DNA of 38,482 nucleotides from Lachnospiraceae bacterium (GTDB lineage Bacteria; Bacillota; Clostridia; Lachnospirales; Lachnospiraceae), in NCBI GenBank assembly GCA_022797375.1, contig JAAWKM010000019.1, positions 1 to 38,482 on the forward strand, in the 5' to 3' direction. The notes under the pieces are model-generated. The model was not told the origin of the DNA, ran no database searches, and saw only the letters and a program-made list of their open reading frames with translations. Shown one piece after another: positions 1 to 38,482 of this stretch (positions are counted from its first letter, which is position 1; each line of letters begins with the position of its first letter). A program made the translations under genes and the position numbers.

Positions 1-91
1 ATTTTTAGACTAAAATTTTTAAAATTCCAATTTTTTATTGCTAAAAAATGCTCTGGTAATGCCAATTTTATAGAATTTTTATTTTATGCGG

Positions 92-557
92 TTATCCTGG
101 GATTTCCTTGATTTCGTTTGTTTTTTCTTTCACACGTTTTTGTTCCAGACAGAACCCCCTTCCATCCACGGCGCTGACGGTATGGTTTGCCTTCTGGGTT
201 TTACTGTCGTTTCCCCTATGGGTTTTTCCGTCAATTGCAAGCAGCCTTTTTATTTTATTCCCTTCATCACTGTTGAGCATTTCATTTCACTGTTTTTGGA
301 AATTTTCCAGAAATTCAGGTGGCACAATTGCAAATACTCTCTGAATCGTATCATGGGATGGTATCCCGTTGGGAAGTTCCAGATACTTCCATAGAAATTT
401 CTCATGTTCTTTTGCAAATACTTCCATTTCTACTCAGTCATCTGCATTTCCCAGCGTTGCAAAAAAGACAATCATAATGATATCCATCATCTTATGCAGA
501 ATTTTTTTCTTGTCTGGTATCTGCCACTGTACTTATATAGCCTAAAAGTTTTTTCAT
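92..557 (-). pseudogene. ISAs1-family transposase remnant
   Basis: Reading the minus strand from an ATG at 557, the conceptual product starts MKKLLGYISTVADTRQ and continues through EMEVFAKEHEKFLWKYLELP, GIPSHDTIQRVFAIVPPEFL and LLAIDGKTHRGN to VSAVDGRGFCLEQKRVKEKT. This is the order of the N-terminal associated domain and the start of the DDE domain of ISAs1 (H-repeat) transposases. The gene is broken: a frameshift lies in the A-run after TRQEKK, an in-frame TGA stands where W is expected after NADD, and another stop follows the FPKQ stretch. It ends at a stop just after NEIKEIPG, so most of the catalytic domain is missing. The family assignment is from motif memory and is fairly secure. The copy cannot be active. 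Confidence 0.8.
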
Positions 558-1185
558 AAATAAATTCATCCTTTTATACTGATTATAGCATAACTTTATG
601 GATTATTCATAATTTATTAATTCATGCGTTTGTCATATATCAAATCCCACAGTTTTTGAACCAGTTAAATTTTTATAAACAAACCCAACCATTTATAATT
701 TATCAAAGTAACGGCTATAAAGCAGACACTGAAATTGCTTATCTGTAATGCTGTCTCAAAAAATTGTTTCATTTTTTAATATATAAGATTAATTCGACAT
801 AGCACATTAATATTTTCATATGAATTACTTTTTCATGCATGGCTTTTACATTCTTTGCATACCATATCAAGAACCCAATGTAGGACTCCAGCAGTTTCTT
901 TTTTGCTCTTTCCAAACAGCTCATTTTTGTATAGGATGTTGACCACATGATTGCCAGCAGCATAAACCAGAACTTTGCACAATAGCTTGTTATGCCGCTT
1001 AAGCTGTCTATACCACATAAAACTACACACATAGTTATAACCAATATGTCACTTAATTTATGCTCTGCATAGCTTTGGTGTCTTGTATCCTAAATTGATA
1101 AAAATTTTTATTTAATTTTATCCATTATTTGTGCCAACAGTCCTTTTTCATTTATATATAGTATTTAAAAATAATTAAAAAATTT

Positions 1186-1206
1186 TTTATGAAACGAACA
1201 TGTATT
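1186..1206 (+). repeat. Relic of repeat flank (ATGAAACGGACGTG motif)
   Basis: The stretch reads TTTATGAAACGAACATGTA. It resembles the motif TTTATGAAACGGACGTGTA at 9436-9453 and, reversed, the motif beside the repeats at 19574-19590 and 38343-38357. Only about 20 bases match, so it is probably a decayed end of the dispersed repeat family. Confidence 0.35.
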
Positions 1207-1714
1207 AGATTTATGATAACCACATAAAAAGTTATTATCAATAAACATTTTTATCATCTGCTTTTTTAATTCGATGCTTTATATAATCCCATCTTTATTG
1301 AATCCGCTGATAATGTAAACAAGATATTTTCTAATTCTTTTTCACAGTGCCTTGCTATTGTTTTCCTTATTCTTTTCAGGCTCTAGCTGTACATTGCCTG
1401 TACAATGCGCAGTATTGCCAGAACTGTTTTTTACATCTACATGTTCTTTGTGCATGTTTTTTGATGTTATATTATAATCATCTTTAAATGTAAAATCCAG
1501 ATGCTAATTAAGCCGGTTTTCCACTTTCCCCTGTCCCCTTGCTGACATGGAAAAAATTCCATATCCACTGGCAGGTTGCTTATGTAATATCTTTTTCTTC
1601 CAATGCTTTACCATCTTGCTTTACTAGCTTCTTTTTTACCATGCTAAATGCCGCAAGACCTCTCAACTTATATCCTATATTAATTCAAAAAAAGAAATGG
1701 CAGTTTTTTCCTTA

Positions 1715-1791
1715 TATATGGATAATATGCACTGTTGCGTGGGTTACCATAATGCAATTGTACTTCTGTACAGAATATTCCAGCTATGGCA
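1715..1791 (-). repeat. Diverged left half of foldback repeat (copy F)
   Basis: Read on the minus strand from 1791, this aligns without large gaps to the left arm of the copy at 36219-36290. It shows TGCCATAGCTGGAATATTC, then TGTACAGAAGTAC, then GGTAACCCACGCAAC followed by a GTGCAT stretch. The GGTAACCCACGCAAC core is identical to the copy at 36261. The right half is not recognisable downstream. It is an old, decayed copy. Confidence 0.6.
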
Positions 1792-2081
1792 CTTAAAACT
1801 GTCCATTTTTATACAAACGCAGAATAACAAAAAATTATCTTATATCTGTGTATTTCATACATAGGAGACATATTTACAGTTTATTTATTTACCCTATAAA
1901 TCTATATACTAATATTTATTAAACATTAGTAATATTACATATTAATATATTCATATATTTATTATATGATATATAAAATAATAATAAATATCTAAAATAT
2001 TACATATTGTAAATAATTAAAAGGTTATAGACTTTAAACATTTGATATGTTAATATTTATTAATAAAGCAGGCATGTTAAA

Positions 2082-2417
2082 ATGACCAATAATAAACTGC
2101 TGCTTGCTATATCTGACATGACGGACAAGAAACTTGATACGAGATTAAAGCCTATTGAGACAGATATTAAATCAATGAAAGAAGATACCAGTAATTTGAA
2201 AAGTAATGTTAGTTCATTAAAGGCTGATGCGCCCAGCATAAAGTTGTTCCAGAAAAATATCCTGCTTCCAAGGTTAAATACAATTGAATTCTGTTATACA
2301 GACACTTATACAAGGTATAAAAATTATGCTGGCAGGCTAAAGCTAGCTTTTGATGATACCGGTTTATTAAAGAAAGTTGTATCTGGACATAGTAAAAAAT
2401 TGGAGCAGCTGGCATAA
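2082..2417 (+). CDS. Small coiled-coil hypothetical protein
   Basis: This is a 111-residue soluble protein without signal peptide or membrane segment. Residues 1-55 have the heptad-like charged pattern of a coiled coil (LKPIETDIKSMKEDTSNLKS), and the C-terminal piece LLKKVVSGHSKKLEQL looks like a second short coil. I recall similar short proteins in Lachnospiraceae genomes, with a start like NELLLAISD, a KPIE segment and an end like KKVV..HSEKLQ, but I know of no function. The upstream ribosome binding site is weak (AGCAGGC). The middle (residues 60-95) is less helical and may have diverged. It stands alone before tmcAL, at the edge of the decayed region. Function unknown. Confidence 0.55.
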   Translation: MTNNKLLLAISDMTDKKLDTRLKPIETDIKSMKEDTSNLKSNVSSLKADAPSIKLFQKNILLPRLNTIEFCYTDTYTRYKNYAGRLKLAFDDTGLLKKVVSGHSKKLEQLA

Positions 2418-2612
2418 TGGAATGACATGCTGCAATTTACATAATTATAATTTTCCTGTTGTTTTTATATTTTTGGTAAAATGCCGGGGCAGCAGGACTA
2501 TTTTTATTAGTGTCTGTGTGCTGCCTGGCACTATATTTTCCTCAATACACGTATTCCCAGTATTTAATGGACATTGTAAAATACTAAAAGCAGCACAGAA
2601 ATGAAGGTTCTT

Positions 2613-3932
2613 ATGAAAACTACTGGCATCATTGCAGAATATAATCCTTTCCACAATGGCCACCTGCACCAGATTAAAACTATACGGAGCCAGACGGGTA
2701 CAGATGTTATTGTTGTTGTAATAAGTGGTGGTTTTGTACAACGTGGTACTCCCGCCTTTACTGATAAATACCTGCGTACTGCAATGGCTCTTTCAAGCGG
2801 GGCAGATTTTGTCTTTGAACTTCCTGTTATCTATGCCTCTGCCAGTGCAGGGCTTTTTGCCCTCGGCGGCATAGCACTTCTTGAAAGCCTTGGTTTTGTT
2901 GATAATGTATGTTTTGGCAGCGAATGCAATAATATAAATATATTAAAACAGGCAGCAGATATCCTGCTTAATGGTGGTAACAGTTTTAATTTTTCAGTAA
3001 GCCAGTTTGTCCAGTCAGGTGTTTCATATCCTGTGGCGCAACATATGGCGGTACAAAAGCATTTTCCTGGTATTGCAGACCAGATATGCCAGGTTACAGG
3101 AAGCCCTAACAATATCCTTGGAATAGAATATTTAAAAGCACTGGAATTATTAAAAAGCAATATTATCCCGTTTACAATACAAAGATGTGGCAATGGCTAC
3201 AACAACCAGGATTATTCTGTTAATAAAGATAACTTGGTTTCTGCTGCCGCTATAAGAAATGCATTTGCTAATGAAGCAGAACCATTTAATGCTGTTTCCA
3301 GCTTTATTCCTCTAAGTGCCTTGGACATCCTTTTAAAAAACCAGGACCGTATAAATATAAATGAAGATATGTTTTCTGGTGTACTTTATTATAAATTAAA
3401 GGAAATTACTTGTACCGGAAATGATAAAGAAGCTATGCAGAGGCTTATGGAATTTCTTGATGTTTCGGAAGCGCTTGCTGGCAGGATTATTAAAAATATC
3501 TGTAATTATAATTCATTTACAGGATTTGCACAGATACTTAAAACTAAACAATACACTTATAGCAGGGTATGCCGCTCGCTGGTCCATATACTGCTTAATA
3601 TACGCACAGACAGTTATAATATAAAACTTCCCCTGTCCGCTGGAAACAGCCTGCATCCATTACAGGTTACGCCATATGCAAGGCTTCTTGGAATGAATAA
3701 GGACAAAAGCCATCTTTTAAAAAATATACAGGATACTGTACTGGTTACCAAAACTGCTGATGCTGTACAATTATTTAAAAACAGCGCCCTTTTAAAACAG
3801 AACGGGTTAGAGGGCTTTGCAAAAAGTACATTTGAAAAAGATATATTTGCCGCTGATTTATACAGGATTATATCAAAACATGGAAATAACCCTTGTCCTG
3901 ATGAATACCGGGCCGGGATTATTATTAAATAA
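2613..3932 (+). CDS. tmcAL: tRNA(Met) cytidine acetate ligase TmcAL (YlbM family)
   Basis: TmcAL activates acetate with ATP and places it on N4 of the wobble cytidine of elongator tRNA-Met, forming ac4C34. The protein starts MKTTGIIAEYNPFHNGH, which carries the nucleotidyltransferase HxGH-type signature (HNGH, residues 14-17). Further family blocks are VVISGGFVQRGTPAF, an FELP motif near residue 70, and FGSE near 104. At 439 residues it is slightly longer than the roughly 400-residue family. I chose the ATG at 2613, not the one four codons earlier, because AAGG lies about 5 bases before it and the product then matches the family N-terminus. No partner gene adjoins it; it faces nifJ tail to tail. 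The former name of the family was YlbM, a putative nucleotidyltransferase. Confidence 0.9.
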   Translation: MKTTGIIAEYNPFHNGHLHQIKTIRSQTGTDVIVVVISGGFVQRGTPAFTDKYLRTAMALSSGADFVFELPVIYASASAGLFALGGIALLESLGFVDNVCFGSECNNINILKQAADILLNGGNSFNFSVSQFVQSGVSYPVAQHMAVQKHFPGIADQICQVTGSPNNILGIEYLKALELLKSNIIPFTIQRCGNGYNNQDYSVNKDNLVSAAAIRNAFANEAEPFNAVSSFIPLSALDILLKNQDRININEDMFSGVLYYKLKEITCTGNDKEAMQRLMEFLDVSEALAGRIIKNICNYNSFTGFAQILKTKQYTYSRVCRSLVHILLNIRTDSYNIKLPLSAGNSLHPLQVTPYARLLGMNKDKSHLLKNIQDTVLVTKTADAVQLFKNSALLKQNGLEGFAKSTFEKDIFAADLYRIISKHGNNPCPDEYRAGIIIK

Positions 3933-4031
3933 TCTATGGTAAAATTTTTCACAAAAATGTATTATTTCTAAATTTCTGCCAATAATATCTATATAACAAT
4001 TAACAATTCCTCCTCCGTAACAAGCAGGAAA

Positions 4032-4061
4032 AATGCTGCCATGTTATAACATGGCAGCATT
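4032..4061 (-). terminator. Terminator of nifJ
   Basis: Perfect 12-bp stem (AATGCTGCCATG and its complement) with a 6-base loop. On the minus strand it is followed directly by TTTTT. It lies about 30 bases after the nifJ stop. It could also stop transcripts arriving from tmcAL. Confidence 0.8.
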
Positions 4062-4093
4062 CCATAACCTGCATTTCTGCAAAATATTATATT

Positions 4094-7000
4094 TTATTTA
4101 TAGAGTTCCACTAACCTCTGTAAGTGCTCATAACGTGCCTTTGCAGCATCCTCTGACTCTTTAAAGAGTTTTTCAGCACGCTCTGGGAATGGCTTAATAA
4201 GGCGTGTATAACGTGACTCATTATTAAGGAATTCCTGGTATGAACCATCTCCCTCTTTGGATGTAAGGGTAAATGGATTTTTGCCCTCTGCTTTAAGTGC
4301 AGGATTGAATGAGAATAAGTTCCAGTATCCTGACTTAACTGCTTTCTTCATCTCATCCTGGCAGTGGTTCATGCCACCCTTAGCAATACCATGAAGTTCA
4401 CAAGGAGCATAGCCAATTATAAGTGAAGGGCCGTTATAAGCTTCTGCTTCTGCTATAGCTTTAACTGCCTGTGCAGGGTTTGCACCAAGAGCAATCTGTG
4501 CTACGTATACATAGCCATAGCTCATTGCAATTTCTGCAAGGCTCTTCTTGCCGATTTCCTTACCTGCTGCTGCAAACTGGCAAACCTCACCAATATTTGA
4601 AGCCTTGGAAGCCTGTCCGCCTGTATTAGAATACATTTCTGTATCAAATACCATAACATTTACATTTTCACCTGATGCAAGCACATGGTCAAGACCGCCG
4701 AAACCGATATCATATGCCCATCCGTCACCACCGAATATCCATACAGATTTCTTAGCAAGGTAATCTTTCTTATCAAGTGCTGCCTTTGCGTCAGGACATC
4801 CAGCTGCTGCTGCCTTTTCAAGTTCAGGTATAAGTGCCTCTGTTGCAGGTGCATTAGCCTTTGTGTCATCCTTTGTTTCAATAAACTTGTCTGCTGCTGC
4901 TTTAAACTCTGCTGAAGCCTTGTCAGAAGCTGCACATGCTTTTACAGACTCAATAGCCTGGTCACGCAGGTACTTCTGTCCTATATGCATACCAAGACCA
5001 TGTTCAGCATTATCTTCAAACAGTGAGTTAGACCATGCAGGTCCTTTCTTGGAATCTTTGTTTACTGTATATGGTGATGTTGCAGCAGGGTTGCCCCAGA
5101 TTGAAGAACATCCTGTAGCATTTGAAATATACATCTGTTCACCAAAGAGCTGTGTAACCAGACGTGCATAAGATGTTTCTGCACAGCCTGCGCAGCTTCC
5201 TGAGAACTCAAGGAGTGGCTGGTTGTACTGGCTTCCCTTAGGTGTTGTATCAGCAAAACCACTGTCTTTCTTGCCAACATTAGCAACAAGATAGTCGAAT
5301 ACTGGCTGTTCATCAGATTCTTCTGCCTGTGGAACCATCTTAATAGCGCCCTCAGCAGGACATACTGTTATACATTCACCACATCCCATACAGTCAAGAG
5401 GTGATACACTCATTGTAAACTTATAACTTGTCTTCTTAGACTTATCATCTGCTGTCTTAATATTAGAAGGTGCAGCGCTAACTTCATCCTCTGTAAGAAG
5501 GAATGGACGTATTGTAGCATGTGAGCATACAAATGCGCAGTTATTACACTGTACACACTTCTCAGGGTCCCATGTAGGAACTGTTACTGCAGTACCACGC
5601 TTCTCATATGCAGAAGCACCTGTTTCAAACTGTCCGTCAGGGTTATCAATAAATGCAGATACAGGGAGGCTGTCACCATCCATCTTAGAGATTGGCTCCA
5701 TAAGGTCTTTAACCATCTTAACAACTTCCGGACGTCCTGAAAGTTCTTTTGCAGGAGCATCAGGAGCAGGGTTCTTCCATGAATCAGGAACTTCTACCTT
5801 ATGGACAGCATCTACACCAGCATCAATTGCTTTGTAGTTCATTTCAACTACTGCATCACCCTTTTTGCTATATGACTTTTTAGCAGCCTGTTTCATATAA
5901 TCAACAGCTTCATCAATAGGCATAACATCAGCAAGCTTAAAGAACGCAGACTGGAGGATTGTATTAGTACGCTTGCCCATTCCTATTTCAATAGCCTTGT
6001 CAATAGCATTAATTGTGTAAAGCTGTATATTGTTATCAGCAATATATTTCTTAGCACCAGCATCTAACTTAGACTCAAGTTCATCATCAGACCACTGGCA
6101 GTTAATCATAAATACGCCGCCTGGCTTAACATCCTGTACCATCTTAAAGCCGTTTACCACATATGAAGGGTTATGGCAGGCAACAAAGTCAGCCTGGTTA
6201 ATATAGTAAGGGCTCTTAATAGGATTGTCACCAAAACGGAGGTGTGAAATAGTTACACCACCTGTTTTCTTAGAGTCATACTGGAAATATGCCTGGATAT
6301 ATTTATCTGTATGGTCACCAATAATCTTTGTAGAGTTCTTGTTAGCACCAACAGTACCATCACCGCCAAGACCCCAGAACTTGCACTCTTTTGTTCCTGG
6401 TGCTGATGTAATAGGAGCTGGCTTAACTTCTGGAAGGCTTAAGTTAGTAACATCATCTACAATACCAATTGTAAAGCGTGCCTTAGGTGCATCCTTTTCC
6501 AGTTCTTTAAATACTGCAAATACAGATGAAGGAGGTGTATCCTTTGAACCAAGGCCATAACGTCCGCCTGTAAGGACAATATCATTAAGCCCTGCTTCAC
6601 GGAGTGTAGCTGCCACATCAAGGAAAAGAGGGTCACCTAATGAACCTGGCTCTTTTGTACGGTCAAGTACCGCAACTTTCTTTACTGTCTTAGGAAGGAC
6701 TTTAAGTATAGCCTCTGAAGACCAAGGACGGTATAAACGTACTTTAATAAGACCAACCTTTTCACCTGCTGCTGTAAGATAATCAATAACTTCTTCTGCA
6801 ACGTCACAGATAGAACCCATGGCAACAATTACACGTTCAGCATCAGGAGCACCATAATAGTTAAATAAACCGTAATCTGTACCTAATTTCTGGTTTACCT
6901 TGTCCATATACTTCTCAACAACTGCTGGAAGTGCATCATAAGCTTTGTTACATGCCTCACGGTGCTGGAAGAATACGTCACCATTTTCATGTGAACCACG

Positions 7001-7645
7001 TGAAGCTGGATGCTCTGGGTTAAGTGCATGCTTACGGAATTCATCTACTGAATCCATTGGGCACATTTCCTTAAGGTCTTCATAATCCCATTTTTCAATT
7101 TTCTGGATTTCATGGGATGTACGGAAACCATCAAAGAAGTTAATAAATGGAACTTTGCCTTCTAATGCTGCAAGATGTGCAACAGGGCTTAAATCCATAA
7201 CTTCCTGTGGATTTGTTTCTGCAAGCATTGCAAAACCTGTCTGGCGGCATGCATAAACGTCACTGTGGTCACCAAAAATATTTAATGAATGTGTTGATAC
7301 TGTACGTGCTGATACATGGAATACACTAGGTAACTGTTCACCAGCAATCTTGTACATATTAGGTATCATAAGAAGAAGACCCTGTGATGCTGTGAATGTT
7401 GTAGTAAGTGCACCTGCTGCAAGTGAACCATGTACTGTACCAGCAGCACCTGCCTCAGACTCCATCTCTACTACTTTAACTGTGTTTCCAAAAATGTTCT
7501 TCTGTCCTGCTGCTGACCACATATCTACAGAGTCAGCCATAGGGCTTGAAGGTGTGATAGGATAGATACCTGCAACTTCTGTGTAGGCATATGCTACGTG
7601 TGCTGCTGCTGTATTTCCATCCATTGATTGTTTAGCTCTAGCCAT
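4094..7645 (-). CDS. nifJ: Pyruvate:ferredoxin (flavodoxin) oxidoreductase
   Basis: This single-chain homodimeric enzyme oxidises pyruvate and CoA to acetyl-CoA and CO2, reducing ferredoxin. It is a central step of clostridial fermentation in the cytoplasm. The 1183-residue length is usual for the family. Visible parts in order: N-terminal pyruvate/TPP domain (AYAYTEVAGIYPITPSSPMAD, residues 17-37, written here in part); the transketolase C-like domain; a gamma-type domain near 420-600; two 4Fe-4S clusters, CVQCNNCAFVC near 698 and CMGCGECITVCP near 751; a cysteine for a third cluster in CAGCAETSYA near 813; and the TPP-binding GDGWAYDIGFGG near 972. The start is set by AAGGAGG about 11 bases upstream. 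It is monocistronic, between its own promoter and terminator. Confidence 0.97.
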   Translation of the reverse strand: MARAKQSMDGNTAAAHVAYAYTEVAGIYPITPSSPMADSVDMWSAAGQKNIFGNTVKVVEMESEAGAAGTVHGSLAAGALTTTFTASQGLLLMIPNMYKIAGEQLPSVFHVSARTVSTHSLNIFGDHSDVYACRQTGFAMLAETNPQEVMDLSPVAHLAALEGKVPFINFFDGFRTSHEIQKIEKWDYEDLKEMCPMDSVDEFRKHALNPEHPASRGSHENGDVFFQHREACNKAYDALPAVVEKYMDKVNQKLGTDYGLFNYYGAPDAERVIVAMGSICDVAEEVIDYLTAAGEKVGLIKVRLYRPWSSEAILKVLPKTVKKVAVLDRTKEPGSLGDPLFLDVAATLREAGLNDIVLTGGRYGLGSKDTPPSSVFAVFKELEKDAPKARFTIGIVDDVTNLSLPEVKPAPITSAPGTKECKFWGLGGDGTVGANKNSTKIIGDHTDKYIQAYFQYDSKKTGGVTISHLRFGDNPIKSPYYINQADFVACHNPSYVVNGFKMVQDVKPGGVFMINCQWSDDELESKLDAGAKKYIADNNIQLYTINAIDKAIEIGMGKRTNTILQSAFFKLADVMPIDEAVDYMKQAAKKSYSKKGDAVVEMNYKAIDAGVDAVHKVEVPDSWKNPAPDAPAKELSGRPEVVKMVKDLMEPISKMDGDSLPVSAFIDNPDGQFETGASAYEKRGTAVTVPTWDPEKCVQCNNCAFVCSHATIRPFLLTEDEVSAAPSNIKTADDKSKKTSYKFTMSVSPLDCMGCGECITVCPAEGAIKMVPQAEESDEQPVFDYLVANVGKKDSGFADTTPKGSQYNQPLLEFSGSCAGCAETSYARLVTQLFGEQMYISNATGCSSIWGNPAATSPYTVNKDSKKGPAWSNSLFEDNAEHGLGMHIGQKYLRDQAIESVKACAASDKASAEFKAAADKFIETKDDTKANAPATEALIPELEKAAAAGCPDAKAALDKKDYLAKKSVWIFGGDGWAYDIGFGGLDHVLASGENVNVMVFDTEMYSNTGGQASKASNIGEVCQFAAAGKEIGKKSLAEIAMSYGYVYVAQIALGANPAQAVKAIAEAEAYNGPSLIIGYAPCELHGIAKGGMNHCQDEMKKAVKSGYWNLFSFNPALKAEGKNPFTLTSKEGDGSYQEFLNNESRYTRLIKPFPERAEKLFKESEDAAKARYEHLQRLVELYK

Positions 7646-7681
7646 CTTAATTTTTTCCTCCTTAATAAAGTTCTTTCTAAC

Positions 7682-7710
7682 ATTTTATCACTTAGCGTCT
7701 AAAAAGTAAA
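7682..7710 (-). promoter_or_regulatory. Promoter of nifJ
   Basis: Minus strand TTTACT, 17 bases, TAAAAT. The -10 box lies about 37 bases before the start codon, which gives a short leader carrying the AAGGAGG site. Confidence 0.6.
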
Positions 7711-7800
7711 GAAAACTATATGCATTTTTACCATATTTAATTAAAAAAACGGGGATTAATAGTGTATAATTATTAAATTTTTATAAATTAATAACTAAGC

Positions 7801-7829
7801 TTGACTTTGCCTTTAATATTGAATAGAAT
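7801..7829 (+). promoter_or_regulatory. Likely promoter of aroF
   Basis: Plus strand TTGACT, 17 bases, TAGAAT, close to the sigma-A consensus. It is the best-matching promoter between nifJ and aroF, but implies a leader of about 310 bases before the aroF start at 8145. Confidence 0.5.
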
Positions 7830-8144
7830 AAATATTTGTTGTTATCCAGTGAAATGAAGCAGTTAGTAGTTCCTGCATTCTGGTTAACAAGTACTGTATA
7901 TATAATAATACATTTTTGAATAATTTCAAGAAGAAATATTAACCATATAAACCAGTATTATATATAGCATGATAAATATAAATATCCCTTTTCAATATAG
8001 CATTTTATAATGTATGGCACAATATAATACAATCTTTATATATGAAAGTTTTAAAATGGCAGATATAAAACCAGGGATATAAATGCTGGCTGGTTAAATG
8101 CAATTTTTATGGAACATATAATAGAATCCAGACAGGAGGAAACA
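7830..8144 (+). other. Long AT-rich leader or spacer upstream of aroF
   Basis: About 315 bases without a gene. No T-box signature (AGGGTGG.ACCGCG) and no riboswitch I recognise is present. A weak inverted pair AACCAG/CTGGTT lies at 8069-8095. The ribosome binding site AGGAGGA ends 5 bases before the ATG at 8145. The region is either a true leader or simply promoter spacer. Confidence 0.4.
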
Positions 8145-9173
8145 ATGGGAATTAATTATATAACAAAGGTTAAAACACCAGATGAACTTAAATCAGATTA
8201 TTCTTTAAGAAAAGATTTAGCAGAATTAAAGGCTGTAAGGGATGCAGAGATTGCAGATATTATTACAGGTAAATCAGATAAATTTCTTGTAATTATAGGA
8301 CCCTGTTCAGCAGATAATGAGGATGCTGTGTGTGATTACACCAGCCGCCTTGCAAAAGTACAGGAAAAAGTTGCAGATAAAATCCTTATTATCCCAAGGG
8401 TATATACTAATAAACCACGCACTACTGGTGAAGGCTATAAAGGCATCGTGCACCAGCCAGACCCTGAAAAAGCGCCTGACCTGCTTGAAGGCATAATTGC
8501 AATGAGGAAAATGCACCTCCATTCAATAGAAGAAACCCATCTTTTTGCAGCAGATGAAATGCTTTATCCTGAAAACTGGCCTTATGTATCAGATATACTT
8601 TCATATGTTGCAATAGGTGCACGTTCTGTTGAAAACCAGCAGCACAGGCTTGTTATAAGCGGGCTTGATATCCCATGTGGCATGAAAAACCCTACAAGCG
8701 GCACATTAAGCATAATGCTTAATTCATGTATTGCAGCACAGTCAGGGCACACATTTATGTACCACGGATGGGAAGTGAAAACAGACGGCAACCCCCTTAC
8801 ACATACAATACTGCGTGGTGCTGTCAATAAACATGGCCAGTCACTTCCTAACTACCATTATGAAGATTTAATGCTTTTAAATGAAATGTACCAGAAACTT
8901 GATTTAAAAAATCCTGCCTGCATAATAGATGCTAACCACGCAAATTCAAATAAATGCTATTATGAGCAGCCACGTATAATATCAGAAGTAATGCACAGCC
9001 GCAATGTTTCTCCTGATATAAAGAAACTTGTTAAAGGTGTAATGGTTGAAAGCTATATTGAACCTGGAAACCAGACAATACATGAACATATATATGGCAA
9101 ATCCATTACAGATGCATGTCTTGGATGGGATGAATCAGAAAAGCTTATATATGAAATTGCAGACAAATTATAA
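8145..9173 (+). CDS. aroF: 3-deoxy-7-phosphoheptulonate synthase (DAHP synthase, class I)
   Basis: The enzyme condenses phosphoenolpyruvate with erythrose 4-phosphate to make DAHP, the first step of the shikimate pathway to aromatic amino acids. It is cytoplasmic. The 342-residue protein carries the class I (AroFGH) blocks in order: IGPCSADN near residue 50, RVYTNKPRTTGEGYKG near 86, GARSVENQQHR near 158, CGMKNPTSG near 178, then DANHANSNK and GVMVESYIEPGNQ towards the end. I chose the ATG at 8145, with AGGAGGA 5 bases before it, over the in-frame ATG at 8109, which lacks such a site. No other aro gene adjoins it. Which aromatic amino acid inhibits it cannot be read from the sequence. Confidence 0.93.
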   Translation: MGINYITKVKTPDELKSDYSLRKDLAELKAVRDAEIADIITGKSDKFLVIIGPCSADNEDAVCDYTSRLAKVQEKVADKILIIPRVYTNKPRTTGEGYKGIVHQPDPEKAPDLLEGIIAMRKMHLHSIEETHLFAADEMLYPENWPYVSDILSYVAIGARSVENQQHRLVISGLDIPCGMKNPTSGTLSIMLNSCIAAQSGHTFMYHGWEVKTDGNPLTHTILRGAVNKHGQSLPNYHYEDLMLLNEMYQKLDLKNPACIIDANHANSNKCYYEQPRIISEVMHSRNVSPDIKKLVKGVMVESYIEPGNQTIHEHIYGKSITDACLGWDESEKLIYEIADKL

Positions 9174-9183
9174 AAAATGTATT

Positions 9184-9345
9184 AAAACGCCGGCGGGGCC
9201 AAAGTGCTTCTGTCATGGAAAATACCAGTCTGTACACATGAAACCTGCTGTCTTATGGCGACCCATAATTATAACTGGAATTTTTATTGTGTGCTAAATT
9301 ATTCAGACCAACGGGAAATACTGCAATAAAACCACAGATAATAAA
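9184..9345 (+). repeat. Right half of foldback repeat plus flank (fragment E1)
   Basis: This holds the right-arm blocks of the dispersed repeat in order: CGCCGGCGGGG, AAAGTGC, GTCATGGAA, CCTGCTGTCTT, then the terminal ATAACTGGAA. It continues with a flank (ATTGTGTGCTAAATTATTCA, then ACGGGAAATACT) that matches the flank after copy A at 17106-17155. The left half is missing. Confidence 0.75.
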
Positions 9346-9350
9346 ATTAA

Positions 9351-9453
9351 CAGTTTCCAGTTATATCATTCACTTTGCCAGAAGACAGCAGGTTTCATTA
9401 CTATTTGTGCCATGCAAAGCACGGCATGGGGATTTTTATGAAACGGACGTGTA
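9351..9453 (-). repeat. Inverted right-end fragment of foldback repeat (E2)
   Basis: Starts TTTCCAGTTAT, continues TTGCCAGAAGACAGCAGG and ends with the shared tail GCACGGCATGGGGATTTTTA and TGAAACGGACGTG. The first part is the reverse complement of the right end of copies A and E1. The tail matches 19574-19617 in the opposite orientation. The block at 9241-9255 and the block at 9391-9405 face each other as an inverted repeat. Confidence 0.65.
9408..9437 (+). terminator. Terminator-like hairpin downstream of aroF
   Basis: TGCCATGC, loop AAA, GCACGGCA (one G-T pair), then GGGGATTTTT. It lies within the repeat fragment, 235 bases after aroF, and upstream of the sdpR promoter. The same hairpin occurs reversed at 19599-19617. 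Confidence 0.45.
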
Positions 9454-9470
9454 GCTGGAAATTATTTATA

Positions 9471-9499
9471 TTGCTTATTTATAAATATTATGTTACAAT
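9471..9499 (+). promoter_or_regulatory. Promoter of sdpR-sdpI
   Basis: TTGCTT, 17 bases, TACAAT. The -10 box overlaps the left end of the palindrome at 9495, so a protein bound there would block RNA polymerase. Confidence 0.7.
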
Positions 9500-9528
9500 C
9501 TATTTAAAAATATTTTTAAATAGATTGT
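9495..9528. promoter_or_regulatory. Perfect 34-bp palindromic operator
   Basis: The left half ACAATCTATTTAAAAAT is followed immediately by its exact reverse complement. The palindrome covers the last five bases of the -10 box and the predicted transcription start and stops 11 bases before the sdpR ATG. ArsR/SdpR repressors bind such inverted repeats as dimers, so autorepression by SdpR is the natural reading (inference). Confidence 0.75.
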
Positions 9529-9539
9529 AAAGGACAGTT

Positions 9540-9833
9540 ATGGGAATTGCAAATATTTTTAAGGTACTTTCTGACCAGTCCAGACGGGATATCCTGGTTA
9601 TGCTTAAGGAAGGACAGCTTACAGCAGGTGATATTGCACTAAAACTGGATGTGTCACCTGCGGCACTCTCCTACCATTTAAAATTACTAAAAAACGCCGG
9701 GCTGGTTATAGAATATAAATACAAGAACTATATTTATTATGAATTAAATACTACTGTATTTGATGAAATTATTATGTGGATGCAACAGTTTGGGGGTGAA
9801 GATAATGGAAAAAAGAAAAACAAAGAAGATTAA
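9540..9833 (+). CDS. sdpR: ArsR-family autorepressor, SdpR-like
   Basis: This 97-residue winged-helix regulator has the ArsR layout: FKVLSDQSRRDILVMLKEG (residues 7-25), GDIALKLDVSPAALSYHLKL as the recognition region (31-50), and a wing with IEYKYKNYIYYEL (57-69). It lacks the metal-binding cysteines of ArsR/SmtB sensors and is followed by an SdpI-type membrane protein, which points to the SdpR subgroup. In Bacillus, SdpR represses sdpRI and is relieved when SdpI captures the SdpC toxin. The start has AAAGGA about 6 bases upstream. The gene overlaps sdpI by 29 bases. A 34-bp palindrome sits over its promoter. Confidence 0.85.
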   Translation: MGIANIFKVLSDQSRRDILVMLKEGQLTAGDIALKLDVSPAALSYHLKLLKNAGLVIEYKYKNYIYYELNTTVFDEIIMWMQQFGGEDNGKKKNKED

Positions 9834-10503
9834 ACTTTTATGGATTATTACATTTGTGCCTTTGATTATTACAGCTGCAGTAATACCATTTATGCGTGAC
9901 AAAGTACCTATGCACTATGATTTTAATGGTAATATAGACCGGTGGGGCTCTAAATATGAAAATTTTATTTTCCCAGTTATAATAATTATTTTATCACTAT
10001 TATGGCAGTGCACCATAAACCATTTCAAGAAAAAACAGTCCCAGGACCTGCCAGATAAAGCAAAAAAAGAAGCAGCTGTCAATGAAAAAGTCCTGTATAT
10101 TACAGCTACTGCCATGACAGCAATGTTTTGTATAATACAGTGTGCCATTTTATTTTCTTCATGCAAGGTTTCAGGAAATAGCGTAAAATTAACACCAGTT
10201 TTTTATAAAATTACTAATATATCATCGGGAATTTTTATAATGATTATTGCAAATTTTATTCCTCTTGCAAAAAGAAATTCTGTTCTTGGACTGCGTACTG
10301 CATGGAGTATGGAAAATGACCAGACATGGCTTGCAAGCAACAGGTTCTGTGGCAAATTATTGTTTATAGCCGGAATTGCTATCATTATAGAAACGCTATT
10401 TATAGAAGGGCTTACATCCGTCCTGGTTATGACTGGAATAATTATAGCAGCCAGCATTATATGTGTTATCTACTCATATTATTCATATAAAAAATATAAA
10501 TAA
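9805..10503 (+). CDS. sdpI: SdpI-family membrane protein (immunity-type)
   Basis: A 232-residue membrane protein with about six transmembrane segments (near 10-30, 53-67, 95-118, 140-158, 185-205 and 208-228). An N-terminal DUF1648-like stretch (MHYDFNGNIDRWGSK, residues 35-49) lies between the first two. The SdpI signature GLRTAWSMENDQTWLASN with FCGKL follows before the last two segments. In Bacillus, SdpI protects against the SdpC toxin and sequesters SdpR. No sdpC-like gene is nearby, so here it may give immunity to toxins of others or act in stress signalling. The ATG at 9805, with GGGGGTG upstream, is preferred over an ATG 15 codons earlier inside sdpR. Confidence 0.85.
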   Translation: MEKRKTKKIKLLWIITFVPLIITAAVIPFMRDKVPMHYDFNGNIDRWGSKYENFIFPVIIIILSLLWQCTINHFKKKQSQDLPDKAKKEAAVNEKVLYITATAMTAMFCIIQCAILFSSCKVSGNSVKLTPVFYKITNISSGIFIMIIANFIPLAKRNSVLGLRTAWSMENDQTWLASNRFCGKLLFIAGIAIIIETLFIEGLTSVLVMTGIIIAASIICVIYSYYSYKKYK

Positions 10504-10688
10504 TTATATGTATCTGCCACTGGTACACTGGAGCATGTTTTAAAGATGTTTTCTGCCAGATGTACGTCACAGTTTATGGAATATTTGTGCCAGATAAAAG
10601 AAACATAGTGGCTATACTTCTTGGATTTGACGCAAAAATTGCACAAACCTGGGCGTACAGACTGACGGAATGGATTTTCAGACATTCC

Positions 10689-10973
10689 CTAATAATTAAC
10701 CTTTTCAAAATCATGGTTGGGGTCTTCCCCAATACGTACAATAGCATTATACACACATGCTGTTATTTCTGCATCCATTTGTATTGTAGATGCATCAAAT
10801 TTATGTATCAGTTCCCCTGCCAACGAATGGACATACCTTGGTGGAAGCCTGTTCAGCGCATATGCAGCAATATCAATCCTGCACTGGTCACATTTACAAA
10901 AGTCCGTTGTCTGCCACAACTGGTCTATCTTTGTTAATACAGTTTCCTCCATCATATTTGTTAAACCTTCCAT
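10689..10973 (-). CDS. comFB: ComFB-family protein
   Basis: A 94-residue protein matching the late-competence ComFB family: MEETVLTKIDQLWQ, then a cysteine group FCKCDQCRIDIAAYALN (C26, C28, C31) and LPPRYVHS. Bacillus comFB lies between comFA and comFC and is not needed for transformation. In other bacteria, members of the family have been linked to cyclic-dinucleotide binding. No comF neighbours occur here, so a role in DNA uptake should not be assumed. The start has TAGGAG 6 bases upstream. It follows the amidase gene by 117 bases, where a possible separate promoter lies. Confidence 0.75.
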   Translation of the reverse strand: MEGLTNMMEETVLTKIDQLWQTTDFCKCDQCRIDIAAYALNRLPPRYVHSLAGELIHKFDASTIQMDAEITACVYNAIVRIGEDPNHDFEKVNY

Positions 10974-11037
10974 TTGCTACTCCTATCTGACGTATACGCC
11001 TGTAACATTGTTACCAGATATAATTGTTTCCTGATAC

Positions 11038-11066
11038 TATATATTTTACTCCCAAATACCAAGCAA
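11038..11066 (-). promoter_or_regulatory. Possible promoter of comFB
   Basis: Minus strand TTGCTT, 17 bases, TATATA, in the gap between the amidase stop and the comFB start. A 13-bp inverted repeat, GTAACA-T-TGTTAC, lies 24 bases downstream at 11002-11014 and could be a binding site. Confidence 0.35.
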
Positions 11067-11089
11067 TTCAAGCTAAAATTACAAATTTA

Positions 11090-12076
11090 TTAATAACCAA
11101 AGTAACTGTCTATGCCATCTGCCATGCCTTTTGCCATTTTATTCTGGAATGCGTTCTTCTGCATTTTCTTGTCTTCTGTGCCGTTACTCATAAATCCCAT
11201 TTCAATAAGAGTAACTGGTATTTCACTCCAGTTAGTTCCTGTAAGGTCATCCCTTATAATACATCCCCTGTTCCTAAAACCTGTTACATCACAGTAACTA
11301 TTGAGGACTGCTTTTGAGAGTTTCAAGGATTTTTTGCTAAGTTTTCCAACATATGGGTTAGATTTGGAAGGATAGAGTGCACTTGCACCTCTTGCAGAGG
11401 AAGATGCTGCACTGTCACCATGAATACGTATATAAATATCAGAACCACTTTTATTTGCCTTTACAGCACGTTTTTTATTACTGATATTGACATTATTCTT
11501 TGTACGCACCATATATACTTCATATCCCCTGTCAACCAGTTCTTTTTGCAGCTTTTTGGCAACATCAAGTGTAAGCTGGTATTCTGGCACACCTGTTGCA
11601 ACACCTGTTGCACCCCCTGCTACCTTAGCTTTCTTAACAGAAGAACCTGGTCCTGCAGGCTCTGTTGAACTATCACCCTGTTTCTGGTGTCCCGCATCTA
11701 TTGCAATTTTTTTCTTGCCCTCAATATCAACAGTGTATGAAATTATATCATTTGCACCTTTTGCATAAACAGTTACCTTTCCTGCCCTTTTGCCTTGCAA
11801 TACACCATTCTGGCTTATAGAAGCGCGTTTTCTGTTAGATACGGACCATATAATGTCTTCCTTTCCGCCTTCTACAGCAAACCTTGATTTACTGCCAGCC
11901 TTAAGAGAAGATATTGTCTGTGAAAATACAAGTTTCTCTGTCTGCTCCTCTGTTTCAGCAGCACTTGAAACATTAAGGCTGCTGCTTATCTTACTTATAC
12001 CTAATGTAGTAACTGCAATAACAGACAGGACTATAATCCCTGCCATAAGTGTTATTTCACGTTTTAAATCCTTCAT
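11090..12076 (-). CDS. N-acetylmuramoyl-L-alanine amidase (Amidase_3) with N-terminal Ig-like domain
   Basis: A wall hydrolase that cuts the bond between N-acetylmuramic acid and the stem peptide. An N-terminal membrane anchor or uncleaved signal lies at residues 9-30. Residues 48-118 look like a bacterial Ig-like (BIG2) domain (WSVSNRKRASISQNGVLQG). The catalytic domain starts KKIAIDAGHQ and has the expected zinc ligands H130, E165 (in PEYQLT) and H219 (IRIHGDSA, where IHADA/IHANA is commoner), plus the catalytic-type glutamate E292 in LIEMGFMSN. The start has GAGGTT 5 bases upstream. The gene follows lepB by 65 bases and is probably in the same transcript. It is exported and acts outside the membrane. 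Confidence 0.92.
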   Translation of the reverse strand: MKDLKREITLMAGIIVLSVIAVTTLGISKISSSLNVSSAAETEEQTEKLVFSQTISSLKAGSKSRFAVEGGKEDIIWSVSNRKRASISQNGVLQGKRAGKVTVYAKGANDIISYTVDIEGKKKIAIDAGHQKQGDSSTEPAGPGSSVKKAKVAGGATGVATGVPEYQLTLDVAKKLQKELVDRGYEVYMVRTKNNVNISNKKRAVKANKSGSDIYIRIHGDSAASSSARGASALYPSKSNPYVGKLSKKSLKLSKAVLNSYCDVTGFRNRGCIIRDDLTGTNWSEIPVTLIEMGFMSNGTEDKKMQKNAFQNKMAKGMADGIDSYFGY

Positions 12077-12141
12077 TATAACCTCATTCCCGCGCCACCC
12101 TGCGCATATTTTCTTTTAATATACCTGTAGAGCCTGCCTTG

Positions 12142-12804
12142 TTATTCAAATGTACCAAACTCTGACAATGGGTATATCCTTAATATTGCCCTTCCTTCTA
12201 TATTTTCACGCTTAACGGGCCCTACATCTTCATACCGGCTGTCGTCGCTGACAGTACGGTTATCGCCAAGTACAAAAAACTCATCATCACCAAGCTTTAT
12301 TGGTTTTTCTGCTATACCTGGGTCCGTAATAGGGTCTTTCCCAAAATTCTCTTCTATCTTTTCACCATTTATATAGATATCTGCACCTTTAATCTGCACA
12401 GTTTCCCCAGGAAGCCCTATTACTCTTTTAATAAAATAATCTTTGCTGTCACGCCCATGAGGATAAAAAACTATTACATCAAACCTGTCAGGGTCAGTAA
12501 AATGGTATGAAACTTTCTCAACCAGCAGGTTCTCTCCATTTTTTAATGTATTCATCATTGATTTTCCATCAACAATAGTCCTTTGCAGCACATATTTAGG
12601 CACAAACGCTACACATATAACAATTATCGCAATATAAACACATAATTCAATTATACTGTTGCGCATCCTTTTGCCAGCAGGTATTTCCTCTTGTTTCTTT
12701 TTATTTTCATCTGCAGGCTCCGGCCCGCTGTCTTTTGTATAATTTTCTTCTGTGCCCTGTACACTGTCACGTGTATCTTCTATACTATTAAATCCATTAT
12801 CCAT
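12142..12804 (-). CDS. lepB: Type I signal peptidase
   Basis: Removes signal peptides from secreted proteins at the outer face of the membrane. The 220-residue protein has an acidic cytoplasmic tail of about 45 residues, one membrane segment near 50-68, then the S26 catalytic boxes: GKSMMNTL with Ser82, FIKRVIGLPGE with Lys127, and the late box FVLGDNRTVSDDSRYEDVG. The single N-terminal segment is typical of Gram-positive enzymes. The acidic N-tail is longer than usual. It lies 20 bases after rpoZ and likely shares its transcript. Several exported proteins in this window (32158, 32773) are plausible substrates. Confidence 0.94.
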   Translation of the reverse strand: MDNGFNSIEDTRDSVQGTEENYTKDSGPEPADENKKKQEEIPAGKRMRNSIIELCVYIAIIVICVAFVPKYVLQRTIVDGKSMMNTLKNGENLLVEKVSYHFTDPDRFDVIVFYPHGRDSKDYFIKRVIGLPGETVQIKGADIYINGEKIEENFGKDPITDPGIAEKPIKLGDDEFFVLGDNRTVSDDSRYEDVGPVKRENIEGRAILRIYPLSEFGTFE

Positions 12805-12824
12805 TATAATACCACCTATAATAA

Positions 12825-13295
12825 TTAATCCTCTACAACATCCGCCAGCCCGCTTCCAGCTGCTTCTTCTGCTGTTGCTGTGATTGTATCTGCCATATCT
12901 TCAGCAGCATTGTCTGCTTCTGGCGCAGTTTCTATAGCTGCCGCCTCTCCTGCTATTTCCAGGACTTCTTCATCTGCTTCACTGGTATCTTCTTCTGTCT
13001 GCACCGGAACATCTTCTGCTGCCCTTTCAGCCTCTGCTGCTTTCCTTGCTTCCACTTCTGCTGCTTCCTCTTCACTCAAAATGCGGATTTTAGAATTATT
13101 AAGTTCATCAATAGCAATAGAGAGAGGTTTTGGACATTTTGGTGATACATATGACTCTGCACCATCTATAATCTGGCGTGCCCTCTTTGAAGTTGCAAGG
13201 ACTATAGAATACCTGCTGTTTACAACGGGTGCTTCACCAGTCTCAACCTCACTATTAACTAACTTCATTAAATCTGTGTATGATGGATGTAACAT
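12825..13295 (-). CDS. rpoZ: RNA polymerase omega subunit with acidic C-terminal extension
   Basis: Omega helps beta-prime fold and assemble into core polymerase. Residues 1-75 carry the family features: MLHPSYTDLMKLVNS, SRYSIVLATSKRARQIID, and PKPLSIAIDELNNSKIRI. Bacterial omega is usually 60-90 residues, but this one has 156. The extra 80 residues are almost all A, E, D, T and S, with very few basic residues, so they should be acidic and disordered. The start has AAAGGAGA 5 bases upstream. The gene lies 124 bases after gmk and 20 bases before lepB. The tail is in one open frame with no sign of a sequencing error. Confidence 0.9.
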   Translation of the reverse strand: MLHPSYTDLMKLVNSEVETGEAPVVNSRYSIVLATSKRARQIIDGAESYVSPKCPKPLSIAIDELNNSKIRILSEEEAAEVEARKAAEAERAAEDVPVQTEEDTSEADEEVLEIAGEAAAIETAPEADNAAEDMADTITATAEEAAGSGLADVVED

Positions 13296-13383
13296 AAAAT
13301 TCTCCTTTCAGCTTAAAAAAATTAAATATTAATATTACATTACACATTATTATCCACTATATCTATTATTTATTCCTGCCTTC

Positions 13384-13392
13384 ATTATAACA
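13384..13392 (-). promoter_or_regulatory. Possible extended -10 promoter of rpoZ-lepB
   Basis: Minus strand TGTTATAAT, an extended -10 box, in the 124-base gap between gmk and rpoZ. No good -35 box was found. It would let rpoZ, lepB and the amidase be expressed apart from gmk. Confidence 0.35.
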
Positions 13393-13419
13393 GACAACAG
13401 TACTTACCGCCTGTTTAAA

Positions 13420-14043
13420 TTATTGGCTGTAACTGGCAAAATCCATGCTTATATCACTTATAAGCTGCTGCTGGTTATTCTTTGTAAAATGTAATGACTG
13501 GAGAAGGCAGTGCATCTGTTCCACACACTCCTCTAATCCGTCATTTACAATAATATAATCATATTCTTTCATATAGCTGCATTCTTCAGATGCCCTGGCA
13601 ATCCTTTTTTTAATAACTTCTTCTGTTTCGGTGCCACGTTTAAAAAGCCTTCTTTCAAGTTCTGCTACATGTGGTGGTGTAATAAATACAAGTGAAACAT
13701 CTGGAAAATCCTTTTTAACTTTCATTGCACCCTGCATCTCTATTTCAAGAAGTACATCCCTGCCATTTTCTATCTGGCTGTAAACATAATCTTTTGGTGT
13801 ACCATAATAATTATCTACATATTTTGCATATTCTATAAACTTACCATCTTTTATCATCTGTTCAAATTCTTCTTTTGTCTTAAAGAAATAATTCTTTCCT
13901 TCTTCCTCTCCCTCTCTTGGCTGTCTTGTTGTTGCAGATACAGAAACTGCATAACCATACTTTTTAACAAGCTCATTTACAACAGTACCTTTACCTGCGC
14001 CAGAAAATCCCGAAATAACCGCAATTATTCCCTTTTTAGGCAT
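13420..14043 (-). CDS. gmk: Guanylate kinase
   Basis: Phosphorylates GMP to GDP with ATP in guanine nucleotide synthesis. The 207-residue product starts MPKKGIIAVISGFSGAGKGT, with the P-loop at residues 11-20, then the GMP-binding region SATTRQPREGEEEGKNYFF and GTPKDYV, and the IEMQGAMKVK stretch where most family members have D before the VQG-like motif. Length fits the family. I chose the ATG at 14043, with AAGGAG about 8 bases before it. The ATG two codons earlier (14049) is only 2-3 bases from that site. The start overlaps the remA stop by 8 bases, so the two are probably translationally coupled. The order yicC-remA-gmk-rpoZ is the common Firmicutes arrangement. Confidence 0.95.
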   Translation of the reverse strand: MPKKGIIAVISGFSGAGKGTVVNELVKKYGYAVSVSATTRQPREGEEEGKNYFFKTKEEFEQMIKDGKFIEYAKYVDNYYGTPKDYVYSQIENGRDVLLEIEMQGAMKVKKDFPDVSLVFITPPHVAELERRLFKRGTETEEVIKKRIARASEECSYMKEYDYIIVNDGLEECVEQMHCLLQSLHFTKNNQQQLISDISMDFASYSQ

Positions 14044-14299
14044 CTTCATTGCTCCTTTCTGCCGTCTGTAACCCCTCCGCCCTGTTCTCTATAGTTTCAG
14101 AAAGCAGTGCAGAAAGTACTATATGGCCGCTTTCCATAACAAGCACACACTTTGTTTTACGTCCGCAAGTAGCATCAACTGCAAGGTTATTATCTTTTGC
14201 CGCCTGGACCATGCGCTTTATAGGCGCTGCATCTGCTTTTATAATACTTACCACTTTATCCATATTTACTACATTGCCATATCCAATATTTACTAACAT
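14036..14299 (-). CDS. remA: RemA-family DNA-binding regulator (DUF370)
   Basis: An 87-residue protein of the RemA/DUF370 family. It has MLVNIGYGNVVNMDKVVSII at the start, the basic stretch PIKRMVQAAKDNN, and the invariant-looking DATCGRKTKCVLVMESGH. In Bacillus, RemA activates matrix and osmoprotection genes as a ring-shaped DNA-binding oligomer. In clostridia its targets are not known to me. The start has GAGGAGG 5 bases upstream. The C-terminal 15 residues beyond the core are not conserved and overlap gmk. The gene sits between yicC and gmk, as in many Firmicutes. Confidence 0.92.
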   Translation of the reverse strand: MLVNIGYGNVVNMDKVVSIIKADAAPIKRMVQAAKDNNLAVDATCGRKTKCVLVMESGHIVLSALLSETIENRAEGLQTAERSNEDA

Positions 14300-14313
14300 A
14301 TACCTCCTCTTTC

Positions 14314-15192
14314 CTACTCGATATTCTGTATCTGCTCGCGTATCTTTTCAATTCCAGTCTTTAAATCAATAGCTATGCCAGACAAGCTTGCATCATTTGA
14401 TTTGGAAAGAATTGTGTTGGCTTCCCTGTTCATCTCCTGTGCGATAAAATCAAGTTTACGCCCTGCAGGTTCACCCTTGGACAAGGTATTTTCCATATTG
14501 GCAATATGGCTTCTTAAACGTACTGTTTCCTCATCAACACATATTTTATCCGCAAAGACAATAATCTCTGTGGCAAGTACCCCTTCATCTATTTTTGTAT
14601 CACTGGTTAATTCAGCAACCTTGTCCATAAGTTTCTGTCTGTATTCTGCCACTATCTGTGGTGAACGTTCCTCTATCTGCCCTGTAAGTACCTTGATTCC
14701 CTCAAGCTTGGTTTTTATATCATTATACAGGTCTGCCCCTTCCCTCTCACGTGTTTCAACAAAACGCTGGCATGCCTTATGTACTGCATCCTGCACTATA
14801 TTAAATTCACCACCCGCATCTTTACTTGCATCTTCAAGTGTAACTACTTCTGGAAATCTTGCAAGCATTGACGCAGTCAGGCATTCTTCTATTCCAAATT
14901 CCTCTGATGCCTGTTTTACTGCTCTCATATAGCCCTCTGCAACAGAATGGTTATACCTTACAGAAGAAGAACTGGCAGAATAATCATCATAACTAATAAA
15001 TATATCTATTTTACCACGTGCCGCATATTGTTTAACAATATTCCTGATATCATTTTCAAATATACTGAACTTCTTAGGCTGTTTTACACTTAAATCACAA
15101 TACCTGTGGTTTACTGATTTTATTTCAACACTGATTTTATAATTACAGCCCTCCGTTTCATAACGGCCAAATCCTGTCATACTTTTAACCAT
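14314..15192 (-). CDS. YicC-family endoribonuclease
   Basis: A 292-residue protein with the YicC hallmarks: MVKSMTGFGR at the start and RKLDFIAQEMNREANTILSK near the end (the DUF1732 C-terminal part), with acidic GVLATEIIVFADKICVDEE between. Members cut RNA and have been tied to small-RNA decay in Escherichia coli. The role in Firmicutes is unclear. The ATG at 15192 has GGAGG 5 bases upstream and gives the family's N-terminus. An ATG five codons further up is less likely. It heads the yicC-remA-gmk block, 14 bases before remA. Confidence 0.93.
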   Translation of the reverse strand: MVKSMTGFGRYETEGCNYKISVEIKSVNHRYCDLSVKQPKKFSIFENDIRNIVKQYAARGKIDIFISYDDYSASSSSVRYNHSVAEGYMRAVKQASEEFGIEECLTASMLARFPEVVTLEDASKDAGGEFNIVQDAVHKACQRFVETREREGADLYNDIKTKLEGIKVLTGQIEERSPQIVAEYRQKLMDKVAELTSDTKIDEGVLATEIIVFADKICVDEETVRLRSHIANMENTLSKGEPAGRKLDFIAQEMNREANTILSKSNDASLSGIAIDLKTGIEKIREQIQNIE

Positions 15193-15293
15193 AACTTCCT
15201 CCAGCATACATTTACCAACTGCCTGGTACCTGCAACATGTGCCAGGCTTATTTTATCTGATATAACTGGTTAATTATAAGGTAAAGCCTTCAA

Positions 15294-16721
15294 TTAGTCA
15301 AGCTGGTCATCTTTATTTTTTTTATTGTCTTTCTTGTCATTTTTCTTATCTGCTTTCTTTATATTAACAACTGCCTTTTTTAATTTATTGTCAGTCTTTT
15401 TCTTTTTGCTGTTCAGTTCCATGCTTGTATATTTCACATATTGCATGCCATTGGCTGACTCTTCTATGCTTTTAAGGTCAATATATTCCCATGTGTTCTC
15501 TGAAAGTTCTTTTTTGCGCAGTTTCATTGAAATAAAATCCTTAATTATACGGTAAATCACAGCAAAGAGCGGACACCCCACAAGCATTCCCATTATTCCC
15601 CAGAAACCACCAAAAAGCAATATTGAAAAAAGTACCCAGAACGCAGACAGGCCTGTTGATTCACCAAGTATAGCCGGCCCTATAATATTGCCATCCAGCT
15701 GCTGTATTACTATAATTAATATAAGAAAATAAAGCGCCTGCTTTGGGTCAACCAGCAATATTAATAATGCGCTAGGTACTGCACCAATATACGGGCCGAA
15801 TACTGGTATAACATTTGTCACGCCAACTATTACACTTACAAGCATTGTATATGGAAGTTTAAGTATACTCATTGCAATAAAACATATCAAGCCTATTATT
15901 GCTGAATCAACAATTTTTCCAGAGATAAAACCACTGAACATATTGTTGGAAACCCTTACATAATATATAACCATATCTGCATTGCGCTTTTTAAAAAGCC
16001 CATATACTATCTTTTTAGCCTGTGCTGCAAAAACCCTTTTGCTTCCTAAAAGATAGATTGCTACAATAAGCCCGATAAAAAGATTGTAAAGTACACTAAG
16101 AAATGCAGCTACACCACTTGCAAACTGCTTAGCATATGTATTTAAATTAGGCAGAAGTTCTGTACGCAGCCATGGGATTACTTCTGAAGTCATCTTTTCA
16201 TCCAGGAACTTAGTGCCCTGTAAAACAGCTTCCTGCATTGTATCTGCAATAAAACGGTTATTTTCTATCTTCTCCACAAGTTCCTTATAATAGGCATCTA
16301 CTTGTCCTGGCAGGTTATTCACAAGTGCGACCATAGTAGTAATAATTTGTGGTATAATCATTATAAACAATACTACGATTATAAGAATTCCTGTAACCAG
16401 TGCAAGCGTAATTGTAATACCGTTAAGCAAACTCTTTTTCTTTTCGGGAAACTCTTTGCCTTTCCTTTCATATACTGCCATAATCCAGCGCTGGTACATT
16501 TTCATAAGCGGATTGAGTATATATGCTATTACAGCACCATAAATTACAGGCTTAAGTATACCTGCAACATAAGAAATGTATCCAAATATATTATCCAGGT
16601 TGACTGTAACCAGATAAAGCACCAGGGCAGTTACCACCACAAGGAACAGTCCGAGCCATCTCCCAAAGGCTTTCTTGAAAATTCCTGTCTCCTGTGTATT
16701 ACTCTCCTTCATACCTGACAT
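15294..16721 (-). CDS. AI-2E family transporter (YtvI/TqsA-type membrane protein)
   Basis: A 475-residue polytopic membrane protein. Hydrophobic segments cluster near residues 18-80, then around 100-125 (ITLALVTGILIIVVLFIMII), and again between about 190 and 365. The family block VIPVFGPYIGAVPSALLILL and the stretch GNIIGPAILGESTGLSAFWV identify the AI-2E/PerM family. Members have been proposed to export autoinducer-2 or to exchange ions, and the substrate here is unknown. The last 50 residues are very lysine-rich (KKKKTDNKLKKAVVNIKK) and should be cytoplasmic. The start at 16721 has AAAGGAG 5 bases upstream and is preferred to an ATG 13 codons earlier. It is 101 bases upstream of yicC. Confidence 0.88.
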   Translation of the reverse strand: MSGMKESNTQETGIFKKAFGRWLGLFLVVVTALVLYLVTVNLDNIFGYISYVAGILKPVIYGAVIAYILNPLMKMYQRWIMAVYERKGKEFPEKKKSLLNGITITLALVTGILIIVVLFIMIIPQIITTMVALVNNLPGQVDAYYKELVEKIENNRFIADTMQEAVLQGTKFLDEKMTSEVIPWLRTELLPNLNTYAKQFASGVAAFLSVLYNLFIGLIVAIYLLGSKRVFAAQAKKIVYGLFKKRNADMVIYYVRVSNNMFSGFISGKIVDSAIIGLICFIAMSILKLPYTMLVSVIVGVTNVIPVFGPYIGAVPSALLILLVDPKQALYFLILIIVIQQLDGNIIGPAILGESTGLSAFWVLFSILLFGGFWGIMGMLVGCPLFAVIYRIIKDFISMKLRKKELSENTWEYIDLKSIEESANGMQYVKYTSMELNSKKKKTDNKLKKAVVNIKKADKKNDKKDNKKNKDDQLD

Positions 16722-16841
16722 ATCTTCTCCTTTTCTGCAGGCATAATATGCCGCCTGCATTTATTTTTATCTATTATTACTATACTTTTTTTCCGGGTAT
16801 TTTGCAACATAAAATTACTTTTTACACATGTATGGTTTATA

Positions 16842-17106
16842 AAAATTCCAGTTATTCTGTGTTTGGAAACGGACGCAGTGTTCCCAGTGCCAGGGCGGGT
16901 TTATTCCATGACAGGGCACGCTTGCGCTATGGTAACCCACGCAGCGGCACATAAAGCCCCTGTGTCCCAAAAGAAACTTACGTTTCTTCTGCCACACAGG
17001 GCTTAAATGCCGGCGGGGTTAAAGTGCACCTGCCATGGAATAAACCCGCCCTGGCATATGGAACCTGCTGTCTTCTGGCAAACTTGGAATTATAACTGGA
17101 AATTTT
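16842..17106. repeat. Foldback repeat, copy A (full length)
   Basis: A 265-bp element whose ends are inverted repeats (TTCCAGTTAT at 16846 and ATAACTGGAA at 17092). Inside, 16888-16910 is the exact reverse complement of 17034-17056 over 23 bases. The middle folds again: GGTAACCCACGCAGCGGCAC opposite GCCGGCGGGGTTAAAGTGC, with an apical hairpin around 16950-17002. The copies at 36172, 36576 and 38355 share this layout. Short open frames inside it are not genes. Confidence 0.9.
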
Positions 17107-17160
17107 ATTGTGTCCTGAATTATTCAGACAAACGGGAGATACTTCAATATTATTTATTAA
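17107..17160. repeat. Flank shared with fragment E1
   Basis: After copy A, the stretch with GAATTATTCAGACAAACGGG and GATACTTCAAT matches 9288-9345 after fragment E1. Two copies therefore share DNA beyond the inverted ends. Either the mobile unit is larger than the foldback part, or the locus has been duplicated. Confidence 0.6.
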
Positions 17161-17172
17161 ATATAATAAATT

Positions 17173-17201
17173 CCCCATGCCAGGTATATTATGGCATGGG
17201 G
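17173..17201 (-). terminator. Terminator of glnN
   Basis: Perfect 10-bp stem CCCCATGCCA/TGGCATGGGG with a 9-base loop. On the minus strand it is followed by AATTTATT. It lies about 70 bases after the glnN stop and directly adjoins the repeat flank. Confidence 0.65.
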
Positions 17202-17273
17202 CAAGTGAATTTTGGATATATAATTATTATTGCCAGATGATTTATTGCTGAAAATTTTATCTTTAAAAGAATT

Positions 17274-19382
17274 TTATACTTCAAATAATAAATCACCATA
17301 TGTTGGTACTGGCCAGAATTCCTGGTCTACTATCATTTCCAGTTCATCAATAGGTGCACGGAGTTCTGACATTGCAGCAAATACAACGTCTTTAAAGAAC
17401 TCAGCCCTTTCCTTGCCTTCTTCCCTGGAAGCCGCTTCTTCTGTTACCTTCTTAAGTTCTGCAAGTGCTTTCTGTGCCTTTGCAAGAAGTGAAGAACATT
17501 TTACAAGCAGTTCTGTCTGTACTGATACATCAGCCTCTGAATATGCTGCCTTAACACTGTTTACTGAATCTGCAAGGCTTGTAATATAACTTATTATAGC
17601 TGGTATATACTGTTTTCCTGCCATATCAATCATAGTTTTAGCTTCTATATTTATAGTTTTTGAATAAGATTCATAATTTATTTCAGCACGTGATTCAAGT
17701 TCAACCCTGTTAAGGACATTCTGCCTTTCAAAAAGCTGTACAGTCTTTTCTTTTGTAAGATATGGTATTGCCTCAACCATTGTTTTAATATTTGGAAGCC
17801 CTCTCTTCTTTGCTTCTTCAACCCATTCATCTGAATAACCATCACCATTAAATATAACCTTCTGGTGTTTGGTAATATTTCTTTTGATAAGGTCTTTAAC
17901 AGCTTTCTCAAAGTCACCAGCCTTCTCCAGTTCATCTGCAAATTCACTTAAGGCATCAGCAACTATTGCATTCAATATAAAGTTAGGGCCTGCAATAGAC
18001 ATTGAAGAACCTAAGCTCCTGAATTCAAATTTATTACCTGTAAATGCAAATGGTGATGTACGGTTTCTGTCTGTTGCATCCTTTTTAATTACAGGAAGTA
18101 CATGTACACCTGTATCCAGTTTTTCGCCCTGTATAGAAGAAGACACATCACCTTTTACAATCTGCTCAATAATATCTTCTAACTGCTCACCAAGGAAAAT
18201 TGATATAATTGCAGGAGGTGCTTCATTCGCCCCAAGCCTGTGGTCATTACCAGGGTTAGAAGCAGAAAGGCGCAGAAGCTCAGCATTTTCATCTACTGCT
18301 TTTATAACTGCTGTAAGGAATAACAGGAACAAATTATTCTCATGCGGCTTTTTACCTGGTTCAAGAAGATTCATTCCTGTATCTGTTATAATAGACCAGT
18401 TATTGTGCTTGCCTGAACCATTTACACCTGCAAATGGCTTTTCATGTAGCAGACATTCCAGATTGTGCCTTTTAGCAACCTTCTTCATAACTTCCATAAC
18501 AAGCTGGTTATGGTCTGTAGAAATATTTGCTGTAGCAAATATAGGAGCCATTTCATGCTGCGCAGGTGCAACCTCATTATGCTGTGTCTTTGAAAGGACA
18601 CCAAGTTTCCACAATTCGATATTTAAATCTTTCATAAAAGAAGCTATACGTTCTTTTATTGAACCAAAATAATGGTCATCTAATTCCTGGCCTTTTGGTG
18701 CAGGTGCGCCAAAAAGCGTGCGGCCTGTAAATATTAAATCCCTGCGCTGTAAATATTTATCCCTGTCTACAAGGAAATATTCCTGCTCAGGACCTACAGA
18801 ACATGAAACTTTTTTAACATCATCATAGCCAAAAAGTTTAAGAACACGCACAGCCTGTTTACTGATTGCTTCCATTGAACGGAGCAGTGGTGTTTTTTTA
18901 TCAAGTGCTTCCCCTGTGTAAGAACAGAATGCTGTAGGAATACAGAGAGTAACACCTGCAGCATCTTCACGCAGGAATGCTGGTGATGTACAGTCCCATG
19001 CTGTATATCCCCTTGCTTCAAATGTAGCACGAAGCCCGCCAGAAGGGAATGAAGAAGCATCAGGTTCACCTTTTATAAGTTCTTTTCCTGAAAATTCAAA
19101 TACAGGGCGGCTGTCTGTTGCAGGGCTTAAAAATGAATCATGCTTTTCAGCAGTAACACCTGTCATTGGGTGGAACCAGTGTGTATAGTGTGTTGCCCCA
19201 TGCTCAAGAGCCCACTCTTTCATTGCATGTGCAACTACATTAGCTATGTCAATATCAAGATCTGCACCACTTTCAAGTGTTTTCTTCCATGATTTATATA
19301 CGTCCTTAGGAAGTTTCTCCCTCATCACATCATCATTAAAGACATCTTTCCCAAAAACCTGTTCTATAACATTTTCTCCCAT
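17274..19382 (-). CDS. glnN: Glutamine synthetase type III
   Basis: Makes glutamine from glutamate, ammonia and ATP. It is the large GSIII form found in Bacteroides, cyanobacteria and many clostridia. The 702-residue product fits the family length. Visible blocks: [16 protein letters not shown] near 80-95, [12 protein letters not shown] near 212 (metal-binding glutamates), [13 protein letters not shown] near 290, [14 protein letters not shown] near 332 (catalytic), and [16 protein letters not shown] near 455. The ATG at 19382 is preferred, with AAGGATGG about 8 bases upstream. The frame stays open for another 51 codons upstream, but that stretch runs through the leader hairpin and promoter and is not coding. 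It is monocistronic, with its own promoter, leader hairpin and terminator. Confidence 0.95.
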
Positions 19383-19461
19383 GTTATGTACCATCCTTTC
19401 ATAATCAATATTAACACTTGCCTCTAAATTATAAATATTATAAGTTATATATGCTTTAAAG

Positions 19462-19493
19462 AAAAAAAGCGTACTCAAAAAAATTGAGAACGC
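19462..19493 (-). terminator. Terminator-like hairpin in the glnN leader (attenuator candidate)
   Basis: On the minus strand GCGTTCTCAA and TTGAGTACGC pair with one mismatch and a short T-rich loop, followed at once by seven T. It lies between the glnN promoter at 19526 and its start at 19382, about 80 bases before the ATG. This is the form of an intrinsic terminator inside the leader, so glnN may be controlled by read-through. Confidence 0.65.
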
Positions 19494-19525
19494 CCTTGTC
19501 CTGTACATATTAACCAACTGCATAG

Positions 19526-19554
19526 AATATATCACAATTCAAAGTATTTGGCAA
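19526..19554 (-). promoter_or_regulatory. Promoter of glnN
   Basis: Minus strand TTGCCA, 17 bases, TATATT, each box one base off consensus. The predicted transcript starts near 19518, about 25 bases before the leader hairpin. Confidence 0.65.
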
Positions 19555-19573
19555 CCCTTTTTTTATTTTTTTA

Positions 19574-19640
19574 CATGTCCGTTTCATAAAAATCCCCATG
19601 CCGTGCTTTGCACGGCACAAAATAGCTGGAAGTTCTATTA
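19574..19640. repeat. Repeat tail fragment
   Basis: ATGTCCGTTTCATAAAAATC then CCCATGCCGTGCTTTGCACG, followed by AATAGCTGGAA. Apart from single bases it is the reverse complement of 9400-9461. The first motif also flanks copy D at 38342-38357. It is a piece of the dispersed repeat family without the long arms. Confidence 0.7.
19591..19617 (-). terminator. Terminator of the JAMM/MoxR/VWA operon
   Basis: TGCCGTGC, loop of 3, GCACGGCA: a perfect 8-bp stem that on the minus strand is followed by TGGGGATTTTTA. It lies about 70 bases after the JAMM gene stop and is itself part of the dispersed repeat. Confidence 0.65.
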
Positions 19641-19683
19641 GTCTATACCCATTCTATGCAGCTGTTTACTGTTTATACAATAT

Positions 19684-20115
19684 TTAAAATAAACTCTCCC
19701 TGCCTGTTACATTTATTATTTCTTCTATTACATTTTTGTACTTATCAATTCTATATGATTTCAATACAGGAAAACGGGTATCCATTAATGATAATACCAT
19801 ATAGCTTGTATTAAAATCATATGCCAGCCGTTTATCCTCTTCTGAAAGTAATGCCGGGGCAGATGGATGTGAATGGAAATTCCCTGCCATCTGCAGCCCG
19901 TTTTTACGCATATCCTTTACTGCTGCAAACTGTTCTTTTACATCCATTGTAAAATGGTTTATGCTTACTTCAGTATTTGCCAGTAAATATATTTTTTTAA
20001 TATATTTATCCTCCCCATGCTTTATCCCGCCAACAAGCCCGCATGCCTCATAAGGAAGTAAACCAATACAATATTTTATAATTTTAAAATAATCTCTCTC
20101 CAGAATATACAACAT
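19684..20115 (-). CDS. JAMM/M67-family metallopeptidase
   Basis: A 143-residue single-domain JAB1/MPN (JAMM) protein. The full zinc motif is present: glutamate E23 in LPYEACGLVGG, then NFHSHPSAPALLSEED with H81, H83, S91 and D94, matching the H-x-H-x7-S-x2-D pattern. JAMM enzymes cut isopeptide or peptide bonds. Bacterial ones process ubiquitin-like sulphur carriers or peptides, but no ThiS/MoaD-like or E1-like gene lies here. It is the last gene of the LRR-VWA-MoxR-JAMM operon, starting 16 bases after the ATPase gene. The start is uncertain: ATG 20115 or GTG 20124; neither has a strong ribosome binding site, which suggests coupling to the upstream gene. Confidence 0.85.
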   Translation of the reverse strand: MLYILERDYFKIIKYCIGLLPYEACGLVGGIKHGEDKYIKKIYLLANTEVSINHFTMDVKEQFAAVKDMRKNGLQMAGNFHSHPSAPALLSEEDKRLAYDFNTSYMVLSLMDTRFPVLKSYRIDKYKNVIEEIINVTGRESLF

Positions 20116-20131
20116 ATATGCCACATCCAGT

Positions 20132-21652
20132 TTAAAATTCCCTTATATGCTCTTTCCCATATATTTCGTCTTTTTCAAGCATTGAAAGTATCTGTGCTTT
20201 TTTAGTGCCCGCCATTAATTCCTCATTATACCGCAGATATCTTTCACATTTATTTTCTGAAAGATATGAAACTGCCTTGCTGTCCATAGCCAGTTCCGTT
20301 ATAAATACTACCATTTCCTGTCCGTTGCCAAATGCAGCTTCCATAAAGTCAAACACATTTTCAAGGGCAATGCCTGTTTTATCCTCAAGTCCTTCAAGTT
20401 CTGTGTTCCACTTTCTAAAGCCTTCACTTGCCTGGTTAAATGCTTCATTTGCATTGCCAATGCCAGGTTTGTTTTTCCAAATCATTTCTAAAAGCCTGCC
20501 ATAACAGTCTTCCTGCTGCCTTGTATAAAAACCTGCTTTCCTCTTTGTTTCTGTGTCTTCCTCATAATCTTTATAAAGCTGCTCGTAAAAAACGGCGGGG
20601 TTCTGGCATTTTTCTGCTTCTTCCTTAAAATTTTTTAAAAAACTGTACCATTTATCTGCTATAAAATGATATAAAAATGTCTTGTCAAAATATACAGCAA
20701 GCCCGCTGGTTAAAAGATTTACAACACTTAACCTTTCATCAAACGAAGCCCTGCATATCCTTTCATATACAGAAGGCGGCACATTACCTGCAAGAATGTT
20801 GTTAATACCATAATCATCCTGGTACTTTTTATATAAATCAAGATAAGCAGCTACATCCCTGGCAGTCTCTCTGTGTTGTATAAATTCATAAATTATTTCC
20901 TCATCAACATCTATTGAAAGTTCTTTATATACATTTAACAGGCAGCTTAAGTCCTCCCATCCCCTTGCAGTCACAAACTGTATGCCATCCACATCTGCCT
21001 CCGCCTTATAAAAGCTCTGGGGACGCAGTTCAAGATAACTGGTTATTGCTGGATTTATACGGTTCTCACGTGCATACTCACGCCAGACACTGTACTCTGC
21101 GCCTACTTCTATCTTTCTTACACGGTCAAGTGTAACCATATCAAATTCATGAACTGATTTATTATATTCAGGCGGATTGCCAGCAGCAACAATAATCCAT
21201 CCATCTGGCACTTTCCTGTTGCCAAATGTTTTACATTGCAGGAACTGCAGCATTGTAGGTGCAAGGGTTTCAGACACACAGTTAATTTCATCAATAAATA
21301 AAATCCCTTCTTTTAAGCCACTGTCACGGATTTTGCTATATACACTTGCAATAATTTCACTCATTGTATACTCTGTGACAGAATACTTTTCACCATTAAA
21401 TTCTTCTTCCTTAATAAATGGAAGCCCTACTGCACTCTGCCTTGTATGATGTGTAATTGTATATGCAACAAGACCAATTTCCAGTTCCCTTGCTATCTGC
21501 TCCATTATCTGTGTTTTGCCTATTCCTGGCGGACCTATAAGAAGTACAGGCCTTTGTCTGTTTGCAGGTATTTTATAATTTCCAGAACTGTCTTTCAGAA
21601 GATATGCCCTTACAGTGTTTTTAATTTCATTTTTAGCTTTTTTTATATCCAT
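20132..21652 (-). CDS. MoxR-like AAA+ ATPase
   Basis: A 506-residue protein with an N-terminal AAA+ domain: Walker A GPPGIGKT (40-47), Walker B GILFIDEIN (D121, E122), sensor-1 region IIVAAGNPP (N159), and an arginine in LDRVRKIEV near 187. The sequence FIDEINCVSETLAPTMLQFL is characteristic of the MoxR/YehL-type group that works with VWA-domain partners as chaperone-like remodelling machines. The C-terminal 250 residues are helical and not recognised. Its ATG overlaps the stop of the VWA gene by one base (TAATG), so the two are translationally coupled and probably made in fixed ratio. It is cytoplasmic. What it remodels is unknown. Confidence 0.88.
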   Translation of the reverse strand: MDIKKAKNEIKNTVRAYLLKDSSGNYKIPANRQRPVLLIGPPGIGKTQIMEQIARELEIGLVAYTITHHTRQSAVGLPFIKEEEFNGEKYSVTEYTMSEIIASVYSKIRDSGLKEGILFIDEINCVSETLAPTMLQFLQCKTFGNRKVPDGWIIVAAGNPPEYNKSVHEFDMVTLDRVRKIEVGAEYSVWREYARENRINPAITSYLELRPQSFYKAEADVDGIQFVTARGWEDLSCLLNVYKELSIDVDEEIIYEFIQHRETARDVAAYLDLYKKYQDDYGINNILAGNVPPSVYERICRASFDERLSVVNLLTSGLAVYFDKTFLYHFIADKWYSFLKNFKEEAEKCQNPAVFYEQLYKDYEEDTETKRKAGFYTRQQEDCYGRLLEMIWKNKPGIGNANEAFNQASEGFRKWNTELEGLEDKTGIALENVFDFMEAAFGNGQEMVVFITELAMDSKAVSYLSENKCERYLRYNEELMAGTKKAQILSMLEKDEIYGKEHIREF

Positions 21653-22989
21653 TAGTTATCTCCATTCTTCACATTATGCTGTCCCTGGCCATACAAACCA
21701 TGCAGCTGCGCTGGCTCAATATGCATTTTCATTGCCCAGGGCGGGACTGCGCTGTCATCATAATTATCTGCAAAAATAAACGCTGTTTTATATGCAGGCT
21801 TTAACTTTGGGTAAATGCCTTTGCCATCTGTAAAATAGACAAGCCCTCTTAAGTTCTTTAAAATTTTATTTTCAATAAGGCTGTTTACATACCTGAAAAC
21901 AGGCCGGAAATCCGTTCCTCCTCCACCAATAATATGGAAATTACCAAGCACATGTTCCAGTTCTTCTTTCTTATTTATCTCTAAATCCATACGTATATCG
22001 TCATCACACTGTATTATTCTCATATGGCATCCACTGAAAAAGCTGCTCTTTTCAGAAAGTATGTCATATGTCTCCCTCAGGAAATTCTTCACCATTTCCC
22101 CGCTTGTAGAACCACTTGTATCAACTGCTACAACAAACTCTTTTATTTTTACTGACTCATGTGATTCTAATGGCTCTATTAATGGCATGTTGCCATACAG
22201 TGAAAGCCCGTAAGTATAATAATTCAAATCAAATTCATCAGGATTACATTTCAGTTCCTCATGAAGCACAGCAAATTTTCTTAAAAAACTGCTATAACTG
22301 CGCTGCCCTTTTAAAATCCTTGCCCTTTCATCAAATATCTGTGCTCCGTCTTTTTCTTCATCCCCCCTGCTTTCAAGTTCCATTTGTGACTGCCTGGCAA
22401 TCTTATCCCATTTAGACTGGGAATTTATTGCAGCAGATGGCATATTTTCTTCTTTAGGCCAGTAAATATGGCTGTCTGTGTAAAATTCCTTCTGAAGCTT
22501 TTCTATAACAGTATTATCTGTTTCAAAAAGCCCATTGTAAATAACAGGTGCAGACACTGCCTTTCCATACTGGTTTATCTTTTCATAAACATGCTGCCTT
22601 ATAAAACTTAATGGTCTTTTCAAGGCAGGTTTATCTAAGCCGTCAATAGTATATTCTGTAATAATGTCACATGCTATATCCCACAAAACCCTGCTCCTGC
22701 CACCACAAAGCCACAAATGCCCATAAATACAATGGAGTATACTGTGAAGATACAGCCTGTTTAAAAAACGTGAATTTGACTTAAAGACCCTGAATAACTG
22801 GCTGGCAGAATAATACAGGAATTCCCCGTCTGCCGCCAGGGTATCAATATTACTGTCACTTTTCCAAACAAGCCCTGATAATGCCACATCCATAAACCTA
22901 AGCTCCATATAAAGTTCATTTCTTGTAAAGCTAAGTATTCTTTCTGACATTTCCTCTTCCCACTCTGACTGGGTAATTTTATGTGCCAT
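21652..22989 (-). CDS. VWA-like domain protein (DUF2201-type, degenerate metallopeptidase-like N-terminus)
   Basis: A 445-residue protein. The C-terminal half is a von Willebrand A domain with an intact metal-ion-dependent adhesion site: AVDTSGSTSG (D290, S292, S294), T359 in GGGGTD, and D388 in YFTDGKG. The N-terminal part resembles the DUF2201 putative metallopeptidase domain, but where HExxH is expected it reads HSILHCIYGH (residues 82-91), so the catalytic glutamate is replaced by serine and peptidase activity is unlikely. No signal peptide is seen. Its stop overlaps the start of the MoxR-like ATPase. Such VWA proteins usually deliver substrates to the AAA+ partner. The start has AAAGGCAGGG some 6 bases upstream. 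Confidence 0.85.
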   Translation of the reverse strand: MAHKITQSEWEEEMSERILSFTRNELYMELRFMDVALSGLVWKSDSNIDTLAADGEFLYYSASQLFRVFKSNSRFLNRLYLHSILHCIYGHLWLCGGRSRVLWDIACDIITEYTIDGLDKPALKRPLSFIRQHVYEKINQYGKAVSAPVIYNGLFETDNTVIEKLQKEFYTDSHIYWPKEENMPSAAINSQSKWDKIARQSQMELESRGDEEKDGAQIFDERARILKGQRSYSSFLRKFAVLHEELKCNPDEFDLNYYTYGLSLYGNMPLIEPLESHESVKIKEFVVAVDTSGSTSGEMVKNFLRETYDILSEKSSFFSGCHMRIIQCDDDIRMDLEINKKEELEHVLGNFHIIGGGGTDFRPVFRYVNSLIENKILKNLRGLVYFTDGKGIYPKLKPAYKTAFIFADNYDDSAVPPWAMKMHIEPAQLHGLYGQGQHNVKNGDN

Positions 22990-23047
22990 ATAAGCCCTGC
23001 CTTTCTATAGCCAAAGAAAAATAACCATCTGCTGCACATTTTACATG

Positions 23048-24016
23048 TTAAAATTCATACCTGTTCTTTCTTGCATTTCCGGTAAATTCATATTTCCATT
23101 CCAAAAGGCTTGCTACACCTTCTCCCCATCCTGACTGGGAAGCTTGTGCCGCGGCATTGCCAATGCTTTCTGCATCTGTATATTTATGCTGGCATATAAA
23201 ATATAAAGCCTCAATATCCCTTTCTTCTGTCAGTATACCCATAATTACAGCCTGGTTGCTTTTAATATATTTTTCATATTTACATTTTGGTATATCATCA
23301 AGCATAAAAGGATACATAAGCCTTCCAAGTGCCATCTTATATATAACATTTACACTTTCTTCTGATGAAGCCTTGTCAAATATTGCATCATACTGCCTGA
23401 AACCAGGAATGTCACCATCAAAGCACTGTCTTGCCCTGAAACCTTCACCAGTAATGTTCCTCCCAAATATATGCGCAGGTGCAATTTCATCATAAGATTC
23501 TGTGTACTCAGGGAATACAAGCATTGCATGTATTTTCCCATTGTCATAAAAGTATACATCAAGATGTGTACACAGGCGCCTCACAATATGTTTAAGCCCG
23601 CCTGGTGTATCTGCCCTGTGTCTTAAATGCAGTTTCGTAAAACTTGTACAATTCATAAATATATCGCTTCCTGTTTCCTTTAAAGAAGCCCCCGCTTCAA
23701 GTGAAACCATTTTGCGGCAGTTATAAAAAGCGTTATTACCAATTCTTTTAATTGTATCTGGCAGGGAAATACTTCCAACATTGTTACCACAAAACTCACA
23801 GAGATGGTTTACTGCTGGCATATTTTCTTCTATATCACTATAATTACCAGCCTTGTTTATTTCTGAGAAGCAATATGCACCAACTGACACTACTTTCCTG
23901 CCATCAAGTTCTTCTGGTATACATACATCTGGCATATCTGAATATACACGCAGTATTTCAGCACCACTGCCTGTTTCCCGCCAGATAAATGCAAGACCGC
24001 CTTTCTCTGTATACAT
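23048..24016 (-). CDS. BspA-type leucine-rich-repeat domain protein
   Basis: A 322-residue protein without signal peptide. Residues 1-130 hold leucine-rich repeats of the BspA/LRR_5 kind: CIPEELDGRKVVSVGAYCF, SISLPDTIKRIGNNAFYNC, SLKETGSDIFMNCTSF. The spacing of I/V-G-x-x-A-F/C-F is diagnostic. Residues 150-322 are unrecognised and include two repeats of a roughly 30-residue helical type (ALYFICQHKYTDAESIGNAA). LRR_5 proteins are often secreted adhesins, but this one should stay in the cytoplasm and may be the binding or target-recognition part of the operon. It is the first gene, 58 bases before the VWA gene, behind its own promoter at 24073. Confidence 0.75.
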   Translation of the reverse strand: MYTEKGGLAFIWRETGSGAEILRVYSDMPDVCIPEELDGRKVVSVGAYCFSEINKAGNYSDIEENMPAVNHLCEFCGNNVGSISLPDTIKRIGNNAFYNCRKMVSLEAGASLKETGSDIFMNCTSFTKLHLRHRADTPGGLKHIVRRLCTHLDVYFYDNGKIHAMLVFPEYTESYDEIAPAHIFGRNITGEGFRARQCFDGDIPGFRQYDAIFDKASSEESVNVIYKMALGRLMYPFMLDDIPKCKYEKYIKSNQAVIMGILTEERDIEALYFICQHKYTDAESIGNAAAQASQSGWGEGVASLLEWKYEFTGNARKNRYEF

Positions 24017-24072
24017 AAATAAACACCTGCCTTATTTTTATGGTATATATAATATTCCTTACCACGTCTCTT

Positions 24073-24101
24073 AGTATACCGCATTTACATGTGAAAAACA
24101 A
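24073..24101 (-). promoter_or_regulatory. Promoter of the LRR-VWA-MoxR-JAMM operon
   Basis: Minus strand TTGTTT, 17 bases, TATACT, about 57 bases before the start of the LRR gene. It is the only good match in the gap between argG and the operon. Confidence 0.6.
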
Positions 24102-24198
24102 TAAATGGTTTTTATGGGCAGAATATTTCTTTGAGAGGTTTAGGAAGCAGGACTGCCAGGAATAGGGCTAGAAAGATATAGAAGGTATAATAATTAAT

Positions 24199-24243
24199 AT
24201 TCCAGTAAAACATGTCTATGGCATAGACATGTTTTACTGGAAT
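24199..24243. terminator. Perfect 45-base palindrome downstream of argG
   Basis: A 22-bp perfect inverted repeat around one central base (ATTCCAGTAAAACATGTC then TATG, its complement after G24221). It lies 39 bases after the argG stop. The stem is long and its lower part is AT-rich, but there is no proper T-run on either strand, so termination of argG is likely rather than certain. Confidence 0.55.
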
Positions 24244-24281
24244 TAGTATATTTAAAAGAAGAAGCATTATATAAAACCAGG

Positions 24282-25508
24282 TTATTTATCCTTTAACTCT
24301 GCAAAAGCCCCCTGCTTCATTGCACGTACTTTTGATGAAAGCCCAAAAAGATTAATAAACCCTTCTGCATCCTTATGGTTATACAACTCTCCAGTTGTAA
24401 ATGATGCGATAGACTCACTATATAATGAATATGGTGATGTTGTACCCATTTTTATTATATTGCCTTTGTAAAGCTTAAATTTAACTTCACCTGTAACATA
24501 TTTCTGGGTTGACTCAATAAACGCCTGTACTGCTTCGCGTAAAGGTGTAAACCATTTCCCTTCATATACGATATCTGCAAATTTATTGCCCATATCCTTT
24601 TTAGCTGTATATGTGTCCCGGTCAAGTATTAATTCTTCAAGCTGCTGGTGTGCTTCCATAAGGATTGTACCACCTGGTGTTTCATATACGCCACGTGATT
24701 TCATTCCTACTACACGGTTTTCAACAATATCAATAATTCCAATGCCATGTTTGCCACCAAGACTATTTAATGTACGTATAATATCAGAAACTTTCATTTC
24801 CTTGCCATTAAGGGTTTTTGGAACACCATGTTCAAATGTCATTGTGACAACTTCCCCTTCTTCTGGTGCATTTTCAGGTGTTGTGCCAAGTACAAGAAGA
24901 TGGTTGTAGTCAGGTGCATTAGCAGGGTCTTCAAGTTCAAGCCCTTCATGGCTTATATGCCACAAATTCCTGTCACGGCTGTAACTGTTGTCAGCAGAAA
25001 ATGGCAGGTTAATGCCATGTTCTTTACAGTATTCAATTTCAGACTCACGCGAATCCATAGTCCATTTGTCATCCCTCCATGCAGCAATAATCTTTAAGTC
25101 AGGTGCAAGTGCTTTAATTCCAAGCTCAAAACGCACCTGGTCATTGCCTTTTCCTGTTGCACCATGGCAGATAGCAGTTGCACCTTCAATACGTGCAATT
25201 TCAACAAGCCTTTTAGCTATAAGCGGACGCGCCATGGATGTTCCAAGCAGGTATTTATTCTCATAAATAGCATTTGCCTGTACACAAGGAACAATATATT
25301 CATCACAGAATTCATCTGTTACATCTTCAATATATAACTTTGCAGCACCACATGCCTTAGCTCTCTCATCAAGACCATCAAGTTCACTTTCTTGTCCTAC
25401 ATCAATACATACACAGATAACTTCATAGTCATAGTTTTCTTTTAACCAAGGTATAATAGCTGTTGTGTCTAGTCCTCCAGAATAAGCGAGAATAACTTTT
25501 TCTTTCAT
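24282..25508 (-). CDS. argG: Argininosuccinate synthase
   Basis: Joins citrulline and aspartate with ATP to make argininosuccinate, the penultimate step of arginine synthesis. The 408-residue length fits. The N-terminus has the ATP pyrophosphatase loop AYSGGLDTT (residues 8-16). Later come [11 protein letters not shown] near 88, [15 protein letters not shown] near 114 (citrulline/aspartate binding), and [13 protein letters not shown] near 182. The start has TAGGAGGA 6 bases upstream. No argH follows in the window: the gene is single, with its own promoter and a strong palindrome after it. A possible ARG box lies upstream at 25634. Confidence 0.96.
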
Positions 25509-25544
25509 TGTAGTTCCTCCTAAAATAAATTATTTATACAGCAT

Positions 25545-25573
25545 ATTATACAGCCATATTTATATTTATGCAA
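25545..25573 (-). promoter_or_regulatory. Promoter of argG
   Basis: Minus strand TTGCAT, 17 bases, TATAAT. The -10 box is perfect and lies about 37 bases before the argG ATG. Confidence 0.7.
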
Positions 25574-25633
25574 TAGTGTTTTTAGATTTATACAAAAAAT
25601 ATATGAATTTCTGATAAAAAGCCATATGATTTA

Positions 25634-25650
25634 ATTAATAATTATTCATA
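25634..25650. promoter_or_regulatory. Possible ARG box (ArgR site)
   Basis: Minus strand TATGAATAATTATTAAT resembles the ARG box TATGAAT-4-ATTCAT, with one mismatch in the right half. It lies 61 bases upstream of the argG -35 box and between the divergent argG and glmS promoters. In such AT-rich DNA, chance is a serious alternative. Confidence 0.25.
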
Positions 25651-25684
25651 ATTATGTATATTTATTAATTCTTTAACATGCTTC

Positions 25685-25713
25685 TTGACACCCTTAATAC
25701 AGCATGTTAAAAT
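25685..25713 (+). promoter_or_regulatory. Promoter of glmS
   Basis: TTGACA, 17 bases, TAAAAT: a perfect -35 box and a near-perfect -10 box. The transcript would start near 25720, about 60 bases before the ribozyme cleavage site. Confidence 0.8.
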
Positions 25714-25774
25714 CTTTCAAGGAAATGGCAGTCCAGCCTGCCAGCTATATTTCTGGACAGAAATGTCCTAAAAC

Positions 25775-25940
25775 ATTAGCGCCAGTCCCTTTTCCTGCAT
25801 TTTAAGATATTGCCTGGAAGCAGCTTTTAAGGGTGACGAGGTAAAAGGTTATCGAAATTTCGGCGGATGCCTTTTCGTATTATTTGCATACGTCAGGTAC
25901 AGGCAAATACCTGGGCAACCAGGGAACAAATACTGTATCA
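25775..25940 (+). ncRNA. glmS ribozyme (glucosamine-6-phosphate activated)
   Basis: The conserved blocks are in order: AGCGCC at 25778, with cleavage expected between A25778 and G25779; GTGACGAGGT at 25833; TTATCGAAATTTCGGCGGAT at 25849-25868; and a distal part with GCATACGTCAGG and ACCTGGGCAACCAGG. The stem CCCTTTT...AAGGG closes the P2 region. When glucosamine 6-phosphate is plentiful the RNA cuts itself and the downstream glmS message decays. It ends about 57 bases before the glmS ATG. The 3' border is approximate. Confidence 0.92.
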
Positions 25941-25997
25941 GCAAATGTACATTTTAATATAATAATATAGGCAAATAATGCGGAAATGAGGTAAATT

Positions 25998-27818
25998 ATG
26001 TGTGGAATTATTGGATTTACAGGTAATATCAATGCAAAAGATGTGCTTTTGCAGGGACTTAAGGCACTTGAATACCGTGGTTATGACAGTGCAGGGATTT
26101 CTTATTTTACAGAGAATGGCATAAGGACAATTAAAGCCGTTGGAAAGGTTTCAGGCCTGGCAGATAAAATTGCTGCTTCGCCTTGTGACACAGCAAAATG
26201 CGGGATAGGACATACAAGATGGGCTACGCATGGGGGTGTTTCTGAAACTAACTGCCATCCGCACCATTTTGGCAAAGTAACCCTTATCCATAATGGTATT
26301 ATTGAAAATTACAAGGAATTACAGGATGAACTCTCAAAAGAAGGCAAAGAACCAGTATCGCAGACAGACTCTGAAATTGCTGCTATGGTTATTGACTCAT
26401 GTTATAAAAACAATCCTGTCAGGGCAATTAAAAAAGCTGTTAAAAAGCTTCATGGTGCATATGCCTTCTGCATTATGTTTGAAGACCATCCTGGAAGCAT
26501 TTATGCAATAAGGAACGGCAGCCCTCTTGTTGCTACTGCTACAAAGGAGGGTGCTATCATTGCATCAGACATGGTTGCGCTTATAAAATATTCTAAAGAT
26601 TATTTTGTACTGCCAGAACACCATATAGCACACCTTACTGCAAAGAGCATTAATATTACGGACCTTGACCAGAATGAAATTGAACCAGATATGCTACATG
26701 TAAACTGGGATATGGCAGCAGCCAGAAAAGGCGGATATGAGTATTTTATGCTTAAAGAAATACATGAGCAGCCAGAATCACTGCATAATACAATATCACC
26801 AAGAATAAAAGACGGCCTGCCTGATTTCTCAGCAGACAATATCCCAGACAGTCTTTTTACAAATATTAACAGAATAGTAATCACAGCCTGTGGCACAGCA
26901 ATGCATGCAGGGCTTATTGGCAAAAACATGATAGAGAGGTTCTCAAGAATTCCTGTTAGTGTGGACATTGCATCAGAATTCCGCTACCAGAACCCTATAC
27001 TTGACAGCAGCACGCTTGTTATTACTATATCACAGTCTGGCGAAACTGCAGATACACTTGCAGCATTAAGGCTCGCCAAAGAAAGTGGTGCAAAAACCCT
27101 GTCAATAGTAAATGTAAAAGGGTCATCCATTGCACGTGAAAGTGATTATGTGCTCTACACACATGCAGGCCCTGAAATAGCTGTTGCAAGCACTAAGGCA
27201 TATACTGTACAGCTCGCAGCAGTATACCTTATTGCATTCAGGTTTGCACTTGCCAAAGGAACATCAACAGAAGAGGAAACCAGGAAGCTGGCATCCACCC
27301 TTCTTGAAATGCCTGCATTTGTAGAAAATATGCTTTTATGTGACAAGGCAATAGAATCTATCAGCAATAAGCTGAAAAAAACCAAAAACCTCTTCTTTAT
27401 TGGGCGTGGGCTTGATTATGCACTTTCATGCGAGGGCTCAATTAAATTAAAAGAAGTAAGCTATATACATTCGGAAGCTTATGCGGCAGGTGAACTTAAA
27501 CATGGCACTATTTCCCTTATTACAGATAATGTGCCAGTAATTGCGCTTGCTACACAGGAAAATGTATTTGCCAAGATGATTTCAAATATACGTGAAGTGC
27601 GTTCACGCGGGGCAAAAGTTATAATGATAGCAGGCGATGGCGCACAGGTCGACGCCTCACTCTGCGACCACCTGGTTACACTCCCGCCAGTAAATGATTT
27701 ATTTGCCCCATTTGGTGCTGCAATAGTGCTACAATATATTGCATACTATACAGCAACTGCAAGAGGGCTTAATGTAGACCAGCCAAGAAACCTGGCAAAA
27801 TCAGTAACAGTAGAATAA
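25998..27818 (+). CDS. glmS: Glutamine-fructose-6-phosphate aminotransferase (isomerizing)
   Basis: Makes glucosamine 6-phosphate from fructose 6-phosphate and glutamine, the entry to peptidoglycan amino sugars. The 606-residue length is typical. It begins MCGIIGFTGN, with Cys2 becoming the N-terminal nucleophile of the glutaminase domain after removal of Met; then GHTRWATHGGVSETNCHPH near 73-91. Two sugar-isomerase (SIS) domains follow: TACGTAMHAGLIGKN and TISQSGETADTLAALR near 345, then FIGRGLDYALSCEGSIKLKE near 465. The C-terminus ends in NLAKSVTVE as expected. The ribosome binding site is GAGGT. Expression is controlled by the ribozyme just upstream. Confidence 0.97.
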   Translation: MCGIIGFTGNINAKDVLLQGLKALEYRGYDSAGISYFTENGIRTIKAVGKVSGLADKIAASPCDTAKCGIGHTRWATHGGVSETNCHPHHFGKVTLIHNGIIENYKELQDELSKEGKEPVSQTDSEIAAMVIDSCYKNNPVRAIKKAVKKLHGAYAFCIMFEDHPGSIYAIRNGSPLVATATKEGAIIASDMVALIKYSKDYFVLPEHHIAHLTAKSINITDLDQNEIEPDMLHVNWDMAAARKGGYEYFMLKEIHEQPESLHNTISPRIKDGLPDFSADNIPDSLFTNINRIVITACGTAMHAGLIGKNMIERFSRIPVSVDIASEFRYQNPILDSSTLVITISQSGETADTLAALRLAKESGAKTLSIVNVKGSSIARESDYVLYTHAGPEIAVASTKAYTVQLAAVYLIAFRFALAKGTSTEEETRKLASTLLEMPAFVENMLLCDKAIESISNKLKKTKNLFFIGRGLDYALSCEGSIKLKEVSYIHSEAYAAGELKHGTISLITDNVPVIALATQENVFAKMISNIREVRSRGAKVIMIAGDGAQVDASLCDHLVTLPPVNDLFAPFGAAIVLQYIAYYTATARGLNVDQPRNLAKSVTVE

Positions 27819-27846
27819 ATAGTAATAATATAATAACATAAACTAT

Positions 27847-27885
27847 AAAATGCTTTGGGCTTATATATTAATCCCAAAGCATTTT
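27847..27885. terminator. Terminator between glmS and spoIVA
   Basis: Perfect 13-bp stem AAAATGCTTTGGG/CCCAAAGCATTTT with a 13-base loop, 28 bases after the glmS stop. The lower stem supplies T-rich tails on both strands, so it may end both glmS and the convergent spoIVA transcript. Confidence 0.75.
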
Positions 27886-28052
27886 ATAATTGCTCTATAC
27901 AGTTAACCTAAATTTATCAGATAAATTTATTGCTTCATAGATAAAAGTGTATATTATTTACAAGAAAATACCGTTTATTCTGCAAACCAGCAATAACATT
28001 TATATTATAATGATTAAATTTATTTTAATTATATTTCTAAATATTATATACT

Positions 28053-29531
28053 TTAAATTATTATACATACAAGCCCGCCATTACTGTCATTAATAACTTT
28101 CTGTATGGTTTCCTGGAGTTTAAGCTGGCTCTCATCAGTAAGTTTGCCCACCTTGCTTTCCATACCCTCCTCAACAAGCTGGCGTACTGTTTTGCCAAAT
28201 ATATTAGTATCCCATATTCCGCCATCCCCGCTTTCAGAGTTTTGCCCTGATATATATTCTATAAGGTCCTCTGCCTGTTGCTGTGTGCCAACTATAGGTG
28301 CGATTTCTGTCTCAATATTCGCCTGTATAAGATGGACTGACGGGCTTGTTGCTTTAAGTTTGACACCATATTTGCTGCCATGCCTTATAAGTTCAGGCTG
28401 GTCTATTGTAATTTCATCAACTGAAGGCGTTATTACGCCATAACCCTTCCTGTGGACTTCGTTCCATGCATCACTTATTTTGCCTATCTCATTCTTTTTT
28501 GCAGCATATTCTTTAAGCAGGTGTATAAGCTGGTACTCCCCTTCCACTGGTACACCTACAAGCTCACTTAAAACCTGGTAATACCTGCTGTCATCAAAGA
28601 CAACCGATATTTTTACCCTGCCATTTTCCATTCCAATATGTTCAATCCTGAATTCTTTTATGTATTCACTTTCAGAAGCAAAATTGCTTGATGTAATATC
28701 ATTTATAATAGCAATTTTAGCCAGAATTCCACGTACATTATCTATAAGTTCTTTTTTCAGCCAGTGTGAAGGTTTAAGCATTTCAACCCATTTTGGCATA
28801 TGGAATTCTACCTGGCTTACAGGGAATGACGCAAGAAGTTTTTCCATAATTTTCTGTACATCTTCCATACGGAGCTGGTTACAGTTAAGCGCTGTTGCCT
28901 GTACCTGGTATTTATTATTAATGCTTTTTACAGTTTCCTGTGCCTCTTCACTAAATGGTTTTGATGAATTTACTATTACAATAAATGGCTTGCCTATCGC
29001 TTTAAGTTCCTGTATAGTCCTTTCTTCGGGCTCATAGTACGCCTCTCTTGGAATATCCCCGAAACTTCCATCTGTAGTTACTACTATACCTATAGTCGAA
29101 TGGTCATGTATAACTTTACGTGTGCCAAGTTCTGCTGCCTGTGTAAAAGGCATAGGTTTGTCAGACCACGGTGTCATGACCATTCGCTCCCCGCCGCCTT
29201 CTTCAAGCCCTCCTGCACCTTTTACAATATATCCTACACAGTCTATAAGCCTTACTTTTACCTGGTTATCACCATAAAGAGTTATTGATGCTGCCTCCTT
29301 TGGTATAAATTTAGGTTCTGTAGTCATAATTGTTTTGCCAGCGGCTGACTGTGGCAGCTCATCAACTGCCCTTTCTTTATCATGTTCATCCTTAATTTCT
29401 GGCAGTACAAGCAGTTCCATAAATCTTTTAATAAATGTAGACTTGCCGGTTCTTACAGGACCACATACACCTAGATAGAATTCACCATTTGTACGCTCTG
29501 CAATATCCTTATATACCTGAAATCCGTTCAT
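28053..29531 (-). CDS. spoIVA: Stage IV sporulation protein A
   Basis: A cytoskeleton-like ATPase that polymerises on the forespore surface and forms the base of the spore coat. The 492-residue product has the same length as the Bacillus protein. It starts MNGFQVYKDIAERTNGEFYL, then Walker A GPVRTGKST (24-32), the acidic DCVGYIVKGAGG region near 95, and TTDGSFGDIPREAY near 160. I chose the ATG at 29531, with TTGGAGG 5 bases upstream, over one 23 codons earlier whose extension is not family-like. Its presence says the host is, or descends from, a spore former. Expression in the mother cell under sigma-E is expected, and a possible site is at 29635. Confidence 0.96.
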   Translation of the reverse strand: MNGFQVYKDIAERTNGEFYLGVCGPVRTGKSTFIKRFMELLVLPEIKDEHDKERAVDELPQSAAGKTIMTTEPKFIPKEAASITLYGDNQVKVRLIDCVGYIVKGAGGLEEGGGERMVMTPWSDKPMPFTQAAELGTRKVIHDHSTIGIVVTTDGSFGDIPREAYYEPEERTIQELKAIGKPFIVIVNSSKPFSEEAQETVKSINNKYQVQATALNCNQLRMEDVQKIMEKLLASFPVSQVEFHMPKWVEMLKPSHWLKKELIDNVRGILAKIAIINDITSSNFASESEYIKEFRIEHIGMENGRVKISVVFDDSRYYQVLSELVGVPVEGEYQLIHLLKEYAAKKNEIGKISDAWNEVHRKGYGVITPSVDEITIDQPELIRHGSKYGVKLKATSPSVHLIQANIETEIAPIVGTQQQAEDLIEYISGQNSESGDGGIWDTNIFGKTVRQLVEEGMESKVGKLTDESQLKLQETIQKVINDSNGGLVCIII

Positions 29532-29634
29532 ATGCTCCTCCAATCTCCGGACATCTTTTATCCTGCCATCTGGACAAAGAGTGCCTAAAGCACCACCCAT
29601 TTGTCTTCAATGCACACCTTTATCCGGTTTATCT

Positions 29635-29661
29635 ATCTATATGACATATTGGAGCATATTA
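29635..29661 (-). promoter_or_regulatory. Possible sigma-E promoter of spoIVA
   Basis: Minus strand TAATATG then CATATAGAT with about 13 bases between the ATA and CATA cores, close to the sigma-E pattern (ATA, about 14, CATA.A.T). It lies about 104 bases before the spoIVA start. Confidence 0.35.
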
Positions 29662-29767
29662 GAACATAATTTGCTGGAATCATAAATATAATTGACGTTG
29701 TCCACTTAAAAACTCCTGCTTTCCTGTATCCCTTTCTGCCTGTTTATTCTAATCCATAATCTATGTG

Positions 29768-31216
29768 CTAATTATTATATAACCTGAATGAAAAAACTGC
29801 CCCCTCCCCCTCCTTGCTTACACAACTTATTTCTATTCCATGCCTGTTTGCAATTTGTTTTGCTATAGAAAGCCCAAGCCCGCTTCCTGTCCTGTTCTGT
29901 CCAGACTGTTCCTTATAAAAACGGTCAAATATATATGGAATATATTCCTCTGGTATGCCCTTTCCAGAGTCTGCTATTATAACCTCACACCCATCATGGC
30001 ATTCTTGTACCTTGACAGCTACGGCCTGCCCTGGTTCTGAGAACTTTATTGCATTATCCAGTACAATTGTAAACATCTGCCTGAGCCTCCCATAATCCCC
30101 ATAAAATGGAAATGGAAATGCATCCCCTGTATTAATGGTTATATTTCTGCCTGCTGCTGCCTGGCGCATTGAACGCACAGCCTCAAAAACCACATCTGTA
30201 ATATTAATTTTTGTCTTTTCTATTTTAAAACTTGTATTTTGCAGGCGTGACAGCTCCAGTAAATCATTGACAAGCCTTTGTAGCTGGGAAACATCTGCAA
30301 GCATCTGGTGGAAATATTCCTTCATTTCTTCCTGGCCTGTTACAAGCCCCTCATCCAGTACTTCAAGTGAACCTTTTATAACAGTAACTGGTGTTCTCAA
30401 TTCATGTGAAATATTTGAAATGAAATCCTGGCGCATCTGGTCAAGTTCTTTTCTCTCTGCTTCTGCTACAGAAAGCCTTTCTGATAATTCATCAATATTA
30501 CATGCCAGTATCCCTGTTTCATCATTCTGTTTAATACCAGTTTTTGCCTGGTAATTACCATTTATAAGCTGTCCCGTTACATTATACATTACTTGTAAAG
30601 GTTTTATAAAACGGCGTGCAAGAAGCACGGAAAGCCCGGCAGCAAATATAAGTGCTGCCAGAATGCAGAACAGCAATATAAATATCCCATCATGCTGTGC
30701 CTGCTCCATTCCTTTTATAGAACTATGCAGCAGAAGTGCAGCAAATATATTACCATCCCCGTCTTTTACAGGAACCCCTGTTGTCACAGAAGTTATTCCT
30801 GGCATTATATTAGAATTTTGTATACATTCTATATCTCCCTGGAATACTTTATGGACTATTTCTTCTGCCCCCTCTGGCAGCCCGTCATCTGAAAAAGAAT
30901 TTCCTTTATGTCCTGTTTCAATATTTTGCATGTCTATATCTAAAAGCCACACATTACTCATGGCAATTTCATCTATAAACCTTAAATATGCACCATATCC
31001 CCCGCCCATTCCCCGTCCGCGCCTGGGGCTTCCCATCTGCTGGAATTCTGATAATGTACCTGTAATGGAAAGTGCCCTTTCTTTTAATTCCTGTTTATGC
31101 AGGCTGGCAGTATGCCATGTAAAAAGTGTCTGGAACAGTATACCCACAATAAATGAGAAAAGCAATAAAACAGCAGAAAAATATCCAACAAGCCTTTTTG
31201 TAATTTTATATTTCAT
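29768..31216 (-). CDS. Sensor histidine kinase (HAMP, HisKA, HATPase_c)
   Basis: A 482-residue membrane sensor. One transmembrane segment is near residues 10-32 and a second near 178-200, flanking an extracytoplasmic sensor domain of about 145 residues. A HAMP linker follows, then the phospho-acceptor box FISNISHELRTPVT (His271), N box DNAIKFS, and G boxes IADSGKGIPEE and GSGLGLSIAKQ. The sensor domain has an unusual RRGRGMGGGYG stretch near residue 66. The ATG at 31216, with GAGGGGAAA upstream, is preferred over a start 23 codons earlier inside the regulator gene. It overlaps the end of the response regulator gene by 11 bases, so the two form one operon. Signal unknown. Confidence 0.92.
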   Translation of the reverse strand: MKYKITKRLVGYFSAVLLLFSFIVGILFQTLFTWHTASLHKQELKERALSITGTLSEFQQMGSPRRGRGMGGGYGAYLRFIDEIAMSNVWLLDIDMQNIETGHKGNSFSDDGLPEGAEEIVHKVFQGDIECIQNSNIMPGITSVTTGVPVKDGDGNIFAALLLHSSIKGMEQAQHDGIFILLFCILAALIFAAGLSVLLARRFIKPLQVMYNVTGQLINGNYQAKTGIKQNDETGILACNIDELSERLSVAEAERKELDQMRQDFISNISHELRTPVTVIKGSLEVLDEGLVTGQEEMKEYFHQMLADVSQLQRLVNDLLELSRLQNTSFKIEKTKINITDVVFEAVRSMRQAAAGRNITINTGDAFPFPFYGDYGRLRQMFTIVLDNAIKFSEPGQAVAVKVQECHDGCEVIIADSGKGIPEEYIPYIFDRFYKEQSGQNRTGSGLGLSIAKQIANRHGIEISCVSKEGEGAVFSFRLYNN

Positions 31217-31901
31217 CTGGTTTCCCCTCAAATTTATATCCCATGCCCCAGATAGTCTTAATCTGCCACCCAGGATGTGGTACAATATCTAATTTAGCAC
31301 GCAGCCTTTTAATATGGCTGTCAACAGTACGGTTATCCCCATAATAATCATACCCCCATATACTGTTTAACAAGTTATCCCTTGAAAATATCTTTTCCTT
31401 ATTCTCTAGCAAAAGCCATAGAATTTCCAGTTCCTTTTTGGTCAGTACTACCTGCGTCCCGCCTACAGAGACAAAACCACTCTCCAGGCATACTGAAAGG
31501 TTATCATAAGAAAGCGTTTCCAGACTGTTTTGTGGTGCACGTTCAAGCCGCCTTAAAACAGCCCTTACACGTGCCATTACCTCACCACCAGAAAAAGGCT
31601 TTACAATATAGTCATCTGCACCAATATCAAGCCCCATAATGCGTTCAAAATCTTCTCCCCTTGCTGTCACCATAATAATTGGCACATTTGATACTTTACG
31701 TATCTCCCTGCATACCTCAAAACCATCTTTTTTGGGCATCATGACATCAAGCAGGATTATTTCAAACTGTTCCTGTCTGGAATACTGCAATGCCTCTTCA
31801 CCATCATGTGCAGTTATGGGCTCAAACCCTTCCTTCCTGGCGAATTCACTTAATATTTTTGTAATTTGTAAATTATCATCTGCAATTAAAATTTTCTCCA
31901 T
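31206..31901 (-). CDS. OmpR/PhoB-family response regulator
   Basis: A 232-residue regulator: receiver domain MEKILIADDNLQITKI with phospho-acceptor Asp52 in IILLDVMMPKKDG, T and K sites in IMVTARG and YIVKPF, then a winged-helix domain with LTKKELEILWLLLEN and RTVDSHIKRLRAKL. The ATG at 31901, with a GGGGGG site 7 bases upstream, is preferred over one 7 codons earlier. It is cotranscribed with the sensor kinase at 29768. It is divergent from the small secreted protein at 32158, the most likely nearby target (inference). Confidence 0.94.
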   Translation of the reverse strand: MEKILIADDNLQITKILSEFARKEGFEPITAHDGEEALQYSRQEQFEIILLDVMMPKKDGFEVCREIRKVSNVPIIMVTARGEDFERIMGLDIGADDYIVKPFSGGEVMARVRAVLRRLERAPQNSLETLSYDNLSVCLESGFVSVGGTQVVLTKKELEILWLLLENKEKIFSRDNLLNSIWGYDYYGDNRTVDSHIKRLRAKLDIVPHPGWQIKTIWGMGYKFEGKPDEI

Positions 31902-31975
31902 AACAAATCCCCCCGGATCCATAAACCACTACATATATTAAATTATAAAAGCTTCTATTACCTCTTTTTTATTTT

Positions 31976-32004
31976 ATCATAAAAGCGTTCACAAAAAAAC
32001 ACAA
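31976..32004 (-). promoter_or_regulatory. Possible promoter of the two-component operon
   Basis: Minus strand TTGTGT, 17 bases, TATGAT, about 75 bases before the response regulator start. Confidence 0.45.
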
Positions 32005-32157
32005 TTCCGTCATAGTTGGAAATTATTGTATAGATACAGTCAAATACCTCAATGCAGGCATACAAAGCATGACATGGCTTCACTTTACAAGCCAGCCCTA
32101 TAGGGATGAGATATCTGGCACCGCAGGAATAAAAAACAATCCAAGGGGGTAATCATT

Positions 32158-32664
32158 ATGAAAAAACCAAAATTTCTTGCATTCTTAATTGCAGCACTTC
32201 TTATCACACTTTCTTTTCCATCTTTTACTAATGCAGCTTCCAGGGAAACACCAGCAAGCATTGTAGCACGCCTTACTGGAAGGTCTGTTGAAGATGTAAT
32301 ACGTGAAAAACTTGATACTGGAAAAACTTATGGAACTATCGCGAAAGAAAACGGCAAATTAAAAGAGTTCCAGAAAGAATGTCTTAGCCTTAAAGAAAAA
32401 GCATTAAAACAAGATGTTAAAAACGGCTATCTTTCACAAAAAGAGGCAGATAAAATCCTTGCTGCAATAAAAGCGAACCAGGAAACTTGTGACGGCACTG
32501 GCAATGGTAATTGCGGCTATGGCAATGGCGCAGGTTATGGCAACGGAAAAGGCAGAGGTGGCAACGGCGCAGGCTATGGCAACGGAAGAGGCAGAGGCGG
32601 CAACGGCGCAGGCTATGGTAAAGGTTATGGCATCTGCAATAATTATTGTATTTATAACAGCTGA
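32158..32664 (+). CDS. Small secreted DUF2680-like protein with glycine-rich repeats
   Basis: A 168-residue exported protein. The signal peptide is clear: MKKPK, a hydrophobic stretch to about residue 20, and a cleavage site after TNA (residue 26). Residues 30-105 are helical and charged, with YLSQKEADKILAAIKA, the pattern of the DUF2680 (YckD) family. From residue 110 the chain is glycine-rich, with a repeated unit of about 14 residues, GNGAGYGNGKGRGG, occurring nearly three times; the repeat is also visible in the DNA. It ends with CNNYCIYNS and has four cysteines in all. The ribosome binding site AAGGGGG is good. It lies divergent from a two-component system and may be its target or ligand-side partner. 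Function unknown. Confidence 0.8.
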   Translation: MKKPKFLAFLIAALLITLSFPSFTNAASRETPASIVARLTGRSVEDVIREKLDTGKTYGTIAKENGKLKEFQKECLSLKEKALKQDVKNGYLSQKEADKILAAIKANQETCDGTGNGNCGYGNGAGYGNGKGRGGNGAGYGNGRGRGGNGAGYGKGYGICNNYCIYNS

Positions 32665-32688
32665 TTCTTCTTTGCAACAAACTTTAAA

Positions 32689-32730
32689 CAGCCAGTACAA
32701 AGCATTATACCTTATGCCTTGTACTGGCTG
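32689..32730 (+). terminator. Terminator-like inverted repeat after the glycine-rich protein
   Basis: CAGCCAGTACAA and its exact complement, 12 bp, around an 18-base loop, 25 bases after the stop. The following bases CCTCTGTTTC are only weakly T-rich. It may work on both strands. Confidence 0.5.
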
Positions 32731-32772
32731 CCTCTGTTTCATGTAAATACGGGAATATAAATAATTACACGT

Positions 32773-35700
32773 CTATTTTTTTATCCTGGCAGTCTTTACT
32801 GCAGACCACTTAGAAAATACTTTAACTTTTTTGCCATTTACTTTAATATTTTTATAAGTACGTATCCTTACATAATACTTCCTGCCTGTTTTCCTGCCTT
32901 TTATGTCTTTAGAAATGGTTTTCCTGTTTTTTATAGTAACTTTCTTTATATTTTTCTTTTTAAACTTCTTATTTGTTGAATACTGTATCTGGCAGCCCGT
33001 TACATATGATGCTGGTCTCTTCCATGCCACAGTAAAACCATTTCTTTTAGATGTAATCTTTTTGATTTTAGTACCTTTTGGAATTATTTTATATGTTTTT
33101 TCTGCTGTCCCGCTATACATTCCCATAAAAGTAATTTTAACAGTATAAATACCAGGTTTTTTCATGCCCTTTGCCCATGAAACTGTATAATCTGTACCAC
33201 TGGCAAGCTGTTTTCCACTGCTGTCCTTTACAGTTATACCAGGAATATGTTTCTTTTTATTATATGTGCCCTTACTGTTTGATAATTTAATAGTTTTTAT
33301 GGCATTAATTACTCTTTCACTTAAAATTTTATTACAATTTATACAGCTTGTTACAATACTTCCATTTTTACCTTTTGATGCTTTTATAACCACCGGCTGT
33401 CCTTCTGTATGCCCTGTTGCTGGTACTTTAATATTAGTATTTAAAATACTTCCACAAAGGCTGCATTCTGTATGTCCAATACCATCTGACACACAACCAG
33501 GTGCATATTCCCCGGCACCAGTATAAAACACTGTTAAACCTGCCACACACTTATCTCTTGTAATTATTATATTTAAAGATGTGCCAGCATAATCCCCTGC
33601 ATCTTTGGCAGTATAGTTTGCGGTAACTGTTACAGAACCACCAGCAGGAATTTCTTTCTCCCTGTCTTCTTCTTTCCACTCCCATCCATCTGGAAGGGAA
33701 ACCTGTGATACTGTTTTTATATCATTGGCAACATTTATCTTCTTTAATATACCTCCTGTACCTCCTGGCTGGGATTTTTTAAACACAGCTACAAGTTCCC
33801 TGTTTCTTTCTGCCTTGAATGTATGTTTTGCATCTGTGCTTACTGTTTTACCGTTTTCAGTCCATCCTGTAAAAACATATCCACTGCTTGAAAATGCTTC
33901 TACTGTTACACTGCTGCCTTCTTTTGCTTCTGTATTCCCAGTAACAGTACCTCCCTCTGCAGGGCTTGCTTTAACATTTATCTTATAAACATTTCCTGAT
34001 GGCACTGCATAAGGAGGCAGGACAACAAGCCCTGGTTTCTGGGTACTGGCTGGTGGAGGCGTTACTGGACTATCTGGCGGCGTTGTACCAGAGAGTATTT
34101 TCTTATAAACTGCCTCCACTGATACATCAAAGCCAGGCATAGTAAAACTGTCACCTGTTATCCCAAATGTACCAGGGGTTACTTCCCATTTTTCAAACTC
34201 CATGCCCTCCGGGGCAGGCTCTTTTACCAGCTGTACATTGCTGCCTTCACTGTAATATTTTTCTGTTATATTGCCATTCTGGCTTATTGTAACTTTATAA
34301 AGCTGTTCATATACTGCTTCTGCTGTAACGGCACATGCTGGCATCTTAAACTTGTTATCAATTATATGTACTATGCCATCAGGTACAACCTTCCATTCCT
34401 TAAACATTTTGTTCTTCCCTATGTCTTCCGGCACAAGCTCTATATCACTGTCCTGCTTATAATATCCTGTAACAATACCTCCTGGCTGCTTTACTGCAAG
34501 TTTATAAAAATGTTCAAAAACGGCCTCTATAATAACATCCCCTGCTGGCATTGTAAAATAGTTATTTTCTATTACTGCTGTACCAGAAACTACCTTCCAC
34601 TCTTTAAATCTTAGTTCTTCTGTGTCTGCCTCCGGGCTAAATGTTACAACATCATTTTCTTTATAATGCTCTATAACTTCCCCACCTTTTTGTCTTATTG
34701 TAACAGAGTAAAGCCTCTCATTACCATTTGTATACAAATCCCCGCCTTTCTGGATAAATCCAGTGCCAGTACAACTTACGCTGCTGCCTTCTGGCAGTAC
34801 CAGTATGCCATTATTAACAAGTGAACTTCCTTCTGGTACCTGTACAGATGAACTATCTGGAACTTTTAAAGTAACCCCTTCTGGTATTGTCAAAACTGCA
34901 CCTTCTGGTATATTTAAAACTGTATTTTCTGGCAATGCCAGGTCTTCTTCCGCTTTCACTGTGCCGTATACCTCTCCTTTACCATCACTAACAACAAGAC
35001 AGTCTTTTATTTCTGAATCCTGGCTGTCCAGGCCAGCAATACCTGTGGCACCGCCTGAAGCCATAACAATTCCTCCAGAAATATTTACATTATTGCTCCT
35101 AGGATAAATTGCTGGAAGTTTTGAATCTTGTTTTACAGATACATTTACCTGCGGGTCTGGACCTTCTCCTTTGTAAACATTAAAATTTTTAGAATAAAAT
35201 CCTACTGCACCAGCCTCACAGTCTACCTTTCCGCCAGAAATATTAACAGCCTGGTTTGGGTTATCCAAATAATTTTCCAGAATATATATACCAACAAAAT
35301 CTGACTTTATATTTACTTCCCCGCCAGAAATATTTACCATCTGGCCACCAGCTGATGCATCATTTTGTGTATTTCCAGGAATAAAAATACCTACATGTGA
35401 ATTAATATTAAGCTTTCCTCCGCTTATTTCAACCGGTCCGTCTATAGTATAAATACCGCCAGGATCATTTACACCTTCAGGTATTTCTATATCTAAAAAT
35501 CCGCCCTCTATATAAACACCTTTTGTAATCATACAGAATAAAACTGATGAAACAATAGTCCCAGATTTAATTGTAATATTCTCTCCACCAAAAGCATATG
35601 GTGCATTGTATGGTGCAGAAGTTATTGGTTCTTTTGTCCTGATTTCAAGGCTTCCTTGCCCATCCTCACTAATTATATAATTTTCCTTACCGTTTCCAAT

Positions 35701-36045
35701 AACAATAGAATTAAGTTCCTGGTTTGTGGTTTCCAGTATATTTGTACCACGCAGGATAATATTTATATCTTTTTTTGTTCCATAATTAGAAATTTCTAAA
35801 ACACCTGCTGTTTCTGACTGTATATAACAGTTTTCCAGCTCTAATGTACCACCCCCTTCTGGGTCTGGTGTCCATTTCCAGCCCTCAGCCTCGTTTTCTG
35901 CTTCTTCACTTCCAAGCTTTAAAGCTCTGCTTAATACACATGTAGGTGTCATAACATCTTTATTTTCTGCTGCCATTATATTATCTGGCAATGCACATAA
36001 GATTAAAGCCAGTGTAATAATAATACTAAAAACCTTTTTAACCAT
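32773..36045 (-). CDS. Large secreted repeat protein (beta-helix-like, InlB B-type repeats, Fn3-like end)
   Basis: A 1090-residue exported protein. A signal peptide covers about residues 1-25 (MVKKVFSIIITLALILCALP, then DNIMA). Residues 35-370 look like a right-handed beta-helix with repeated ISGG turns (VNISGGEVNI, VEISGGKLNI). Residues 370-425 are a short solenoid of I/V-PEG units. Then come four related repeats of about 65 residues ending in MPA..V..EAV (near 448-510, 515-578, 582-648 and 685-752), the Listeria-Bacteroides InlB B type, with a proline/threonine linker before the last. A region with paired cysteines (CSLCG, CINC) lies near 860-900, and the last 160 residues are lysine-rich and Fn3-like. 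No LPxTG or other anchor is seen. The start at 36045 has GGAGGT upstream. Confidence 0.85.
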   Translation of the reverse strand: MVKKVFSIIITLALILCALPDNIMAAENKDVMTPTCVLSRALKLGSEEAENEAEGWKWTPDPEGGGTLELENCYIQSETAGVLEISNYGTKKDINIILRGTNILETTNQELNSIVIGNGKENYIISEDGQGSLEIRTKEPITSAPYNAPYAFGGENITIKSGTIVSSVLFCMITKGVYIEGGFLDIEIPEGVNDPGGIYTIDGPVEISGGKLNINSHVGIFIPGNTQNDASAGGQMVNISGGEVNIKSDFVGIYILENYLDNPNQAVNISGGKVDCEAGAVGFYSKNFNVYKGEGPDPQVNVSVKQDSKLPAIYPRSNNVNISGGIVMASGGATGIAGLDSQDSEIKDCLVVSDGKGEVYGTVKAEEDLALPENTVLNIPEGAVLTIPEGVTLKVPDSSSVQVPEGSSLVNNGILVLPEGSSVSCTGTGFIQKGGDLYTNGNERLYSVTIRQKGGEVIEHYKENDVVTFSPEADTEELRFKEWKVVSGTAVIENNYFTMPAGDVIIEAVFEHFYKLAVKQPGGIVTGYYKQDSDIELVPEDIGKNKMFKEWKVVPDGIVHIIDNKFKMPACAVTAEAVYEQLYKVTISQNGNITEKYYSEGSNVQLVKEPAPEGMEFEKWEVTPGTFGITGDSFTMPGFDVSVEAVYKKILSGTTPPDSPVTPPPASTQKPGLVVLPPYAVPSGNVYKINVKASPAEGGTVTGNTEAKEGSSVTVEAFSSSGYVFTGWTENGKTVSTDAKHTFKAERNRELVAVFKKSQPGGTGGILKKINVANDIKTVSQVSLPDGWEWKEEDREKEIPAGGSVTVTANYTAKDAGDYAGTSLNIIITRDKCVAGLTVFYTGAGEYAPGCVSDGIGHTECSLCGSILNTNIKVPATGHTEGQPVVIKASKGKNGSIVTSCINCNKILSERVINAIKTIKLSNSKGTYNKKKHIPGITVKDSSGKQLASGTDYTVSWAKGMKKPGIYTVKITFMGMYSGTAEKTYKIIPKGTKIKKITSKRNGFTVAWKRPASYVTGCQIQYSTNKKFKKKNIKKVTIKNRKTISKDIKGRKTGRKYYVRIRTYKNIKVNGKKVKVFSKWSAVKTARIKK

Positions 36046-36091
36046 AATTGTACCTCCCATTAATTCCTTAATATTTTAATACTATACTTCC

Positions 36092-36120
36092 ATAATATTG
36101 TTAAAATGGGTCATTGGCAA
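36092..36120 (-). promoter_or_regulatory. Promoter of the large secreted protein
   Basis: Minus strand TTGCCA, 17 bases, TATTAT, about 47 bases before the start at 36045. Confidence 0.55.
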
Positions 36121-36171
36121 TATATATGACCCAAGCGGGCGGATTCCAGCCCAAACGGTAAATATAAGGGG

Positions 36172-36449
36172 ATAATTTCCAGTTATCTTATATTGGTTTA
36201 AAAGCGGACGGTTCCTGTGCCAGAGCCAGAATATTCCGTACAGGGGTACGCTTGCGCTACGGTAACCCACGCAACGGCACATAAAGCCCATGTGTCCCAA
36301 AACAAAATTGTGTTTCTTCTGTGGCACATGGGCTTAAATGCCGGCGGGGTTAAAGTACCCCTTTTACGGAATAATTGCTGTCACCTGGCACGCGTAACCT
36401 GATACTGTAAATCCGCAGTAAAACCCAGAACAATAAGATAACTGTATAT
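36172..36449. repeat. Foldback repeat, copy B (full length)
   Basis: About 278 bp. The left end ATTTCCAGTTATCTTA pairs with TAAGATAACTGTATAT at the right. The arms around 36219-36249 and 36355-36390 are complementary although they differ from copy A. The core GGTAACCCACGCAACGGCAC and the opposite ATGCCGGCGGGGTTAAAGTA are nearly as in copy A. An apical hairpin has AGCCCATGTG/CACATGGGCT. It lies between the secreted protein and the LytTR regulator. Confidence 0.9.
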
Positions 36450-36575
36450 TATATTTGGAAAATTATTTTGCTGGTTTTAACCCATATTCCAATTATTTTT
36501 TAAGTTTTATAAATTTCCTAATACAAGACAAGAGGTTATTATCTTAATGTTTGCCTGAATAACCATCTACTCAAC

Positions 36576-36811
36576 ATAATTTCCAGTTAAATTTCTAGCT
36601 TTGCCAGAAAACAGCAGGTTTCACGTGTCCAGGCTAAACTTTATTCCATGACAAGTGCACTTTAGCACCGTCGGCGCTTAAATCTGGTTTTTTCAGATTT
36701 TATGCGTCCGTTGCGTGGGCTAATGTAGTGAGAACGTGCACTGGAATGGAATAATTTAGCTGGACACGCAAACCCTGCGTCCGTCTGCAATATAAGATAA
36801 CTGGAAATTAT
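36576..36811. repeat. Foldback repeat, copy C (full length, reversed)
   Basis: 236 bp with perfect 14-bp inverted ends (ATAATTTCCAGTTA and its complement). In reverse orientation it carries the same blocks as copy A: TTCCAGTTATCTTATATTGC, GGACGCAGGG, CCCACGCAACGG, GGCAAAG. The apical hairpin is AAATCTG/CAGATTT, unlike the GC-rich one in A and B. The arms CGTGTCCAG/CTGGACACG and GTGCAC/GTGCAC pair. Confidence 0.9.
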
Positions 36812-36883
36812 CATATACCCACTGAAACAGGTATGTGACAGTCCAGCCTTCCATAAATGCAAGAATTTTTGAAAGCACTGCTA

Positions 36884-36916
36884 GTTACTATGAACAGCGT
36901 AGCTGTGAATAGTAAC
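36884..36916. repeat. Imperfect hairpin (GTTACTAT ... ATAGTAAC)
   Basis: A 15-bp inverted repeat with two mismatches and a 3-base loop, including AACAGC-GTA-GCTGT. It lies just upstream of the LytTR promoter. I recall similar GTTACTGTTCACAGC-type hairpins scattered in Lachnospiraceae genomes. It has no T-run, so a terminator role is doubtful. Confidence 0.5.
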
Positions 36917-36944
36917 ACAGGTATATCAAAAAATATAATTATAC

Positions 36945-36973
36945 TTGTAATTCTTTCTTTCTAAATTTATAAT
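36945..36973 (+). promoter_or_regulatory. Promoter of the LytTR regulator
   Basis: TTGTAA, 17 bases, TATAAT, about 68 bases before the ATG at 37042. Confidence 0.6.
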
Positions 36974-37041
36974 ATAATATACAAAATTTGCTTTGCACTG
37001 TAAAATTTTAACTCACAGGGCATATATCTGGAGGATTTATA

Positions 37042-37767
37042 ATGAGAATTGCACTAGTAGATGATGAACAAATGGAACTGGACATGCTCCTGCATATATT
37101 ACAAAAAAACCTGCCCAGTAATGGAAATACAGAAAATATTATTGATACATTTTATAATGGAAGTGATTTTTTATGTGCTTTCCAGGCTGGGAAATATGAT
37201 ATAATCCTGCTTGATATATATATGAATGGTATTTCAGGTATTGATATTGCCCGTAAAATCCGCATGGCAGATAATAATGTACAGCTTGCATTCTGCACTA
37301 ACAGCAATTCTTTTGCAAGTGAAAGTTATGAAGTTAATGCACAATACTACCTTCTTAAACCATTTTCAGAAGAAAATATTAAAAATATGCTTTCACGTTT
37401 TTTATCTGTTTCTGACGACAGCCTGCCATCAGTAATACTTCCAGATGGCCAGGAAATACTTTTAAAAAATATTATATTTACTGAATATTCCAACCATGTT
37501 GTTACAATTCATAATAAAAAGGGCTTTGACACAAAAACACGTATTACACACAGCAAAATGGAAGAAATATTATGCTGTTATCCATATTTCTGCTGCTGTT
37601 TTAAAGGCATAATCACCAATTTTTATGAGGTAACAGTACATGAAAAGGATATTTTCCATATGAGCAATGGATGTACAATACCTATAAGCCGTAGAAAATC
37701 AAAAGATGTACAGAACGCTTATATTAAATTCTGCTTTGAACAAATGCGTAAAGAAATAAACCTGTAA
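37042..37767 (+). CDS. LytTR-family response regulator (orphan)
   Basis: A 241-residue regulator. The receiver domain starts MRIALVDDEQMELDML and has the phospho-acceptor Asp58 in DIILLDIYMNGISGID. The S/T site reads AFCTNSNSF and the lysine is in YYLLKPF, as in AgrA/ComE-like proteins. Residues 135-241 form a LytTR DNA-binding domain (KNIIFTEYSNHVVTIHNKKG and HEKDIFHMSNGCTIPISRRK, near its end). The start has GGAGG 7 bases upstream. No histidine kinase is adjacent, although these usually come paired with a membrane kinase; the partner may be elsewhere. It stands between foldback repeats and a DUF4190 gene. Confidence 0.9.
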   Translation: MRIALVDDEQMELDMLLHILQKNLPSNGNTENIIDTFYNGSDFLCAFQAGKYDIILLDIYMNGISGIDIARKIRMADNNVQLAFCTNSNSFASESYEVNAQYYLLKPFSEENIKNMLSRFLSVSDDSLPSVILPDGQEILLKNIIFTEYSNHVVTIHNKKGFDTKTRITHSKMEEILCCYPYFCCCFKGIITNFYEVTVHEKDIFHMSNGCTIPISRRKSKDVQNAYIKFCFEQMRKEINL

Positions 37768-37790
37768 GACTTAATAGTAACATATAAACA

Positions 37791-37810
37791 GCGCCACATA
37801 CCTGTGGCGC
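37791..37810. terminator. Short GC-rich hairpin between convergent genes
   Basis: GCGCCACA, loop of 4, TGTGGCGC, a perfect 8-bp stem 24 bases after the LytTR gene stop. There is no T-run on the plus strand and only TGTTTATA on the minus strand, where it follows the DUF4190 gene. Confidence 0.5.
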
Positions 37811-37845
37811 AATAATCCTGGATGTATCTTATTTTACATATTATG

Positions 37846-38253
37846 TTATTCCATGCTCTCAATACTATCAAGCAATGAACGCCATTCAGAAGGGCTCATT
37901 GATGATATACCTCTGTCTACTGATAAAGCAAAAACTAATAAACCAATAGCCAGTATAATACCAATTGAAGCACATATAACACCTGCTATTGCAAGACCCC
38001 TTCCAGGTATCTTTTTAACAAGTACCATAATAGAAAAGACAAGCCCAAGTATTCCAAGAATACCTGAAATATACCATGCACAGCAGCATACTATTGACAA
38101 AATACCACATACCATACCTGCTATTGCAAAACCTGAAGCGCTTTCAGTTGACTGGCTTTGCATCTGTGCAAGATTCTGCTGTGTATTCTGGTAAGTATTC
38201 GCTTGTGTAAAACCATCATCTCTCCCTTTTTCAAAATTTCCATTATCTTCCAT
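37846..38253 (-). CDS. DUF4190-type small membrane protein
   Basis: A 135-residue protein. The first 38 residues are polar and rich in Q, N, T and S. Two hydrophobic segments follow: FAIAGMVCGILSIVCCCAWY running on into ISGILGILGLVFSIMVL (about 42-78), and LAIAGVICASIGIILAIGLL (about 87-106). The repeated G-A-G-x-x-x-G-I pattern is that of DUF4190 membrane proteins. A short tail includes MSPSEWRSLLDSIE. The ribosome binding site AGGAGGA is strong. Function unknown. It has its own promoter and converges on the LytTR regulator. Confidence 0.8.
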   Translation of the reverse strand: MEDNGNFEKGRDDGFTQANTYQNTQQNLAQMQSQSTESASGFAIAGMVCGILSIVCCCAWYISGILGILGLVFSIMVLVKKIPGRGLAIAGVICASIGIILAIGLLVFALSVDRGISSMSPSEWRSLLDSIESME

Positions 38254-38293
38254 AAATATCCTCCTGTATTATATTAATAAATTTATACTTTTT

Positions 38294-38322
38294 ATTTTAC
38301 CATTTATTAAAAAATAATGCAA
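38294..38322 (-). promoter_or_regulatory. Promoter of the DUF4190 gene
   Basis: Minus strand TTGCAT, 17 bases, TAAAAT, about 40 bases before the start. Confidence 0.6.
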
Positions 38323-38354
38323 ATATTACAATACTTTTTCCACGTCCGTTTCAT

Positions 38355-38482
38355 AAAATTTCCAGTTATCCTGTGCTTGCAGGCGGACGCAGGGTTTCCA
38401 GTGCCAGGGCGTGTTTATTCCATTCCAGGAAAGCATGTCGCAGACATGGCTTTTGCATGCATTGCGCTACGGTAACCCACGC
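38355..38482. repeat. Foldback repeat, copy D (left part, cut by window end)
   Basis: Starts AAAATTTCCAGTTATC, then GGCGGACGCAGGG, GTGCCAGGGCGTGTTTATTC and GCTACGGTAACCCACGC, the left-half blocks of copies A and B in the same order. An extra hairpin CATGTC-GCA-GACATG is inserted at 38434. CACGTCCGTTTCAT just before it matches the tail at 19575. The right half lies outside the window. Confidence 0.85.

What the first reader, a model, noticed from the sequence alone, without database searches (positions are those of the whole stretch)
16842..17106. Family of large foldback elements whose arms change sequence but stay self-complementary
Copies A (16842), B (36172), C (36576) and D (38355, partial), with relics at 1715, 9184, 9351 and 19574, share ends TTCCAGTTA/TAACTGGAA and a core GGTAACCCACGCA. 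They differ in the arms while keeping pairing: GCAC/GTGC in A versus GTAC/GTAC in B, CCAT/ATGG versus CCGT/ACGG, and an apical hairpin that is GC-rich in A and B but AAATCTG/CAGATTT in C. Paired changes mean the folded form is either selected or actively kept up by copying one arm from the other. The family could be a non-autonomous mobile element (MITE or REP-like), a structured RNA, or both. Seven or eight traces in 38 kb is a high density.
Basis: partly seen in the sequence, partly recalled or inferred. Interest (0 to 1): 0.75.

Follow-up and report, generated by a model that had tools for sequence, protein, structure and literature searches.

The report
Promoter-seeking mobile palindrome family
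The long DNA palindromes in this gut bacterium are small mobile elements that mostly sit at a nearly fixed distance in front of predicted gene promoters, and their centre looks like a folded RNA that repeats with other ends in related bacteria also carry.

Summary
The foldbacks are real and belong to a large family: 227 places with an 18-bp terminal repeat (CACGTCCGTTTCATAAAA, up to 2 mismatches) in the genome against 2 for a reversed control, and at most 4 in each of 27 congeners. They are MITEs: 9-10 bp target duplications (9 of 53 end pairs, 0 of 212 shifted controls), ends shared with broken ISAs1-family transposase genes. Unexpectedly, most insertions lie 18-19 nt upstream of the -35 box of a sigmaA-like promoter pointing away: 95 of 137 flanks, mean 10 at other offsets. 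ISAs1 insertion sequences of other bacteria do likewise: 26 of 44, 0-3 at other offsets. The promoter targeting I could read about concerns Mutator-type transposases.

The arms covary, largely as matching blocks. The ~95-125-nt apical core is shared by repeats with three unrelated kinds of ends in three species, with covarying helices and a GNRA loop on one strand (45 of 55; 0 of 47 on the other): a candidate RNA without Rfam match. Transcription and transposition are untested, no intact transposase with these ends was found, and one relevant ISAs1 paper could not be read.

The parts
299..511 (-). ISAs1-type transposase relic (PF13808 match with a stop inside)
   Evidence: 8.8e-19
973..1202 (-). 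Second ISAs1-type transposase relic (N-terminal part 973-1104) with terminal repeat 1185-1202; no promoter at the fixed offset outside this end (best score 6)
   Evidence: (1.4e-9)
1646..1771 (+). Decayed copy of the core module
   Evidence: 22.6 bits, E 0.0039
9179..9451 (.). Chimeric element (left boundary by eye): foldback remnant, spacer, partial second foldback and IS-type end; TIR 9434-9451. Outward promoter -35 TTGCTT 9471-9476, -10 TACAAT 9494-9499 (offset 19, score 8)
16827..17106 (.). Element A: degenerate TIR (5 mismatches) from 16827 and foldback 16842-17106. Outward promoter TTGCAA/TATAGT at offset 19 (score 9), reading to lower coordinates
16908..17031 (-). Core RNA-like module of A, GCAA tetraloop on this strand
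   Evidence: 116.6 bits; L001 row
19574..19630 (.). Small MITE, TIR 19574-19591, right boundary by eye; outward promoter TTGCCA/TATATT at offset 19 (score 10)
36171..36812 (.). B + C double unit: two inverted foldbacks around a spacer; outer 25 nt fully complementary; no CACGTCC TIR seen
36238..36362 (-). Core RNA-like module of B
   Evidence: 103.4 bits
36653..36747 (+). Core RNA-like module of C
   Evidence: 77.5 bits
38341..38482 (.). Element D, cut by the contig end; perfect TIR 38341-38358; outward promoter TTTGCA/TAAAAT at offset 17 (score 9); core fragment 38447-38482(-), E 0.88

Best explanation
The foldbacks are MITEs descended from an ISAs1-family insertion sequence and mobilised in trans by its Tn5-like DDE transposase. 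That transposase puts the element about 18-19 nt upstream of the -35 box of a sigmaA-type promoter and duplicates 9-10 bp, which would lie near -46 to -55. Shown by sequence: terminal repeats, duplications, ISAs1 relics inside the same ends, fixed spacing to predicted promoters, and the same spacing for ISAs1 insertion sequences elsewhere. Inferred: that the transposase contacts promoter-bound RNA polymerase or promoter DNA, with the -35 side as anchor. Inside the MITE is a ~95-125-nt module (bulged stem, conserved internal loop, side hairpin with GNRA loop) that is most likely a folded RNA read from the inner side outward, so in the direction of the promoter that its end faces (inferred). The long arms stay complementary probably mainly because one arm is copied from the other at DNA level (inferred, weaker).
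For: MITE: 227 TIR places against 2; duplications 9 of 53 against 0 of 212; ISAs1 gene starting 80 nt inside a TIR in C7, and the C42 relic ending at a TIR (NF033564 116.9 bits for C42). Promoter: 95 of 137 flanks at offset 17-20 (score >=8) against a mean of 10 at twelve other offsets; at score >=9 positions 18 and 19 hold 29 and 49 outward, 0 and 0 inward; 16 of 20 complete units; 49 of 57 unambiguous promoters at 18-19, -35 distance varying less than -10 distance (0.46 against 0.65-0.98); three of four relic-bearing ends printed fit, read by eye. ISAs1 elsewhere: 26 of 44 duplication-defined ISs at score >=9, six other offsets 0-3, reverse reading 1. Repeats of congeners with other ends: no flank at score >=9 in 14 listed end pairs, two flanks at 8. 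Tn5 is the best fold match (E 1e-8, TM 0.48 of query). RNA core: covariation 0.412 against 0.192, 0 of 500; GNRA 45 of 55 on one strand, 0 of 47 on the other; that strand folds better in 55 of 55 own cores and 21 of 21 over four subfamilies; model hits in another genus with GAGA and GAAA loops. Arms: partner blocks alike 8.85 against 4.91 permuted, 0 of 5000.
Against: Every transposase gene found with this TIR is broken; an intact one may be lost in assembly gaps. 44 of 53 end pairs show no duplication (many may not be true partners). Promoters are consensus matches only; 42 of 137 flanks (score >=8) and 18 of 44 other ISs (score >=9) show none. A has a degenerate TIR, B/C none, and no duplication was shown for A-D. 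One large survey lists ISAs1 among families overrepresented between convergent genes (PMC9208149, passages), which promoter targeting would not predict. Arms: wobble counts lean to G.U on the plus strand in the arms (138 to 85 over whole arms, p 5e-4; 14 to 4 cells in helices 1-2), and the plus strand of the arms is the more stable in 40 of 55, against pure DNA copying. 8 of 55 side hairpins have five-base loops, 2 are not GNRA. The other-genus core match is E 2.5e-5 with rough calibration. No transcript, transposition or empty site was observed.
Confidence: 0.75

Rival explanations
1. The mobiliser is a Mutator-type transposase (ISLre2/TnGBS or ISKra4), already known to insert upstream of sigmaA promoters; the ISAs1 relics inside these ends are coincidental.
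For: Promoter-upstream insertion is established for those elements, and the genome holds four ISLre2-type (PF06782) matches.
Against: No such TIR at <=4 mismatches in the loci of those matches (one of them is cut by a contig end about 100 nt away). ISAs1 relics lie directly inside these ends. ISAs1 insertion sequences with their own ends obey the spacing elsewhere. Reported spacing 15-17 and repeats of 8-9 bp differ from 18-19 and 9-10. ISKra4 transposases were not searched for.
Confidence: 0.07
2. No targeting: insertion is random in intergenic DNA and only insertions that spare promoters survive.
For: Intergenic survivors are expected anyway, and the flanks are AT-rich.
Against: Survival would allow many distances, not a peak at 18-19 nt. 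The congeners' repeats with other ends lack the peak.
Confidence: 0.04
3. The whole foldback, arms included, is kept by selection for a long hairpin (terminator, RNase III substrate, cruciform), not by arm copying.
For: Strong covariation; G.U excess on the plus strand in the arms (helices 1-2); arms more stable on the plus strand in 40 of 55.
Against: Changes come as matching blocks of several bases with length changes; over all 34 pairs G.U and A.C cells are 23 and 22, though with opposite lean in arms and core; isolated mid-arm mismatches are 1 G.U and 6 A.C; several elements carry unmatched mosaic arms.
Confidence: 0.3
4. The core is not an RNA but a DNA hairpin bound by a protein or used in replication or transposition.
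For: No transcript is known; the element is a DNA transposon; both strands fold.
Against: A side loop that varies almost only within GNRA on one strand, and a helix closed by U.G or C-G on that strand, are RNA-type signatures.
Confidence: 0.25

Closest known systems
ISAs1 family insertion sequences (NCBIfam NF033564; IS1548, E. coli ISEc1/ISEc5)
   Same: Transposase family of the relics; other members tested here are mostly ~1.2-1.6 kb with CA(C/G)G ends and 9-10 bp duplications
   Different: Other TIR sequence; in this genome only broken genes found, plus many non-autonomous derivatives. I saw no statement of promoter spacing for the family; IS1548 is reported 9 bp upstream of the putative lmb promoter (PMC2875397, passages) and 38 bp upstream of a Mga-dependent scl1 promoter (PMC5005324, passages)
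TnGBS / ISLre2 (p-MULT 3) and ISKra4 elements
   Same: Insertion at a fixed short distance upstream of sigmaA promoters (PMC3942029; abstract, sections 11, 12, 15)
   Different: Mutator-superfamily transposase, 15-17 nt, 8-9 bp duplications; here Tn5-like ISAs1 transposase, 18-19 nt, 9-10 bp
Prokaryotic MITEs (review PMC10969869, passages)
   Same: Short, TIR-ended, high copy, mobilised in trans
   Different: Fixed placement upstream of promoters and a core shared between different ends were not in the passages seen
Rfam structured RNAs
   Same: Three-way junction with GNRA loop, covarying helices
   Different: No Rfam 15 family at gathering score in the window except glmS elsewhere; permissive searches gave weak microRNA-precursor and rli47 hits far below gathering

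Membership tests
MITE | Terminal inverted repeats | tested here: met
   227 against 2 control places
MITE | Target site duplication | tested here: met
   9-10 bp in 9 of 53 end pairs, 0 of 212 controls; not shown for A, B/C or D
MITE | Short, no own transposase, high copy | tested here: met
   20 complete units of 51-694 bp
MITE | Cognate autonomous element with the same ends | tested here: inconclusive
   ISAs1 genes inside the TIR, all broken; no intact copy found
ISAs1 family (parent element) | ISAs1 transposase by curated model | tested here: met
   C42 relic 116.9 bits (cut-off 70); truncated C7 relic 32.5 bits, under the cut-off
ISAs1 family (parent element) | Duplications of 8-10 bp (range recalled, not from a call) | tested here: met
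ISAs1 family (parent element) | Transposition by this transposase | not testable with these tools
   needs a bench assay
p-MULT 3 / ISLre2 | Mutator-type transposase inside the ends | tested here: not met
p-MULT 3 / ISLre2 | Fixed distance upstream of sigmaA promoters | tested here: met
   spacing 18-19 rather than 15-17
Structured non-coding RNA | Covariation above shuffled and slid controls | tested here: met
   shuffles do not remove relatedness
Structured non-coding RNA | Transcript | not testable with these tools
   no expression data at hand
Known Rfam family | Score above gathering | tested here: not met

The most novel reading that the evidence does not exclude
ISAs1 transposases are a second, independently evolved lineage that reads bacterial promoters (through RNA polymerase or the -35 element). 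Their MITEs carry a mobile structured RNA module, shared among transposons with unrelated ends, which lands in sense orientation just upstream of host promoters: a portable regulatory RNA spread over a genome by a promoter-seeking transposon.
Probability: 0.33. Interest if true: 0.9.

Novelty: new variant of a known kind. Interest (0 to 1): 0.72.

Why it matters
Promoter-positioned insertion was described, in what I could read, for Mutator-type transposases. Finding it in the ISAs1 family, whose transposase is Tn5-like, gives a second system in which to ask how a transposase finds a promoter, with a simple test (add or remove RNA polymerase). It may also help explain how ISAs1 insertions change expression of neighbouring genes without destroying their promoters. 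The RNA-like core, shared by repeats with unrelated ends, is an undescribed candidate RNA whose passage between mobile elements needs an explanation.

Tried and rejected
Rejected: TTCCAGTTA as the element end. ISLre2 as mobiliser: TIR not seen near its relics. E. coli H-repeat ydcC as a further test: no ends with a duplication could be defined, so it says nothing; the 60 E. coli rows were not followed. Exact core pattern in viral contigs: none; A in plasmids and phages: none. First anchors of the arm-block test were misaligned, so their exact-match counts are not used. In one search the exact count (9 of 55) is still lowered by a slice error of one base in the short-apex class, and by its nearest-neighbour measure the partner arm was closer in 26, tied in 10 and farther in 19 of 55. 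The equal G.U and A.C totals over 34 pairs (23, 22) hide a lean: helices 1-4 hold 22 and 8, helices 5-7 hold 1 and 14 (my recount of the tables). Because of that recount I raised the rival 'hairpin selection' from 0.20 to 0.30 and lowered the best explanation from 0.77 to 0.75. The promoter score is my own (12-point hexamer match, A2 and T6 of the -10 box required, spacer 16-18); two further TIR-like matches in the window (10193, 6 mismatches, score 9; 24323, 4 mismatches, score 5) are taken as chance.

Rows dropped before counts: foldbacks were kept only with ends TTCCAGTTA (<=1 mismatch), length 200-300 and folding energy of -0.38 per base or lower (58 kept); 4 overlapping ones were dropped and window B added, giving 55 (A1). 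Ends could not be defined in 51 of 80 named ISAs1 loci and 32 of 49 others; 46 became 44 after removing near-identical flanks. A4/A5 hold 21 of the 25 cores. One search covered the window and 95 of the 319 loci. One search printed about 100 of its 227 places, so the flanks are a sample. My note says 18 of 49; the output shows 17.

Full report
What is in the window. The window is contig C38 of a 3.94-Mb, 269-contig genome. A finds 97 matching stretches there; 40 of them have E below 1e-38 (76-100% identity), many at contig ends and several in inverted pairs. Of 61 genomes searched with A, own genome included, 3 match.

True ends and mobility. The flanks of the copies showed a conserved block outside TTCCAGTTA: CACGTCCGTTTCATAAAA. 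It occurs at 227 places with up to 2 mismatches; the reversed control gives 2. Of 53 pairs of opposed ends, 9 have near-perfect 9-10 bp direct repeats outside, against 0 of 212 shifted controls. Twenty complete units run from 51 to 694 bp: tiny ones, single foldbacks near 300 bp, double foldbacks of 639-694 bp. In 27 congeners the end occurs at most 4 times per genome, so among the genomes searched the expansion is confined to this one.

Parent element. ISAs1-type transposase relics lie inside these ends. In contig C7 the order is TIR, the subterminal hairpin also seen in one MITE subtype, then the start codon 80 nt in; in C42 the gene ends in a TIR; the window holds relics at 299-511 and 973-1202. 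The curated ISAs1 model gives the C42 piece 116.9 bits (cut-off 70) and the truncated C7 piece 32.5. All genes found with this end are broken. A predicted structure of a relative (mean pLDDT 87.6) matches Tn5 transposase best (E 1e-8).

Promoter spacing. Outward from 137 distinct element ends, a sigmaA-like promoter of score >=10 of 12 pointing away was found in 60 flanks, pointing inward in 14, in shuffled flanks in 6. At score >=9 the outward counts for a -35 box starting 17, 18, 19 and 20 nt away are 5, 29, 49 and 9; inward 0, 0, 0 and 2. At score >=8, 95 of 137 flanks have it at 17-20, against a mean of 10 at twelve other offsets. Of 20 complete units 16 have it at one or both ends, 4 at neither. 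With free spacing, 49 of 57 unambiguous promoters lie at 18 or 19, and the -35 distance varies less than the -10 distance. In 146 ends grouped by type it ranges from 10 of 10 (one hairpin type) to 2 of 7 (unclassified). In the window the ends 16827, 19574, 38341 and 9451 obey it and the relic end 1202 does not. Of four relic-bearing ends printed three fit by eye (C7, C42, C246), the window one does not. In congeners, both ends of the G018 copy and one of two of the G014 copy score >=8 at offset 19; single end matches in G013 and G002 do not.

Is it an ISAs1 trait? ISAs1 loci of other genomes came from family searches and one scan of named genomes. Ends could be set by TIR plus duplication in 17 of 49 and 29 of 80; 44 remained without near-identical flanks. 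At score >=9, 26 of 44 have a promoter at 17-20 on one side only (20 right, 6 left); six other offsets give 0-3, reverse reading 1. Hosts with a match at score >=8 include Lachnospiraceae, Streptococcus ratti and Clostridium. Repeats of two congeners with other ends reach no score >=9 in 14 listed end pairs.

Literature. Guerillot et al. 2014 (PMC3942029; abstract, sections 11, 12, 15) describe such targeting for p-MULT 3 and ISKra4 elements, 15-17 nt, 8-9 bp repeats; PMC4701971 (passages) repeats it for TnGBS. IS1548, an ISAs1 member, is said to lie 9 bp upstream of the putative lmb promoter (PMC2875397, passages) and 38 bp upstream of a Mga-dependent scl1 promoter (PMC5005324, passages). Against: PMC9208149 (passages) lists ISAs1 among families overrepresented between convergent genes. 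Ten searches showed no statement of promoter targeting for ISAs1 in listings or passages seen; Flechard et al. 2013 on IS1548 targets is not held and may contain it.

The arms. Fifty-five foldbacks, chosen partly by folding energy, were aligned with the outer arm left. Over 34 pairs 97.7% of cells pair, 25 pairs change on both sides, covariation is 0.308 against 0.144 shuffled and at most 0.077 with slid partners. The variable mid-arm block matches its partner: similarity 8.85 against 4.91 permuted, none of 5000 reaching it. Some elements have unmatched mosaic arms. Wobble evidence is mixed: G.U and A.C cells are 23 and 22 in all, but 22 and 8 in helices 1-4 and 1 and 14 in helices 5-7 (recounted); isolated mid-arm mismatches 1 and 6; whole arms 138 and 85. 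I favour DNA-level arm copying because of the block changes, with moderate confidence.

The core. Two congeners hold repeats with entirely different ends but the same centre; one shows about 11-bp flanking repeats by eye. On 21 cores (two subfamilies here, one family in each congener), 23 pairs on the strand reading from the inner side outward are 97.5% paired, 14 change on both sides, covariation 0.412 against 0.192, none of 500 shuffles reaching it. That strand is the more stable in 55 of 55 own cores and 21 of 21 of this set, but for the arms only in 15 of 55. The side hairpin has a GNRA loop on that strand in 45 of 55 (GGAA 22, GCAA 18, GAGA 2, GAAA, GTGA, GGGA 1 each), a five-base loop in 8 and another in 2; on the other strand 0 of 47. 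A covariance model found further copies in G014 (L067, L070, L183) and two inverted copies around an ISAs1 IS in another genus (L208; 30.9 bits, E 2.5e-5, and 23.1 bits, E 0.0029), with GAGA and GAAA loops and the same stronger strand. Rfam has no real match. A leader motif at the inner end of 29 of 53 foldbacks could hold a promoter for this strand; that is speculation.

Verdict. The finding is right that these are structured mobile repeats and wrong about their ends. The surprising results are the promoter spacing, extended to the ISAs1 family, and a candidate RNA module shared by unrelated mobile ends.

Noticed in passing
window 25767-25948: glmS ribozyme, 80 bits, upstream of the ORF at 25998-27818.
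   Followed up: no
window 32499-32615: Three tandem 39-bp repeats within the ORF 32158-32664.
   Followed up: no
window 36877-36925: Hairpin with GTTACTATGAACAGCGTAGCTGTGAATAGTAAC, like the end of another MITE subtype of this TIR family, here without a TIR seen beside it.
   Followed up: partly
L183 1501-1787 (G014): 287-bp element with two perfect TIRs holding, by eye, pieces of the ISAs1 element: a step between IS and MITE.
   Followed up: partly
L038 1500-1550, L041 1500-1550: 51-bp minimal elements made of little more than two terminal repeats; L038 has a 9-bp duplication with one mismatch.
   Followed up: partly
L195, L196, L197 (C108, C142, C219): ISLre2-type (UPF0236) transposase fragments in the same genome, without this TIR seen nearby.
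   Followed up: partly
L161-L173: Thirteen fetched contig starts lie inside an element, 95-172 nt before its outer end, so the repeats break the assembly and an intact parent IS may be missing from it.
   Followed up: partly
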